This document shows, one piece after another, positions 1 to 51,238 of a DNA stretch of 51,238 nucleotides. The notes under the pieces were generated by a model. The model saw nothing but the letters and a program-made list of their open reading frames with translations, had not been told where the DNA came from and ran no database searches. Positions within the stretch are counted from its first letter, which is position 1; the number at the start of each line of letters is the position of its first letter. A program made the translations under genes and the position numbers. Source of the stretch: Candidatus Pyrohabitans sp. JdFR-17 (lineage in GTDB: Archaea > Hydrothermarchaeota > Hydrothermarchaeia > Hydrothermarchaeales > BMS3B); assembly GCA_002011115.2 (NCBI GenBank), contig MTME02000090.1, forward strand, positions 1 to 51,238, read 5' to 3'.

Positions 1-661
1 CCTCGCCTCCCCTTGCAGCACGTCTCCTCGCTTCGCTGGCGAGGTGTAGGTTACACTCATGCTCAACGCCACGCTTACCATGTCCCGCGAGTTACTTGTT
101 ATGTTTCGCCTCATGTTTCAAGCACGCTACTATTTGGGAGCTTATATGTACGGCGTCAAGGCTGTAAAGTCATTTATACCGGATTAATACCGGATTATTG
201 GCTTCTACTTGCCCTTAATGTTAAGTTACCGATGTCATTCTAACTTAGCTTAATGAAATGACTACTACTTGTATCACTAATTAAAGTTAAGCGAAATGTT
301 TGACAGATAACAATCCATTGCGGAGAAGTATATGAGGATAACCTATTGCCCATTTCTTTGAAAATAGTTGGAGACTTAGTGCTGAAAACCAAGCCTTTTC
401 GATAGCTCAATAATGTAGCTGTTGTCTACTTCCATACTGTTTCGCATTACCGCGTTAATTTTTTCTTCATGTCCTTAACTGTTGATATGCCAGCGAGCAC
501 GTAAAACAACTGTAGCCAGTCTTGACGTCCTCCCGCGCTAAAGCACCAGGACCCCTGCCTTTAGGCTCTGAGAACCGCAGCGGAAACTTGTAGGTTCGTA
601 ACTCTCCGTCAGGTGTGGTGATCCCAGCGGAGAAGAACGGGGTGCGCCACCACCTCGTTAC

Positions 662-1440
662 TCACTCTCCCGCATAGGAGACTTGGCCTATACCTGAGAG
701 TGCGTTGAAGCAAGCGGCGGCACCGCAATGCTCCTCGGCCGAGCAATCCCTGCACTTCAACATTCTGCTTTTCGGCACAACATTTACAGAGTTGCGACGC
801 AGATACCTCAGACTGGAGCCTTTGAAAATATTCTTCTCCTTGAGTTCGCTCACCTTAACCACGTGTATCTCGAGCACTTCTCCACTAGTTGTGTAGCCCT
901 CGAAAAGTAATCGGTAGCACCAATGGTTTTGAGTATCGCGTTAAGCTTGCTGCCGCGTCGTTGCTCGCTTCCTGCTTTGGGTATTTAGTTGACCACGACC
1001 AAAGGTTAAGCCGAGTTTATGGAACCTGAGCATGTCGCCCCTGGCAAGAAGCGGAGAGCGCGTGCTTCAGCCTGCGCTGGTGTCCGCGGTAGAGCATTCA
1101 TAGGTGCCTCGTGGCGTGGTTGCCCAGTTGCTCGGCTCTACCATCTGTGTCATGAGACAGGAGATCCCCTTAGTCCAGTACCACCAGTCGCCGAGCAATT
1201 CCCTGCCGGAATAGCCGAGAGCCTGCCTCTCCTGAGTTCATTTTTTGCGTAGAAAAATGTCCTGGCTTCTCTTGTAAATCATAGAACTGATTTGTGAGGT
1301 CCACCAGCTCATGAATAGTTCGAACAGCTCCCCATTCTTGAGCCTCCTATTAAACATAGGAGTTTGAAGGTACTCGGAGAGGAGCCTGTACAGTCTCTTA
1401 ACGCTGTCGTAAAGCCTCTTGTTCCTCTACTTCAATTCAA
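662..1440 (-). pseudogene. Decayed transposase remnant, possibly IS200/IS605 OrfB (TnpB)-like
   Basis: Minus-strand fragments separated by stops and frameshifts. The C-terminal piece VPKSRMLKCRDCSAEEHCGAAACFNALSGIGQVSYAGE resembles the TnpB zinc-finger/C-terminal pattern KCxxCGxExxRDxxAxxNxL. An upstream fragment reads RNKRLYDSVKRLYRLLSEYLQTPMFNRRLKNGELFELFMSWWTSQISSMIYKRSQDIFL. No intact ORF. Confidence 0.4.
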
Positions 1441-1584
1441 CCCTCTTTTCTGAAAACATTTCAATTTAGGCGAGTTCAACAAGTGCCTCTCGAGAGCACG
1501 CCAGGGCATTCTGGAGAACCAAAATTTAAATGATATATAAAATAGGTGGGGTGCCTCACAGTATATCTCCAGGGAAGTGATTTA

Positions 1585-3039
1585 CTAACCCTCTCCAAAC
1601 CTCTCAAAAATATCCTTAATCGCATAGGGAATCGTAGCCGCTACCTCGCCAGCTGTGAAGGCATATCCCTTCTCCTCGAGGAGCATATCTCCGGTATAGC
1701 CGTTGATAAATGCGGCGCTGCACGCCGCTGGGAAGGCGCTCATCCCCTGAGCAATTAAGCTGGCGATTAAGCCTGCAAGCACGTCTCCGGTACCGCCGAC
1801 GGTCATCCCTGGGTTTCCAGTCTCATTGAGCTTCACTTCTCCTTCACTAGAGGAGATTATGTCCACACTACCTTTGAGGAGAATCACACTTTTAAGCTGC
1901 GTACTCCACTTCCTCACAACCTCAACCCTCTCTTCAAGCTCCTGCGGAAGACGCTCGCCGGTAAGCGCATAAAACTCGCCTGCATGCGGTGTGAGCACTA
2001 GCTCTGAACCTTTGATAGGAAGCTTATCCCATAGAGCCTTCAGCGCGTCCGCGTCCACAACGCAGGGCTTCGAGCAGCGCTTTAAAAGCTCAACCACGCC
2101 GCGGGCGGTTTCCTCTCTAACCCCTAAGCCTGGGCCAATGAGCACACAGTCAACGCCTGCGAGGATTGCTTCAATCTCAGAGAGTGCTTCAGTGGAGAAA
2201 TACTCGCCCCCGTATTTCCTGACTATAAACTCCGGCGAGAAGCCTCGCGTTGCCTCAAAGTTGACCTCTGGCACAGCGAGGTAAACTATATCCACGCCTG
2301 AGTTGAGAGCAGCGAGGGCGCTGAGCAGAGGGGCACCGTGGTATTCCAAACTGCCGCCTATGATGAGCACCCGCCCATAGTCGCCCTTGTGAGTCTCCCT
2401 GCGCCTCTCTGGCAGGTTAACCACAACATCTCCAGCACCAACGTAGCGGGAAGCCTTTGGGGGTATCCCAATGTCAACAACAATCGTGGGGAACCGCTCT
2501 AGGCCAGGCTTAGGCGCATGGAAGGTGACCACGAGATCAGCGGCGACGCAGTTTCCCTCGCCAGCCTCGTTTAATCCAGAGGGCACATCTACAGAAACCT
2601 TAAATGCGCTGCTCCTGTTTATCTCTTCGATAATGCTCCTGTACGGCTCCCGCACCTCGCCTTTAATTCCAGTGCCCAGAAGGGCGTCCACAATTATATC
2701 AGCGTCAAAGCGCTGCTTTCTGAGGCGCTTTACCTTTACTCCAAGCTTCCTGAGCTTCGCAAGATTTCGCTTCGCGGCGCTGCTTCTGGGCTCGCGGGCA
2801 AGCATTACGCTAACCCTTGCGCCCCTCTCGGCGAGGTATCGCGCCGCAACAAAGCCATCGCCGCCATTGTTGCCGGAGCCGCAGAGCACCAACACGCGCT
2901 TACCCACAAGCTCCACCCTCTCTGCCAGCTCCTCCGCCACTGCTCTACCAGCGTTCTCCATCAGCTCCTCCACTGGTACACCAAACCAAGTGCTATTTAT
3001 GTCCAGCGCCTTGAGCTCCTTCGCGGTAAGTACCTTCAT
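1585..3039 (-). CDS. nnr: Bifunctional NAD(P)H-hydrate epimerase / ADP-dependent NAD(P)H-hydrate dehydratase
   Basis: N-terminal YjeF_N motif (LCGSGNNGGDGFVAARYL) and C-terminal carbohydrate-kinase-like domain (NPGMTVGGTGDVLAGLIASL). Confidence 0.93.
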   Translation of the reverse strand: MKVLTAKELKALDINSTWFGVPVEELMENAGRAVAEELAERVELVGKRVLVLCGSGNNGGDGFVAARYLAERGARVSVMLAREPRSSAAKRNLAKLRKLGVKVKRLRKQRFDADIIVDALLGTGIKGEVREPYRSIIEEINRSSAFKVSVDVPSGLNEAGEGNCVAADLVVTFHAPKPGLERFPTIVVDIGIPPKASRYVGAGDVVVNLPERRRETHKGDYGRVLIIGGSLEYHGAPLLSALAALNSGVDIVYLAVPEVNFEATRGFSPEFIVRKYGGEYFSTEALSEIEAILAGVDCVLIGPGLGVREETARGVVELLKRCSKPCVVDADALKALWDKLPIKGSELVLTPHAGEFYALTGERLPQELEERVEVVRKWSTQLKSVILLKGSVDIISSSEGEVKLNETGNPGMTVGGTGDVLAGLIASLIAQGMSAFPAACSAAFINGYTGDMLLEEKGYAFTAGEVAATIPYAIKDIFERFGEG

Positions 3040-3041
3040 TA

Positions 3042-4127
3042 CTAATACCTCATAAGGCGCATTATATCAAGGGTGCGCAGCAGGTCTGTCTTGGAGATAA
3101 TCCCCACAAGCTTGTCCTGCTCCACCACCAGAAGCCTCCCCACTCCAGCGCGCGCCATGCGCATAAAAGCCTCGAAGGCCTCCTCTTCCGGACCTATAGT
3201 GAGAAGCCTCTTAGTCATAACATCTCCTACACGCTTTATACTCCACTCTTCTTTTGGTACTCGCGACAGGTCACTGAAGGTGATTATTCCCACCAGCTTA
3301 CCCTCTGAAACCACTGGGTAGCCCATGTGCCTCTTTTCAAACAGGATTTCTGCGAACTCCTTCAGGGTTATGTCCATGTCCACCGTCACCACCCTGGTGC
3401 TCATCAAATCCTTAACTTTTATGCCCGCAAGCATGAGGTTTATACGCGAGACCTCACCCTCCTGTGTTGCGCCTATGTACACAAAAAATGCGATGAAGAT
3501 CAGCCAAAGGTTGGGGAGGAGCACACCCATAAGAGCCATAAAAATCGCTATGAGCTTCGCTATACCCGTGGCGATCTCAGTTGCTGCTGGAAAACCCAGC
3601 TTGAGGGCTAGGAGGGATCGAAATACGCGTCCACCATCCATGGGCAGCGCCGGGATGAAGAGGTTGAAGATACCGAGAAGGAGGTTCACTTTAAAAAACA
3701 CCACCAGAAAGTCCATTAAGCCTGCGATTCTAAGTTCGAAAAATGGGAATATCTCTCCCCAGCCGCCGAAGGCTGCAATAACCACCAAACTTAAAGCGCT
3801 CACTATGAAGTTGAACCCCGGCCCTGCGATGGCGATGGCAAACTCTTTCTTAGGGTCTTTAGGCATCTCCTCCATCGATGCGATGCCGCCGAAGGGAAGT
3901 AGGGTGATTTTTGAGATTTTAATTCCGTAACGCCTGGCTACGAGGGAATGGCTAAGCTCGTGCATAGTAACAGTGGCGAATAGCATTACTATGTATATAA
4001 ACGGCCCGGGGTTCAGGGTAAGAGCGCTGTACATAAAGAAAAAGAGAAGAAGCAGCAAGAAGGACACATGCAGCTCCAAGGGAATCCCAAAAATGCTCCC
4101 TATGCGATAGTTGTCCCTCATAACCAT
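3042..4127 (-). CDS. Site-2 protease family (M50) intramembrane metalloprotease with C-terminal CBS pair
   Basis: HELSHSLVARRYG (HExxH), IPALPMDGGRVFRSL (NPDG-like motif), multiple TM segments, two CBS repeats at the C-terminus. Confidence 0.9.
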   Translation of the reverse strand: MVMRDNYRIGSIFGIPLELHVSFLLLLLFFFMYSALTLNPGPFIYIVMLFATVTMHELSHSLVARRYGIKISKITLLPFGGIASMEEMPKDPKKEFAIAIAGPGFNFIVSALSLVVIAAFGGWGEIFPFFELRIAGLMDFLVVFFKVNLLLGIFNLFIPALPMDGGRVFRSLLALKLGFPAATEIATGIAKLIAIFMALMGVLLPNLWLIFIAFFVYIGATQEGEVSRINLMLAGIKVKDLMSTRVVTVDMDITLKEFAEILFEKRHMGYPVVSEGKLVGIITFSDLSRVPKEEWSIKRVGDVMTKRLLTIGPEEEAFEAFMRMARAGVGRLLVVEQDKLVGIISKTDLLRTLDIMRLMRY

Positions 4128-4158
4128 GCCCCAAACTTTTTATTTATTAAACATCATT

Positions 4159-4173
4159 AGCTTTATATATGCA
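4159..4173 (+). promoter_or_regulatory. Archaeal TATA-box (box A) upstream of the PRC-barrel gene
   Basis: AGCTTTATATATGCA; identical 15-mer at 13738-13752, also upstream of a plus-strand gene. Confidence 0.55.
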
Positions 4174-4194
4174 TCGCCAAAAAATACTCACGAG

Positions 4195-4470
4195 GTGGTT
4201 TCCTTGGTTTCAAGGTTGAGCGAAATCACAGGTAAGGAGGTTTTCACAGAGGATGGGGCACATGTAGGCAGCGTGGACGATGTGGTAATCGACCCAGAGA
4301 CAGGTAAGGTGACCGGCATACTCATAGGAAATGTGGAGGAGAGCTTTTGGAAGAGGGTGGGAGTTGATAAATCTAAAGGCATAAATGTGCCATACAGAGC
4401 AGTAAAATCTGTGGGGGATATCGTAATTTTGAAAAATATAGTTTATTCTGCAAGGGCGGCAGCGCCTTAA
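4195..4470 (+). CDS. PRC-barrel domain protein
   Basis: ITGKEVFTEDGAHVGSVDDVVIDPETGKVTGILIGN...GINVPYRAVKSVGDIVIL. Start trimmed to GTG 4195 because the 4111 start lies inside the promoter region. Confidence 0.8.
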   Translation: MVSLVSRLSEITGKEVFTEDGAHVGSVDDVVIDPETGKVTGILIGNVEESFWKRVGVDKSKGINVPYRAVKSVGDIVILKNIVYSARAAAP

Positions 4471-4868
4471 AGGCGGCGGTAGAGTTCCTTTAGTATCTTC
4501 CCATGAACAATAAGCCCAAGGAATTTTCCGTCTTCTACAACTGGCAGGCGCTCTATCTTGTTTTCTATCATAAGCCTTAGAATTTCCTTTAGTGGTGCGT
4601 CTCTGCCAACGACGATTAAACGCTTTGTCATGAGGTCGCGTACAGGTAGAGAGCCCACCTGAAAGGTCTTCGCCAGCATTATATCGCGCTGTGTTACTAT
4701 GCCAAGGATTCTCTCTCCCTCGACCACAGGCAGGCTGCCCACACTTGAGCGCGTCATTATGAGGTCTGCCAGCGCTATTTTGTCCTCGGGTGAGACGGTT
4801 ATCACCTTTTCCGCGGGTAGCATTATGTCCTCAGCCTTTAACTGTGCAAGCTCCTTCATCACTACCAC
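4467..4868 (-). CDS. CBS domain-pair protein
   Basis: Two CBS repeats (SSVGSLPVVEGERILGIVTQRDIM; KIERLPVVEDGKFLGLIVHGKIL). Confidence 0.88.
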   Translation of the reverse strand: MVVMKELAQLKAEDIMLPAEKVITVSPEDKIALADLIMTRSSVGSLPVVEGERILGIVTQRDIMLAKTFQVGSLPVRDLMTKRLIVVGRDAPLKEILRLMIENKIERLPVVEDGKFLGLIVHGKILKELYRRL

Positions 4869-5327
4869 CTAAAACATCGCCTTGCCTTCTTTGCTCTTTA
4901 TCACAAGCACAGGTATCTCAGAGCGGTGTACAACCTCGCGGGAAACGCTGCCCAGCATGAACTTGCTTATCCCCCTGCCGTAGGAGGCGAGCACAACCAG
5001 ATTGTAATCCCCCTCTTCTATCTCATTTATAATCTCATCTGCAGCCTTTCCACGCCGCACCTTGGTCTCTGCCTCTATCCCATACTTTTTGAGAATCTTC
5101 ACACCTTCCTCCAGCGACCTCTTCACAGCCTTCGGCGTGCCAAGCTTTCGAAGCCTGTGAATATCCTCCTTGAAAACCTCGAAGTACTCGTTGTATTCCT
5201 CATACTCCTCTTCAAATTTAGGAATAACCCGGAGGATGGTGACCTCTGGGTTGGTATGCTTCAGCAGGTAGCCCGCCTGCTCTATTGCCTCCTCCGCAAA
5301 TCTCGAACCGTCGGTGCACATCAGCAC
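4869..5327 (-). CDS. Universal stress protein (UspA family)
   Basis: KVLMCTDGSRFAEEAIEQA...NLVVLASYGRGISKFMLGSVSREVVHRSEIPVLVIK. GTG start at 5327 preceded by a G-rich SD; the longer ORF runs into the promoter. Confidence 0.88.
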   Translation of the reverse strand: MLMCTDGSRFAEEAIEQAGYLLKHTNPEVTILRVIPKFEEEYEEYNEYFEVFKEDIHRLRKLGTPKAVKRSLEEGVKILKKYGIEAETKVRRGKAADEIINEIEEGDYNLVVLASYGRGISKFMLGSVSREVVHRSEIPVLVIKSKEGKAMF

Positions 5328-5529
5328 TTTTATTTTTCTCCCCCCTTTTATAGTAATGTATGCAGAGAGAGTATTTAAATTTTGGCAGTGAGAGGAGTAG
5401 AAGTAGTGAGGGGATGGGGTTGGAAGTATCACTATCTCAAGAATATTAAATACTTTATCAGAATCTTTCACTTTTCCTGCGCTCTCGCCACAATATTAAG
5501 CTAAAAGAGACCTTGATATTATTAGGATT

Positions 5530-6609
5530 ATGAACTTTAGCCTGCTAAAAACCCTAATAGAAAGAATTGAGGATATTATAAATCAATCAAATATAGAGGT
5601 AATAATTGAAAAACTGTTCAAAAAACTTCAGATTTTATTAGTATTAATCTTAATCATGCCTATTTTAATCTGGGGAACGGGAAGACTCATGATAGAGAGT
5701 ACAGCGTCTTCCCTTAAGACAAACGACCAATTGACCACCGCAATAAACATCAATAGCTGGGTATATTCTGAAATGAGAAGCAACAATGTATATCAAGACA
5801 AAAAACATCTACTTATAACTACTCGTTCTTTTACTGTGTACTGGTTACCTCATCTGCCATATATCTGTATTAGAACAACTTTTTCATTTCCAGAATGGAT
5901 TATACTCAATAAATGCGGGGCATGTGGCGAGAATTCGGCTTTATTCACAGCTTTAAGCAGATCTGCTGGCTTAGAAACTATGAAAGTATGTAACCCGGGC
6001 GAAGACCATTGCTGGGCTGAAGTTAAAATAAACAATACTTGGCATATTTTTGACCCAGTTGTCAATGAAGTTTATGGCACTGATTTCGGGGTTTATGAAC
6101 GTCCTAAATCAGAAGGCGGCTGGGGAAAGAACCTCTCCTACGTATATGGTATTGATGAAATAGGTGTAAGATATGACCTAACTAAAAAATACACTGACAC
6201 AGGAAGACTTATAATTAAAGTTATGAAAGATGGGGAACCTCAGGCTGATAGCACAGTTATTATCTTCAGTAAGTTTTTAGAAAGTAATCCTTTATATGGT
6301 ATACCTTTGGAATCCTTGCGGAATCGCACGAATACTAACGGGACAATGGTCACCGAGCTTGGTGGAAATGATTATTTAGTAGTTGCTGAAAAAAAGAATG
6401 GCTTGTTCAAATGGATAGGCGAGGCTAATATTACTGTTATCGAAAATAACGAAACTAGCGTAATTTTAAATCTTGAAAGGAGAAGTCTTAATTATGATGC
6501 AATTATTATAGCCCTTTACTTGATTGGTGGATTCCTAATAGGATTAGGATTTGGTTATATGATTAATGAATGGAAAAAATATAAGAAAGCTTTGCAAAAT
6601 AAAAATTAA
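5530..6609 (+). CDS. Membrane-anchored transglutaminase-like domain protein
   Basis: N-terminal and C-terminal TM segments; Cys-His-Asp triad context CGACGENSALFTALSRSAGLETMKVCNPGEDHCWAEVKINNTWHIFDP. More AT-rich than its neighbours. Confidence 0.8.
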   Translation: MNFSLLKTLIERIEDIINQSNIEVIIEKLFKKLQILLVLILIMPILIWGTGRLMIESTASSLKTNDQLTTAININSWVYSEMRSNNVYQDKKHLLITTRSFTVYWLPHLPYICIRTTFSFPEWIILNKCGACGENSALFTALSRSAGLETMKVCNPGEDHCWAEVKINNTWHIFDPVVNEVYGTDFGVYERPKSEGGWGKNLSYVYGIDEIGVRYDLTKKYTDTGRLIIKVMKDGEPQADSTVIIFSKFLESNPLYGIPLESLRNRTNTNGTMVTELGGNDYLVVAEKKNGLFKWIGEANITVIENNETSVILNLERRSLNYDAIIIALYLIGGFLIGLGFGYMINEWKKYKKALQNKN

Positions 6610-6681
6610 GTAGAGATTCAAGCACGCAATATCCAAGTGTTACAAAATTGTTTGAAAAAATGGCACAAAACTAGAAAGGAG

Positions 6682-6774
6682 TGGGGGCACTGGGACTCGA
6701 ACCCAGGTCGGCGGGTATCTCCCGCCTTAGGTGTCGTCTGGAGCCCGCTATGATAGCCGCTACACCATGCCCCC
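6682..6774 (-). tRNA. tRNA-Trp (anticodon CCA) with 21-nt intron at 6717-6737
   Basis: Minus strand GGGGGCA...TGCCCCC-A acceptor, T-arm CTGGG-TTCGAGT-CCCAG, anticodon stem GCGGG/CCCGC. Loop CTCCAG^[ACGACACCTAAGGCGGGAGAT]^A with BHB helix CTCC:GGAG and bulges AGA/ATA. Spliced loop is CTCCAGA (7 nt). Confidence 0.9.
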
Positions 6775-6831
6775 ACAGGTGTAGCACTGTTGCTCACGAA
6801 GCCATAACATGGTAAAAGAATTTATACAGGG

Positions 6832-7344
6832 TTATTTCAGCTTTATCTCAAGCACATTCTGGGAGAACATCTTATCAGCTATCTTTTTATATTTCACAGG
6901 TATTACAGCGAAATATCTCTTATCGCCAGCTTTCGCGCGAACTTCAATGGAATTTTCAAGCTTTTTTACAATTATGTCGTCGCTATTCTCAACGCCGGGC
7001 AGGCTAACCTTTATCAATCGTCCATTGCGCTCTACGCTAACTTCTGGCTCAACAACTTCGGGGTCGCGTGGGGTAATCCTTCTTTTATCCTTAAATACTT
7101 CAGAAATGTCATCGAAATCCTTTATAGAAACCTTCGGTTCGCCTTTCTCCTGAGATATCTCCACAATAAACCCCTTCCCGAAGGGGAAGTTGGCAACATC
7201 GCTGAAGATATTTTTAATGCTCTGCTCAAAAACATTCAAAGCATCGTCTAACTGGCGCAGACGGGAGGGCGCGTTTTTGCTTCCGCAGTAGGGGCAGAAC
7301 GCCCAGTCGTCTTCTAACTCCGCGCCGCAACCCTTGCACTTCAT
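6832..7344 (-). CDS. Zinc-ribbon protein with Hsp20/alpha-crystallin-like domain
   Basis: N-terminal MKCKGCGAELEDDWAFCPYCGSKN; C-terminal EVSVERNGRLIKVSLPGVENSDDIIVKKLENSIEVRAKAGDKRYFAVIPVK. Confidence 0.75.
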   Translation of the reverse strand: MKCKGCGAELEDDWAFCPYCGSKNAPSRLRQLDDALNVFEQSIKNIFSDVANFPFGKGFIVEISQEKGEPKVSIKDFDDISEVFKDKRRITPRDPEVVEPEVSVERNGRLIKVSLPGVENSDDIIVKKLENSIEVRAKAGDKRYFAVIPVKYKKIADKMFSQNVLEIKLK

Positions 7345-7447
7345 TACTCTTCAATATTCAACGCTCTTTCTACCGTCTTTTAATTTTTTTATAACTGAAA
7401 GAGAAATATTAATAAGCCATCACGCCAAGATTTAGATAGGTGGGAAA

Positions 7448-7819
7448 ATGGTAAAGGCAAGTGCATACACCATTGAGGAGATTGCAGAGAAGCTCGACGA
7501 GGCATTTGGTATGTTTATCGACGAGGAGGAGGGATACGACGAAGCCATAAAATCTGTAAAGGAAAGACTGGAGAAACTCATGGAAAAATATCCCGATGAT
7601 AAGGAGCTGAAAGAGTACCTCCAAGCATTCCAGGACTACTACGCGGAGAAGGAAGAGGGCAAGCTAGACAGGAAGAGCGAAAAAGAGCGGCTTGTGTGGC
7701 TAAAGTCGGAGATAAACCACATAGTGCACTGGAGAAAGCTGGGGATGAGCGCAGGTAGAGTGCTGCCCTTCAGGGACTTCAGAAGCATGAGGGGCGAGAT
7801 AGGCAGGAGGGGTTATTAA
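7448..7819 (+). CDS. Conserved-looking hypothetical protein, helical and charged
   Basis: Intact 123-aa ORF with strong codon pattern; no family recognised. Confidence 0.6.
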   Translation: MVKASAYTIEEIAEKLDEAFGMFIDEEEGYDEAIKSVKERLEKLMEKYPDDKELKEYLQAFQDYYAEKEEGKLDRKSEKERLVWLKSEINHIVHWRKLGMSAGRVLPFRDFRSMRGEIGRRGY

Positions 7820-8141
7820 AATCACAAAGGTTAAAGATTACATGCGCACAGATTTGCCAGAGGTAAGCCCCGAAGCGAGTTTTGACGAGATAGTTGGCTT
7901 AATTACTGACAGCGACATTGTCGCATGGCGCGCCTCTGGCAACGACACCTCCAATGTAAAAGCGTACCAGATGATGACCCCTTGCGAAGTAATGGGAAGA
8001 AACCCCTGTCTGCAGATTAATGAAGACGACGACATAAAGAATGCGATGAAGGTCATGGCGATAAGCGGCGTGCGACATCTGCTTGTATGGGGTGAGGGAG
8101 GCAAAGCTAAAGGCGTGCTCTGCGCCCATGAACTTATTTAA
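7815..8141 (+). CDS. CBS domain-containing protein
   Basis: KVKDYMRTDLPEVSPEASFDEIVGLITDSDI...DDIKNAMKVMAISGVRHLLVWGEGGKAKGVLCAHELI. CBS homology begins before ATG 7842; an in-frame ATT at 7815 overlaps the previous stop codon. Confidence 0.65.
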   Translation: MKITKVKDYMRTDLPEVSPEASFDEIVGLITDSDIVAWRASGNDTSNVKAYQMMTPCEVMGRNPCLQINEDDDIKNAMKVMAISGVRHLLVWGEGGKAKGVLCAHELI

Positions 8142-9165
8142 ACCATGTATCCAGGCTGCGCTGCGCCCGGGTGACCTTTAAAGCCTTCTCCATCTTTTCC
8201 AGCGCCTTTTCTACGCGCTCCCGGGAGAAGTCCCTCTCCCCACATAAAAAGGCGATTACACCCTCTTTATCAGGTAAGTGCCACTCTAGCTTATAATCGT
8301 CAGTGGTTTTGTGGTTTAGGAAAAGTTCTCTTATCTCAGCCACGTCGAAGTCTACCTCTATCCCCTTAGCCTCTAGGGCGCGCTCAGCGCTACCGTGCTC
8401 TTTAATAAGCGCATACGCCTTCTTGGGGCCTATGCCTCCGACTCCGCCAGGGTTGTAATCTGTGCCTATGAGTATTGCGATGTCTATTAACTGCTCCCGG
8501 CTTACACCAAGGCTGCGAAGCACCTCGTCTAGGATTATAATCTCAGGCTTCACATCAACGTACGCTTTCTTTCTCGGAAGCTTCCGCTTGCCGGAGATGG
8601 TGAGGTTGCGTACAAGGCGGGGAGAACCAAAGAGCAGGGAGTCGTAGTCCTGGCTGCCTGCGGCAAAAACGTCGCCGCGCTTTGCCATGTACGCAGCCTG
8701 AGCCTCGCCCTCAGCGGGAGCCTCAACGTATGGTATGCCGAGCAGCGTGAGCAGGCGTTTGGCGTCGCTGAGCATGGCATCGGTGAGCTTCGCAGACTGC
8801 ACAGCCTTGCTCCACGCCTCCTCGTAGCGCTCCTCCTTCAGCGCGCGCTCCCACTCCCGTTTAGCCTGCTCTCTCAGCTGGTTTCTCTCTTTAATTACCT
8901 TGGATTTCAGCTTGGGCGGCTCGCCGTCAAACACGTACACGGGCAAAACGCCAAACTCAATAAGATTCGCGTTACGGTAGAGTATGCCTGAGAGGTGGCT
9001 TGTGACTCGTCCCTGAGAGTCGCGCAGGGGTTCGCCGGTGGGCTGGCGGATGATTGAGAGGAACTGGTAGAGGGTGTTGAAGGCATCTATGGCTATGCGC
9101 TTGCCCGCGAGCTCATCAAAACTTATCTCCCTCGCCGCCACCAGGTCGCCAAGTTGAACTCCCAT
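8134..9165 (-). CDS. fen: Flap endonuclease 1 (FEN-1/XPG family)
   Basis: MGVQLGDLV..., IDAFNTLYQFL, YVFDGEPP, YVEAPAEGEAQAAYM, GTDYNPGGVGGIGPKKA; C-terminal PIP-box-like QRSLDTWFK. Confidence 0.97.
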   Translation of the reverse strand: MGVQLGDLVAAREISFDELAGKRIAIDAFNTLYQFLSIIRQPTGEPLRDSQGRVTSHLSGILYRNANLIEFGVLPVYVFDGEPPKLKSKVIKERNQLREQAKREWERALKEERYEEAWSKAVQSAKLTDAMLSDAKRLLTLLGIPYVEAPAEGEAQAAYMAKRGDVFAAGSQDYDSLLFGSPRLVRNLTISGKRKLPRKKAYVDVKPEIIILDEVLRSLGVSREQLIDIAILIGTDYNPGGVGGIGPKKAYALIKEHGSAERALEAKGIEVDFDVAEIRELFLNHKTTDDYKLEWHLPDKEGVIAFLCGERDFSRERVEKALEKMEKALKVTRAQRSLDTWFK

Positions 9166-9224
9166 TGTAAAAGTGTAGGTATCGGAGGCTTATAAAGATG
9201 TCGAAAATTTGCTGAGAAGGGAAG

Positions 9225-11297
9225 TCAGTGATGGTGCATGTGCTCTTTGTGCTCCTCATGCTCCACCTCAGGCGCTTCCTCCTCAAACTCTACTCCTTTC
9301 GGCTCATACTTCCTCAATGTCTGGCTGTTCATCGCCACTATCACTGTGCTCAGGGACATTAGCAGAGCACCAATTGCTGGGCTAACAACTATACCATAGC
9401 TGTACAGAACGCCAGCGGCGAGAGGTATGGCGAAGATGTTGTAGCCTGCGGCCCACCACAGATTCTGGACCATTTTCCCATAGGTCTTTCCTGAAAGGTC
9501 TATAACCTTTGGCACATCCCTGGGGTCATTCCTCACGAGGATGATGTCCGCACTCTCAATGGCAACATCGGTGCCCGCGCCAATGGCGATGCCAACGTCT
9601 GCTGTAACCAGGGCTGGGGCGTCGTTTATGCCGTCGCCAACCATGGCTACGCGGTACCCCTTCTCCTTCAGAAGCTTAATTTTCTCAGCCTTCTCGTGGG
9701 GCAGAACCTGGGCGAAGTAGTCGTCTATACCAAGCTCCCTCGAAACCCACCTGGCTACTTCCTCGGCATCGCCGGTAAGCATGTAAACCTTAACCCCAAG
9801 CTCCTTCAGCTTTTTAACCGCTTCGTAAGACTCTTCCCTTATCCTGTCCGCGAGGGCAAAGGCGCCGGCAAGCTTCCCATCAACTAGAGTAAAAACGACA
9901 GTCTTGCCCTGCTCCTGAAGTTCCTTTATTCTCTCGTGATTAACTTCAATCTTCATCTCCTTCAGCAGGTTGGGGCTCGCCACGTACACCTCTTTTCCTG
10001 CCACCTTCCCGTAGGCGCCTTTCCCAGGTATAGCCTTGAATTCCTCTGGCTCAGGTATATCTACGCCATTGTGCTCCGCATACTCCACTATTGCCTTTGC
10101 TATTATGTGCTCAGAGTTGCGCTCAACGCTGGCTGTGAGTTTTAAAAGCTCATCTTCGGGAATAAGCGCAATAACGTCGCTGACGCCGAATTTACCTTCT
10201 GTTAGCGTGCCCGTCTTGTCGAAAACCACTGCATTGAGATCCTTCGCCGCTTCAAAGGCACGCCTATCTCTAATAAGAATGCCGCTCTTTGCGGTTATCG
10301 AGGTTGAGATGGCAACCACCAGGGGTATCGCCAGACCCAAGGCATGAGGACAGGCTATAACCAGCACAGTAACCGCTCTTTCAAGGGCAAATTCAGGCAT
10401 CCCCAGAAGATACCACACCGCGTAGGTCACTATTCCCACAGTAAGAGCGACATAAAACAGAAAAGCTGCAGCTCTGTTCGCCAGGTCCTGCGTACGCGAC
10501 CTGCTTTCCTGTGCCTGTTTCACCAGCGCTATAACCTGCGCCAGGTAGGTCTCCTCGCCTGTTCGCTCTATCTTTACCTTCAGCGCACCCTCTGTGTTTA
10601 TCGCACCTCCTATTACCTTCTCCCCAGGCTTTTTGTGCACCGGTTTGGATTCCCCCGTAAGCAAGGCTTCATTCACATAAGACTCGCCCTCAACCACGAC
10701 ACCGTCTGCAGGAATCTTCTCACCAGGGCGAACCAGCACAACATCGCCAGCCTTGAGCTGTGAGACTGGTACGTCTTCAATGGCACTGCCCTTCACAAGG
10801 TGAGCCACAGTGGGCATTATCTTAACAAGCTCTTCTAGCGCTCTCGAGGCACCGAGGATGCTCTTTGCCTCTATCCAGTGCCCGAAAAGCATGACATCTA
10901 TAAGCGTCGCTAACTCCCAGAAGAAGTCCTTTCCGGCTATAAAAAAGACGGTTGCAGAGGAGTAGAAGAAGGCAACGGAGATGGCAGTGCTTATGAGGGT
11001 CATCATCCCCGGCTGCCTTGCTTTTATCTCTTTAATACTTCCCTTCAGGAATGGCGAGCCACCATAGAAATAAACCGCTGATGACAAGATGAATAAAATC
11101 ACCTTCTGGTATGGTATTTCTATGCGAAAACCAAACCACATCTGAATCATTTCAGAGAGGAGCAGGATAGGAACAGTGAGTATAAGGCAGACCCAAAATC
11201 TCTTCTTGAACTCCTCTATGTGATGCTCGTGGGTATGCTGAGCGTGCTGGCTATGCTGATTGTGTTCACTATGCTGCTGTTCCATTTTATCCCTCAT
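9225..11297 (-). CDS. copB: P1B-type heavy-metal ATPase, CPH motif (CopB-like), His-rich termini
   Basis: VIACPHALGLAIPLV, VFDKTGTLTEGKFG, MVGDGINDAPALVTADVGIAIG; N-terminal HSEHNQHSQHAQHTHEHH and C-terminal HEEHKEHMHHH. Confidence 0.93.
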   Translation of the reverse strand: MRDKMEQQHSEHNQHSQHAQHTHEHHIEEFKKRFWVCLILTVPILLLSEMIQMWFGFRIEIPYQKVILFILSSAVYFYGGSPFLKGSIKEIKARQPGMMTLISTAISVAFFYSSATVFFIAGKDFFWELATLIDVMLFGHWIEAKSILGASRALEELVKIMPTVAHLVKGSAIEDVPVSQLKAGDVVLVRPGEKIPADGVVVEGESYVNEALLTGESKPVHKKPGEKVIGGAINTEGALKVKIERTGEETYLAQVIALVKQAQESRSRTQDLANRAAAFLFYVALTVGIVTYAVWYLLGMPEFALERAVTVLVIACPHALGLAIPLVVAISTSITAKSGILIRDRRAFEAAKDLNAVVFDKTGTLTEGKFGVSDVIALIPEDELLKLTASVERNSEHIIAKAIVEYAEHNGVDIPEPEEFKAIPGKGAYGKVAGKEVYVASPNLLKEMKIEVNHERIKELQEQGKTVVFTLVDGKLAGAFALADRIREESYEAVKKLKELGVKVYMLTGDAEEVARWVSRELGIDDYFAQVLPHEKAEKIKLLKEKGYRVAMVGDGINDAPALVTADVGIAIGAGTDVAIESADIILVRNDPRDVPKVIDLSGKTYGKMVQNLWWAAGYNIFAIPLAAGVLYSYGIVVSPAIGALLMSLSTVIVAMNSQTLRKYEPKGVEFEEEAPEVEHEEHKEHMHHH

Positions 11298-11451
11298 TCG
11301 CCCATACACCTCCTCAAATCAATTAAAGCGAAATCCTGTTTATATGTTTGTTACAGCAGACATTAAAAAGTTTCTTAAGCCATTATTAACCTTCAGAAAA
11401 AAGAACCTGTAGTACTCCAAGAAGCCAAAAAAACAGAAAAAGAGGGGATGC

Positions 11452-11691
11452 TTATCTGTTTATCGGGTAGTAATAGTTAACGCCGTTTATCTCCTCTTTC
11501 TTCAGGTGCTTGTGAAGCATGTTGTAGTATATGAACATCTTCAGGTGGGAGTCTGTAATCTTGTATCCCTGCTGCCGCACGCGCTCAACGATCTGCTTGC
11601 CGTTGAGCTTCTCTCCCTCTTTAAAAACGCTCAAAATCACATTCACCTTGTGCGAGACGTTTCCAAACTTCTTCACGCGCATCACCCCCAT
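11452..11691 (-). CDS. Small hypothetical protein, possible wHTH
   Basis: 79-aa ORF overlapping the upstream gene by 1 nt; ...GEKLNGKQIVERVRQQGYKITDSHLKMFIYYNML... Confidence 0.6.
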   Translation of the reverse strand: MGVMRVKKFGNVSHKVNVILSVFKEGEKLNGKQIVERVRQQGYKITDSHLKMFIYYNMLHKHLKKEEINGVNYYYPINR

Positions 11692-12170
11692 TACAAAACA
11701 ACCTCCTGCTTGTGCCCAGGTAGGCTTATGAGATTCTTTATGTCCGCTACTCTATCGAAGACGGTGCCAAAGCCACGGGTGGCGGTGCCTCCCGCTAGAG
11801 CTTCATTCATAAGCTCGTCTATAACGCGCAGTATTTTCTCCTGGCTGTTGAAATACCCCAGCATTCCCAGGGGAATTATCGCTAGGGTATAGCCGTTGAC
11901 CTCCTTAACCCTGCCCAGCTCAGGAAAGGCTTTTTCTATCTTGGCTGCGAGGTTGACTCTCTTTCTGCTCTTTCCGACCAGGTAAACCATGCCACCCTTT
12001 ATGCCGTACACAAGCGCTGTGGAAACGCCCTTCATCTCCAGCAAGCGGTCCACAACCTTTGGCAAGAGGTTGAGGTCGCTGTTATCAATGAACTCCACGT
12101 TGAGCATGAGAAAGTCGTCCTTGGTTGTCACATTACCGGCCATCTCCTTAAGTAACTCCTGAGTTATCAT
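11691..12170 (-). CDS. Hypothetical protein, weakly DHHA1-like
   Basis: ALVYGIKGGMVYLVGKSRKRVNLAAKIEKAFPELGRVKEV loosely resembles DHHA1 substrate-domain patterns. Confidence 0.5.
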   Translation of the reverse strand: MITQELLKEMAGNVTTKDDFLMLNVEFIDNSDLNLLPKVVDRLLEMKGVSTALVYGIKGGMVYLVGKSRKRVNLAAKIEKAFPELGRVKEVNGYTLAIIPLGMLGYFNSQEKILRVIDELMNEALAGGTATRGFGTVFDRVADIKNLISLPGHKQEVVL

Positions 12171-12173
12171 AAC

Positions 12174-12368
12174 CTACTCCTCCACGTCTAGCTCGTGCTT
12201 TATCACCACAAAGCCTGCACCCTCGATGGGTATGAGAACATAGTTGGATATGTCTCGACTGTCGGAAAGGCAGAGCAGAGAGTATGTCCTCGCAGGGTAG
12301 CGCTGCTTCGGGTTTAGTTCAAAACCACCAACATTGTGAGAAACACAAACCACAGACACTTTTGCCAC
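12174..12368 (-). CDS. Small hypothetical protein downstream of ftsZ
   Basis: Intact 64-aa ORF, co-directional with ftsZ, 3 nt from the next gene. Confidence 0.5.
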   Translation of the reverse strand: MAKVSVVCVSHNVGGFELNPKQRYPARTYSLLCLSDSRDISNYVLIPIEGAGFVVIKHELDVEE

Positions 12369-12389
12369 CCCCCAAAGGAGGGGGAGGGA

Positions 12390-13565
12390 TTAGAAGATGT
12401 AGTCTATCCCCAGATTGGCGATCATCGCCGGCACTTCGCGCTGTGGGCTGTGCATCTCAGGTCTGGAAGGAATTCTGGGCTGTCTCGGTCGAGTGAAGCG
12501 GGACATCTCCACCCGCTTGGGTATCTGTATATCGCTTCCCTCAGGCCCCATTATGTCAGGTGACTGCACGCCGGTCATGATCACCATGACCTGGACCATG
12601 CCGTTGAACTCAGGGTCAATGCGGGCGCCCCAGATCACATTGGAGTCTTCGCGCAGGTAGCTGGTGGCAATCTCGCCTATCTTTGTGGCTTCCGCAAGGG
12701 TCAGGTCTTCGCCGCCAGTGATGTGCACCAGCGCACCTGTGGCACCGCGGTAGTCCACCTCAAGCAGTGGATTCTCAAGGGCATGGAGCACCGCCTCCTC
12801 CGCGCGATTGCGGGTGTCGCTCTCGCCCAGGCCAATCATTGCGATGCCATTCTTTGAGCCCTCGCGCATAACAGCGCGGACGTCAGCGAAGTCAAGGTTT
12901 ACGAGGCTGGGCATGGAAATTGTCTCGGTAATGCCTTTCACCATTCTTGCAAGAACCTCATCAGCTACAGCGAAAGCGTCATTCATGGGCAGGTCGGGCA
13001 CATAGCTGAGAAGCTTGTTGTTGTCTATAACCACGACGCTGTCAGCGTTGTTGCGCAGCTTCACCAGCGCCTGCTTTGCCTTGCCGATGCGTGCGCGCTC
13101 TATCTTGAAGGGCATGGTAACTGCTCCCACAACGACTGCACCAATGTCCTTGGCGACCTCCGCTACGACTGGAAGTGAGCCTGTGCCAGTGCCGCCGCCC
13201 AAACCACCGGTGACGAAAACTAGGTCGGCGCCGTCGAGGAGGTCCTTCAGCGCAGGCTTAGCTTCGATGGCTGCCTGCTCCCCAATCTCAGGATAGCCGC
13301 CAGCGCCCAAGCCCTTGGTGATCTCATAGCCTATAAGCACCTTTTTGTCCGCCTTTATAACGGCGAGGTGCTGCTTGTCAGTATTTATTGCAATCAGCTG
13401 GGCGCCATTGATACCTATGTGCGCAAGGCGATTTATTGTGTTGTTCCCAGCGCCGCCGCATCCAACGACGACGATCTTGGCTTCTCCTATCTCCTTGTCA
13501 AGAGCATCTCCTATCGGCTGCATCTTTTCTGTATTTTCCTTCGCTTTTTGTACGAGACTTCTCAT
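12390..13565 (-). CDS. ftsZ: Cell division protein FtsZ
   Basis: VVGCGGAGNNTINRL, TGGLGGGTGTGSLPVVAEVAKD, DNNKLL, NLDFADVRAVM. Confidence 0.98.
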   Translation of the reverse strand: MRSLVQKAKENTEKMQPIGDALDKEIGEAKIVVVGCGGAGNNTINRLAHIGINGAQLIAINTDKQHLAVIKADKKVLIGYEITKGLGAGGYPEIGEQAAIEAKPALKDLLDGADLVFVTGGLGGGTGTGSLPVVAEVAKDIGAVVVGAVTMPFKIERARIGKAKQALVKLRNNADSVVVIDNNKLLSYVPDLPMNDAFAVADEVLARMVKGITETISMPSLVNLDFADVRAVMREGSKNGIAMIGLGESDTRNRAEEAVLHALENPLLEVDYRGATGALVHITGGEDLTLAEATKIGEIATSYLREDSNVIWGARIDPEFNGMVQVMVIMTGVQSPDIMGPEGSDIQIPKRVEMSRFTRPRQPRIPSRPEMHSPQREVPAMIANLGIDYIF

Positions 13566-13737
13566 CTTTTTCTTACCCCCCAGTATTCATTATTATTCAC
13601 TCATTCACAGTATACATATATAAATCTTTCGATTTAATTTTCGAAACATCATTCAACAAAAATAGCTGTAGATATATTCTTTCTTATTAATGTCGCTAAT
13701 ATCTGTTGCCATTACTCATATTTAAAGGATATGCACA

Positions 13738-13752
13738 AGCTTTATATATGCA
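13738..13752 (+). promoter_or_regulatory. Archaeal TATA-box
   Basis: AGCTTTATATATGCA, ~45-55 nt upstream of the start at 13794. Confidence 0.5.
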
Positions 13753-13793
13753 GGTATTCACTGAATAATGTTAACTTCTGTGAATGTGAATAG

Positions 13794-14363
13794 ATGGTGA
13801 AGATGGAGTACCTTGAAATAATTCTGGAGACACGGGAGAGCAGTGGTACTTCACGCCTCAAGCTGGAGGGGTTAGAATACAGCGAGGCAAAAGAAAAGAT
13901 TAAAGAGCACCTCAATTACATCTTCCGCACTGAGAGGTTCGTGGGGATAAAGGTTTCGGCGAAGGGTGAGGACAAGGAGGTGGAGAGGGAGTTTAAAAAG
14001 CTCAGTCACCGCGTTGCGCTGGAGAAGGTGCTGGACTTTCTCAGTTACGTTTACGGTGTGGAGGAGCTGGAAATTGCTGAAGATTTTGCCCCCGCAACTG
14101 AGAACTGGCTGGGCAGGTACGACATAGAGAAGATGACGCAAAAGGAAAAGTTGCTCCTACTGCTAAGGCACAATCATGCCGGTGAATGGGTTCGCTCGCA
14201 GGATATACAGGAGGAGTATGAGATACTCTTCGGTGAGAGGATAAAGCTCAGCAGCCTCTCCACCTACCTCGCCAGGTTCTATGAGTCAGGTGTGCTGCAG
14301 AGGCGCGGCTCTCGAGCGCAGTGGGAGTACCGCTTACCTGAGGCTGCGCAGCTAAATGTTTAG
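13794..14363 (+). CDS. Hypothetical protein with C-terminal winged-helix-like segment
   Basis: 189-aa ORF; C-terminus SLSTYLARFYESGVLQRRGSRAQWEYRLPE is wHTH-like; TATA box upstream. Confidence 0.65.
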   Translation: MVKMEYLEIILETRESSGTSRLKLEGLEYSEAKEKIKEHLNYIFRTERFVGIKVSAKGEDKEVEREFKKLSHRVALEKVLDFLSYVYGVEELEIAEDFAPATENWLGRYDIEKMTQKEKLLLLLRHNHAGEWVRSQDIQEEYEILFGERIKLSSLSTYLARFYESGVLQRRGSRAQWEYRLPEAAQLNV

Positions 14364-14945
14364 ACTCTTTAAAAATTCTTCTATTTCTCTATATTCTCGC
14401 GCTGGCAGGGTGCGGCGCATTATTCTCTTGAGCTGCTCCTCCCTCTCCCTCTTCCCTCTGCTGAGGTCTATCGCCAGCTCCACAGCAGCGAAGAAGCCAC
14501 GGCAAGGCGCCTGTGGGAAAGGCTTGAGCACCTTGACCTCTTTCACCATGCCATTCACAACGCTAATGCGGCTTTCGCCAAGAGAATCACTGAGCGAATA
14601 GCTCTTCACAGTCTTTGCCTCTATTGCTGCATACGCATGGGCGGCTTTTAAATAAGGTGCGTTGAGCTTCGAACGCGAAACCTCCCTATGGCTAACCTCC
14701 GGCGAGTGCTTTAAAAGCGCTGACTTGAGAAAAAGCAGCGCATCGTAGGTAATATTCAGCACCGCACATCCCTCGCGGGAGATGTTTGCGAGGGTGTCGC
14801 TGCCTCTATGCAGCTTTAGCACCACCTCAGCGTCGCCCAGCGTGTAAACCCCCATGGGCGCCGCGTTTGGCGAGCCGTCGCTGTTGTATGTCGTAACTAT
14901 ACATTCCACCACGCTGCCCTTTTTAAATCCAAGCTCGCTAAGCAT
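14352..14945 (-). CDS. DUF447-type (FMN-binding split-barrel-like) protein
   Basis: VVECIVTTYNSDGSPNAAPMGVYTLGDAEVVLKLHRGSDTLANISREGCAVLNIT. Confidence 0.8.
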   Translation of the reverse strand: MLSELGFKKGSVVECIVTTYNSDGSPNAAPMGVYTLGDAEVVLKLHRGSDTLANISREGCAVLNITYDALLFLKSALLKHSPEVSHREVSRSKLNAPYLKAAHAYAAIEAKTVKSYSLSDSLGESRISVVNGMVKEVKVLKPFPQAPCRGFFAAVELAIDLSRGKREREEQLKRIMRRTLPAREYREIEEFLKSLNI

Positions 14946-14953
14946 GCCATCAC

Positions 14954-15868
14954 CTATGGTCTAATCCCGCTGATAAGCCCAACAAATAGCGACGCTGCAA
15001 CCAGGTCGGCTGTTGTGCCCGGGTTTAGCAGATTTCCCTCGCTGCGCAGGTATTCGTCCAGCTCTTCCAGCGCTCGCTCTGTAACTCCCACCTCAAGTAC
15101 GCGGCGAGCGCGCTTTGAAACATCTTCTGCTATGCGCTTGCCAGCCTTCTTTATTATCAGGGAATCTGGTACCGCTGAAAGTATAGAGAGGAAGCACTCC
15201 ACAGTGGCGCGTTGCAGGTCCCCAGAGCTCTCATACGCCCGCCTCAGCGCAGGGTAGCCCAGCTCAAAGGTGACGGGATAGCCTTGAACAAGCTCCCTGG
15301 CGATAGAATCACCTTCGCTCATTTCCATTACTTGGTAGAAAGTTATCCTGCGCTCTGTAATCTCTGCAAGGCTGCGCGGATCAAAAACGTCTAAGCTCTC
15401 TGCGCTCCGCAGTCGTGGCGAGGCTATACCTATCCCTTTATATAATTCTATAGTATCTTTATACGTTGCCGCTTTAACAACGCTGAGAGCACTCTCCCTC
15501 AGAGCGCCAAGCTTTACCTCCCCATCCCTCGCGAGCGCATAGCCTGCGCCTGCGCAGAGGGGCAGGAGGAGCATCGCCTCGCCAAGAATGGTGTTTCCCC
15601 CACGGTGCCAGTGCTTCACCTCGATAATAGCCTTCTTAATCAGCCTCCCTATGCCTATCTTCTCAATGAGCAGCCTTCCCGTAGCTGCGCTGTAGCCTCG
15701 CTGCGCAGCTTCTCTAGCAACTGGAGCAAAGGCGGCAGCGCTCGCCAAAAAGTGCTCATAACGCGTATCCTCAAAGTCTTTGCCACAGGTTACGTTTCCC
15801 GGCTTAGGTGCGGAGACCTCGAGAAGAATTGCAAGCTGTGCCGCCGTAGCTATATCTTTTATTTGCAT
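14954..15868 (-). CDS. Triphosphoribosyl-dephospho-CoA synthase-like protein (CitG/MdcB family)
   Basis: ISAPKPGNVT-like motif (LEVSAPKPGNVTCGKDFEDTRYEHFLASAAAF) and NTILGEAMLLLPL. Start set to MQIKDI, which directly follows the upstream stop. Confidence 0.85.
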   Translation of the reverse strand: MQIKDIATAAQLAILLEVSAPKPGNVTCGKDFEDTRYEHFLASAAAFAPVAREAAQRGYSAATGRLLIEKIGIGRLIKKAIIEVKHWHRGGNTILGEAMLLLPLCAGAGYALARDGEVKLGALRESALSVVKAATYKDTIELYKGIGIASPRLRSAESLDVFDPRSLAEITERRITFYQVMEMSEGDSIARELVQGYPVTFELGYPALRRAYESSGDLQRATVECFLSILSAVPDSLIIKKAGKRIAEDVSKRARRVLEVGVTERALEELDEYLRSEGNLLNPGTTADLVAASLFVGLISGIRP

Positions 15869-15873
15869 CCTCC

Positions 15874-16836
15874 TCACCTTATGGAGTAGGCGATGTAGAG
15901 GGGCACCGCGTAAAGCGCTGTGAAGAAGAACCCCTGCCATTTATCGAGCCTGCGCCTGGCCACGCTTATGCCTGCGATGAAAGTTAATAGGGTCATCGCC
16001 GTAAACTGGGGCGAGATGATGCCTGTAACGCTCCCGTTGCCCGTTGCGTAGGCGATTATGGGCATCGTACCCAGAAGCACAGAGTTGTGGTTGACCTTGG
16101 AGCCAATAAAGTTTGCCACGCTTATCTCTGCCAGCTTTGCATTTCTCATTACTGTGAGGAAGGCTGTTAGCTTCTCAGGAAGCTCACTGGCAAGGGGACC
16201 TATTATTATGGCTATGGTGACAGGACTAATACCAAAGGACTTGGCTAATGAAATCATCGCCTCAACGAAACGCTCGGCTACGGTGATTGTTATAATCCCG
16301 CCCAATATTAAGTAGCCCATGCCCTCAATAAACCTCTCCCTTGGTATCTTAACGGTGTGCTTTTTTCCAAACTCCCTCGCGGCAAGGGCGAGGTGTCCAA
16401 CGTATGCAAAGAAGATGGCGAAGAGTATCAGCCCATCCGCGAGGCTGAAGCCGTCGCCAATGTAGGCAAGAATGTACGCCACAACAGCGGTGGCAGCCAG
16501 GTAAAGGGCATCTATGCGCGTGGCGCGAGAAAGCTTGATCACCTTCACGGGTTTGCGACTCACCTTTGTGGTGGCAGTGAGGATCACCATGCCATAGCCC
16601 AAAGTTACCAGCATCGTGGCAGCACCAACTGCACTGCCCAGGGCAACGTCATATGCGCCCTTCACACTCGCCCAGAACACAAGCATATACTCGGGCAGAG
16701 TAGTTACAAAGGCCAAGATAATGCTTCCCGCGAAATTGGGTCCATACTTCTCGGCTATCATCTCAGCCCCATGGCTGAGCAGCGTTGCGGCGAACACTAT
16801 AATCAAGAAAAGCACCAGCGTCTCGAGTATCACCAT
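15874..16836 (-). CDS. Sodium/calcium exchanger (CaCA) family transporter
   Basis: Two repeats with GSAVGAATMLVTLG and IGPLASELPEKLTAFLTVMRNAKLAEISVANFIGSKVNHNSVLLG; ~10 TM segments. Confidence 0.87.
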   Translation of the reverse strand: MVILETLVLFLIIVFAATLLSHGAEMIAEKYGPNFAGSIILAFVTTLPEYMLVFWASVKGAYDVALGSAVGAATMLVTLGYGMVILTATTKVSRKPVKVIKLSRATRIDALYLAATAVVAYILAYIGDGFSLADGLILFAIFFAYVGHLALAAREFGKKHTVKIPRERFIEGMGYLILGGIITITVAERFVEAMISLAKSFGISPVTIAIIIGPLASELPEKLTAFLTVMRNAKLAEISVANFIGSKVNHNSVLLGTMPIIAYATGNGSVTGIISPQFTAMTLLTFIAGISVARRRLDKWQGFFFTALYAVPLYIAYSIR

Positions 16837-16840
16837 CAGC

Positions 16841-17746
16841 CTACCTCATTATCTCAATTAAAAACCTGGCAAGCTCCCTCTTATCTTCCAGGGTCTTCAT
16901 AATAGTATTAGTTCTATATATCTCTACCCCCTCAACCTCAAACTCCTCTTCGCTTGCGTCAGCCACAAAGTGCGCAGCAACGCTACTGTAAAACTTTGCA
17001 ACACCACGAGAAGTAGGCTCTATGCCAGCCGCCCTTAAAAATTTATCCGCAGGTCCACTTACAGGTTTGCCCCCAACTATGGGCGACACCGCTACAACGC
17101 TTTCTCGCCGGCTTGCGACAGCCTTCTTCAGCTTCTCAAGGGAAAGAATGGGAAGTATGCTTGTAACAGGATTGCTTGGCCCTATTACAACAAACTCCGC
17201 CTCCTCGATGGCGCTAACGCAAGCCTCGCATGGCTCAGCCTCACCTTCAAAGCGCACCTGCTTTATCTCCGGTTCGCTTCTATGCTTTATTAGGTATTCG
17301 TGGAGGTTCATCTCCCCACGGGAGGTGACCACCACAGTACTAAGACGCTGGTTGCTCATGGGTAGCACCTTCGCCTTTACGCCAAGGGCTGTGCACAGCT
17401 TTTGAGTGGCTTCCTCCAGGCTTAGCCCTCGCTTAAGGAGTTCCCCCCTGAATATGTGGGTCGCTCTGTCTAAGTCGCCAATGTTCATGAACTCCTCAAA
17501 GCCCAAGTTTAGAAGCTGCTCATGGGTTACGAAACTATCCCCGCGAATCCCATACCAAGTCTCCTCATTAACTATGTCCGCTAGAGTGTAAATCACGGTG
17601 TCTATATCTGGCGAAAGGTAGCCATGGGGCAGCCATATATCCTCAGCGGTGTTTACTATAACCGCTATCTCCTCCTGGGGGAGAAGCTGCATAAAGCCCT
17701 GAAGCAGCTTCGGCGTACCTGTGCCGCCTGATAGAAGGGTTATCAT
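16841..17746 (-). CDS. cofD: LPPG:Fo 2-phospho-L-lactate transferase (F420 biosynthesis)
   Basis: MITLLSGGTGTPKLLQGF...NTAEDIWLPHGYLSPDIDTVIYTLAD...WYGIRGDSF...VIGPSNPVTSILPIL. Confidence 0.96.
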   Translation of the reverse strand: MITLLSGGTGTPKLLQGFMQLLPQEEIAVIVNTAEDIWLPHGYLSPDIDTVIYTLADIVNEETWYGIRGDSFVTHEQLLNLGFEEFMNIGDLDRATHIFRGELLKRGLSLEEATQKLCTALGVKAKVLPMSNQRLSTVVVTSRGEMNLHEYLIKHRSEPEIKQVRFEGEAEPCEACVSAIEEAEFVVIGPSNPVTSILPILSLEKLKKAVASRRESVVAVSPIVGGKPVSGPADKFLRAAGIEPTSRGVAKFYSSVAAHFVADASEEEFEVEGVEIYRTNTIMKTLEDKRELARFLIEIMR

Positions 17747-17786
17747 TGCTATTTACCTCACAAATTTAAGAAACTCCCAGAAGAGG

Positions 17787-18167
17787 TTACCACTCCCACT
17801 TAACCCTCTTTCTAATTTCCCTGTCTGTGGTTACCACCGCTGCGTCATGCTCGCGAGCGAGAGCGACTATCATAGCGTCGAAATAGCTCATCTCCGATTC
17901 AAGCCTGCACGCTTCCCGGAGAGATGTAGGAGTTAATGGCAGTACCTTTTCCGGGGGTATCAGAGCTGCGAGGTCCTCAAAAGTGGCGATTCTCTCTTCT
18001 ATGGTGTAACCGTGCGCCTTAAGCTCAAGGTCGAACTCAAGCAGAGCTGTTGAAGGGAGATATACATCCTGCCTCTCAAGGGACTTTAAATGCTCAAAAG
18101 CCTTTTTATGATGGCGGTCGTTTTCACGAATTGCACCTATCAGCACAACGGTGTCTAGAAGTTTCAA
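17787..18167 (-). CDS. vapC: PIN-domain ribonuclease toxin (VapC-like)
   Basis: LLDTVVLIGAIREND...SALLEFDLELK...YFDAMIVALAREHDAAVVTTDREI; 4-nt overlap with an AbrB-type antitoxin gene. Confidence 0.85.
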   Translation of the reverse strand: MKLLDTVVLIGAIRENDRHHKKAFEHLKSLERQDVYLPSTALLEFDLELKAHGYTIEERIATFEDLAALIPPEKVLPLTPTSLREACRLESEMSYFDAMIVALAREHDAAVVTTDREIRKRVKWEW

Positions 18168-18403
18168 CCTTTCATCCCCATAAGCAGCTTTTCTCCTCTG
18201 TGTTCCTCTTCTTTCCAGTCCCTCAATTTTCTTGATGCGATTCTCTTTGCCCTCAGCAAGCGAGTGTCAATCGGTACAATCTCGATCTTCTTACCCTTGG
18301 ACGAAATTAATACCTTACCCGGAGTTCTTATTTCCACACTCTCCCGGATCTTTTTGGGTAAAACAATTCTCCCCTTTTTATCAATAGTTACCACTACTCC
18401 CAT
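18164..18403 (-). CDS. vapB: AbrB/SpoVT-family antitoxin (VapB-like)
   Basis: MGVVVTIDKKGRIVLPKKIRESVEIRTPGKVLIS (swapped-hairpin AbrB motif). Confidence 0.87.
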   Translation of the reverse strand: MGVVVTIDKKGRIVLPKKIRESVEIRTPGKVLISSKGKKIEIVPIDTRLLRAKRIASRKLRDWKEEEHRGEKLLMGMKG

Positions 18404-18483
18404 ATTGTACCACTTTTAATTTGTTGTGGGATAACAAGGCAAACTATTGCTGAAGCTAAGGGATAATAGATACGCAATAATAG

Positions 18484-18894
18484 TTATTCCGGTATCTCAG
18501 CCACGTTTGTGGTAAGCTTGGCGTACTTCACACCTTTAATCGATTTCAGGCGATTCAGAAGCTGCTTTATCGGGGTGCTGTCTCCGCGTACAACAATAAC
18601 CTCAAGGCAGTGATGCCTGTCCAGATGGATGTGAAGCGAGGAATCTATAACCTCAGCGAAGTCGTGCTGCGCATCTGTAAGCCTCTCAAGTACATTGGTC
18701 TCATCGTGATCGTAGATTATTGAGATTGTACCGGCAATCTCGCCTGATAGCTGGCTCATAAAGCTGTGCTCTAAAATATAACTCCTTATAGCGTCGCGAA
18801 TCCCCTCGCTCCTGGATACGTACCCCTTCTCTTTGAGAATCTTGTCAAACTCCTCCAGAAGTCTCTCTGGTAGTGAGATGCTTATTCTCTCCAT
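18484..18894 (-). CDS. nikR: Nickel-responsive regulator NikR
   Basis: RHH N-terminus MERISISLPERLLEEFDKILKEKGYVSRSEGIRDAIRSY; ACT-like C-terminus with HxHxHHC (HIHLDRHHCLEVIVVRG). Confidence 0.93.
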   Translation of the reverse strand: MERISISLPERLLEEFDKILKEKGYVSRSEGIRDAIRSYILEHSFMSQLSGEIAGTISIIYDHDETNVLERLTDAQHDFAEVIDSSLHIHLDRHHCLEVIVVRGDSTPIKQLLNRLKSIKGVKYAKLTTNVAEIPE

Positions 18895-18904
18895 ATTTGT
18901 GAAT

Positions 18905-19657
18905 CTATCTGCCAGGTTTTAAATCTTGCGCAGGTGTTTCCTCCCAGACGTGGTGGAAGTAGTTTCTGTACAGCTTTATACACCCCGGATTGCGGTTATA
19001 AAGCGCAAAAACGTAGTTTGCAGGGTCATCGCTCGCCAAGATAAGCTCCCTCTCATCCACAACCACAAAGCGCGAGTGGTCGTGAGGATAGCGTTTGTAC
19101 TCCACACCTATCTTATTAAACAGCTCAATTGTGCCCTCGCTAAACTCCCCCAGGGCTTTAATGCTAACCCCTCGCTTCTTCGCGTGCTCCAACGCCCTCG
19201 CTATTGCCTTTGTTGTAACAGGCTTTATGCCAACAATGAGCACCTCACGCTCGGCGCTTTCCAGCATACTAATAAGCCTGTCATGTATATTCTCCCTTCC
19301 CTTGAGCATCCAGATTACCTCATCAAAGGACACCTCGTCCTGGTGTTTCTGATAGAGGGGTGTAAGTTTTTTTATGAGTTCTTCCACTGCCTTAACACGA
19401 AGCTCAAGCTCCTTGGAGAGTATCTCACGGGGGTCAACGGCACGGTACTTCCTGGGTCTACCAGGCTGCACCACCACATAACCACGGCGCTCCAGACTCT
19501 CAAGAATGTCGTACTCCCGCGAATATGGAATCTGGGCAAGCTCCCGTATTTCCTTAACCGTCGCTGTCCCCTTAGCGACAAGCGCAAGGTAGGTGCGCGA
19601 CTCGTATTCGGTGAGGTTCATCAGCCTCAGGTGCTCCACCAGCTTTTCATCGATCAT
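18905..19657 (-). CDS. TrmB-family transcriptional regulator
   Basis: LRLMNLTEYESRTYLALVAKGTATVKEIRELAQIPYSREYDILESLERRGYVVVQPGRPRKYRAVDP; PLD-like effector domain. Confidence 0.9.
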   Translation of the reverse strand: MIDEKLVEHLRLMNLTEYESRTYLALVAKGTATVKEIRELAQIPYSREYDILESLERRGYVVVQPGRPRKYRAVDPREILSKELELRVKAVEELIKKLTPLYQKHQDEVSFDEVIWMLKGRENIHDRLISMLESAEREVLIVGIKPVTTKAIARALEHAKKRGVSIKALGEFSEGTIELFNKIGVEYKRYPHDHSRFVVVDERELILASDDPANYVFALYNRNPGCIKLYRNYFHHVWEETPAQDLKPGR

Positions 19658-19732
19658 GTTCCTCGCACCTATATAAGGAAAACTTTATATATAGATTATT
19701 TACTTAAAATCAAGTAAAAAAGTTTCGGAGGT

Positions 19733-19975
19733 GTGTGTGTCGTGGTTGAGGCTGATGAGGTTATGGATGCAAGTGGCCTTTCGTGTCCGATGCCAGTGCT
19801 CAAAGCGAGGCAGGCTATGCAGAAGCTCGCTCCCGGGAAGGTGTTGAAAATAATCACCACGGACAAGGGTTCAAAGAGCGACATACCGGCATGGGCAAAA
19901 CAGAACGGATTTGAACTTCTCGAGAGTAGCGAAGAAGGTGGTAAATTTATATTTTACGTAAAAAAACCTGCTTAG
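19733..19975 (+). CDS. tusA: TusA-family sulfur carrier protein
   Basis: DASGLSCPMPVLKARQAMQKLAPGKVLKIITTDKGSKSDIPAWAKQNG (CPxP). Confidence 0.93.
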   Translation: MCVVVEADEVMDASGLSCPMPVLKARQAMQKLAPGKVLKIITTDKGSKSDIPAWAKQNGFELLESSEEGGKFIFYVKKPA

Positions 19976-20470
19976 GTGGTTAAAATGGCAGAAGAGGAAA
20001 GTAAGAAAAAAAAGTTGTGCATAATCGTCAGTAAGGGCACCCTTGACGCCGCCTATCCGCCTCTCATACTCGCGAGCACAGCAGCGAGCATGGACTGGGA
20101 GGCGCACCTGTTCTTCACCTTCTACGGTCTGGACATAATCAACAAGAAAAAATACAAGAGCCTGAAGGTTGCCCCCATAGCTAATCCGGCGATGCCCATG
20201 CCAGTGCCCAACATAATAGGCATGCTTCCAGGCATGACAGCCATGGCAACGATGATGATGAAGAGTATGATGAAGAAGCAAAATGTGCCCAGCATCGAAG
20301 AGCTTATCAACATGTGCAAGGATATGGGCGTCAAGTTCTACGCTTGCCAGATGACCATGGATGTGATGGGCTGTCCTGAGAGCGATCTCTTACCTGTGGT
20401 AGACGCCTGCCTTGGTGCGGCGGGCTTCTTAGACATCGCCAGCGACGCTGATGTGACCCTCTTTATTTAA
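19976..20470 (+). CDS. DsrE/DsrF/DrsH-like family protein
   Basis: CIIVSKGTLDAAYPPLILASTAASMDWEAHLFFTFYGL...MKFYACQMTMDVMG-type pattern; adjacent to tusA. Confidence 0.88.
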   Translation: MVKMAEEESKKKKLCIIVSKGTLDAAYPPLILASTAASMDWEAHLFFTFYGLDIINKKKYKSLKVAPIANPAMPMPVPNIIGMLPGMTAMATMMMKSMMKKQNVPSIEELINMCKDMGVKFYACQMTMDVMGCPESDLLPVVDACLGAAGFLDIASDADVTLFI

Positions 20471-20487
20471 CCTCAGAGGTAAGCTGG

Positions 20488-21285
20488 ATGGGAGAAATCC
20501 CAATAGAGGTGGTCAAAACAATCTGTTCCCTCTGCAACTCAGCAAAACTGGAGTCAATCAAAAGAGTGGATGCCTCAGAGCTGGGTGCAGAGATTGAAAA
20601 CCGACAAAGACAGAGCTTCACCGGGGTGCTCAGGTTAAACTTCAAAGAAGAAGGAAAGCTTGTCTCCCTCTATTTTCTTTTTCTTAATGGTTCAATAGTT
20701 TTAACGATGAAAGAAGTGGTATCGTCAGCCGGGGACTCTTCCTTTTTTACTCTACCAGAACCTGAACTCAGAGACGGCGCACTGGAGATATTAATTGTTG
20801 AAGACGGAGCAATGAGTAGAGTGGCTGAAAAAATACCGAATAAATTAGCGATTGAAGTGGAAGTCGATTCCTCAGCCGCTACACCGGAAATACCAGAGGA
20901 GATTTTAAAGTTTAAAGAGAGAATCATGGCAGATGCAGAGAAGGCTGCAGAGAGAGCTCTAGAAGAGTTTAAACCGAAGCTCGATATGGAAAAACTTAGG
21001 AATACAAAGCTCTCAGCTGAGAAGTGCAGAAGAGTTCTGAGTTTTATTGAGAGGGAACTCAGTGAAATCTTTGGAGAAGTCAAGGGCAAAAACCTCCTAA
21101 AGCTCAGGCTTACTGAGATGAGGTTTAATGAAGGCGAAGCTTCCTGCGCAGAGGTAGCTGAACTCATAAACTACCTCCGGAAAACAGCTCTTAAAAATAA
21201 GCTTGGAAAGGAAGAAGCAGAAAAAGTGGCTGACAGGATGATGTGGAGGCTTGCTAACATAGCAGAGGGTGATGGAGGTAGATAG
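20488..21285 (+). CDS. Hypothetical protein, operonic with roadblock/LC7 gene
   Basis: Intact 265-aa ORF with an N-terminal DUF2226/PATAN-like beta-rich segment and a helical C-terminus. Confidence 0.6.
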   Translation: MGEIPIEVVKTICSLCNSAKLESIKRVDASELGAEIENRQRQSFTGVLRLNFKEEGKLVSLYFLFLNGSIVLTMKEVVSSAGDSSFFTLPEPELRDGALEILIVEDGAMSRVAEKIPNKLAIEVEVDSSAATPEIPEEILKFKERIMADAEKAAERALEEFKPKLDMEKLRNTKLSAEKCRRVLSFIERELSEIFGEVKGKNLLKLRLTEMRFNEGEASCAEVAELINYLRKTALKNKLGKEEAEKVADRMMWRLANIAEGDGGR

Positions 21286-21303
21286 GTAAGGGGTGGATTA
21301 GAG

Positions 21304-21669
21304 ATGCAGGAGATATTGGAAAGGATACTTGTGGACTTTTTGAAGATCTCTGGTGTAACCGCAGCGGGAATAATAGACATGGACGGGTTGACTATAGCTT
21401 CCCACTCCTCTCGAATGAATCAAGAGGAACTGGAGGTAGCTGGAGGCTTAATAGCCCAGCTTGTAAGCGCTGCTAGAGAGGTTTCTACAGTCTCCGGCAT
21501 GGGTGAGGTCAGTGACATAATTTCTGAGATGGAGAATGGCAAATTTTTTATATTAAGCGCAGATGGCGTATTCTTCTGGTTCTTCACAGAGCCAAACATA
21601 AATCTCGGCTATATACGCGTGCAGGCGAAGAAGACGGTGGAGAAGATTAAAAACTCCCTCTCCAGTTAG
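21304..21669 (+). CDS. Roadblock/LC7 domain protein
   Basis: LVDFLKISGVTAAGIIDMDGLTIASHSS...ILSADGVFFWFFTEPNINLGYIRVQAKKTVEKI. Confidence 0.82.
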   Translation: MQEILERILVDFLKISGVTAAGIIDMDGLTIASHSSRMNQEELEVAGGLIAQLVSAAREVSTVSGMGEVSDIISEMENGKFFILSADGVFFWFFTEPNINLGYIRVQAKKTVEKIKNSLSS

Positions 21670-21704
21670 GAAAAGTTTAATACCACGGGCGACAACCTTA
21701 TTCC

Positions 21705-22712
21705 ATGGAGGCGAGATTTTACACTCCGGTGGAGGAGGGGAAGGTTAAGTGTTACCTGTGCAGCCATCGCTGCATTATATCTCCAGGAAAGCGTGGTATA
21801 TGCGGTGTGAGGGAGAATAGAGGGGGAAAGTTGTATACGCTTGTTTACGGCAGGGCTATATCCTACAACATCGACCCGATTGAAAAAAAGCCCCTGTACC
21901 ACTTCCTTCCAGGCACAAGGAGCTACTCCATAGCCACAGTGGGATGCAACTTCCGCTGCCTTCACTGCCAGAACTGGGAGATTTCTCAGATGCCCCGTGA
22001 GAGGGATGGCGAGATCGCGGGATTAGACCTTCCGCCGGAAGAGGTGGTGAGGCAAGCTGCGCAGTACGACTGCGCCAGCATCTCCTATACCTACACAGAG
22101 CCAACAATTTTTGCAGAGTACGCAGTAGACTGCGCAAAACTTGCACAAAAGAAGGGCATTAAAAATGTTTTTGTCACAAATGGTTACATCACCCCGGAGG
22201 CTCTCAAGGAGATCGCCCCCTTTATAGACGCTGCGAATATAGACCTTAAAGGCTTTACAGAGGAGTTCTACCGCGAGGTTTGCGGAGCGACGCTCAAGCC
22301 TGTGCTGGAGAGCATAAAGCTTTATAAAGAGCTGGGGATTTGGGTAGAAGTGACCACCCTTATAATCCCTGGCTACAACGATGATGAGGAGCAGCTCAGA
22401 GGCATAGCCAGGTTCATAAAGAGTGTAGGTGAGGAGATACCCTGGCATGTAACGCGGTTCCACCCTGATTACAAACTCATGAGCACCCCTTCAACCCCCT
22501 CGGACACCCTCAGGAAGGCGAGGGATATAGGAAAGGAGGAAGGATTGTTATATATCTACATAGGCAACATCCTGGGGGAAGGAGAAAATACGCAATGTTA
22601 CAACTGCGGCGAACTTCTGATTGAGCGCCATGGTTTTGATGTACTCAAATACAGGATAGTAAAAGGGAAGTGCCCCAAGTGTGGAGTGAAAATTCACGGA
22701 GTGTGGGGTTAA
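21705..22712 (+). CDS. amrS: AmmeMemoRadiSam-system radical SAM enzyme (AmrS)
   Basis: CYLCSHRCIISPGKRGICGVRENRGGKLYTLVYG...TVGCNFRCLHCQNWEISQ (CxxxCxxC). Confidence 0.92.
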   Translation: MEARFYTPVEEGKVKCYLCSHRCIISPGKRGICGVRENRGGKLYTLVYGRAISYNIDPIEKKPLYHFLPGTRSYSIATVGCNFRCLHCQNWEISQMPRERDGEIAGLDLPPEEVVRQAAQYDCASISYTYTEPTIFAEYAVDCAKLAQKKGIKNVFVTNGYITPEALKEIAPFIDAANIDLKGFTEEFYREVCGATLKPVLESIKLYKELGIWVEVTTLIIPGYNDDEEQLRGIARFIKSVGEEIPWHVTRFHPDYKLMSTPSTPSDTLRKARDIGKEEGLLYIYIGNILGEGENTQCYNCGELLIERHGFDVLKYRIVKGKCPKCGVKIHGVWG

Positions 22713-22742
22713 CCGTAGCAAAACTCGGAAAACGATAGTGGC

Positions 22743-22871
22743 TCAGAGACGATTGTTCTGAAAAATATTCTCAATTTCTCTATATATTTCCTTCTTCCTC
22801 TCTTCTATCAGCAGTAGCTTCTGCAACAGTGGAAGCTTCTCAAATTCTTCACTGTTTATGTCTATTTTCAC
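22743..22871 (-). CDS. Putative 42-aa small protein
   Basis: GTG start preceded by TAGGAGGAATTAGG; MKIDINSEEFEKLPLLQKLLLIEERKKEIYREIENIFQNNRL. Below the ORF-track length cutoff. Confidence 0.35.
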   Translation of the reverse strand: MKIDINSEEFEKLPLLQKLLLIEERKKEIYREIENIFQNNRL

Positions 22872-23056
22872 CCCTAATTCCTCCTAATTGGTATATTAAT
22901 AGCCAAGTTCTAATCGGTATAGGGATATATAAAATTTTCTTTTTTTATGGCTTTGGTGCGTTTGGAAACTGTGGCATGTTATGTCTTAACCACGACAAAA
23001 AAAGACCCTGTTGAATCCAGCTCCATCCTGCCATTATCGCTTTCTTTTTTGGTGGG

Positions 23057-24505
23057 CTACTTATTAACATTTTGGTTGCTTGGCGGCGCCACCCTGAACA
23101 CGTCCTCCCTCATCCATATCCAGAATAAGCTCTTTAAGCCTCGGGTTACAAGCTTAAAATCGTCCAGAGTGCGTATTCCGAGGAGTCTCCTGAGGATGTA
23201 GCGCGGTCTGGAGTAGAAGCGCTTGAACGCAATCCTGCGGAGCTCTTCTATCTGCTCCTTCGTCATTGTATGAGGGATGAAGGCGGCGCCTTCAAAGGTG
23301 AAATCCTCCCAGCGCGAAGACATCTGCCCCAGCTCAGAGGCGCGGTCGTAAAGCTCGGTGCCCGGGAAGGGCGTCATGGTATGGAAGTTCACAAAGTCAG
23401 GGTCAAGCTCAATCGCAAAGTCTATTGTTTTCAATGCCTCTTCGTAGGTTTCGCCGGGGATGCCAAAGATAAAAGCGGTGACAACTTTGAGCCCTGCTCT
23501 CTTCGCAGCTTTAACCGCTCGCCTAGTCTGTTCAAGGGTTATGCCCTTGCGCAGGGCATTTAAATTCTTCTGCACTCCGCTCTCTGCGCCGAAGAATATC
23601 GCCCAGCAACCTGCACGGCGAAAGGCTTTAAGCAAGGGCTCGTCCACCTGGTTCACTCGCGCTGAGACGAACCAGGTGACATCTAAACCGCGACGCTTAA
23701 TCTCCTCAGCTATGCGCATTGCGCGAGAATAATCGCCAGCAAAGGTGTCGTCCAGAAAGCGAATCTCACGGTACCCCTGCTCCAGGCAGAACTCAATCTC
23801 CTCGAGCACATTCTCAACACTTCTGTAGCGTATCCTCCGCTCGCCGGTGAGCTGGTAGCAGTATATGCAGCGCCCATTACAACCGCGAGAAGTCATGACT
23901 ATCGCCACCGGCTTTCGCCGGTAGGTGCCTGCAGGGGGCACATAGAGATTTTTATCCTCCAGCAGGTCTCTTGCAGGGAATGGCAGCGCGTCCAGGTTTT
24001 CTATGGGTGGGCGTGGAGGATTCTTGATTATTCTCCCCTTCTCCCTGTAAATCACTCCTTTAACTCCATCTAAGCTCTTCCCCTTCTCCAGCCTTTCCAG
24101 AGCCTCGCACAGGGTGAGTTCGCCCTCCCCAGCGACAATCGCATCCAGAGCAGGAGCCTCTGTCAGCGCCTTCTCTCCCATCGCCGTAGGGTAGGGTCCG
24201 CCGGCAAAAACAGAAGCCTCGCTCACCTTCTTAATGTCCTCTGCGGTCTTCACCGCCTTCTTCCAGAGGGCGGTGTTTGCATATATCCCAACAAACTCGG
24301 GGTCAAACTCCTTAATGCGCTGTATAACCTCGTCATGGTTCAGAAAGGAGCCGTCAAAAAACTTAACCTCGTGCCCAGCTTCGCGGAGGGAAGCAGCGAG
24401 GTACAGCACGCCCAGAGGCTGCCAGTAATTCACCTGCGCTTTGGCGGTCTTTGTGGGAAATATATCCTCGGGCAACCACGCGGGCATAACAATGGCTGCC
24501 CTCAC
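23057..24505 (-). CDS. B12-binding domain radical SAM protein
   Basis: SRGCNGRCIYCYQLTGERRIRYRSVENVLEEI (CxxxCxxC), N-terminal cobalamin-binding-like domain, C-terminal HTMTPFPGTELYD. Confidence 0.9.
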   Translation of the reverse strand: MRAAIVMPAWLPEDIFPTKTAKAQVNYWQPLGVLYLAASLREAGHEVKFFDGSFLNHDEVIQRIKEFDPEFVGIYANTALWKKAVKTAEDIKKVSEASVFAGGPYPTAMGEKALTEAPALDAIVAGEGELTLCEALERLEKGKSLDGVKGVIYREKGRIIKNPPRPPIENLDALPFPARDLLEDKNLYVPPAGTYRRKPVAIVMTSRGCNGRCIYCYQLTGERRIRYRSVENVLEEIEFCLEQGYREIRFLDDTFAGDYSRAMRIAEEIKRRGLDVTWFVSARVNQVDEPLLKAFRRAGCWAIFFGAESGVQKNLNALRKGITLEQTRRAVKAAKRAGLKVVTAFIFGIPGETYEEALKTIDFAIELDPDFVNFHTMTPFPGTELYDRASELGQMSSRWEDFTFEGAAFIPHTMTKEQIEELRRIAFKRFYSRPRYILRRLLGIRTLDDFKLVTRGLKSLFWIWMREDVFRVAPPSNQNVNK

Positions 24506-25906
24506 CTAACGAACCTCCTCTATGTACTCAGTGGTGCAGTTAACTGTGAGCAGGTCATGCTTCTCGCCCAGAATGTTTCTTGCTGCCTTTATGCCTGTTT
24601 CCATGGCATGATCCATGTTGTGGTAGCGGAACATCCCGGTTCTCCCCACCAGCTGAAGGTTCTCAAAGTGTGAGAGGTAGTCCAGGATAACCTCATAATG
24701 CCTGCGATAGCCCACCTCAAGCAGGGGGTATGCATTGGGCACCCGCACAACGCAGGCGTCGATAACCTCCTTTTCTTTAACAAAACCCAGCTCCTCCAGG
24801 TGCTCTGCGGTTAGCTGGGCAAGCTCGGTGTCGCTCATATTCCACAGCTTCTCGCCCGAGAAGCAGAAGTACTCAGTTACAAGCGAAGTCTTGCCCCTTG
24901 GAGACATCGTCTCGCTCCAGTTGTTTGGCTCATGTATCCTGCCGAAGGGTATCTTCTTCTCGGGGATGTATATCCAGCTCAGGGATGTTACTCTGGGCTT
25001 ATTCACCATAACTGCAACTATCACCGTATCTCTGAACCTCAGGCGAGAGGCGGCGCGGAGCACATCCTCGGGCGGCTCGGGTGAGAGCATTTTAGCAAGG
25101 CTGGTGAAGGGGATGCTGGATATGTAGCTGTTCGCTTCTACTGTTATCTCACTATCGCAGTTCTGTGCGGTAATACTCTGGATCCTCCCATTGGAATGGG
25201 TTATCCTCTTCACCCTGCAGCCAAAAAGCACAGGATTGGGGGATACCTCTTCCATGAGCCTCTCCGCCAGCCTTCCTATACCCTTCTCCGGGTAGAGAAA
25301 CTCCCTTATAAGCGTCGCAGGCTTGCGATGGTTAATTCTAAGCAGCGCATCCTTAAGCGCGACGCTCAGCGAGAGACCGCGAATGCGCTGAGCCACCCAT
25401 TCAGCGCTTATTCTATCGCAGCTTATCCCCCAAACCTTCTCGCTGTACTCCTTAAAGAATATATTAAAGAGCTCTCTTCCGAAGTTTGCCACAACCCAGT
25501 CCTCAAGAGATACTATACGCCTCCCCGAGCGCAGCCTCTCACGCGAGTAGTCTATAACTATCTTTGCGCTCTCTCTCATTCCAAGTCCTAAAAGGGCGTT
25601 GAGAGGATTAAGGGGGTAATCAAAATACTTTCCACGCATAAAAATCTTGCTGCTTCTCTTAGCTAAAACAAGCTCATCGCTGAGCAGATTTTTCACCAGT
25701 TCCTCAATCTCAGGGTTCTTTGTGAAAAAGCGGTGCCCGCCCAGGTCAAAGCGGAAACCGTTGTGCACAACCGTGCGCGAGAGCCCGCCTACCTGCAAGT
25801 CCTTCTCAACAACAACCACACGCTTTTTCGCCTTTGCCAGAGTGTATGCCGCCGCTAAACCAGCCAAACCAGCACCAAGCACGGCGGTTTCAAATTTTCC
25901 GCTCAA
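24506..25906 (-). CDS. FAD/NAD(P)-dependent oxidoreductase (amine oxidase / UDP-galactopyranose mutase-like fold)
   Basis: AVLGAGLAGLAAAYTLAKAKKRVVVVEKDLQVGGLSRT...FDLGGHRFFTKNPEI; directly abuts the radical SAM gene. Confidence 0.87.
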   Translation of the reverse strand: MSGKFETAVLGAGLAGLAAAYTLAKAKKRVVVVEKDLQVGGLSRTVVHNGFRFDLGGHRFFTKNPEIEELVKNLLSDELVLAKRSSKIFMRGKYFDYPLNPLNALLGLGMRESAKIVIDYSRERLRSGRRIVSLEDWVVANFGRELFNIFFKEYSEKVWGISCDRISAEWVAQRIRGLSLSVALKDALLRINHRKPATLIREFLYPEKGIGRLAERLMEEVSPNPVLFGCRVKRITHSNGRIQSITAQNCDSEITVEANSYISSIPFTSLAKMLSPEPPEDVLRAASRLRFRDTVIVAVMVNKPRVTSLSWIYIPEKKIPFGRIHEPNNWSETMSPRGKTSLVTEYFCFSGEKLWNMSDTELAQLTAEHLEELGFVKEKEVIDACVVRVPNAYPLLEVGYRRHYEVILDYLSHFENLQLVGRTGMFRYHNMDHAMETGIKAARNILGEKHDLLTVNCTTEYIEEVR

Positions 25907-26099
25907 CTTTCAGGCTACCTCCAGCAGTCTTTTAACTCTCACCAAAGAGCCTGACCTCAGCCTCCTGCACCTCTCCAATAGAGCTAACCAAAGCGGTGTA
26001 GGGAGACTATTCTTCATTTCCAAAGAAATCACACAAATCCATTCCCTGTTCTTCAATAGAAGGCAAGAGTCTAACAATAAAAAAGAAAGAGAGGAGGTT

Positions 26100-27278
26100 T
26101 TAGTTCTTCATGTACCTCCTGCGAAGCGCATACCCTGCGAGCGGAAGTGCCGCCAGCAGCGCAACGCTTGTAGGTCCGCACAAGCCCTTGCCCTCGGCCT
26201 TTGCTGCCTCTGCTATCTGTTTTGTCTCTGCAAGCTGCTGCTTCAGATCCTCAAGCTCCTTCTCTAGCGCTGCAACCTTCTCGGCATTGGCATCCGCGGT
26301 TTCCTTCATCTCCTGCAGCGGAGTCTTCGGGAAGTCCTTATAAATGTTGAAGTTGTCAGGCTCCACTGGCAGGTAGAATTCGTTGGCCCACTCTCTCATA
26401 GATCCGTCGTAGTTTTTAACTTTCTTATATCCGAGAAGTTCGCTAAGGATAAACCAGGTCGTAGAGGACCTCACGCCGGTGTTGCAATACACAATTATCT
26501 CCTTGTCGCCGGTGATGCCTTTCTCCTCCGCCATCTTCCTCAGCTCTTCAATTGGCAGGAACTTGCCATCCTTGGAAACCTCCTCGGGAGCCGACCACTG
26601 CACTGCACCGGGTATGTGACCGCTTCTCACCCACTTGCTTACTGAGAACTTCTTGCCATCATAGTATTTCTTGGGTCTGGTGTCCACGAACAGAACCTTG
26701 CCTGTGGCGAGACCGCGCATTACATCAAACTCTTTCACAGCGTATATCTTACCATTTGGTGGGTATTTCAATGGGTAATCGCGGGGCTCAACAGCGGGCA
26801 CCTCTGTGGTCAGAGGACGTCCCTCTGCCTTCCACGCCTTCTTTGTACCATCCATTACGGCTATATTTTCCACATTCCAGAACTTCAGCGTCCAGTAGAA
26901 TCGTGTCGCCTGTGTGAGGCTGTCGCCGTATATAACTATGAGAGTATCCGGAGTAGCCCCAAGCTTCTTCATCACAGCCTGCATCGAAGCATAATCGAGA
27001 ACCATGCGGTTTGTATATGGCAGAAATACCTCACTGCTCCATTTAACATTCACTGCACCCGGAATATGCTCCTTCTTATAGCTGTCGCTTTTGCTCACCT
27101 CAACAAGGCGAATCTCCGTCTGGGTCGGATCTTTGATGGTATCCAGATGCTGCTGCACCCAATCCATCGATACAAGGGGACCAGGGCGCTCAATCGCACT
27201 CACCTGCGAGACACTGGCCAAAAACAGCACGCTTGCGAGCAGCGCCATTAGACCTTTGTTCACGCCCTCCACCTCCAT
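26100..27278 (-). CDS. Exported tandem-rhodanese sulfurtransferase with CGP-CTERM-like C-terminus
   Basis: Signal peptide; GAVNVKWSSE; GHIPGAVQW; active loop VYCNTGVRSS in the second domain; coiled region; GLCGPTSVALLAALPLAGYALRRRYMKN. Confidence 0.92.
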   Translation of the reverse strand: MEVEGVNKGLMALLASVLFLASVSQVSAIERPGPLVSMDWVQQHLDTIKDPTQTEIRLVEVSKSDSYKKEHIPGAVNVKWSSEVFLPYTNRMVLDYASMQAVMKKLGATPDTLIVIYGDSLTQATRFYWTLKFWNVENIAVMDGTKKAWKAEGRPLTTEVPAVEPRDYPLKYPPNGKIYAVKEFDVMRGLATGKVLFVDTRPKKYYDGKKFSVSKWVRSGHIPGAVQWSAPEEVSKDGKFLPIEELRKMAEEKGITGDKEIIVYCNTGVRSSTTWFILSELLGYKKVKNYDGSMREWANEFYLPVEPDNFNIYKDFPKTPLQEMKETADANAEKVAALEKELEDLKQQLAETKQIAEAAKAEGKGLCGPTSVALLAALPLAGYALRRRYMKN

Positions 27279-27498
27279 ATTTTAGCGGGTTGGCAGGTTT
27301 CCACCACTTTCACCTCCTCTTTTTGTTAAATTATTTTTTAATGCCCTTTATGCGTTCATGTTTTTACATTAATTGTGCCAGATTATTAGATATAAGAACA
27401 TGTATTTAAATTTTTCGAAAGCATGTTCTATTATGTAGAAAACTAAAATGGTAGTCTTACACAAAATCCGAAAATGAGCAAGAAGATGGAGGTTAAGT

Positions 27499-28266
27499 TT
27501 AGTCAAATTCTATGAAACTTCCACCCACAAGCACTTCGCGGTAGTTTCCGCAGCAGTCGATATCAAAAATTCCCAGCTTGAGCTCAACATTTAAGGTATC
27601 ATAAGCAGTTATGTTGATGGGAAGACCAGCCTCCGCTTTTATAACAGCGCCCTCGGTTAAATTCATCACCTCAAAATCGCGGATACTGTTTATTGGTGGG
27701 GTGACGTTCAATACCTCAAGGGTCATGTTGTTCAGGATAATCTCTACACTTTCTCCCCATACGGTTAGGTTTTCAGTAGCCTGGGTTTCTATTATCACTT
27801 TATCATCTTTCAGTTTGATTTCTGGCTCCTTCAGACCACCAAAGGTGGTGTAGGTGTCATTCTGGACAAAGCTACCGTAAAGGACTCTTTTTATAAACAT
27901 CTCCATAACTTTTTTCTCCTGAAAGCCGGTTATTTCAAAGGATTTTTTCCCACCCGCATCAAAGAAAACAAAGTAAGGTATGCCTCTAACTCTATACTTT
28001 TTAACAAGCTCTTTCTCTGTGTCGAAGTTCGCAAGGAAGAATTTCACCTCTTTATACTCCCCCTCTAGCTCCTCCATTATAGGTTGTTGCTCAATGCACT
28101 GTTTGCACCAATTTGCACCTATTTCAAGTACTACTGGAGTGCCACTCCTTAACGCTAATGTAAAGTTCTTATCGTCATAGTTGAAAGGTAGCTCTGGCTG
28201 AGGTTCTCTTGCACAACCTGTGAAAAGTCCTGTTATTAGAATTATAAATGTTATTAAATACTTCAT
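27499..28266 (-). CDS. Thioredoxin-fold lipoprotein
   Basis: Lipobox ITGLFTGC; EIGANWCKQCIEQQPIMEELEGEYKEVKFFLANFD; cis-Pro VRGIPYFVFFDAGG. Confidence 0.88.
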   Translation of the reverse strand: MKYLITFIILITGLFTGCAREPQPELPFNYDDKNFTLALRSGTPVVLEIGANWCKQCIEQQPIMEELEGEYKEVKFFLANFDTEKELVKKYRVRGIPYFVFFDAGGKKSFEITGFQEKKVMEMFIKRVLYGSFVQNDTYTTFGGLKEPEIKLKDDKVIIETQATENLTVWGESVEIILNNMTLEVLNVTPPINSIRDFEVMNLTEGAVIKAEAGLPINITAYDTLNVELKLGIFDIDCCGNYREVLVGGSFIEFD

Positions 28267-28337
28267 AATTCAAACTGACATTTGTTTATATTTAAAAGTT
28301 TTTCCAAATTTAAATATTGAAAAATCTCAATGTGGAT

Positions 28338-28868
28338 TCACTTTCTAAAACTTCTCTTCATCCATAAATATATGGCTGCAAAACCAGCGGTGCCGAAGAG
28401 TATAGCCATGCTCTGAGGGATACCCGCAACCTGTGCAATTGTAAACCTGCCTATGTTAGTTGGGTCTATCAAGACCTCCTTTATCCAGGAGTAACTCTCA
28501 CCAAAGACGGCAATACCCAGAAGCATGCCCACAAGTGCCACAAGCGAGGTGACGTAACCTTCGCCTATTCTGTAAAGTGTGCCAGAAGCACAGCCGCCCG
28601 CAAGCACCATGCCTATGCCAAAGATCACACCACCCAAAGCGGTGAATAGCCCGGCATCCTTTATGTAGGGGTAGGTCTCAATCAAGCCTGCACGGTGAAA
28701 CAGAAAGAATGCAGGTGTGAGCAAAGCCAAGTACAGCATTACAGCACGCAGAATATGCGTGTGGCGGAATAGAAAGAAATCTCTGAACGCCGAAGCCATG
28801 CAGAACTGTCCGCGCTCAAGCACAAAACCTATCGCCATGCCGAAGGCAAAACCAATCAGAGACTCCAT
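28338..28868 (-). CDS. YeeE/YedE family half-transporter
   Basis: GFAFGMAIGFVLERGQFCMASAFRDFF...GGVIFGIGMVLAGGCASGTLYRIGEG. Confidence 0.9.
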   Translation of the reverse strand: MESLIGFAFGMAIGFVLERGQFCMASAFRDFFLFRHTHILRAVMLYLALLTPAFFLFHRAGLIETYPYIKDAGLFTALGGVIFGIGMVLAGGCASGTLYRIGEGYVTSLVALVGMLLGIAVFGESYSWIKEVLIDPTNIGRFTIAQVAGIPQSMAILFGTAGFAAIYLWMKRSFRK

Positions 28869-29339
28869 TCACACCACCCGCATTAAAATCTTCCCACCGA
28901 TGTATGCACCGGCAGCTATTGCTATGAAGGCGATTATGCTTGAGACCGCCAGCTGAGGCATGCCCGACATTATATGACCAACGTTGCACCCTATCGCCAG
29001 GCGAGCCCCATAGCCCATTAGTAAACCACCTATGAAAACCTGTATGTAGCGAGCTTTTACTCTAGGGATGCGCACCTTAAAGTCCCTGCCTAGGTATGCA
29101 CCAATAAAAGCGCCGAAAATTATTCCGAAGTTTAGCCATACACGCCAGTTCAGTTCAGGTATATACCGCTGGAAGTAAGCATTGTTAGCCACGTGCTCTG
29201 GAAAAAATAGGTTTTCCACATAGGCAACAAAATGACTCTCGCCGGTGGTTATACTCCATGGTCTGTCTATGACTATATACAACGACAGATTCAGCAGGGC
29301 AAGAAGAATCGCTGCTGTTGTAGGGGAAAGGTACCGCAT
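28869..29339 (-). CDS. YeeE/YedE family half-transporter
   Basis: IFGAFIGAYLGRDFKVR...QVFIGGLLMGYGARLAIGCNVGHIMSGMPQLAVSS. Confidence 0.9.
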   Translation of the reverse strand: MRYLSPTTAAILLALLNLSLYIVIDRPWSITTGESHFVAYVENLFFPEHVANNAYFQRYIPELNWRVWLNFGIIFGAFIGAYLGRDFKVRIPRVKARYIQVFIGGLLMGYGARLAIGCNVGHIMSGMPQLAVSSIIAFIAIAAGAYIGGKILMRVV

Positions 29340-29340
29340 A

Positions 29341-29562
29341 CTACCTACCCTTGACGACTATTGTTATCGTAAACTCAGCACCATTTTCCTCGATGGTGTA
29401 CTCGTGTCCCTGTTCCTCCATCTCCATGGATATGCTCTTCTTCGCGGGAGGGTGATCTGAGATAACTTTCAGCACCTCTCCGGGTTTCATTTTCTTTATT
29501 TCATTCACGCAGCGCACGAGGGGAACTGGGCATATTTCACCTCTAACGTCCAATACTCGCAT
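29341..29562 (-). CDS. tusA: TusA-family sulfur carrier protein
   Basis: MRVLDVRGEICPVPLVRCVNEIKKMKPGEVLKVISDHPPAKKSISMEMEEQGHE. Confidence 0.92.
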   Translation of the reverse strand: MRVLDVRGEICPVPLVRCVNEIKKMKPGEVLKVISDHPPAKKSISMEMEEQGHEYTIEENGAEFTITIVVKGR

Positions 29563-30093
29563 TCACTCCACCTTCGTTATTGTTAGCTCATAATTATCCT
29601 CGCTTTCATTATACCTGTAGCCTGAGACTACCATCTCCCTCTCGAAGAGCTCCTCGAGGATGCCGCACAACATCCCTGCTTCGAGGTTGTATATGGGAGG
29701 AAGAGACTTGATTCCCAGCCCAGAAGGTGCGTCCTCGATTATCGCCCGCATCTCTGGCTTGGTCACATCGAGCTCAAGAATCTCTATTTTCCCAAACCCT
29801 GTATTTCTGAGTATTATTGAGCATAGCTCGTGAATCTGCGTACGCTTGCTTACCTCATTCAACTCCGGGTAATGCTTCAGCACAAGCTGCGCATACTTTT
29901 TCCCCATGTCTCTGCCTATCAGGCGGAGAAGCATCTCTGAGCCCTCGCCGATTATTTTATAGAGGCTGAGCCTCAATGTGCTGAGGGTCTCGCTAAAAAT
30001 TATTGTACACCTCTCGTCCATCATCATGGGGTTCCCCGACTCGTCATCCAGCCATATGTATGGGATATACTTTCTTGTATTATTCCCCTTCAT
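29563..30093 (-). CDS. V4R-like sensor domain protein
   Basis: Small-molecule sensor pattern ...LSLYKIIGEGSEMLLRLIGRDMGKKYAQL...AGMLCGILEELFEREMVVSGYRYNESEDNYELTITKVE. Confidence 0.6.
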   Translation of the reverse strand: MKGNNTRKYIPYIWLDDESGNPMMMDERCTIIFSETLSTLRLSLYKIIGEGSEMLLRLIGRDMGKKYAQLVLKHYPELNEVSKRTQIHELCSIILRNTGFGKIEILELDVTKPEMRAIIEDAPSGLGIKSLPPIYNLEAGMLCGILEELFEREMVVSGYRYNESEDNYELTITKVE

Positions 30094-31020
30094 CTAATCG
30101 CCTCTCAACTTGTATTTCTCAAGAAGCTGAGTTCCTCTTTCAATGAGATATGTGTAGAAATCGGCAATAACGGGATTTTCAAGTGCTTTATCTGTGGTTA
30201 TCGCATATATCGGTCTTTCGTCGGTGAAGTCCTTTATCTCCTTTATTACAACCAGCCCCCCTTCTTCGTATCGCTTTGAGAGCACATAGCTTGCGATAGC
30301 TGTACCAAGCCCCGAGGAAACGCCATAAATCTGGGAGAATATATCGGTCACGCTGCACTCAATCTTCTGCTCCTTCTCTATGTTCCTGAGCTCTCTCAGG
30401 GTATCCTCAATTGCAGTGCTGCTGTACCCTTTGTTGAGGGTGACCATGGGATATGAGAGCACGTCTTCTACTGTAACCTCGCGCTTTTTCGCCAGCTCGT
30501 GGTTGGGGGGTACTATTAAAACAAAGCGATCGTAGCCTATCTTCTCTACACGGTAGCCGTCGCCCAGCTTTAGAGGCGTAGGATAGCCTGCAAGCACAAC
30601 ACTTACCTCTCCATGCTCTAAAAGCTCTAAGCAGGTGTATTCGCCGGTGAGCTTTACCCTGACATCTACATCAGGACGAACATCCTTATAGCCCATCTGA
30701 ATCTCAGCTATTATTGGCACACCCACACAGCCTATGCCTATATTTACAATCTTCGTGCTCAGGTTTTTTATACCCTTCTTTGTCTTTTCAAGAAGGGTAA
30801 AAAGCTCTCTTATGCTGTTGTAGGCGATTTCTCCCTCTCGGGTGAGCTTCACCCCACTGACATTGCGCTCAAGCAGACGAGCCTCAAAAAACTTCTCAAC
30901 AGCGTCAATGTGTAAACTTATTGTACTTACACTCATGCCAAGCGCCTTGGAGGCGCCGAGAAAACTTCCCTCTTCAACAACCTCTTTAAAAGTCTGAAGA
31001 TAATCAAGCCTGAGCTTCAC
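30094..31020 (-). CDS. LysR-family transcriptional regulator
   Basis: LDYLQTFKEVVEEGSFLGASKALGMSVSTISLHIDAVEKFFEARLLERNVSGVKLTREGE and a substrate-binding domain. Confidence 0.9.
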   Translation of the reverse strand: MKLRLDYLQTFKEVVEEGSFLGASKALGMSVSTISLHIDAVEKFFEARLLERNVSGVKLTREGEIAYNSIRELFTLLEKTKKGIKNLSTKIVNIGIGCVGVPIIAEIQMGYKDVRPDVDVRVKLTGEYTCLELLEHGEVSVVLAGYPTPLKLGDGYRVEKIGYDRFVLIVPPNHELAKKREVTVEDVLSYPMVTLNKGYSSTAIEDTLRELRNIEKEQKIECSVTDIFSQIYGVSSGLGTAIASYVLSKRYEEGGLVVIKEIKDFTDERPIYAITTDKALENPVIADFYTYLIERGTQLLEKYKLRGD

Positions 31021-31144
31021 AGCACAGCACCTATTTTTGTTATCCTGATAACCACTTTAAGAGTTTTCGAAATTATAATAAAATGAATGTTATAAATAAT
31101 ATTTGAAGCAATGAAATCTTTTTTATATTATGGAAATTCTCTTT

Positions 31145-31822
31145 TCAACGTCTTTTTTCAAAAAGCTGCCCACTCTTCATCACAAGTGTTCGCTGCGTCT
31201 GCGCCGCAAGCTCCCGATTGTGGGTGACCAGCAGAATCGTCGTGCCCTCAGCTTCATTCATGGTTTTGAGGAGCTCCATCACCTGAATCTCCGACTCCTC
31301 GTCGAGGTCGCCTGTAGGCTCGTCGGCAAGAATAATCTTCGGGCGGTTCATGAATGCTCTCGCTATAGCAACGCGGCGCTGCTGCCCGCCGGAGAGCTGT
31401 GTGGGGTATGCGTTTATCTTGTCGACTAAGTCAACAAGCTCCAGAAGTGTCCGCGCTCTTCGCATCTCTTCACTTCTCACTTTACCCGAGAGCGCGGCTG
31501 GGAGAAGCATGTTGTCCTTTACTGTGAGCGTTGGGATAAGGCTGGAAAACTGGAACATAAAACCTATTTTCCTATTCCTAAGCCGTGAAAGCTCTTCATC
31601 GTTCAAGCTCCAGATGTTTACTCCCTCAATTAGCACCTCGCCGTAAGTTGGCCTTGTCAGCCCGCCTATTAGGGAGAGCAGCGTCGTCTTGCCGCTGCCC
31701 GAGTGTCCCACTATGGAGATGAACTCCCCCTCTTCAACGGCGAGGTTCACATTGCTCACCGCGACAACCTCCTGCTCGCCCAGGTTGTATATCTTTGTCA
31801 GCCTTTGGGTCTCAATTATCAT
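31145..31822 (-). CDS. ABC transporter ATP-binding protein (MacB/LolD type)
   Basis: GHSGSGKTTLLSLIGG, QLSGGQQRRVAIARAF, ILADEPTGDLD. Confidence 0.95.
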   Translation of the reverse strand: MIIETQRLTKIYNLGEQEVVAVSNVNLAVEEGEFISIVGHSGSGKTTLLSLIGGLTRPTYGEVLIEGVNIWSLNDEELSRLRNRKIGFMFQFSSLIPTLTVKDNMLLPAALSGKVRSEEMRRARTLLELVDLVDKINAYPTQLSGGQQRRVAIARAFMNRPKIILADEPTGDLDEESEIQVMELLKTMNEAEGTTILLVTHNRELAAQTQRTLVMKSGQLFEKRR

Positions 31823-33025
31823 CTACTCACCCGACCTAATCGCCTCATAGGGCTCGAGCTCAGCGCTCTTGTAAGCAGGGTAAAAGCTTGCCAGGGTGCT
31901 CAGGAATAGCGACACGTCGATTATAACAATGCTTATCAGCGCCACGTAGAACTTGTTGGGTATGAGGTAGGGCATGTTCAGGTAGCCCACCACGAAGTCC
32001 TGGAAGCCCGTAAGGAATGCATAACCTGCGAGCATGCCGAGCACGCTTCCAAGCGTCGCCAGAATGTACGCCTCTGCGATAACCTCGCCGAAGATGAAGC
32101 GCTTTGTCGCACCCAAGGCGCGCAGGATTCCAAACTCACGTCGACGCTCATTGACGCTCATTGAGAGGATTACAGAAACCAGGATTACCGCTGTCAGCCA
32201 GGTAAAGGCACTCAGGGCGAGGAGGCTGCGAAGCAGCATCTGCATCTGCTTCTTCACGTTGCCCAGCGCCTTCTGAGCCACCACAGCCTTTAGCTCGGGG
32301 AAGTAGAACTCAATCGCCTTTGCGATGCGCTCCGCCTCAGCCTCAGGCGCAATCTGTATCATAATCGCAGACACCTGCCCGGGGCGTAGCGGTATGTCGG
32401 CTATATCCTCATACTCCCGAGAGCGTTTCGCCAGCCAGTAGAGGCGGTCGAGGGGCATAAAGATTCCCTTATCGAAGTAGGCCACGCCAGTGCTGGGCAT
32501 CTTTGCGGCGACAGTAAAAGGAAACCCATACAAGTAAACCTTAAAACCAAGTACCCAGTCGTAGCCGGAGCCCGCAATTGTCTCAAACGCGTCTAGGCTG
32601 CCGAGTTGCTTCTCCACCCACGGCTTTACTATGAAGTCCCTCTGGGGGTCGAAGCCGATGATGAAGATCCCCGGCTTGAAGCAGCACTTTTGCTCTGAGG
32701 TTTCCAGGAATACCAGAGGTGCCACCTTTTCCACACCCTCTATGCCAGCGATGCGCTCCTCATACTTCCTGCTGATGTAGCTCTTCGAGGGGGCGCTACC
32801 AAGAAGGATGGCGCTGAGCGGCTCCTCTGTGCTACGAGGCACCACCATTATGTCTGCACCGAGCTGAGCTATGCCCAGCTCCAGCGAGGAGGACATGCTC
32901 TTCATCAGTATAATAGAGGAGAAAAGCGTGGCAGAGGCTATGGCTATAGCTATCACCACGCCGACGGTGCGAAACTTCCTCCTTTTTATATTCTGAAGAG
33001 CGAGGTATAGTAAATCCATCTTCAT
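31823..33025 (-). CDS. ABC transporter permease (FtsX/MacB type)
   Basis: N-terminal TM, large extracytoplasmic domain, three C-terminal TMs; RRREFGILRALGATKRFIFGEVIAEAYILATLGSVLGMLAGY. Confidence 0.92.
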   Translation of the reverse strand: MKMDLLYLALQNIKRRKFRTVGVVIAIAIASATLFSSIILMKSMSSSLELGIAQLGADIMVVPRSTEEPLSAILLGSAPSKSYISRKYEERIAGIEGVEKVAPLVFLETSEQKCCFKPGIFIIGFDPQRDFIVKPWVEKQLGSLDAFETIAGSGYDWVLGFKVYLYGFPFTVAAKMPSTGVAYFDKGIFMPLDRLYWLAKRSREYEDIADIPLRPGQVSAIMIQIAPEAEAERIAKAIEFYFPELKAVVAQKALGNVKKQMQMLLRSLLALSAFTWLTAVILVSVILSMSVNERRREFGILRALGATKRFIFGEVIAEAYILATLGSVLGMLAGYAFLTGFQDFVVGYLNMPYLIPNKFYVALISIVIIDVSLFLSTLASFYPAYKSAELEPYEAIRSGE

Positions 33026-33204
33026 ACGTATCGTGTGTTTTAAGGCGGAGGGGATAAATAAATATTTTGTCCAGTCTTGTGATAACTCTTTTCACGTTCT
33101 GACGCGTTATCTTGCATATTCGCGTGAGAATCAATACCAGAGTTGCGCTTTGCCCACATTTTCAGGGATTAAATTTTTATATGCACCTGAAATGAAATTA
33201 CTTT

Positions 33205-33672
33205 ATGCGCGGCATTGCAGTGCTCATGCTTGCCATGCTAATGCTCGCTGGCTGCACTCAGAAGGGAAGCGAGAAGGTGGTATCCCCCAATCTTGAACCT
33301 GTACCCATACCCCAGGAGGCTCGCTGTCCTGAGTGTGGTATGTTCGTTAAGGATTACGAAAACTGGGCGTGTGAGGTCATTCACAATAGCAGGGAGGTGA
33401 AATTCTTCGACGATCCCGGGGACATGTTCATCTACTACAACAAGCACCGCGATGATATAGCACAGATATACTGCAGAGATTACTACACCCAGGAGTGGGT
33501 GGATGCTGAGCGTGCATACTACGTCGTGGACGCTGCTATACCCACGCCGATGGGTTTTGGCATTGTGGTGTTCGCAAGCGTAGACGACGCCGAGAGCTTC
33601 CGCAAAGATTATCCCTCTGGAGATATCCTTACCTTCCCAGAAGTCGTAAAGCGGGGTGTTAAGCCGCGATGA
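33205..33672 (+). CDS. nosL: NosL-family lipoprotein
   Basis: Lipobox MLAGC; CPECGMFVKDYENWACEVIHNSREVKFFDDPGDMFIYY. Confidence 0.88.
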   Translation: MRGIAVLMLAMLMLAGCTQKGSEKVVSPNLEPVPIPQEARCPECGMFVKDYENWACEVIHNSREVKFFDDPGDMFIYYNKHRDDIAQIYCRDYYTQEWVDAERAYYVVDAAIPTPMGFGIVVFASVDDAESFRKDYPSGDILTFPEVVKRGVKPR

Positions 33673-33971
33673 GATACTCTTCGCAGGTTGTCCTACTATT
33701 AGTGCTCCAGCTTCTGGGCATAGCTGTGCTCGCTGCACATGCTCAGGCGCGTGTCTCGCTGCTGGAGGAGAAGCGTTCTATCGCTAAGGCTCTCGAGCTA
33801 AGCGACCTGGTTATCGCTACGGACTGCTATTCCACGCGCAACCCGAGCATAGTCGACTTCTCGGGCTGCTTTCGCGATATGCCCACGCAACTATGCTACC
33901 ATGCCTCGTGTACCGGCTTTGGGAGACCTCGTTTTGAAGGCTTCGACACTCGCTTAGAGGTGGAGAGATGA
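33669..33971 (+). CDS. Small membrane-anchored Cys-containing protein of unknown function
   Basis: 100 aa; N-terminal TM/signal; DCYSTRNPSIVDFSGCFRDMPTQLCYHASCTGF. ATGA overlaps with genes on both sides. Confidence 0.72.
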   Translation: MRYSSQVVLLLVLQLLGIAVLAAHAQARVSLLEEKRSIAKALELSDLVIATDCYSTRNPSIVDFSGCFRDMPTQLCYHASCTGFGRPRFEGFDTRLEVER

Positions 33972-35134
33972 GCCTTGAAAAGCACCGCAACATTCTGGAT
34001 TACGCGGTAAACTTCCTGCTCCGCAGGAAGGGCAAGAACCTGGCTACGATAATTGTGTTTACCCTTGTGGTGTTCATGCTCGCCAGCGTTGTTATGATGA
34101 TGGGCTCCCTTAAGCAAGAGGCAAGAGAGACCCTCTCCTTAGCACCAGACATAACAGTGCAGAAAATCATTGCCGGAAGGCAGGGACTCGTGCCCCTGGA
34201 ATATGCCTCAGCCATTCAGAACATTCGCGGGGTGAGCAGGGTTGAGCCCAGAATATGGGGGTATTACTACGACGTTGAAGAAGATGCAACCTACACCATC
34301 ATTGGCGTTAAAAGCCTTGATACGCTTCCCGTAGAGGTTGTACAGGGTTATCTTTCCAGCGGTAACGCGGTACTCGTGGGGGAAGCGCTTGCAAGGGAAA
34401 AGCGTCTTCGCATAGGGGATAAGCTGATTTTACGAAACCACCGTGGTGGTTATGATAAGTTCCTCGTAGCCGGCATCTTCTCCTCCCGGTCAGCGCTGCA
34501 GAGCGCAGACCTCATAGTGATGCCACGCGATAAGGCAAGGGAGTTCTTCGGCATACCTGAGGGATACGCCAACGATCTCGCGGTTTACGTAGCAAACCCC
34601 TCTGAGCTTCCGAACATAGCCATAAAAATCGCCAATGCGCTCCCAGATGCAAGGGTGCTGACGAAGGAGCAGATACGCGAGACATACGACGCCATCTTCG
34701 GCTGGCGCTCTGGCGTATTCCTCGCCACCATCCTTGGCGCTATACTGGCGTTCGCTATCCTCGTGTGGGACCGCGCCTCTGGATTAACCGCCGAGGAAAA
34801 GCGGGAGATTGGCATCCTTAAGGCTCTGGGGTGGAGCACCGGCGATGTGCTGGAGATGAGAACCTTCGAGGGCGTGGTGCTGGCATTGAACTCATACTTA
34901 GCGGGGATAATCCTTGCCTACCTACATGTGTTCTACCTGGGTGCACCTCTGCTCAAGCCTGTGCTGATCGGCTGGTCGACGCTTTATCCCGAGTTTGAAC
35001 TCATGCCAGCGGTTACACTAGAAGACCTGCTGCTGATATTTGTCATTAGCGTTGTGCCCTTTCTCGCGGCGGTGGTCGTGCCATCCTGGAGGGCAAGTAC
35101 AATAGACCCTGACGAAGCCATGCGGGGGATTTAG
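33968..35134 (+). CDS. ABC transporter permease (FtsX/MacB type)
   Basis: LATIIVFTLVVFMLASVVMM...GEALAREKRLRIGDKLILR...EEKREIGILKALGWSTGDVLEMRTFEG. Confidence 0.92.
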   Translation: MSLEKHRNILDYAVNFLLRRKGKNLATIIVFTLVVFMLASVVMMMGSLKQEARETLSLAPDITVQKIIAGRQGLVPLEYASAIQNIRGVSRVEPRIWGYYYDVEEDATYTIIGVKSLDTLPVEVVQGYLSSGNAVLVGEALAREKRLRIGDKLILRNHRGGYDKFLVAGIFSSRSALQSADLIVMPRDKAREFFGIPEGYANDLAVYVANPSELPNIAIKIANALPDARVLTKEQIRETYDAIFGWRSGVFLATILGAILAFAILVWDRASGLTAEEKREIGILKALGWSTGDVLEMRTFEGVVLALNSYLAGIILAYLHVFYLGAPLLKPVLIGWSTLYPEFELMPAVTLEDLLLIFVISVVPFLAAVVVPSWRASTIDPDEAMRGI

Positions 35135-35815
35135 GTGATACGCTGCGAACACGTTACCAAGGTGTTCAACAAGGGCAAGGCGAATGAAGTCGTAGCCGTG
35201 AGAGATGTGAGCCTTGAGATAGACGCTGGAGAAGTGGCTGTGCTCCGTGGTCCTTCCGGCAGTGGCAAGACAACACTTTTAAGCCTGATCGCCTGCGTCG
35301 CCAGACCCACCTCTGGGAGAGTGTTCATCTCCGGCAAAGAGGTTTCAAGGCTCCCTGAGAAATTCTTAACCATCTTCAGGCGAGAGCACGTGGGCATAAT
35401 CTTCCAGCAGTTTAATCTCATCCCGGAGCTGAGTGTGCTTGAGAATGTGACGGTGCCCCTTATACCTACACCGACACCACCCAGAGAAGGCAGAAAACGC
35501 GCTGTTGATCTTCTTAAAAAGCTTGGGATGGAAAAGCGGAGCAGCTTTAAGGTGCGCGAGCTGAGCGGCGGCGAGCAGCAACGCGTGGCTATTGCGAGGG
35601 CACTAATAAACAACCCAAGTATAATCGTGGCAGATGAACCCACCGCACATCTCGATACCAAGCTGGCGGAGGAGTTTCTAAGGATAATGCGCTCCCTTAA
35701 AGAAGAGGGCAAGACGATAGTAATAGCAACCCATGACCCCCTCGTGTATCAGCACGAGATGGTAGATGTAATCTTCGACATGCGCGACGGCATGCTTGTA
35801 GAGGTAGTGAGATGA
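35135..35815 (+). CDS. ABC transporter ATP-binding protein (MacB/LolD type)
   Basis: GPSGSGKTTLLSLIA, ELSGGEQQRVAIARAL, IVADEPTAHLD; GTG start directly abutting the permease stop. Confidence 0.95.
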   Translation: MIRCEHVTKVFNKGKANEVVAVRDVSLEIDAGEVAVLRGPSGSGKTTLLSLIACVARPTSGRVFISGKEVSRLPEKFLTIFRREHVGIIFQQFNLIPELSVLENVTVPLIPTPTPPREGRKRAVDLLKKLGMEKRSSFKVRELSGGEQQRVAIARALINNPSIIVADEPTAHLDTKLAEEFLRIMRSLKEEGKTIVIATHDPLVYQHEMVDVIFDMRDGMLVEVVR

Positions 35816-36837
35816 TACTCAACTTCTGGGTCATCTCCCAGATTTTGGGCGTAGCTGTGGTGCTCTTGCTGAGCGTTTATGCCGCTCTGCAGGGAGTGCG
35901 CATACTCAGACGCTGGAACCCAGCCAGCGCCAGCGAGGAGCAGCTTGAACTGGAGAAGCGCACTTACCTGGTCTCGACGCTCATGCAATATGCATTAGCC
36001 TTTCAGATGCTCTCCCTGCTCCTCTTCGTAGCCACAGCCGACTACCTTGCAAGTTTTATCAGCGGTGCCATGTGCGCCTTTGGTTCACTGAACGCGAACA
36101 GCTATGGCTTCGCCACGCTGTGGATTAAAATTTTAACGATATTTGTGTACTCATCCTGGCTTACGATTAACTATCTGGATTCCCAGGCGGAAGACTACCC
36201 CCTGGTGAAGCTCAAATATGCACTCCTACTGCTCTTCCTGCCCCTGCTAATAACAGATATCTACCTTGAAATTCGCTACTACACAAGCATATCGCCCAAC
36301 GTAATAACCTCCTGCTGCGGCTCTGCACTGCGTACAGAAACCAACCCCTACGGCTTTGTGGCTATGAACTTCCCCACCAACGTGGCAATGCTTGCGTTCT
36401 TCATCGCATACGCTCTGACGCTGGGGCTGCTCTACACCTACCTCCGAAGAAGGCAGCGACGCCTAGCCCTCGCTTCAGGTCTAGCCAGCGTAGCAGCCTT
36501 TGCCGTCTCTCTCCTGGCGATGTTCACCTTCCTTAGCCCCTACTTCAACGTAGTACTATTCGGCTTACCCACACAGCACCGCTGCCCCTTTGAGGTTTTA
36601 CGCGCCCCGACGATAGGCTACCCGTTTTATGCCCTCCTCTTCCTCGGCGGCATCTCTGGCTCAGCCGTGGCTGTGGTTGAACCTCTGAAGGCAAAGCCCT
36701 CGCTTCGTAATAGCGCTGCAAAGCTTCAGGTGCAGCTTGCAAAGCTCGCTCTTCTGGGCTTCGGCGGCTTTCTCCTTATATCCCTAGCGTTTATGCTCCT
36801 CTTCTATTCCATGGTGGGTACGGTGTTTTACCACTAG
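35812..36837 (+). CDS. Polytopic membrane protein of unknown function
   Basis: 341 aa, ~8 TM segments, Cys motifs SCCG and HRCPFEVL; overlaps the upstream ATPase gene by ATGA. Confidence 0.75.
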   Translation: MILNFWVISQILGVAVVLLLSVYAALQGVRILRRWNPASASEEQLELEKRTYLVSTLMQYALAFQMLSLLLFVATADYLASFISGAMCAFGSLNANSYGFATLWIKILTIFVYSSWLTINYLDSQAEDYPLVKLKYALLLLFLPLLITDIYLEIRYYTSISPNVITSCCGSALRTETNPYGFVAMNFPTNVAMLAFFIAYALTLGLLYTYLRRRQRRLALASGLASVAAFAVSLLAMFTFLSPYFNVVLFGLPTQHRCPFEVLRAPTIGYPFYALLFLGGISGSAVAVVEPLKAKPSLRNSAAKLQVQLAKLALLGFGGFLLISLAFMLLFYSMVGTVFYH

Positions 36838-37250
36838 TCCTCAACCACCACCTTCTCCCGCCGGAATTTCCTCTCCTCCTCCACCCACACCCACGATGCA
36901 ACCTCGCCCTTGAGGTTAACGATAACGTAGCTCGCGCTATCCCAGCTTGCCTTAGCATGGTCTATTCCAGAAGGTGCAACGCTTCCCATAGGGTGGGAGT
37001 GGTAGAAGCCCAGAACCTCCAGTCCACGACCCTCTATGTCACTCAGCGCCTTTACCAGGTCTTCAGGGGAAATTGTGTACCTAACGAGGGGGTTGCTTGA
37101 AACGTTCCTGCAGGGGTAAACCGCAAGAGCAAGCTTGCGCTCTCCTTTAACCTCTCCTGCAATCACCCCGCACGCTTCCTGAGGAGCCCTTCTCTTTGCG
37201 TCGCTGAGAATCTCCTCCACCAGCTTCCTTGGCAGAACGAGCACCGTCAT
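36834..37250 (-). CDS. JAMM/MPN+ metalloprotease (M67 family)
   Basis: JAMM motif GFYHSHPMGSVAPSGIDHAKASW; PQEACGVIAG. Confidence 0.9.
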   Translation of the reverse strand: MTVLVLPRKLVEEILSDAKRRAPQEACGVIAGEVKGERKLALAVYPCRNVSSNPLVRYTISPEDLVKALSDIEGRGLEVLGFYHSHPMGSVAPSGIDHAKASWDSASYVIVNLKGEVASWVWVEEERKFRREKVVVED

Positions 37251-37253
37251 TTC

Positions 37254-38378
37254 TCACTCAGGAGCAAAGGCATAGAGAATGCCATTCAAGCTTGAGACAA
37301 AGACCAGGCCTTTCGCTACAGCCGGCGAGGAGTATATCATATTGCCGATGCTGTAGTTCCACAGTATCTCACCGCTCTCAGCGCTGAAAGCATAGAGCTT
37401 GCCATCCAGCGCGCCGATGTACACCACATTTCCTGACACTATCGGCGAGCCTATAAACTGCGCCCCTATCTCTGTCTTCCACACCTCTTCGCCAGTTTCA
37501 GCGTCTACCGCATACACATAGCCGTCATAGCTTCCGAAGTAAACCCTGCCCTTCGCAATGGCAGGTGTAGAATCTATTGGTGCGCCGGTTTCAAACCTCC
37601 ATAACTCACTGCCGCTCTCAGCGTCCAAGCAGTAGAGGAAGGAGTCCTTCGAGGGGATGTAAACCCTGCCGTTATAAACCGCCGGCGAAGCATGGATAAA
37701 GCCCCGGGTCTCATAGCTCCAGAGCGTTTTTCCAGTCTTTGCGTCCAGCGCATAAATCCTGTACTCGTGGTAGGAAGTTGCGAATACCCTGCCATCAGCT
37801 ACCGCTGGCGATGAGTGCACCTGCCCTTTGGTCTTCTTTTCCCATAGCTTCTTACCATTCTCAGCGTTGAGAGCGATTATCGAACCATCGAAGGAGCCAA
37901 AGTAGACTATGCCCCCAGCTACAGCCGGTGAGGTTAAAATCTCTCCTTTTGTCTTATATCTCCACAGCTTCTTTCCAGTGGCGAGGTCGAGGGCATAGAG
38001 GGAGCCGTCGTAGCTGCCGATGTACACCTTGCCATCAGCCACCGCCGGAGTGGAGTGAACCTCGCCCCCGGTGGGGAACTTCCACATCACCCTACCCGTA
38101 GCTACGTCAAAGGCGTATAGATTCCAGTCGGTACTGCCTATAAGCACGAGATTATCTGCCACCACAGGCGAGGAGTAGCCAATCTGCGCCTGCGTGCCTG
38201 CCTGCCATAGCAGCTTCAGAGGTGGCGCTACTTCTTCCTGCGCAACGCCACTGTGGGCGAGGTCATGCTGAAACATCACCCAGCCTGCGCCCTCGCTGTT
38301 AATGTCCTTCAGAGGCTCACTGGAGGTACATCCCGCGATAGTGGCGAGCAAAAGCAGAGTCACGAGGAGCGAACGCAT
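37254..38378 (-). CDS. PQQ-repeat beta-propeller lipoprotein
   Basis: Lipobox ATIAGC; repeated G.VYFGSYDG.LYALDAETGK.LWxxxTxG...SSPAVA units. Confidence 0.92.
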   Translation of the reverse strand: MRSLLVTLLLLATIAGCTSSEPLKDINSEGAGWVMFQHDLAHSGVAQEEVAPPLKLLWQAGTQAQIGYSSPVVADNLVLIGSTDWNLYAFDVATGRVMWKFPTGGEVHSTPAVADGKVYIGSYDGSLYALDLATGKKLWRYKTKGEILTSPAVAGGIVYFGSFDGSIIALNAENGKKLWEKKTKGQVHSSPAVADGRVFATSYHEYRIYALDAKTGKTLWSYETRGFIHASPAVYNGRVYIPSKDSFLYCLDAESGSELWRFETGAPIDSTPAIAKGRVYFGSYDGYVYAVDAETGEEVWKTEIGAQFIGSPIVSGNVVYIGALDGKLYAFSAESGEILWNYSIGNMIYSSPAVAKGLVFVSSLNGILYAFAPE

Positions 38379-38473
38379 GTGAAAGCATGCTTTCTTATAC
38401 GTATTAAAATTTTCGCTGATTTCGCATGAGCTGACAGAGCTTACAACTGATGTTCACATGTTAGATAACAATA

Positions 38474-39406
38474 ATGGTGGTGATGAAAATTTCACTACTC
38501 CATGTCATTATAGCATGGTTAGGCATCTTCCTTTTCCTGCTCCCCATTACTACTGCCAGCGAGGAGGATTACCATATAAATATAATAACAGTCACGATAG
38601 ACCTGCAGACTGGCGACGAACACTTTTATGTTAAACTCACCTCTAAGGTGGACGGGCTGAAATTTTTTGATTTCGCCTTTCATCTGCCTTTAAACGCTGT
38701 AACCTCAAGCGGTGAGTCGATGAAGGTTGAAGAGCTTGGAATAAGAAAGAGAATATACTTTCCGCAGCCTTTGAAAGCAGGAGAAAGTATCGCCTTCACC
38801 ATGAGCACCGTTGAGAAAGTGGATATTAATGAGGGCGCATACTTCTACAAGGGATTCACCACTCCGTATGATGTGGACACATTCCGCCTGATGGTGATAT
38901 TTCCAGAGGGAGTCCTTCCTGAAATCAGAACGTTTAATCGAACTCTGCCAAACTGCTGCTCTGCAGACACCTTCCATAGGAGTACGAGCCTACCTCCTGA
39001 TGGAGTTTCCATTCAAGGCGACAGGGTAACGCTGATGTGGGAGCGGTCCCTTAAAGCTGGGGAGAGATTTGAGGTAGGTATACACCTCCCCGAAAAAGAG
39101 GGTCCTAACTACTTTTTAATCTCAACCCTTCTTATAGCTTCTCTTACGTTCCTAGTGGGATTCCATTACGCAAAGCGCAAACGCAAGGTGGAGGTTGCCA
39201 ATGTCTTCCTCAATGAAGAGGAGCGCGCAATAGTGGAGTTTATCCGCAGCCAGGGTGGAGAAGTGCTCCAGGAAACCATCTGGAAGAGCGAAGTGCTCCC
39301 ATTCTCTAGACCCAAAGTGAGCAGAATAATATCAGAACTCGAGGCTCGTGGTTTAATAGTGCGCGAACCTTATAAAAAGACGTTCAAAGTAAAGCTTAAC
39401 GTTTAA
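38474..39406 (+). CDS. Membrane-anchored protein with extracytoplasmic domain and cytoplasmic winged HTH
   Basis: Signal peptide, beta-rich ectodomain, TM (YFLISTLLIASLTFLVGFHYAKRKRK), wHTH (GGEVLQETIWKSEVLPFSRPKVSRIISELEARGLIVREPYKKTFKV). Confidence 0.82.
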   Translation: MVVMKISLLHVIIAWLGIFLFLLPITTASEEDYHINIITVTIDLQTGDEHFYVKLTSKVDGLKFFDFAFHLPLNAVTSSGESMKVEELGIRKRIYFPQPLKAGESIAFTMSTVEKVDINEGAYFYKGFTTPYDVDTFRLMVIFPEGVLPEIRTFNRTLPNCCSADTFHRSTSLPPDGVSIQGDRVTLMWERSLKAGERFEVGIHLPEKEGPNYFLISTLLIASLTFLVGFHYAKRKRKVEVANVFLNEEERAIVEFIRSQGGEVLQETIWKSEVLPFSRPKVSRIISELEARGLIVREPYKKTFKVKLNV

Positions 39407-39521
39407 TAACGCATTTATTTAATATATATCTGATTTTATACTTAAATTGTCCATTTTTTAATTTTGAGCAATACATTTTCAATTGATAGATATAAATATC
39501 CCATAAGACGCTCTTTTAGAT

Positions 39522-40397
39522 ATGAGACTTTTCTGGTTTGCTGTGCTGGTCGCCTTTGTCATGCCTGAGGTGCATGGCGAAACTGTGCTGAAGAAGGTGG
39601 AGATTCACGTGGATTTGGACAACGGCGAGGAGAGGTTATTTATTTCAGTTGAATCCGATGAGGAGGTCCTCATTCCGATTCGCAGCGAGGACATGCAACT
39701 GATCGGAGACGAAGTTGACGTTTTGCTAAAAGGGGAGGGTATTGTCGTTCCTCCTGGCAAGCACGAGATAAAAGCTCTAGCCAGGGCAGAAAAAAGGCTG
39801 GCGGGAGAGGAGTACTTTTACTATAAGGACATAACATTCCCCTATTTCGTTGAGCACCTTCTGCTCACCATCAAATTGCCAGAGAATTCCTTTCCAGATG
39901 TCGCCTCTGCCAATTTCCCATATAAAGACTCAAAGGATTTGACAGTAATGCCTGATTACGTAAACATTGAGAATAATCATGTCATCCTCATCTGGAACAG
40001 AAAACTGAGAGAGTACGAAACTTTCCATGTGGGTGTTTTTTATCCTGCAGCAAAGAAATCAACACGTTCTGCAATTCTTACCCTCATATTAATTTCCATT
40101 TTGCTATCACTAATCTACTATCTTAAGAATAATTGGAAGAAAATAAGAGAAATGCCCTCTCAATTCCTAAAAGAAAGTAAAAATGAACTTACTGATGATG
40201 AAGAGCTTATTTTATCACTCATTAAGGCAAAAGGTGGTGTAGCTCTACAGGAAGAAATTTGGAAGGCGGAGTGTATCACATTCTCACGTCCAAAGGTGAG
40301 TCAAATACTTGCAAAACTGGAAAATATGGGAATAATAAGGAGAGAACCTTTTAAAAGGACATATAAAATTTATATAACGGATAAAAACACATTATGA
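39522..40397 (+). CDS. Membrane-anchored winged-HTH protein, paralogue of 38474-39406
   Basis: Same layout: signal peptide, ectodomain, TM (AILTLILISILLSLIYYLKNNW), wHTH (GGVALQEEIWKAECITFSRPKVSQILAKLENMGIIRREPFKRTYKI). Confidence 0.82.
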   Translation: MRLFWFAVLVAFVMPEVHGETVLKKVEIHVDLDNGEERLFISVESDEEVLIPIRSEDMQLIGDEVDVLLKGEGIVVPPGKHEIKALARAEKRLAGEEYFYYKDITFPYFVEHLLLTIKLPENSFPDVASANFPYKDSKDLTVMPDYVNIENNHVILIWNRKLREYETFHVGVFYPAAKKSTRSAILTLILISILLSLIYYLKNNWKKIREMPSQFLKESKNELTDDEELILSLIKAKGGVALQEEIWKAECITFSRPKVSQILAKLENMGIIRREPFKRTYKIYITDKNTL

Positions 40398-40472
40398 TAC
40401 ATTTTTTCATATCATAACATATCAGAGAATAAATCAGCAAAACAAAATTTCATAATTTTTCAGATTTCAGCG

Positions 40473-40486
40473 AAAAAATATAAATA
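40473..40486 (+). promoter_or_regulatory. Putative TATA-box of the multiheme cytochrome gene
   Basis: AAAAAATATAAATA, ~120 nt upstream of the start, implying a ~95-nt 5' UTR. Confidence 0.5.
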
Positions 40487-40523
40487 TGTCTTTTTTGTTA
40501 TTGAATATCGGCATTTTTCGCCA

Positions 40524-40570
40524 GAACGTGTGGCTTTTGCCACATGTTCACCTCCTTCTACGAAAGGAGG
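40524..40570 (+). promoter_or_regulatory. Structured 5' UTR: 11-bp stem-loop followed by anti-SD hairpin
   Basis: GAACGTGTGGC-TTTT-GCCACATGTTC (40524-40549) then CCTCCTT-CTACGA-AAGGAGG (40551-40570). TCACCTC (40548-40554) is complementary to the RBS GAGGTGA (40593-40599). Confidence 0.6.
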
Positions 40571-40606
40571 CTGTCTGTCTGAAGAGTTTTGAGAGGTGAT
40601 ATGAGA

Positions 40607-41965
40607 ATGAAAAAATGGGTGGGCATAGCCTTGGCTGTGCTGCTGGTGCTGAGCCTGTTCAGCGGATGCACAAAGAAGGAAGCCTCAGCACCTGCGGCGG
40701 CAACGGCTTCTAAGTCAGAGAAAAAAGAGACCCACGTGACCGTTGAGACAAAGGTGGTCTCAGCAGATATTTCAGACCTTATCAAGAAGTACAAAGAGGA
40801 GAACGAGGCTACAGCGAAGGTTCTAAAGAAGCTTGGTGCAACAGATGAGGAAATTAAGAAAATCCTGCCCGACGACTCAAAGTGCGCCACCTGCCATCCA
40901 CAACACTTCTATGAGTGGACAAAGTCGAAGCACTATAACCCAGTGGTTTTCAGCTACTTCGCCTTCCAGAGCTACGCCTCTGACTTCAAGAAAAATCTTG
41001 ACAGGTTCCCAAAAGCTAAAGAGTGGGACGCCTGCTTCAGAGGGTGTCACGGTCCGACGATGAAGTACGCCAGCGACAAGGTTAAAGACAGGCTGTACGA
41101 GGCATTCCTCAGCGATGACGTTGAAAACCTCCGCGGTATTCGCGTAGGGTGCATAACCTGTCACTCAATGATGGTGGATGGAGAGCTCGGGGAAACCTAC
41201 TACGGAACAATCGAGGACCCCGAAGCGCCGCACGGTGCAAAGTTCTCGCGAGAGATGTCCACAAGCGAGTTCTGCAAGCCGTGTCACAGCAAGCTGAAGA
41301 TAGACTTTGTTACACCAGAGGTGAAAGAGGCGCTCAAGATGGGTGACTATGTGCGCTGTGGCTTGAACTATGATGCCTGGGCTCAGAGCGATGTGAGGAG
41401 AGAGAAGGAGTGTCAGTACTGCCATATGCAGACCATTGATGAACCCGCTGCTGAAGGAGGCAAGATGCGTATAAGGCACAGGCACGACTTCCCTGGACCT
41501 AACTCGCCTGCGATGATGGTCCGTGCAGCGAGAGTGAACCTGGATGCTCACAAAATGGGCGATGTGGTGCACGTCAAGATTGAGGTCAAAAACTTAGCGG
41601 AGCACATTCTGCCGGACGGATGCATCCTCGCAGCGAAGCCGGTGCTGCACGTGTATGCATACGATGAGAAGGGCAACCAGATATTCTATACCAACGAGAC
41701 CTGGAAGGTTGGAAGCTATGACTACCAGGGCAAGTTCACAGGCAGCGTATGGAAAGTGTGGGAATACGACACCAGTGTGATGTTCAACCCCGGCAAATGG
41801 TACAACTTTGAGTACAAGATACCCTACGGCAACGCTAAGAAGGTGACAGTAAAGGCGGTGATGAAGTACCACGACAGCAAGAAGAAGGAGAAGAGACCCA
41901 TCGATCCAGTGCCCAGTGCGACCCTGAGAATGAGCAATGAGGCTGTTGCCGAAGTGGAGCTGTAG
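40607..41965 (+). CDS. Multiheme c-type cytochrome lipoprotein (cytochrome c554-like start)
   Basis: Lipobox LSLFSGC; heme motifs CATCH, CITCH, CKPCH, CQYCH plus CFRGCH (CX3CH); SKHYNPV region. Start at the ATG 7 nt after GAGGTGA. Confidence 0.88.
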   Translation: MKKWVGIALAVLLVLSLFSGCTKKEASAPAAATASKSEKKETHVTVETKVVSADISDLIKKYKEENEATAKVLKKLGATDEEIKKILPDDSKCATCHPQHFYEWTKSKHYNPVVFSYFAFQSYASDFKKNLDRFPKAKEWDACFRGCHGPTMKYASDKVKDRLYEAFLSDDVENLRGIRVGCITCHSMMVDGELGETYYGTIEDPEAPHGAKFSREMSTSEFCKPCHSKLKIDFVTPEVKEALKMGDYVRCGLNYDAWAQSDVRREKECQYCHMQTIDEPAAEGGKMRIRHRHDFPGPNSPAMMVRAARVNLDAHKMGDVVHVKIEVKNLAEHILPDGCILAAKPVLHVYAYDEKGNQIFYTNETWKVGSYDYQGKFTGSVWKVWEYDTSVMFNPGKWYNFEYKIPYGNAKKVTVKAVMKYHDSKKKEKRPIDPVPSATLRMSNEAVAEVEL

Positions 41966-41989
41966 GGGCTATTGCCCCTCAATTTTTTT
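41964..41989 (+). terminator. Intrinsic terminator-like hairpin plus T-run
   Basis: AGGGGC-TATT-GCCCCT followed by CAATTTTTTT. Confidence 0.6.
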
Positions 41990-42009
41990 ACATTTGAGGT
42001 GACGACGGT

Positions 42010-42168
42010 ATGGAGAGGAACACATTAATATACATTGGATTGGTCGTGGTGATTTTATTAGCGATTGTAGCCTGGCTGGTGCTTGGTGGTGGCTCTGCGC
42101 CTGATGCAGCAACAGCAGAAACCCCAGTAATAACTACCGTTCCACCACACAAGCTCGGATGTGGATGA
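42010..42168 (+). CDS. 52-aa single-pass membrane mini-protein
   Basis: SD TTGAGGTGACGACGGTATG; MERNTLIYIGLVVVILLAIVAWLVLGGGSAPDAATAETPVITTVPPHKLGCG. Absent from the supplied ORF track (too short). Confidence 0.7.
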   Translation: MERNTLIYIGLVVVILLAIVAWLVLGGGSAPDAATAETPVITTVPPHKLGCG

Positions 42169-42359
42169 TATACTTATAAATTTTTAATTTTTTTATTATT
42201 TACGCGTTTAAACGCGATATTACGCATATATGACAATACCGCATATGGGGGAATTGGACATTTTTCACCAAGGAACGTTTTCAATGATTAAGTATAAATA
42301 TAATAAATTTATAATAGAAAAATAATAGAAAAAAACAATAAGATAAGGAGGTGGACGAT

Positions 42360-42950
42360 TTGAAGTTGATGCGAACTGTAATCCTCATAAGCGCAATAGC
42401 AATGCTTTTATTTGCCGGATGCACCCAGACTCCTACGGAGAAGCCCGCTGCCGAGAAGCCAAAGGCTGCTATTACCCCTGCAGAGCCAACGATGGATGAC
42501 AAATGCCCAATTTGTGGTATGATGCCCGCGAAGTATCCTGAGTGGCGGGCGCAGGTGGTGCTTAAGAACGGAGAGCGCTATCACTTCGACTCACCAAAAG
42601 ACATGTTTAAGTTTGTGCTTGGCCTAACGAACAAGAATGAGCCCAAGCAGTGGGTTGATAAGAGCGAGATAGCCGCGCTGTTTGTAACCGACTACGCCAC
42701 CAAGCAGTACACCGACGCCACCAAAGCATACTATGTAAAGGGTAGCGATGTTCAGGGGCCGATGGGCGACGACGTGGTGCCCTTCGCCAAGAGCGAGGAT
42801 GCGCACGCCTTCGCCTCGCAGCACGGTGGCGAGGTAATAACCTACGAAGATATAACCCCAGAGCTTATAAAGAGCTTCGGTATGAAGATGGGCGGTATGG
42901 GTGGTATGGAAGGAATGGACATGGGTGGCGAAGGCGAGATGAAGATGTAA
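42360..42950 (+). CDS. nosL: NosL-family lipoprotein with Met-rich C-terminal tail
   Basis: AAGGAGGTG RBS then TTG start; lipobox MLLFAGC; CPICGMMPAKYPEWRAQVVLKNGERYHFDSPKDMFKFV; tail MKMGGMGGMEGMDMGGEGEMKM. Confidence 0.88.
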   Translation: MKLMRTVILISAIAMLLFAGCTQTPTEKPAAEKPKAAITPAEPTMDDKCPICGMMPAKYPEWRAQVVLKNGERYHFDSPKDMFKFVLGLTNKNEPKQWVDKSEIAALFVTDYATKQYTDATKAYYVKGSDVQGPMGDDVVPFAKSEDAHAFASQHGGEVITYEDITPELIKSFGMKMGGMGGMEGMDMGGEGEMKM

Positions 42951-42951
42951 A

Positions 42952-42987
42952 GAGCATGCGGCAAAGCCGCATGTTCACCTCCTTTTT
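42952..42987 (+). terminator. 11-bp stem-loop plus T-run after nosL; second copy of the 40524 stem-loop/anti-SD motif
   Basis: GAGCATGCGGC-AAA-GCCGCATGTTC followed by ACCTCCTTTTT. Confidence 0.6.
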
Positions 42988-43071
42988 GTTTGGAAAGAAT
43001 TATATTTTTTTGCTGTTTTTTAAATAATGGAAAAATGCAACTATCAATTTACTGAAATCAAAAAGTGTAAG

Positions 43072-43095
43072 TAGCCCCGGGTGGATTCAGAACGC
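43072..43095 (-). repeat. Degenerate copy of the tRNA-Gln 3' end (T-arm plus 3' acceptor)
   Basis: Minus strand GTTCTGAATCCACCCGGGGCTA versus tRNA-Gln GTTCGAATCCGCCCGGGGCTA (one insertion, one substitution). Confidence 0.65.
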
Positions 43096-43187
43096 AACTG
43101 CGGACAGTTGCATCATCATATTGCGGTATTTTCGCTAACGCTCAAAACCGCTATGTTTCCATAGTATTTTTCCCTTATATCCCTGTC

Positions 43188-43209
43188 GGGGAGGGGTATT
43201 CCCCTCCCC
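43188..43209. other. Perfect 9-bp inverted repeat immediately 3' of tRNA-Gln
   Basis: GGGGAGGGG-TATT-CCCCTCCCC. Confidence 0.7.
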
Positions 43210-43213
43210 TGGA

Positions 43214-43286
43214 TAGCCCCGGGCGGATTCGAACCGCCGTCGCAGGATCCAGAGTCCCGCATGATTGACCGCTACACCACGGGGCT
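43214..43286 (-). tRNA. tRNA-Gln (anticodon CTG)
   Basis: AGCCCCG...CGGGGCT-A acceptor; anticodon stem CGGGA/TCCTG with loop CTCTGGA; T-arm GGCGG-TTCGAAT-CCGCC. Confidence 0.92.
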
Positions 43287-43389
43287 GTCAGTTTTTATCT
43301 CCAGCTTTAACGACCCGTAACCATTATAGAAAGGGATAAATACTCCAGGCTTAACCTATATAGCACTCCTCCAAGGCGGTGCTCTGAGC

Positions 43390-44205
43390 ATGCGTGCCTA
43401 TCTGGAAATTCTAAGACCTGTCAACTGTGCAATGGCAGCTTTCGCAGTATTTCTCGGGGCGAGCATAGCCTCGGGCAGTTTCAGTGCCGACGTAGCTCTC
43501 GCCTGCATTGTCGCTTTCCTGGTGTGCGGTGCTGGAAATGTAATAAACGACTACTACGACTATGATATAGACAGGATAAATGCTCCCCACAGGCCACTGC
43601 CCAGGGGTGCGATTTCCCTGAGTACTGCTAAAAGCTACGCCCTGCTGCTTTTCTTAACCGGCATAGCGCTTGCCTTGCCAATAGGCAGCGCCGCCCTGAT
43701 ACTTGCTGCCTTCAACTCCGCACTGCTCTACGCTTATGCATGGCGGATAAAGCGCGCCGGTGGGCTGAGCAAAAACCTCACAGTAAGCTACCTTGTGGCA
43801 TCACCCTTCCTCTATGGCGGCATCGCCGCTTCAAAGCCGGGCGCAACCCTCGTTTTCGTTGCCCTCGCTGCGCTTGCAAACACCTCTCGCGAGATTGTGA
43901 AAGACATCGCAGATCTGAGGGGCGACCGGGGCGAATGCCTAACCCTTCCGGTTAGGATAGGTGCGCGAAAGAGCGCCTACGTCGCCGCCGCCTTTCTCAT
44001 AGCTGCAGTGCTTCTCAGTCCCCTGCCCTACATCATGAATATCCTTGGCATCCTCTACCTGCCCCTTGTGAGCATTGCCGACGCTGTTTTCCTATATTCT
44101 CTCTTTGTACTTCTAAAGAGTGGCGACGCTACAAAAAGCGCCAGGTACATAAAAGTGGCGATGTTCATCGCCCTGCTCTCCTTCCTCGCCGGCGCGGTGC
44201 GCTAG
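43390..44205 (+). CDS. UbiA-family prenyltransferase, probable digeranylgeranylglyceryl phosphate synthase
   Basis: NVINDYYDYDIDRINAPHRPLPRGAIS; NTSREIVKDIADLRGDRGE. Confidence 0.87.
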   Translation: MRAYLEILRPVNCAMAAFAVFLGASIASGSFSADVALACIVAFLVCGAGNVINDYYDYDIDRINAPHRPLPRGAISLSTAKSYALLLFLTGIALALPIGSAALILAAFNSALLYAYAWRIKRAGGLSKNLTVSYLVASPFLYGGIAASKPGATLVFVALAALANTSREIVKDIADLRGDRGECLTLPVRIGARKSAYVAAAFLIAAVLLSPLPYIMNILGILYLPLVSIADAVFLYSLFVLLKSGDATKSARYIKVAMFIALLSFLAGAVR

Positions 44206-44921
44206 AGCTGTGCCAGCTCCTTCAGCCTGCCCAGCTCTGTACCGTCCAGGAGGTAAGCCCTTGCTTCGCTCATATCCACAAGCTCTTCCTTCAACAGAGG
44301 TCCCTGCCCTTGAGTCTCTATGTTAAAAGGCACGCCCTCAATAAGCTCATTGAAGGCGGGCATAACAGTGATGCGCGGGCTTTTACTCAGGCCAAGCTTT
44401 GACAGCGCCTCCTCCCTCAAAGCCAGCTCCAGCCACACCTTCTCGCGCATTCGTGCGCCAAGCTCATCCACAAATTCTATTGCAGGATGGTTGTGCGCAA
44501 CCACAATGCGCGAGAAGTCCAACCGCAAAGCACGGCGATGCCCGTGCAGCAGGAGCACATCGTCTATTACAAGGCTGTCTACCACCTCAGTATCTGGCAA
44601 AAGCTTTTCTATGCTGGCGTCATGGTTTCCCTTCACCACAACCACCTTTGCTCGCGCTTCAAGGGCACGAACAAGTTGCGGAACCTCGGCGTATTCCTGC
44701 CAGCTCGCCTTTGGGATGCTGTGCTTGAGGTCGCCCAGGATCACAACCCTCTTAACATTCGTTTTCTCGATGAGACTGAGCAGCCTTCTTTCCATATTTA
44801 CCCTTTGAGAGGGCACCCTTAAACCCTGGCTTCGTAGCTCATTCTCCACCCCCATGTGGAGATCAGCCACTACTAGAGCATCCCCGATTATGCAAGCTGC
44901 CTCGCCGAAGATTTTTTTCAT
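44202..44921 (-). CDS. Archaeal metallophosphoesterase
   Basis: VVADLHMGVE, ILGDLKHS, VVKGNHDASIE, LLHGHR. Confidence 0.88.
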   Translation of the reverse strand: MKKIFGEAACIIGDALVVADLHMGVENELRSQGLRVPSQRVNMERRLLSLIEKTNVKRVVILGDLKHSIPKASWQEYAEVPQLVRALEARAKVVVVKGNHDASIEKLLPDTEVVDSLVIDDVLLLHGHRRALRLDFSRIVVAHNHPAIEFVDELGARMREKVWLELALREEALSKLGLSKSPRITVMPAFNELIEGVPFNIETQGQGPLLKEELVDMSEARAYLLDGTELGRLKELAQL

Positions 44922-45035
44922 GTTTTTCAGATTTGCGCTTAACTTCTCGCACTTTTATAGTAATATTTATATATGGGAAAACCCTCAATAGTAGTAGCAA
45001 ACTGGTTTTACTCCCTTTTTCTTGGAGGTTAATTA

Positions 45036-45674
45036 ATGGAGGCCGTGGAAAGGGTAAAGGAATACATGAAGGGAACTACAACAGTTGGACTTACTACCAA
45101 CGACGGTGTGGTGCTTGTCAGCGACAAGCGCGCCACCATGGGCACGCTGATAGCCCACAAGGTGGTGCAGAAGAGCTTTATAATAGACAAGCACTTAGCC
45201 GCGACTGTTGCAGGGGCAGTGGGTGATGCCCAGGCGCTGATAAGGTGGATGCGCGCCGAAGCAAGGCTTTACCGCATGAGGAAGGGTGAGGAGATAAGCG
45301 TTCAGGCTATCTCCACGCTGATGGGCAACGTGCTATTCTCATCGCGCTACTTCCCGCTTATAGTACAGCTAATAATAGGCGGCGTGGACAAGACGGGAGC
45401 GAAGCTATACTCCCTCGATCCATTGGGCAGTGCAATAGAGGACAGGGTGATTGCCACCGGCTCTGGCTCACCATACGCCTATGGTGTGCTTGAGGATGCC
45501 TACAAGGAAGACATGGATATAGATGCCGCGACCAAAGTAGCGGTTCGAGCAATACGCGCCGCTCTGGAGCGCGATGCGATGACAGGAAATGGTATAGATG
45601 TGATTAAGATAACAAAGGAAGGTGCTGTAAAGCTCTCTGAAGAAGAAGTAAACAAACTGATAGAAACTCTCTGA
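45036..45674 (+). CDS. psmB: Proteasome beta subunit
   Basis: Propeptide MEAVERVKEYMKG then TTTVGLTTNDGVVLVSDKRATMG; GSGSPYAYGVLE. Confidence 0.97.
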   Translation: MEAVERVKEYMKGTTTVGLTTNDGVVLVSDKRATMGTLIAHKVVQKSFIIDKHLAATVAGAVGDAQALIRWMRAEARLYRMRKGEEISVQAISTLMGNVLFSSRYFPLIVQLIIGGVDKTGAKLYSLDPLGSAIEDRVIATGSGSPYAYGVLEDAYKEDMDIDAATKVAVRAIRAALERDAMTGNGIDVIKITKEGAVKLSEEEVNKLIETL

Positions 45675-45692
45675 AGGGATTTTTGTCCCTTC
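45673..45692 (+). terminator. Hairpin at psmB stop codon
   Basis: GAAGGGA-TTTTTG-TCCCTTC, followed by a pyrimidine-rich tract. Confidence 0.45.
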
Positions 45693-45755
45693 TCCCTTCT
45701 TTAGAATTTCAATTGTCTCTTATTATTTTATTTCAATTAAAAAGAGGAAGTGGTT

Positions 45756-47669
45756 ATGGGAGTCAGAGACACGCTAGAGGAGATTAAGAGCATAGTAAAG
45801 GAGAATGTTCCAGCTTCTGCATTAATAACCAAGGTGGATTTTGAGGGCAGCGAACTTGTGCTGTACTCCAAAAATCCTGCGGTGCTTGCAGCAGACCCCA
45901 ACATCATCAAAGAGCTTGCGAAGATAATACGCAAGCGTATAGTCATACGCCCCGACTCAAGTGTGCTCACCGATGAGGAGACCGCAATAAGTAAGATAAA
46001 GGAGATTGTGCCTGAGGAGGCTGGAATAACAGACATAAAGTTTGATCCTGTTTTCGGTGAGGTTATAATAGAAGCTATAAAGCCAGGATTAGTTATAGGC
46101 AAAGCTGGTAAAACACTGAATGAAATTCGCTCTGCAATAGGCTGGCTCCCTCGGGTGAGGCGGGCTCCGCCTATTGAGTCGAAGATTGTTAAGAGCATCC
46201 GGCATCAATTGCTGGCGAGCAGCGATAAGCGCAAGGATATACTTATCAAGATAGGGCGAAGGATACACCGCTCTACCCGCGCGAGGGAGACGTACTGGAT
46301 ACGCATCTCCGCTCTCGGAGGCTTTCGCGAGGTAGGGCGAACCTGCATGTACCTCCACACACCTGAGAGCAAGATTCTGATAGACTGCGGTGTAAACGTC
46401 GCCGCCGGAGACTCTGAAAAGGCATATCCCTACCTGAACATACCAGAGTTTGACCTCCAGCAGCTCGACGCTGTGGTGATTACTCACGCCCACCTGGACC
46501 ACTGCGGCTTTGTACCTTTCCTGTACTACATGGGCTACGAAGGCCCAGTCTACTGCACCCCACCCACACGGGATTTGATGTTCCTGCTCCAGTGGGATTA
46601 CCTCGATGTGGTAGAGCGCGAGGGCAGACAGCCGCCATACCCACGGAAGTTCATAAAGGAAATGCTCAAGTACGTCATCCCCCTGGAGTATGGGGATGTC
46701 ACCGACATAGCACCAGACGTTCGCTTAACACTGCACAACGCTGGACACATCCTTGGATCGTCGATAGCTCACTTCCATATAGGCGATGGGCTCTACAACC
46801 TAGCATACACAGGAGACATAAAGTTTGAGCGCTCCCGCTTGCTGGAGCCTGCGAACTTCCGTTTCCCCCGCTTGGAGACGCTGATTATCGAGAGCACCTA
46901 CGGCGGTAAGCGAGACATTTTGCCAAGCAGGCGCAAGGCGGAGGAGGAGCTTATAAAGATAATAAGGCGCACAATAGAGCGCAAGGGCAAGGTTCTCGTA
47001 CCAGTGTTCAGCGTGGGCAGGGCGCAGGAGCTCATGCTCACCCTTGAAGACTACGTCAACAGCGGTGCTCTGGAGGAGATTCCCGTTTACCTCGATGGCA
47101 TGATCTGGGAAGCTACGGCAATACATACAACCTACCCAGAGTACCTCAACCGCATGCTTCGCACAGAGATTTTCCACCGCGGGCACAACCCCTTCCTCAG
47201 CGATATATTCAAGCGCGTCACAGGCACTGCGAAGCGGAAGGAGGTCATCGACGGCGAGCCCAGTGTTATTCTGGCAACCTCCGGTATGCTTACAGGTGGA
47301 CCAAGCATTGAGTACCTGCGCCATCTCGCTGACGACGAAAAGAATTCGCTGATATTCGTGGGCTACCAGGCAGAGGGCAGCCTTGGCAGGCGCATCCAGA
47401 AGGGGTGGAAGGAGATCCCGATGAAGGAGAACGGCAAGACTAAGGTTGTGACGATAAACATGGAGGTTCACACCATAGAAGGCTTCTCAGGCCACAGCGA
47501 CAGAAATCAGCTCATCAACTATGTGCGCAGGCTTAACCCCAAGCCTGAGCGCATCATCACGTGCCACGGTGAGGAGAGCAAGTGTATAGAGCTTGCATCC
47601 TCGCTGTACAAGCGCACCCATAGCGAAACTAGGGCGGTGCAGAACCTGGAGGTGTTCAGGGTAAAGTAA
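45756..47669 (+). CDS. KH-domain beta-CASP ribonuclease aCPSF1 (FttA)
   Basis: KH domain (VIGKAGKTLNEIRSAIGW), VVITHAHLDHCGF, beta-CASP motifs TYGGKRDILPSRRKAEEEL, FSGHSDRNQLINYV. Confidence 0.96.
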   Translation: MGVRDTLEEIKSIVKENVPASALITKVDFEGSELVLYSKNPAVLAADPNIIKELAKIIRKRIVIRPDSSVLTDEETAISKIKEIVPEEAGITDIKFDPVFGEVIIEAIKPGLVIGKAGKTLNEIRSAIGWLPRVRRAPPIESKIVKSIRHQLLASSDKRKDILIKIGRRIHRSTRARETYWIRISALGGFREVGRTCMYLHTPESKILIDCGVNVAAGDSEKAYPYLNIPEFDLQQLDAVVITHAHLDHCGFVPFLYYMGYEGPVYCTPPTRDLMFLLQWDYLDVVEREGRQPPYPRKFIKEMLKYVIPLEYGDVTDIAPDVRLTLHNAGHILGSSIAHFHIGDGLYNLAYTGDIKFERSRLLEPANFRFPRLETLIIESTYGGKRDILPSRRKAEEELIKIIRRTIERKGKVLVPVFSVGRAQELMLTLEDYVNSGALEEIPVYLDGMIWEATAIHTTYPEYLNRMLRTEIFHRGHNPFLSDIFKRVTGTAKRKEVIDGEPSVILATSGMLTGGPSIEYLRHLADDEKNSLIFVGYQAEGSLGRRIQKGWKEIPMKENGKTKVVTINMEVHTIEGFSGHSDRNQLINYVRRLNPKPERIITCHGEESKCIELASSLYKRTHSETRAVQNLEVFRVK

Positions 47670-47704
47670 AGTATTTATCTCTGGTGGCGCCGCTTTTTTG
47701 AATA

Positions 47705-50700
47705 ATGCTTAAAGCTGTTTACGAGGGGCTCTGTAGCGGGTGTGGCGGAGATTTAAGCGTCGCCGAAGCTGAGAAGGGTATTTGCAGCCTCAAAGAGAGG
47801 CCACTATGCTTGGCCAGAGAAGAAGCGCTGGTTGAAGAGTTTCTTCGCTTTTTTGAGGAAATTATAGGCAAGCCTCGAGCCCTGCAGCGCCTGTGGGCGA
47901 GGCGGGTGCTCCGGGGCGAGAGCTTTGCGGCGGTCGCCCCGACTGGCGTGGGGAAGACTTCCTTCGGCGCTGCCATAGCTCTATTCCTTGCGTCATACGA
48001 CAAAAAAAGCTACATACTGCTTCCCACGACGCTGCTGGTGAATCAGGTAGTTGACAGCTTAAAAAACTACACCGATAAAGCAGGGTTTAGCGCATACTTC
48101 AACAGCAAAGGAGAAGGCATTGGGGTGCTCTACTACCACTCTGCGCTGAAAAAGGATGAGAGGGAAAGGTTTTTTGAGCTTCTCTCTCAGGAAAGGTACA
48201 GTATTCTTGTTACCACAACAAGCTTCCTCGCCAGGAGATTTGATCTGCTCAAAGGCAGGAGTTTCAACTTCATCTTTGTGGACGACGTGGATGCTGTGCT
48301 TAAAGGCTCGAGAAATGTGGAGAGGCTTCTGCTTCTCCTTGGTTTCTACCGTGAGGGTAAGCGGTGGAAGGGCAAAGCAAAAGGCGCCCTTATGGTTTCT
48401 ACAGCCACCGCCAAGCCCGGGGCAAAAACTAGGCTCTTCAGGGAGCTTCTGGGCTTTGACGTCGGCGCCACAAGCTATGCGCTGCGCAACGTCGAGGACT
48501 TCGCGACAAGCGACGAGAGCATTGAGGTGATTAAAGGAATCCTCACCCGCCTCGGTGCAGGAGGACTGATTTTTGCCAGGAATGCGAGTGAGGCGGAGAG
48601 GCTTTATGAGGCTCTCAGGGAAAGCTTCAAAGTTGGGATAGTGGCAGCAGGTGATAAGAAGGACTTCGAAGCCTTCGAGCGCGGCGAGTTGGAACACCTG
48701 ATAGGCACCTCTTATTATTACGGCACCCTTGTTCGCGGTCTCGACCTACCGGAGCAGATACGCTATGCGATATTCGTGGGCGCCCCAGCGTTGAGGCTGC
48801 GAATTTCTGAAATGGCTGAGGCTAGCCCTGGAATGCTTAGAGCCCTAGCCTTGATTTTCAGAAACCACGAGGAGATCAGGGAGCTTCTGCCAAAGCTTTC
48901 CACACTGGAGAGGGATGTAGAGCTTCAGAAGAGGCTTCGTGAGGTGCTTGGCAGGCTTGTAAAGGAGGGAAAAACGGAAGAGAAGGATGTGGTTGTTCGC
49001 GAGGGCGAGGTGATACTCCCTGACGTCAGGACCTACATCCAGGGCTCTGGGAGAACCTCACGGTTATTCGCAGGAGGGCTTACCAAGGGTGCTTCATTCC
49101 TCCTTGAAAACGATAAGGCACTTCTCAACGCCTTTATCCAACGAGCGAGCTACTATGATATAGAGTTCAAAAGCCTCGAGGAGGTGGACTTCGACAGGCT
49201 TGCAAGGGAGATAGATGAGAGCAGAGCGCAGTATAAACGCAGAGCTAAGCTCAGTGAAATGATAACTCCTGCGCTTTTTATCGTAGAAAGCCCAACAAAG
49301 GCAAGGCAGATCTCGCGATTCTTCGGCAAACCCAGCGTTCGCGTGCTCCGAAGGGGCGAGGAAGCTGAGCTTATTGCGTACGAGGTGCCCACCTCCACAC
49401 GGGTGCTTCTGATCACCGCATGCCTGGGTCATGTGGTGGACCTGGTAACCGATCGAGGCTTTCATGGAGTAGAGCTCAACTCCAGTTTTGTGCCGGTCTA
49501 TGCCAGCATAAAGCGCTGCCGAAACTGTGGCTACCAGTTCACCTTCCCTGTGGAGGCTTGCCCCAAGTGCGGAAGCGTTGCAATAGACGACGCTTCTCGC
49601 AGAGTGGAGGCGCTTCGCAAGCTTGCAAAAGACGCAGGCGAGGTGATAATCGGCACAGACCCAGATGCAGAAGGGGAGAAGATAGCATGGGACCTGGCTA
49701 ATCTTCTCGCGGGCTGCGGTCGTGTTAAGCGCGCTGAGTTCCACGAGGTTACCAGGCGAGCAGTAAGCGAGGCGTTAAGCAACCTCCGCGACATAGACGA
49801 GAGGCTTGTGAAGGCGCAGATTGTGCGAAGGATAGAGGACCGCTGGATAGGCTTCACCCTGAGTCAGAAGCTGTGGCAGGTTTTCTCAAGAACCAACCTC
49901 TCTGCAGGCAGAGCTCAGACACCTGTGCTGGGCTGGGTTATCAGGCGCGCGGAAGAGCACAAGCAGAAGAGGTGCGTCGCCGTGATCAAGGAGCTGGGGC
50001 TGAGCCTGGAGGGCGTCGCGAGGGAAGAGCTGGAGCTGGAAATCTCTCTGATTGAGGAGAAGGAGGAGGAACGCACCCCTCTGCCACCCTACACGACAGA
50101 CACCCTTCTCAGGGACGCCCACGCTATTCTCAAGATACCTGCAAAGGATGCCATGAAGCTGGCGCAGGAACTCTTCGAGAGCGGACTTATAACCTACCAC
50201 CGCACAGACTCAACCAGGGTTAGCGACGTTGGACTGAGGCTGGCGAGGGAATTCTTAGGCGAGGATTTCGCCGGCAGAGAGTGGCACGCCGAGGGTGCGC
50301 ACGAGTGTATTCGCCCGACGAGGGCAGTGCCCAAGGAGACGCTGCAGCGATTGATAAGCGAGGGCGTGGTTTACGCAGAAGCATTAACCTGGCGCCACCT
50401 GGCGCTTTACGACTTAATATTCAGGCGCTTCATGGCAAGCCAGGCGAAGCCATTCGTAGCTAAGGTGGCGCGCTATCGTGTCGCCTGGAATGAGGGAAGC
50501 ATTGAGGAGGAGCGCATTTTGGAGGCGATGGGCAGAGCAGCTGAGCTCTACCGATGGGCAGCACCTGTGAGAAAGGCATTGCCTCTTGGCAGAATAAGAG
50601 CTAGGGCAAAGGTGCTCCTCCTGCCAAAAGCGAAGCTTCTCACCCAGGCTGAGATTATTCAGCTTATGAAGGCTCGCGGCATAGGCAGACCTTCCACCTA

Positions 50701-50941
50701 CGCCGCAATACTCGACCGCCTTTTCCTGCGCAGGTATGTGGTTGAGCGCAACGGCAGAGTCCTGCCCACAAGGCTCGGGAAGGAGGTCTTCACCTACCTT
50801 TCTCGCAGGTATGGAAACTTCGTATCAGAGGAGAGGACAAAGCTGCTCGAAGAAAAGATGGACGCCATTGAGAGGGGAGAGATGGATTATGAAGAGGCGT
50901 TGCGGGAGCTTTATGAAGAGATTAGGGGGATTGGTGGGTAG
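47705..50941 (+). CDS. rgy: Reverse gyrase
   Basis: N-terminal Zn-finger and helicase module (APTGVGKTSFG, FVDDVDA) fused to topoisomerase IA (FIVESPTKARQISRFFG; catalytic Tyr SGLITYHRTDSTRVS). Confidence 0.97.
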   Translation: MLKAVYEGLCSGCGGDLSVAEAEKGICSLKERPLCLAREEALVEEFLRFFEEIIGKPRALQRLWARRVLRGESFAAVAPTGVGKTSFGAAIALFLASYDKKSYILLPTTLLVNQVVDSLKNYTDKAGFSAYFNSKGEGIGVLYYHSALKKDERERFFELLSQERYSILVTTTSFLARRFDLLKGRSFNFIFVDDVDAVLKGSRNVERLLLLLGFYREGKRWKGKAKGALMVSTATAKPGAKTRLFRELLGFDVGATSYALRNVEDFATSDESIEVIKGILTRLGAGGLIFARNASEAERLYEALRESFKVGIVAAGDKKDFEAFERGELEHLIGTSYYYGTLVRGLDLPEQIRYAIFVGAPALRLRISEMAEASPGMLRALALIFRNHEEIRELLPKLSTLERDVELQKRLREVLGRLVKEGKTEEKDVVVREGEVILPDVRTYIQGSGRTSRLFAGGLTKGASFLLENDKALLNAFIQRASYYDIEFKSLEEVDFDRLAREIDESRAQYKRRAKLSEMITPALFIVESPTKARQISRFFGKPSVRVLRRGEEAELIAYEVPTSTRVLLITACLGHVVDLVTDRGFHGVELNSSFVPVYASIKRCRNCGYQFTFPVEACPKCGSVAIDDASRRVEALRKLAKDAGEVIIGTDPDAEGEKIAWDLANLLAGCGRVKRAEFHEVTRRAVSEALSNLRDIDERLVKAQIVRRIEDRWIGFTLSQKLWQVFSRTNLSAGRAQTPVLGWVIRRAEEHKQKRCVAVIKELGLSLEGVAREELELEISLIEEKEEERTPLPPYTTDTLLRDAHAILKIPAKDAMKLAQELFESGLITYHRTDSTRVSDVGLRLAREFLGEDFAGREWHAEGAHECIRPTRAVPKETLQRLISEGVVYAEALTWRHLALYDLIFRRFMASQAKPFVAKVARYRVAWNEGSIEEERILEAMGRAAELYRWAAPVRKALPLGRIRARAKVLLLPKAKLLTQAEIIQLMKARGIGRPSTYAAILDRLFLRRYVVERNGRVLPTRLGKEVFTYLSRRYGNFVSEERTKLLEEKMDAIERGEMDYEEALRELYEEIRGIGG

Positions 50942-51031
50942 AATTTGTATATAATGTCAAAAAGGAAATAAATAAAAAAGCGGGCAAAAAGATAACCAGA
51001 CCTTTATGATACAGCTTCGCCTGATTCTCAG

Positions 51032-51238
51032 CTACTCCTTCCTCACGTAAAGCACGCCCTTCGCGTGCCTCTCAGCGTGGTCACCGGTGTACTTGTTAAA
51101 CACACCTTCAAAGCTCTCGTCACCGACGGTTGGATTATCCACCTCGCCAGCGGGGTCAAAGCTCGGGAGCAGTCTTAGAACGCTTCCCAGTACCACTATG
51201 GTGCCTCCCACCATTTGCGCTCCCACGCGATCAGTAGC
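51032..51238 (-). CDS. fwdC: C-terminal part of formylmethanofuran dehydrogenase subunit C-like protein (continues past the window)
   Basis: ATDRVGAQMVGGTIVVLGSVLRLLPSFDPAGEV...GDHAERHAKGVLYVRKE, open at the window edge. Confidence 0.75.
   Translation of the reverse strand, partial: ATDRVGAQMVGGTIVVLGSVLRLLPSFDPAGEVDNPTVGDESFEGVFNKYTGDHAERHAKGVLYVRKE

Follow-up and report, generated by a model that had tools for sequence, protein, structure and literature searches.

Does the 5′ leader of an archaeal multiheme cytochrome gene control translation of that gene, and through which pairing? Few natural examples of archaeal gene control at the RNA level are on record; by 2021, experiments had established one natural riboswitch, for fluoride (PMC8241225). 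We analysed the window, a 51,238-nucleotide stretch of a ‘Candidatus Hydrothermarchaeota’ genome (G000), alongside comparison genomes labelled G001, G003, G004 and so on. A first-pass annotation had proposed a riboswitch-like OFF/ON platform ahead of the cytochrome gene, in which TCACCTC masks the Shine-Dalgarno (SD) sequence GAGGTGA (OFF), or the overlapping CCTCCTT forms a short hairpin with AAGGAGG and leaves the SD free (ON; here hairpin B). All four segments lie at the positions first given for them (Table 1), and the leader probably serves to control translation. A leader of this kind, short, bearing a copy of the tail with which the ribosome binds mRNA and retained whatever cytochrome gene lies behind it, would offer a compact and directly testable case of translational control in archaea, here in a lineage that has no cultured members.

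The cytochrome locus and its promoter

The closest named relative is ‘Candidatus Pyrohabitans jungbluthii’ JdFR-16 (G001), with a cytochrome identity of 92–93%. Fluids from that source reached 62 °C (PMC6775978), so folds were also computed at 55–75 °C. The cytochrome matches NF040886 at E 2.4e-28, under the curated cut-off, and is flanked by two DUF7343 genes upstream and nosL downstream. G001 has an ATG only at the equivalent of 40607 and none at the equivalent of 40601. The stretch around the TATA box (40463–40487) is identical at 21 of 25 positions in three genomes, and the box lies slightly downstream of the position first proposed for it (~40473). From the usual archaeal spacing to the TATA box, transcription would start near 40509, giving a predicted leader of about 98–100 nt to the ATG, a little longer than the ~95 nt originally estimated.

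The cytochrome and nosL promoters (40465–40487 and 42279–42301) have in common the motif TTTCA(R)YGA-N-TATAAATAT, 78% identical over 23 nt, and similar elements are present in G001, G003 and G004, which suggests co-regulation of the two genes at the DNA level. Between them (42010–42170) lies a short membrane-anchored open reading frame of ~52 amino acids (MERNTLIYIGLVVVILL...PPHKLGCG), found in G001 too and lacking a Pfam match.

Table 1 Features of the cytochrome leader and its surroundings in the window
Feature	Sequence	Position	Strand	Remarks
TATA box, cytochrome promoter	TATAAATA	40479–40486	+	from sequence
Hairpin A	GAACGTGTGGC-TTTT-GCCACATGTTC	40524–40549	+	11 bp, one G-U pair; overlooked by the first-pass annotation
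Anti-SD copy	TTCACCTCCTT	40547–40557	+	matches the G001 16S 3′ tail GGATCACCTCCT; core ACCTC
Proposed OFF segment	TCACCTC	40548–40554		complement of GAGGTGA
Hairpin B (proposed ON helix)	CCTCCTT/AAGGAGG	40551–40570 (arms 40551–40557 and 40564–40570)	+	3′ arm is the SD of another gene in G004
SD of the cytochrome gene	GAGGTGA	40593–40599	+	start codon ATG 40607; spacing identical in G001
Multiheme c-type cytochrome lipoprotein, ExtKL-like		40607–41965	+	four CxxCH and one CxxxCH
Second module copy	GAGCATGCGGC-AAA-GCCGCATGTTC-ACCTCCTTTTT	42952–42988	+	directly after the nosL stop codon; terminator-like

A stable hairpin beside an anti-Shine-Dalgarno copy

The most stable and most conserved part of the leader is hairpin A, with a pairing probability of ~1 at 37 °C and a mean of 0.98 at 65 °C. 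The whole leader folds at -39 kcal/mol (z -4.1, more stable than 200 of 200 shuffles), mostly by virtue of this hairpin; the G004 leader has a z of -2.8. Abutting hairpin A is a 10-nt anti-Shine-Dalgarno (anti-SD) copy, UCACCUCCUU, that faces two SD-like sites. The 16S rRNA 3′ end was read from G001 (GGATCACCTCCT) and was not found in G000 or G004.

At least 7 nt of complementarity to the cytochrome ribosome-binding site occurred in 1.8–2.4% of dinucleotide shuffles of the leader, and this complement together with an overlapping 7-bp hairpin in 0.04%. Among SD-bearing genes of the window, 2 of 28 have an upstream SD complement of at least 7 nt, these SD-complement statistics covering the window rather than the whole genome. 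The two pairings depend on each other. The segment they share is an anti-SD copy, which will pair with anything SD-like, and both of its partners are of that kind, so finding the two together is less of a coincidence than it seems.

The mutually exclusive helices exist in both G000 and G001. The foot of hairpin A includes the first two bases (UC) of UCACCUC, so the OFF helix is limited to 5 bp unless hairpin A opens at that end. The predicted fold of G000 prefers the ON state, by ~5.4 kcal/mol at 37 °C and ~2 kcal/mol at 65 °C; in G001 the two states lie within ~0.4 kcal/mol at 37 °C, and with hairpin A left out the two helices are nearly equal in energy. At 37 °C the SD is predicted to be unpaired with a mean probability of 0.32 in G000, 0.13 in G001 and 0.78 in G004, the last falling to 0.59 at 65 °C.

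Conservation of the leader ahead of different genes

Besides G000, the leader was found only in G001 and G004. Across these three genomes, hairpin A plus ACCTC is identical in 30 of 31 columns, against 53% in the flanks (binomial p 7e-8); hairpin A alone accounts for 25 of 26, its single change falling in the loop, and identity is complete in ACCTC (5/5) and AAGGAGG (7/7) and low in the hairpin B loop (2/10). The idea of a structured leader with SD-masking potential thus held up, on both this conservation and the fold z-score.

The gene behind the leader differs between relatives. In G001 it is the counterpart of the G000 cytochrome and not of the G004 gene; in G004 that promoter and leader stand ahead of another gene, whose product carries a Tat signal and resembles split-Soret cytochrome c (NF047622, E 1.5e-43, under the curated cut-off; PF09719, over the cut-off). 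The only SD of the G004 gene, AAGGAGGT, is the AAGGAGG arm that had been assigned to the ON helix. Of this locus, G003 keeps only nosL and, next to it, the first DUF7343 gene, and it lacks the leader. What the analysis shows is that the leader is present and conserved, that its fold is predicted to be stable and that the gene downstream of it differs between relatives.

In all three leaders the anti-SD is complementary to the gene's own SD, over 7 nt in G000 and G001 (UCACCUC/GAGGUGA) and over 5 nt plus a G-U pair in G004 (ACCUC/GAGGU). Because AAGGAGG is the gene's own SD in G004, hairpin B has the opposite effect there: as modelled, it would mask the SD in G004, whereas in G000 it would free it. 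The ON/OFF logic is therefore not conserved, and the exclusive helices noted at the outset survive as structures, with a sign that reverses in G004. By sequence, the conserved features are hairpin A and an anti-SD facing the gene's SD. The column identities indicate selection for hairpin A, for the core of the anti-SD and for the first of the two SD-like sites, with the OFF/ON sign differing between genomes. No two-sided changes were seen among the three known copies of the leader.

A second copy behind nosL

A second copy of the module, present in four genomes (G000, G001, G003 and G004), follows nosL. Compared with the leader its 3′ arm is nearly alike and its anti-SD the same, with 19 nt shared at 95%. 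When leader and nosL copies were aligned, 75 of 75 cells paired, with one pair altered on both sides (U-A to C-G) and two others gaining or losing a G-U wobble in a way that suits plus-strand RNA only. Shuffle and slide controls favoured structure, the two-sided change counting as one event between two copy groups.

A covariance model run on 23 genomes of the class returned exactly the leader and nosL copies at E < 1e-7. No further copy of the module was found in these 23 genomes, the next-best hits being the copies' own opposite strands, antisense gene starts and background; a dispersed element family was ruled out on this result.

The nosL SD region AAGGAGGTGGAC (42345–42356) is itself complementary to the tail of the nosL 3′ hairpin (42973–42984) over 12 nt with one G-U. 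This complementarity spans 11–12 nt in G000 and at least 11 in G004, and contains mismatches in G001. Further downstream (43072–43095), a 24-nt piece is 83% identical to the end of a tRNA gene 142 nt away (43214–43286), possibly a tRNA remnant or an integration scar.

A proposed cis-acting anti-SD leader and its rivals

We propose, with a probability of about 0.42, that the element is a genus-restricted cis-acting anti-SD leader, working as a damper or gate on the translation of an electron-transport cytochrome. In this scheme hairpin A would form first and fix the anti-SD beside its targets; the anti-SD would pair in cis with a downstream SD-like sequence, either as hairpin B or directly with GAGGTGA, and this pairing would damp or gate translation initiation. 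In G004 the anti-SD would face the gene's only SD and could mask it; in G000 and G001 the SD-like arm belongs to hairpin B, and the second SD would be a further possible partner for the anti-SD. This reading draws on the conserved module, the stable folds, the complementarity to the gene's own SD in three of three leaders, the retention of the leader while the next cytochrome differs and the kept pairing of the nosL copy. Against it, only three leaders exist, the SD-masked state is minor in G000, the SD in G004 is predicted to be mostly open, and the palindrome could equally be a DNA site. We infer the acting form (RNA), the lowering of translation by pairing and any signal; no ligand is indicated for the leader.

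The main rival is a DNA operator, given that the palindrome lies a short way downstream of the predicted start, with regulator genes beside it. Here the 11-4-11 inverted repeat would be bound by a transcription regulator, perhaps either of the two winged-helix-type DUF7343 proteins encoded immediately upstream, and the SD pairing would be incidental. The near-perfect palindrome at about +15 to +40 of the predicted start fits an operator, as do the adjacent regulator genes in G000, G001 and G004 and the joint absence of the second DUF7343 gene and the leader from the G003 locus. Yet five genomes of the genus, regulator genes included, hold no further copy of the palindrome, with one locus per genome at up to three mismatches. 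Both asymmetries of the palindrome are G-U compatible in plus-strand RNA, a related copy lies at the 3′ end of a gene, nosL, and the anti-SD core and AAGGAGG are conserved although they lie outside the palindrome. The wobble-compatible asymmetries, the copy at a 3′ end and the conservation of ACCTC and AAGGAGG count slightly against an operator, which we regard as possible and on the unlikely side. That conservation of ACCTC and AAGGAGG beyond hairpin A, with an intervening loop that is not conserved, also weighs against a stability or processing hairpin, in which hairpin A guards the mRNA 5′ end or is left over from a 3′ end of the nosL type and the anti-SD is a passenger of little effect. 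We consider this unlikely, even though no SD pairing comes near hairpin A in stability and hairpin A shares its 3′ arm and tail with the nosL hairpin. The nosL hairpin was called as an intrinsic terminator and the leader hairpin was not; no T run follows hairpin A, which excludes a terminator or attenuator in the leader.

A ligand-binding translational riboswitch (for Cu, haem or Fe), as first suggested, is highly improbable. The downstream genes do encode redox proteins, and the exclusive helices come near to equal energy in G001 and when hairpin A is disregarded, but the ON state is strongly favoured in G000 and the sign of hairpin B is opposite in G004, its loop being unconserved. Rfam searches at gathering and permissive thresholds gave nothing relevant, the fold consists of two simple hairpins with no junction or other aptamer-like element, and no relative occurs outside the genus; the OFF/ON platform is not supported. 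Equally remote is the idea that the leader works in trans as an antisense RNA directed at the start region in the mRNA of a beta-propeller lipoprotein (G000:C95:22415-22436). The complementarity is exact over 22 nt (E 1.5e-4 in the genome) and spans 18–19 nt in G001 and G004, and the redox-related partner, a Cytochrom_D1-type propeller, adjoins thioredoxin and multiheme genes. Half of the match, however, is buried in the 11-bp hairpin A, which must open; the partner shows no changes matching those of the leader, and as a canonical SD-spacer-start it partly fits any anti-SD copy. Two lipoprotein gene starts in all (VAKPKTLA...; the one above and G000:C32:4026-4050) are exact or near-exact complements of 22 nt of the leader.

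Going beyond the cis-acting anti-SD leader, one may picture a genus-specific RNA module of hairpin and ribosome-tail mimic that sits in the 5′ leader where cytochrome genes are exchanged and again at the nosL 3′ end. By rivalling the anti-SD of the ribosome itself, it might coordinate translation across an electron-transport cluster, a role that we hold to be quite unlikely.

Two coding candidates were rejected. A small minus-strand open reading frame (ATG behind AGGTGAAC) is open in three genomes, is conserved only inside the hairpin and, on inspection of the sequence, has no obvious TATA box. For an upstream open reading frame behind AAGGAGG, neither G000 nor G001 offers a suitably spaced start codon.

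Relation to known systems

The leader resembles SD-masking riboswitch expression platforms, such as the Thermococcus kodakarensis fluoride riboswitch cited in PMC8241225, in that an anti-SD in a 5′ leader can pair with the SD and an alternative helix exists. It differs from them in having neither an aptamer domain nor an Rfam match, in being restricted to a genus and in an alternative helix whose sign is not conserved.

RNA thermometers are a known class that masks the SD with a hairpin, and hairpin B in G004 is similar in pairing the SD by a short helix that weakens with temperature. In contrast to thermometers, SD accessibility in the three leaders changes little and in no single direction over 37–75 °C, and no family match was obtained; a thermometer was ruled out for want of consistent SD opening.

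In haloarchaea, 5′ and 3′ untranslated regions cooperate in translational control, with 5′ stem-loops acting together with 3′ regions (PMC2636863); in this light the complementarity between the nosL tail and the SD of the same gene is of interest. The lineage is a different one, the pairing here is predicted, and the cytochrome module sits in a 5′ leader.

Split-Soret cytochrome leaders in other genomes

A leader class common to split-Soret cytochromes elsewhere was ruled out: the stems in G017 and G012 are their own, and the upstream region in G021 is plain AT-rich sequence. In G017, from another genus, the split-Soret cytochrome leader (L059 295-470) forms a closed structure of ~120 nt (z -3.5) and holds CCTCCTAT, an 8-nt complement of its own SD that arose in 0.8% of shuffles. 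In G012 (L060 1255-1360), a 16-bp stem enclosing CACCTCCTC closely follows a TATA-like sequence, ~130–220 nt ahead of the split-Soret gene.

Follow-up and report, generated by a model that had tools for sequence, protein, structure and literature searches.

We found that two hairpins at the nosL locus of an archaeal genome, here called el1 and el2, hold in their right arms and tails a 17-22-nt antisense of the translation initiation region (AAGGAGGTGAACATGTGGCAAA) of a cytochrome-d1-like propeller lipoprotein gene. We consider it probable that el1 (in a 5' leader) and el2 (in a 3' UTR) are trans-acting antisense modules on nosL-operon transcripts, which would block translation initiation of their target mRNAs. 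Comparison among related genomes supports the structure of the elements, their conservation, the specific antisense match, and the co-variation of both the stem and the predicted intermolecular duplex.

The two hairpins and their surroundings

The window, that is, the whole stretch of DNA analysed, is contig C90 (51,238 nucleotides) of the source MAG (G000; an uncultured deep-sea archaeon, 1.62 Mb). Among named genomes, those nearest to it are MAGs of Ca. Hydrothermarchaeota, Ca. Pyrohabitans jungbluthii JdFR-16 included. Four further genomes belong to the same genus, namely JdFR-16 (G001), S141_78 (G002), M_MaxBin.100 (G003) and S141_67 (G004), and M_MaxBin.027 (G015) belongs to another family within the order. 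As the preliminary description had reported, the window contains two hairpins with 11-bp stems, loops of 3 and 4 nt and a common tail (Table 1), the tail of el2 extending to 42984. Their MFE is alike (-19.6 kcal/mol), and the z-scores of the folds are -7.6 for el1 and -6.0 for el2, with none of 200 shuffles equalling either. The changes between the two left arms keep the pairing, as had likewise been noticed: stem pair 8 is U-A in one element and C-G in the other, a compensatory change, and pairs 3 and 5 alternate between A-U and G.U (wobble changes).

Table 1. Positions of the hairpin elements and neighbouring features in the window
Feature	Position	Strand	Sequence	Remark
Putative promoter of the el1/cytochrome transcript	40465-40490	+	TTTCAGCGA, then AATATAAATATG	Motif, then TATA-like box
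el1 hairpin	40524-40549			With tail to 40557
el1 left arm	40524-40534	+	GAACGTGTGGC	Near-copy of the target start region, bearing a G.U weak point
el1 loop	Between arms at 40534 and 40539		TTTT	
el1 right arm	40539-40549	+	GCCACATGTTC	Antisense to the propeller mRNA (spacer, start, first codons)
el1 tail	40550-40557	+	ACCTCCTT	Antisense to SD; proposed toehold
AAGGAGG	40564-40570	+	AAGGAGG	In-cis pairing with the el1 tail possible; counterpart in G004 is the SD of the downstream gene
Multiheme c-type cytochrome lipoprotein	40601-41965	+		Cytochrome_C554-like; ExtKL match weak
NosL lipoprotein	42351-42950	+		PF05573, 118 bits
el2 hairpin	42952-42976			With tail to 42984
el2 left arm	42952-42962	+	GAGCATGCGGC	
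el2 loop	Between arms at 42962 and 42966		AAA	
el2 right arm	42966-42976	+	GCCGCATGTTC	Matches the propeller start region in antisense, with one G.U
el2 tail	42977-42984	+	ACCTCCTT	T-rich stretch next; likely near the transcript 3' end

A TATA-like box precedes the first hairpin, which lies in the 5' leader of the multiheme cytochrome gene. The second hairpin directly follows the nosL stop codon on its 3' side, on the same strand as nosL; by the transcript limits that we predict, both fall in UTRs, on the strand of the mRNA. The promoter motif and TATA-like box ahead of el1 are kept in G001 and G004, the motif recurs at 33160 and 42279, and typical archaeal TATA spacing would place the transcription start of the el1/cytochrome transcript at about 40508. 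Neither element has an Rfam match above the gathering score, the sole match in the window being a tRNA. An intrinsic-terminator pattern matches el2 at 42952-42976, yet the counts of this pattern equal those in shuffled sequences; the promoter and terminator scans as a whole likewise gave counts like those of shuffles, and a strong T run is absent after el1 and after the G015 copy. Two other identities were rejected, namely, a minus-strand gene starting in the element (species differ in the ORFs that follow the hairpin, and none of at least 60 aa begins there) and a mobile or repeat element (its strong copies number just seven, in four genomes, and each of them flanks nosL).

Antisense match to propeller and nosZ gene starts

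The sequence GCCRCATGTTCACCTCCTT occurs in three exact copies in the 1.62-Mb genome, compared with none for a reversed-pattern control. The third copy, on contig C95 in reverse orientation, reads AAGGAGGTGAACATGTGGCAAAG; it covers the start of a propeller lipoprotein gene (propeller 1), with its Shine-Dalgarno (SD) sequence, spacer, GTG and first codons. On contig C32 a one-mismatch copy, in which the mismatch pairs as G.U, forms the start of another propeller-like lipoprotein gene (propeller 2). Both hairpin elements are thus the antisense of specific gene starts. The match to the propeller 1 start is exact over at least 17 nt in G000, G001, G003 and G004. The best Pfam match of propeller 1 is Cytochrom_D1 (30.5 bits), and its sequence contains a CxxCH motif; it does not qualify as a clade III lactonase-type N2O reductase, scoring 43 bits with NF052460 against a curated cutoff of 700. 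Propeller 2 has no Pfam match and is 51% identical to propeller 1 over the N-terminal 77 residues. The leader of the propeller mRNA (L003, about 1430-1515, and orthologues) is strongly conserved in four genomes and has a small CCCGAGAGACTTCGGG hairpin inside.

Among 160 SD-bearing starts of G000 (about 239 kb; the sample is not blind, as contigs with pattern hits were included on purpose), the best three duplexes with either element are those with propeller 1, propeller 2 and nosZ (ranks 1-3). Such specific complementarity to the SD and start of an unlinked mRNA is what one would expect of a trans-acting, RBS-masking antisense RNA. The preliminary description had taken the tail for an anti-SD that acts through its match to the 16S rRNA 3' end. 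In sequence the tail is indeed an anti-SD, but a simple 16S-like action falls short, since in propeller 1, propeller 2 and nosZ the complementarity reaches past the SD, over the spacer and the start codon and into the first codons.

The nosZ gene (C7:5575 in G000) is identified by TIGR04244 (823 bits, cutoff 625), and the duplex of el1 with its start, AAGGAGGTGGACATGTTGGCAAAGCC, has one G.U and one bulge. Across 12 genomes, the motif GGAGGTGRNCATGN{0,2}GGCAAAG was found only at propeller 1 (four genomes), at two further gene starts of G000 (propeller 2 and nosZ), and within one copy of el2; the control gave none, and genomes without the element lack it. A nosZ gene was found in one element-bearing genome only, and the nosZ start of G016 lacks the motif and differs from that of G000. 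AKPK codons common to nosZ and the propeller could explain part of the likeness of their starts. Because NosL is the copper chaperone of NosZ, nosZ makes a coherent candidate target. The gene leads a cluster (L153, G000:C7, 5575-14057) with nosR-, apbE-, nosD-, nosF-, nosY- and nosL-like ORFs; the order nosZ-R-X-D-F-Y-L was read from the ORFs, the NCBIfam/Pfam scan having been run on nosZ alone. Nos genes of related MBGE-B MAGs have been set aside as possible contamination (PMC6759336). Two points speak for nosZ being native to G000: its start motif is shared, and G016 has a nosZ 74% identical to it.

Distribution of the hairpin

We built a covariance model from seven copies and searched 23 genomes of the class. 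The strong matches (E <= 2.2e-8) are seven, identical to the model's own seven sequences with no extra, and span four of the five genomes of the genus (Ca. Pyrohabitans/Hydrothermarchaeota): el1 is present in G000, G001 and G004, and el2 in G000, G001, G003 and G004, all at the nosL locus. The top match beyond the genus, on contig C151 of G015 (E = 0.015, weak alone), lies directly 3' of nosL, and this element (GGATATGTGGGAGGGGGACCCCTTCTCACATATTCACCTCC) is a 16-bp hairpin with the same tail. When G015 is included, 98.8% of the cells of the lower stem are paired and two pairs are changed on both sides, compared with 0 in slid controls. Homologues with stem covariation, for which a covariance-model search of relatives had been proposed, do exist among the 23 genomes (G015 included), so that the hypothesis of the preliminary description passed its own refutation test, and in the genomes searched the elements occur at nosL/cytochrome loci only. 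All eight are oriented like the nosL-side transcript, on its sense strand. The other weak matches, at E 0.02-1, were judged to be chance after a sample of them was read. On the G015 contig (L036/L086), nosL consists of two NosL domains fused in tandem within a single frame; the hairpin follows this fused gene and is itself followed by another NosL-like gene.

In G016, which has nosL and nosZ, an el-like hairpin was not seen on either of the two nosL contigs. In G002, nosL is present, a propeller orthologue was not found, and el2 has neither ACCTCC nor a significant fold; we count this in favour of trans action, as a single case in which absence from a MAG is no proof. Also counted in favour of trans action is the 31-nt el1 GAACGTGTGGCTTTTGCCACATGTTCACCTC, which is identical in G004 although the downstream cytochrome gene differs, el1 there standing before a split-Soret-like cytochrome c gene (NF047622, 149 bits, cutoff 400 not reached).

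Co-variation of hairpin and target in a second family

The propeller homologue of G015 begins with AAGGAGGTGAATGTGTGAGAAAAG, and this start pairs over 19 nt, with one G.U, with the arm and tail UUCUCACAUAUUCACCUCC of the G015 nosL hairpin; that hairpin and the propeller start are the only sites within two mismatches in G015, where the propeller gene is truncated at the end of its contig. From the genus to G015, three intermolecular pairs are changed on both sides (C-G to U-A, G-C to A-U, and C-G to G-C), a number reached by 2 of 500 shuffles and by 0 slid controls. Given the frequency of GGAGGTGA sites, chance alone should yield the full pairable extension about 0.002 times in each of the two genomes. 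The predicted intermolecular pairing has been kept by co-variation across species, as seen in one independent family/lineage only.

With the cost of opening hairpin and target deducted, the net gain at 37 C with the propeller starts of the genus is -21.2 to -31.0 kcal/mol for el1 and -12.8 to -25.7 kcal/mol for el2; for the genus elements with G015 or G012 starts it is -4.6 to -11.1. Without the opening cost, the cognate duplex of G015 reaches -34.3 and ranks first against 246 starts. When its 16-bp hairpin is opened, the net gain is -7.1 kcal/mol at 37 C, which is not the best among the targets tried, and -9.1 at 70 C, which is the best for that element. This small net gain in G015 is the chief quantitative weakness of the trans model.

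Proposed mechanism and alternative explanations

In the mechanism that we propose, the free ACCUCC tail would pair with the SD of the target as a toehold, and the target would then invade the hairpin and displace the left arm, giving a 17-22-bp duplex; the left arm of el1 has a G.U where the target would offer an A-U. The duplex would hide the SD and the start codon, so that ribosome binding would be stopped. The predicted targets are the mRNA of the c-heme beta-propeller lipoprotein and, in G000, also those of the second propeller and nosZ, and the output of the propeller/NosZ respiratory proteins would be tied to nosL-operon expression. We infer the expression of the RNA, its active strand, its binding in the cell and repression as the outcome. 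A wider reading, which we offer tentatively, is that an mRNA-borne module at both operon ends couples NosL expression to the translation of N2O reductase and the heme propeller via toehold hairpin invasion, and that it would form, in an archaeon, a regulon of N2O/cytochrome respiration based on UTR-derived RNA.

Alternatively, el1 may be a cis-acting leader, whose tail (UCACCUCC) would control its own mRNA by pairing with one of two SD sequences further down, either AAGGAGG (40564-40570) or GAGGTGA (40593-40599), el2 being only a hairpin for 3'-end stability or termination. The leader of G000 folds with a 7-bp tail/GGAGG hairpin, GGAGG is kept in G001 and G004 (in the latter as the gene's SD), the G015 element also has GGTGA after it, and the stretch after el2 is T-rich. 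We consider this explanation unlikely, however, as it accounts neither for the 17-22-nt match of the right arm to the propeller start nor for the co-variation in G015. Moreover, in the genus el2 keeps the same arm and tail without a downstream SD partner, so cis action alone cannot explain both el1 and el2, and el1 could possibly act in cis on the GGAGG that follows it, alongside the trans role.

Since base pairing is symmetrical, the direction might also be reversed, with the propeller and nosZ mRNAs, or a minus-strand decoy RNA of the same sequence, acting on the nosL transcripts: el1 would be opened, freeing the AAGGAGG ahead of the cytochrome gene, or the stability at el2 would be changed. 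The minus strand does read an SD and an ATG within the hairpin, but its frames are unconserved, the elements share the nosL-side sense strand without exception, and the pairing covers the target's own start site, so that an effect on the target is expected regardless; we find this reversal quite improbable. It is very improbable that one transcription factor binds both the inverted repeats and the gene starts as DNA operators. The inverted-repeat form would suit such a factor, and its site would likewise co-vary between loci, but the spacer varies (3 and 4 nt, with a 16-bp extended stem in G015), the targets hold just one half-site, located exactly at the SD and start codon, and promoters lie upstream of both elements. 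Finally, although the tail UUCACCUCC is similar to the generally known 3' end of archaeal 16S rRNA, and the elements have a stem-loop and ACCUCC layout, they can hardly be a general anti-SD decoy or 16S 3'-end mimic acting on all SD-led mRNAs, since their specificity extends beyond the SD and the non-SD part co-varies with one orthologous target between families, for which a generic anti-SD reading is too weak.

Relation to known RNAs and significance

To our knowledge, few archaeal trans-acting RNAs have known targets. RBS-masking sRNAs are already known, and the new part would be the UTR-borne form at both operon ends of an archaeon; we did not find a UTR-borne archaeal antisense module of such form in the literature searched, which covered few subscription papers, and a literature search for nosL small RNAs gave none that were relevant. 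In Methanosarcina mazei, sRNA162 and sRNA41 are separate intergenic sRNAs that pair in trans with mRNA and mask the RBS/start (PMC3510493, PMC5867862), an unstructured linker doing the pairing in the case of sRNA162 (PMC3510493). The likeness is that of an archaeal RNA pairing in trans and masking the RBS/start, as predicted here from sequence; the difference is that the antisense here is the 3' arm and tail of short UTR hairpins at both operon ends, with near-full complementarity, and we claim no relation in sequence. The alpha-r14 family sRNAs (NfeR1) of rhizobia are hairpins with an unpaired CCUCC anti-SD directed against mRNA start regions (PMC10746234); in these bacterial RNAs, encoded by an independent gene, the anti-SD is identical and the stems vary freely, whereas here the stem arm is itself antisense and tracks the target. 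Bacterial 3'UTR-derived sRNAs, such as that from the glutamine synthetase mRNA, are released by processing (PMC9731577). They resemble our proposal in that a regulatory RNA in the 3' UTR of a metabolic mRNA would control a related pathway, but here the host is an archaeon, a second copy lies in a 5' leader, and the system is known from sequence alone. DenR (sRNA-29) of Paracoccus denitrificans lowers denitrification genes including nosZ via a GntR regulator, with no nirS pairing (PMC6686037), in contrast to the direct pairing to start regions predicted here.

If the proposal is true, a mechanism readable in sequence would operate in thermophilic archaea of a lineage that is known through metagenomes only, and the transcript of a copper chaperone would be linked to the translation of nosZ and related redox proteins. 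Control of N2O reductase is of wider interest because this enzyme is the enzymatic sink of N2O. The prediction is sharp, with three named targets, defined base pairs, and swaps between two families.

Promoters and gene order at the nosL locus

An operator-like motif, TTTCAnyGAwwA, stands directly 5' of a TATA-like box at 33160, 40465 and 42279 (+ strand), in promoters that serve a second nosL gene (33205), the cytochrome/el1 transcript and nosL, respectively. The G000 contigs that were sampled have no further site of this motif beside a TATA-like box. A similar motif also precedes nosL in G001-G004 and G015; it is possibly a shared transcription-factor site. The gene behind el1 varies, being the multiheme cytochrome in G000 and G001 (40601-41965 in the window) and the split-Soret-like gene in G004 (L033, 1942-2748). 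The el1 leader and nosL stay, which makes this a gene swap or insertion between a constant leader and nosL among sister species.
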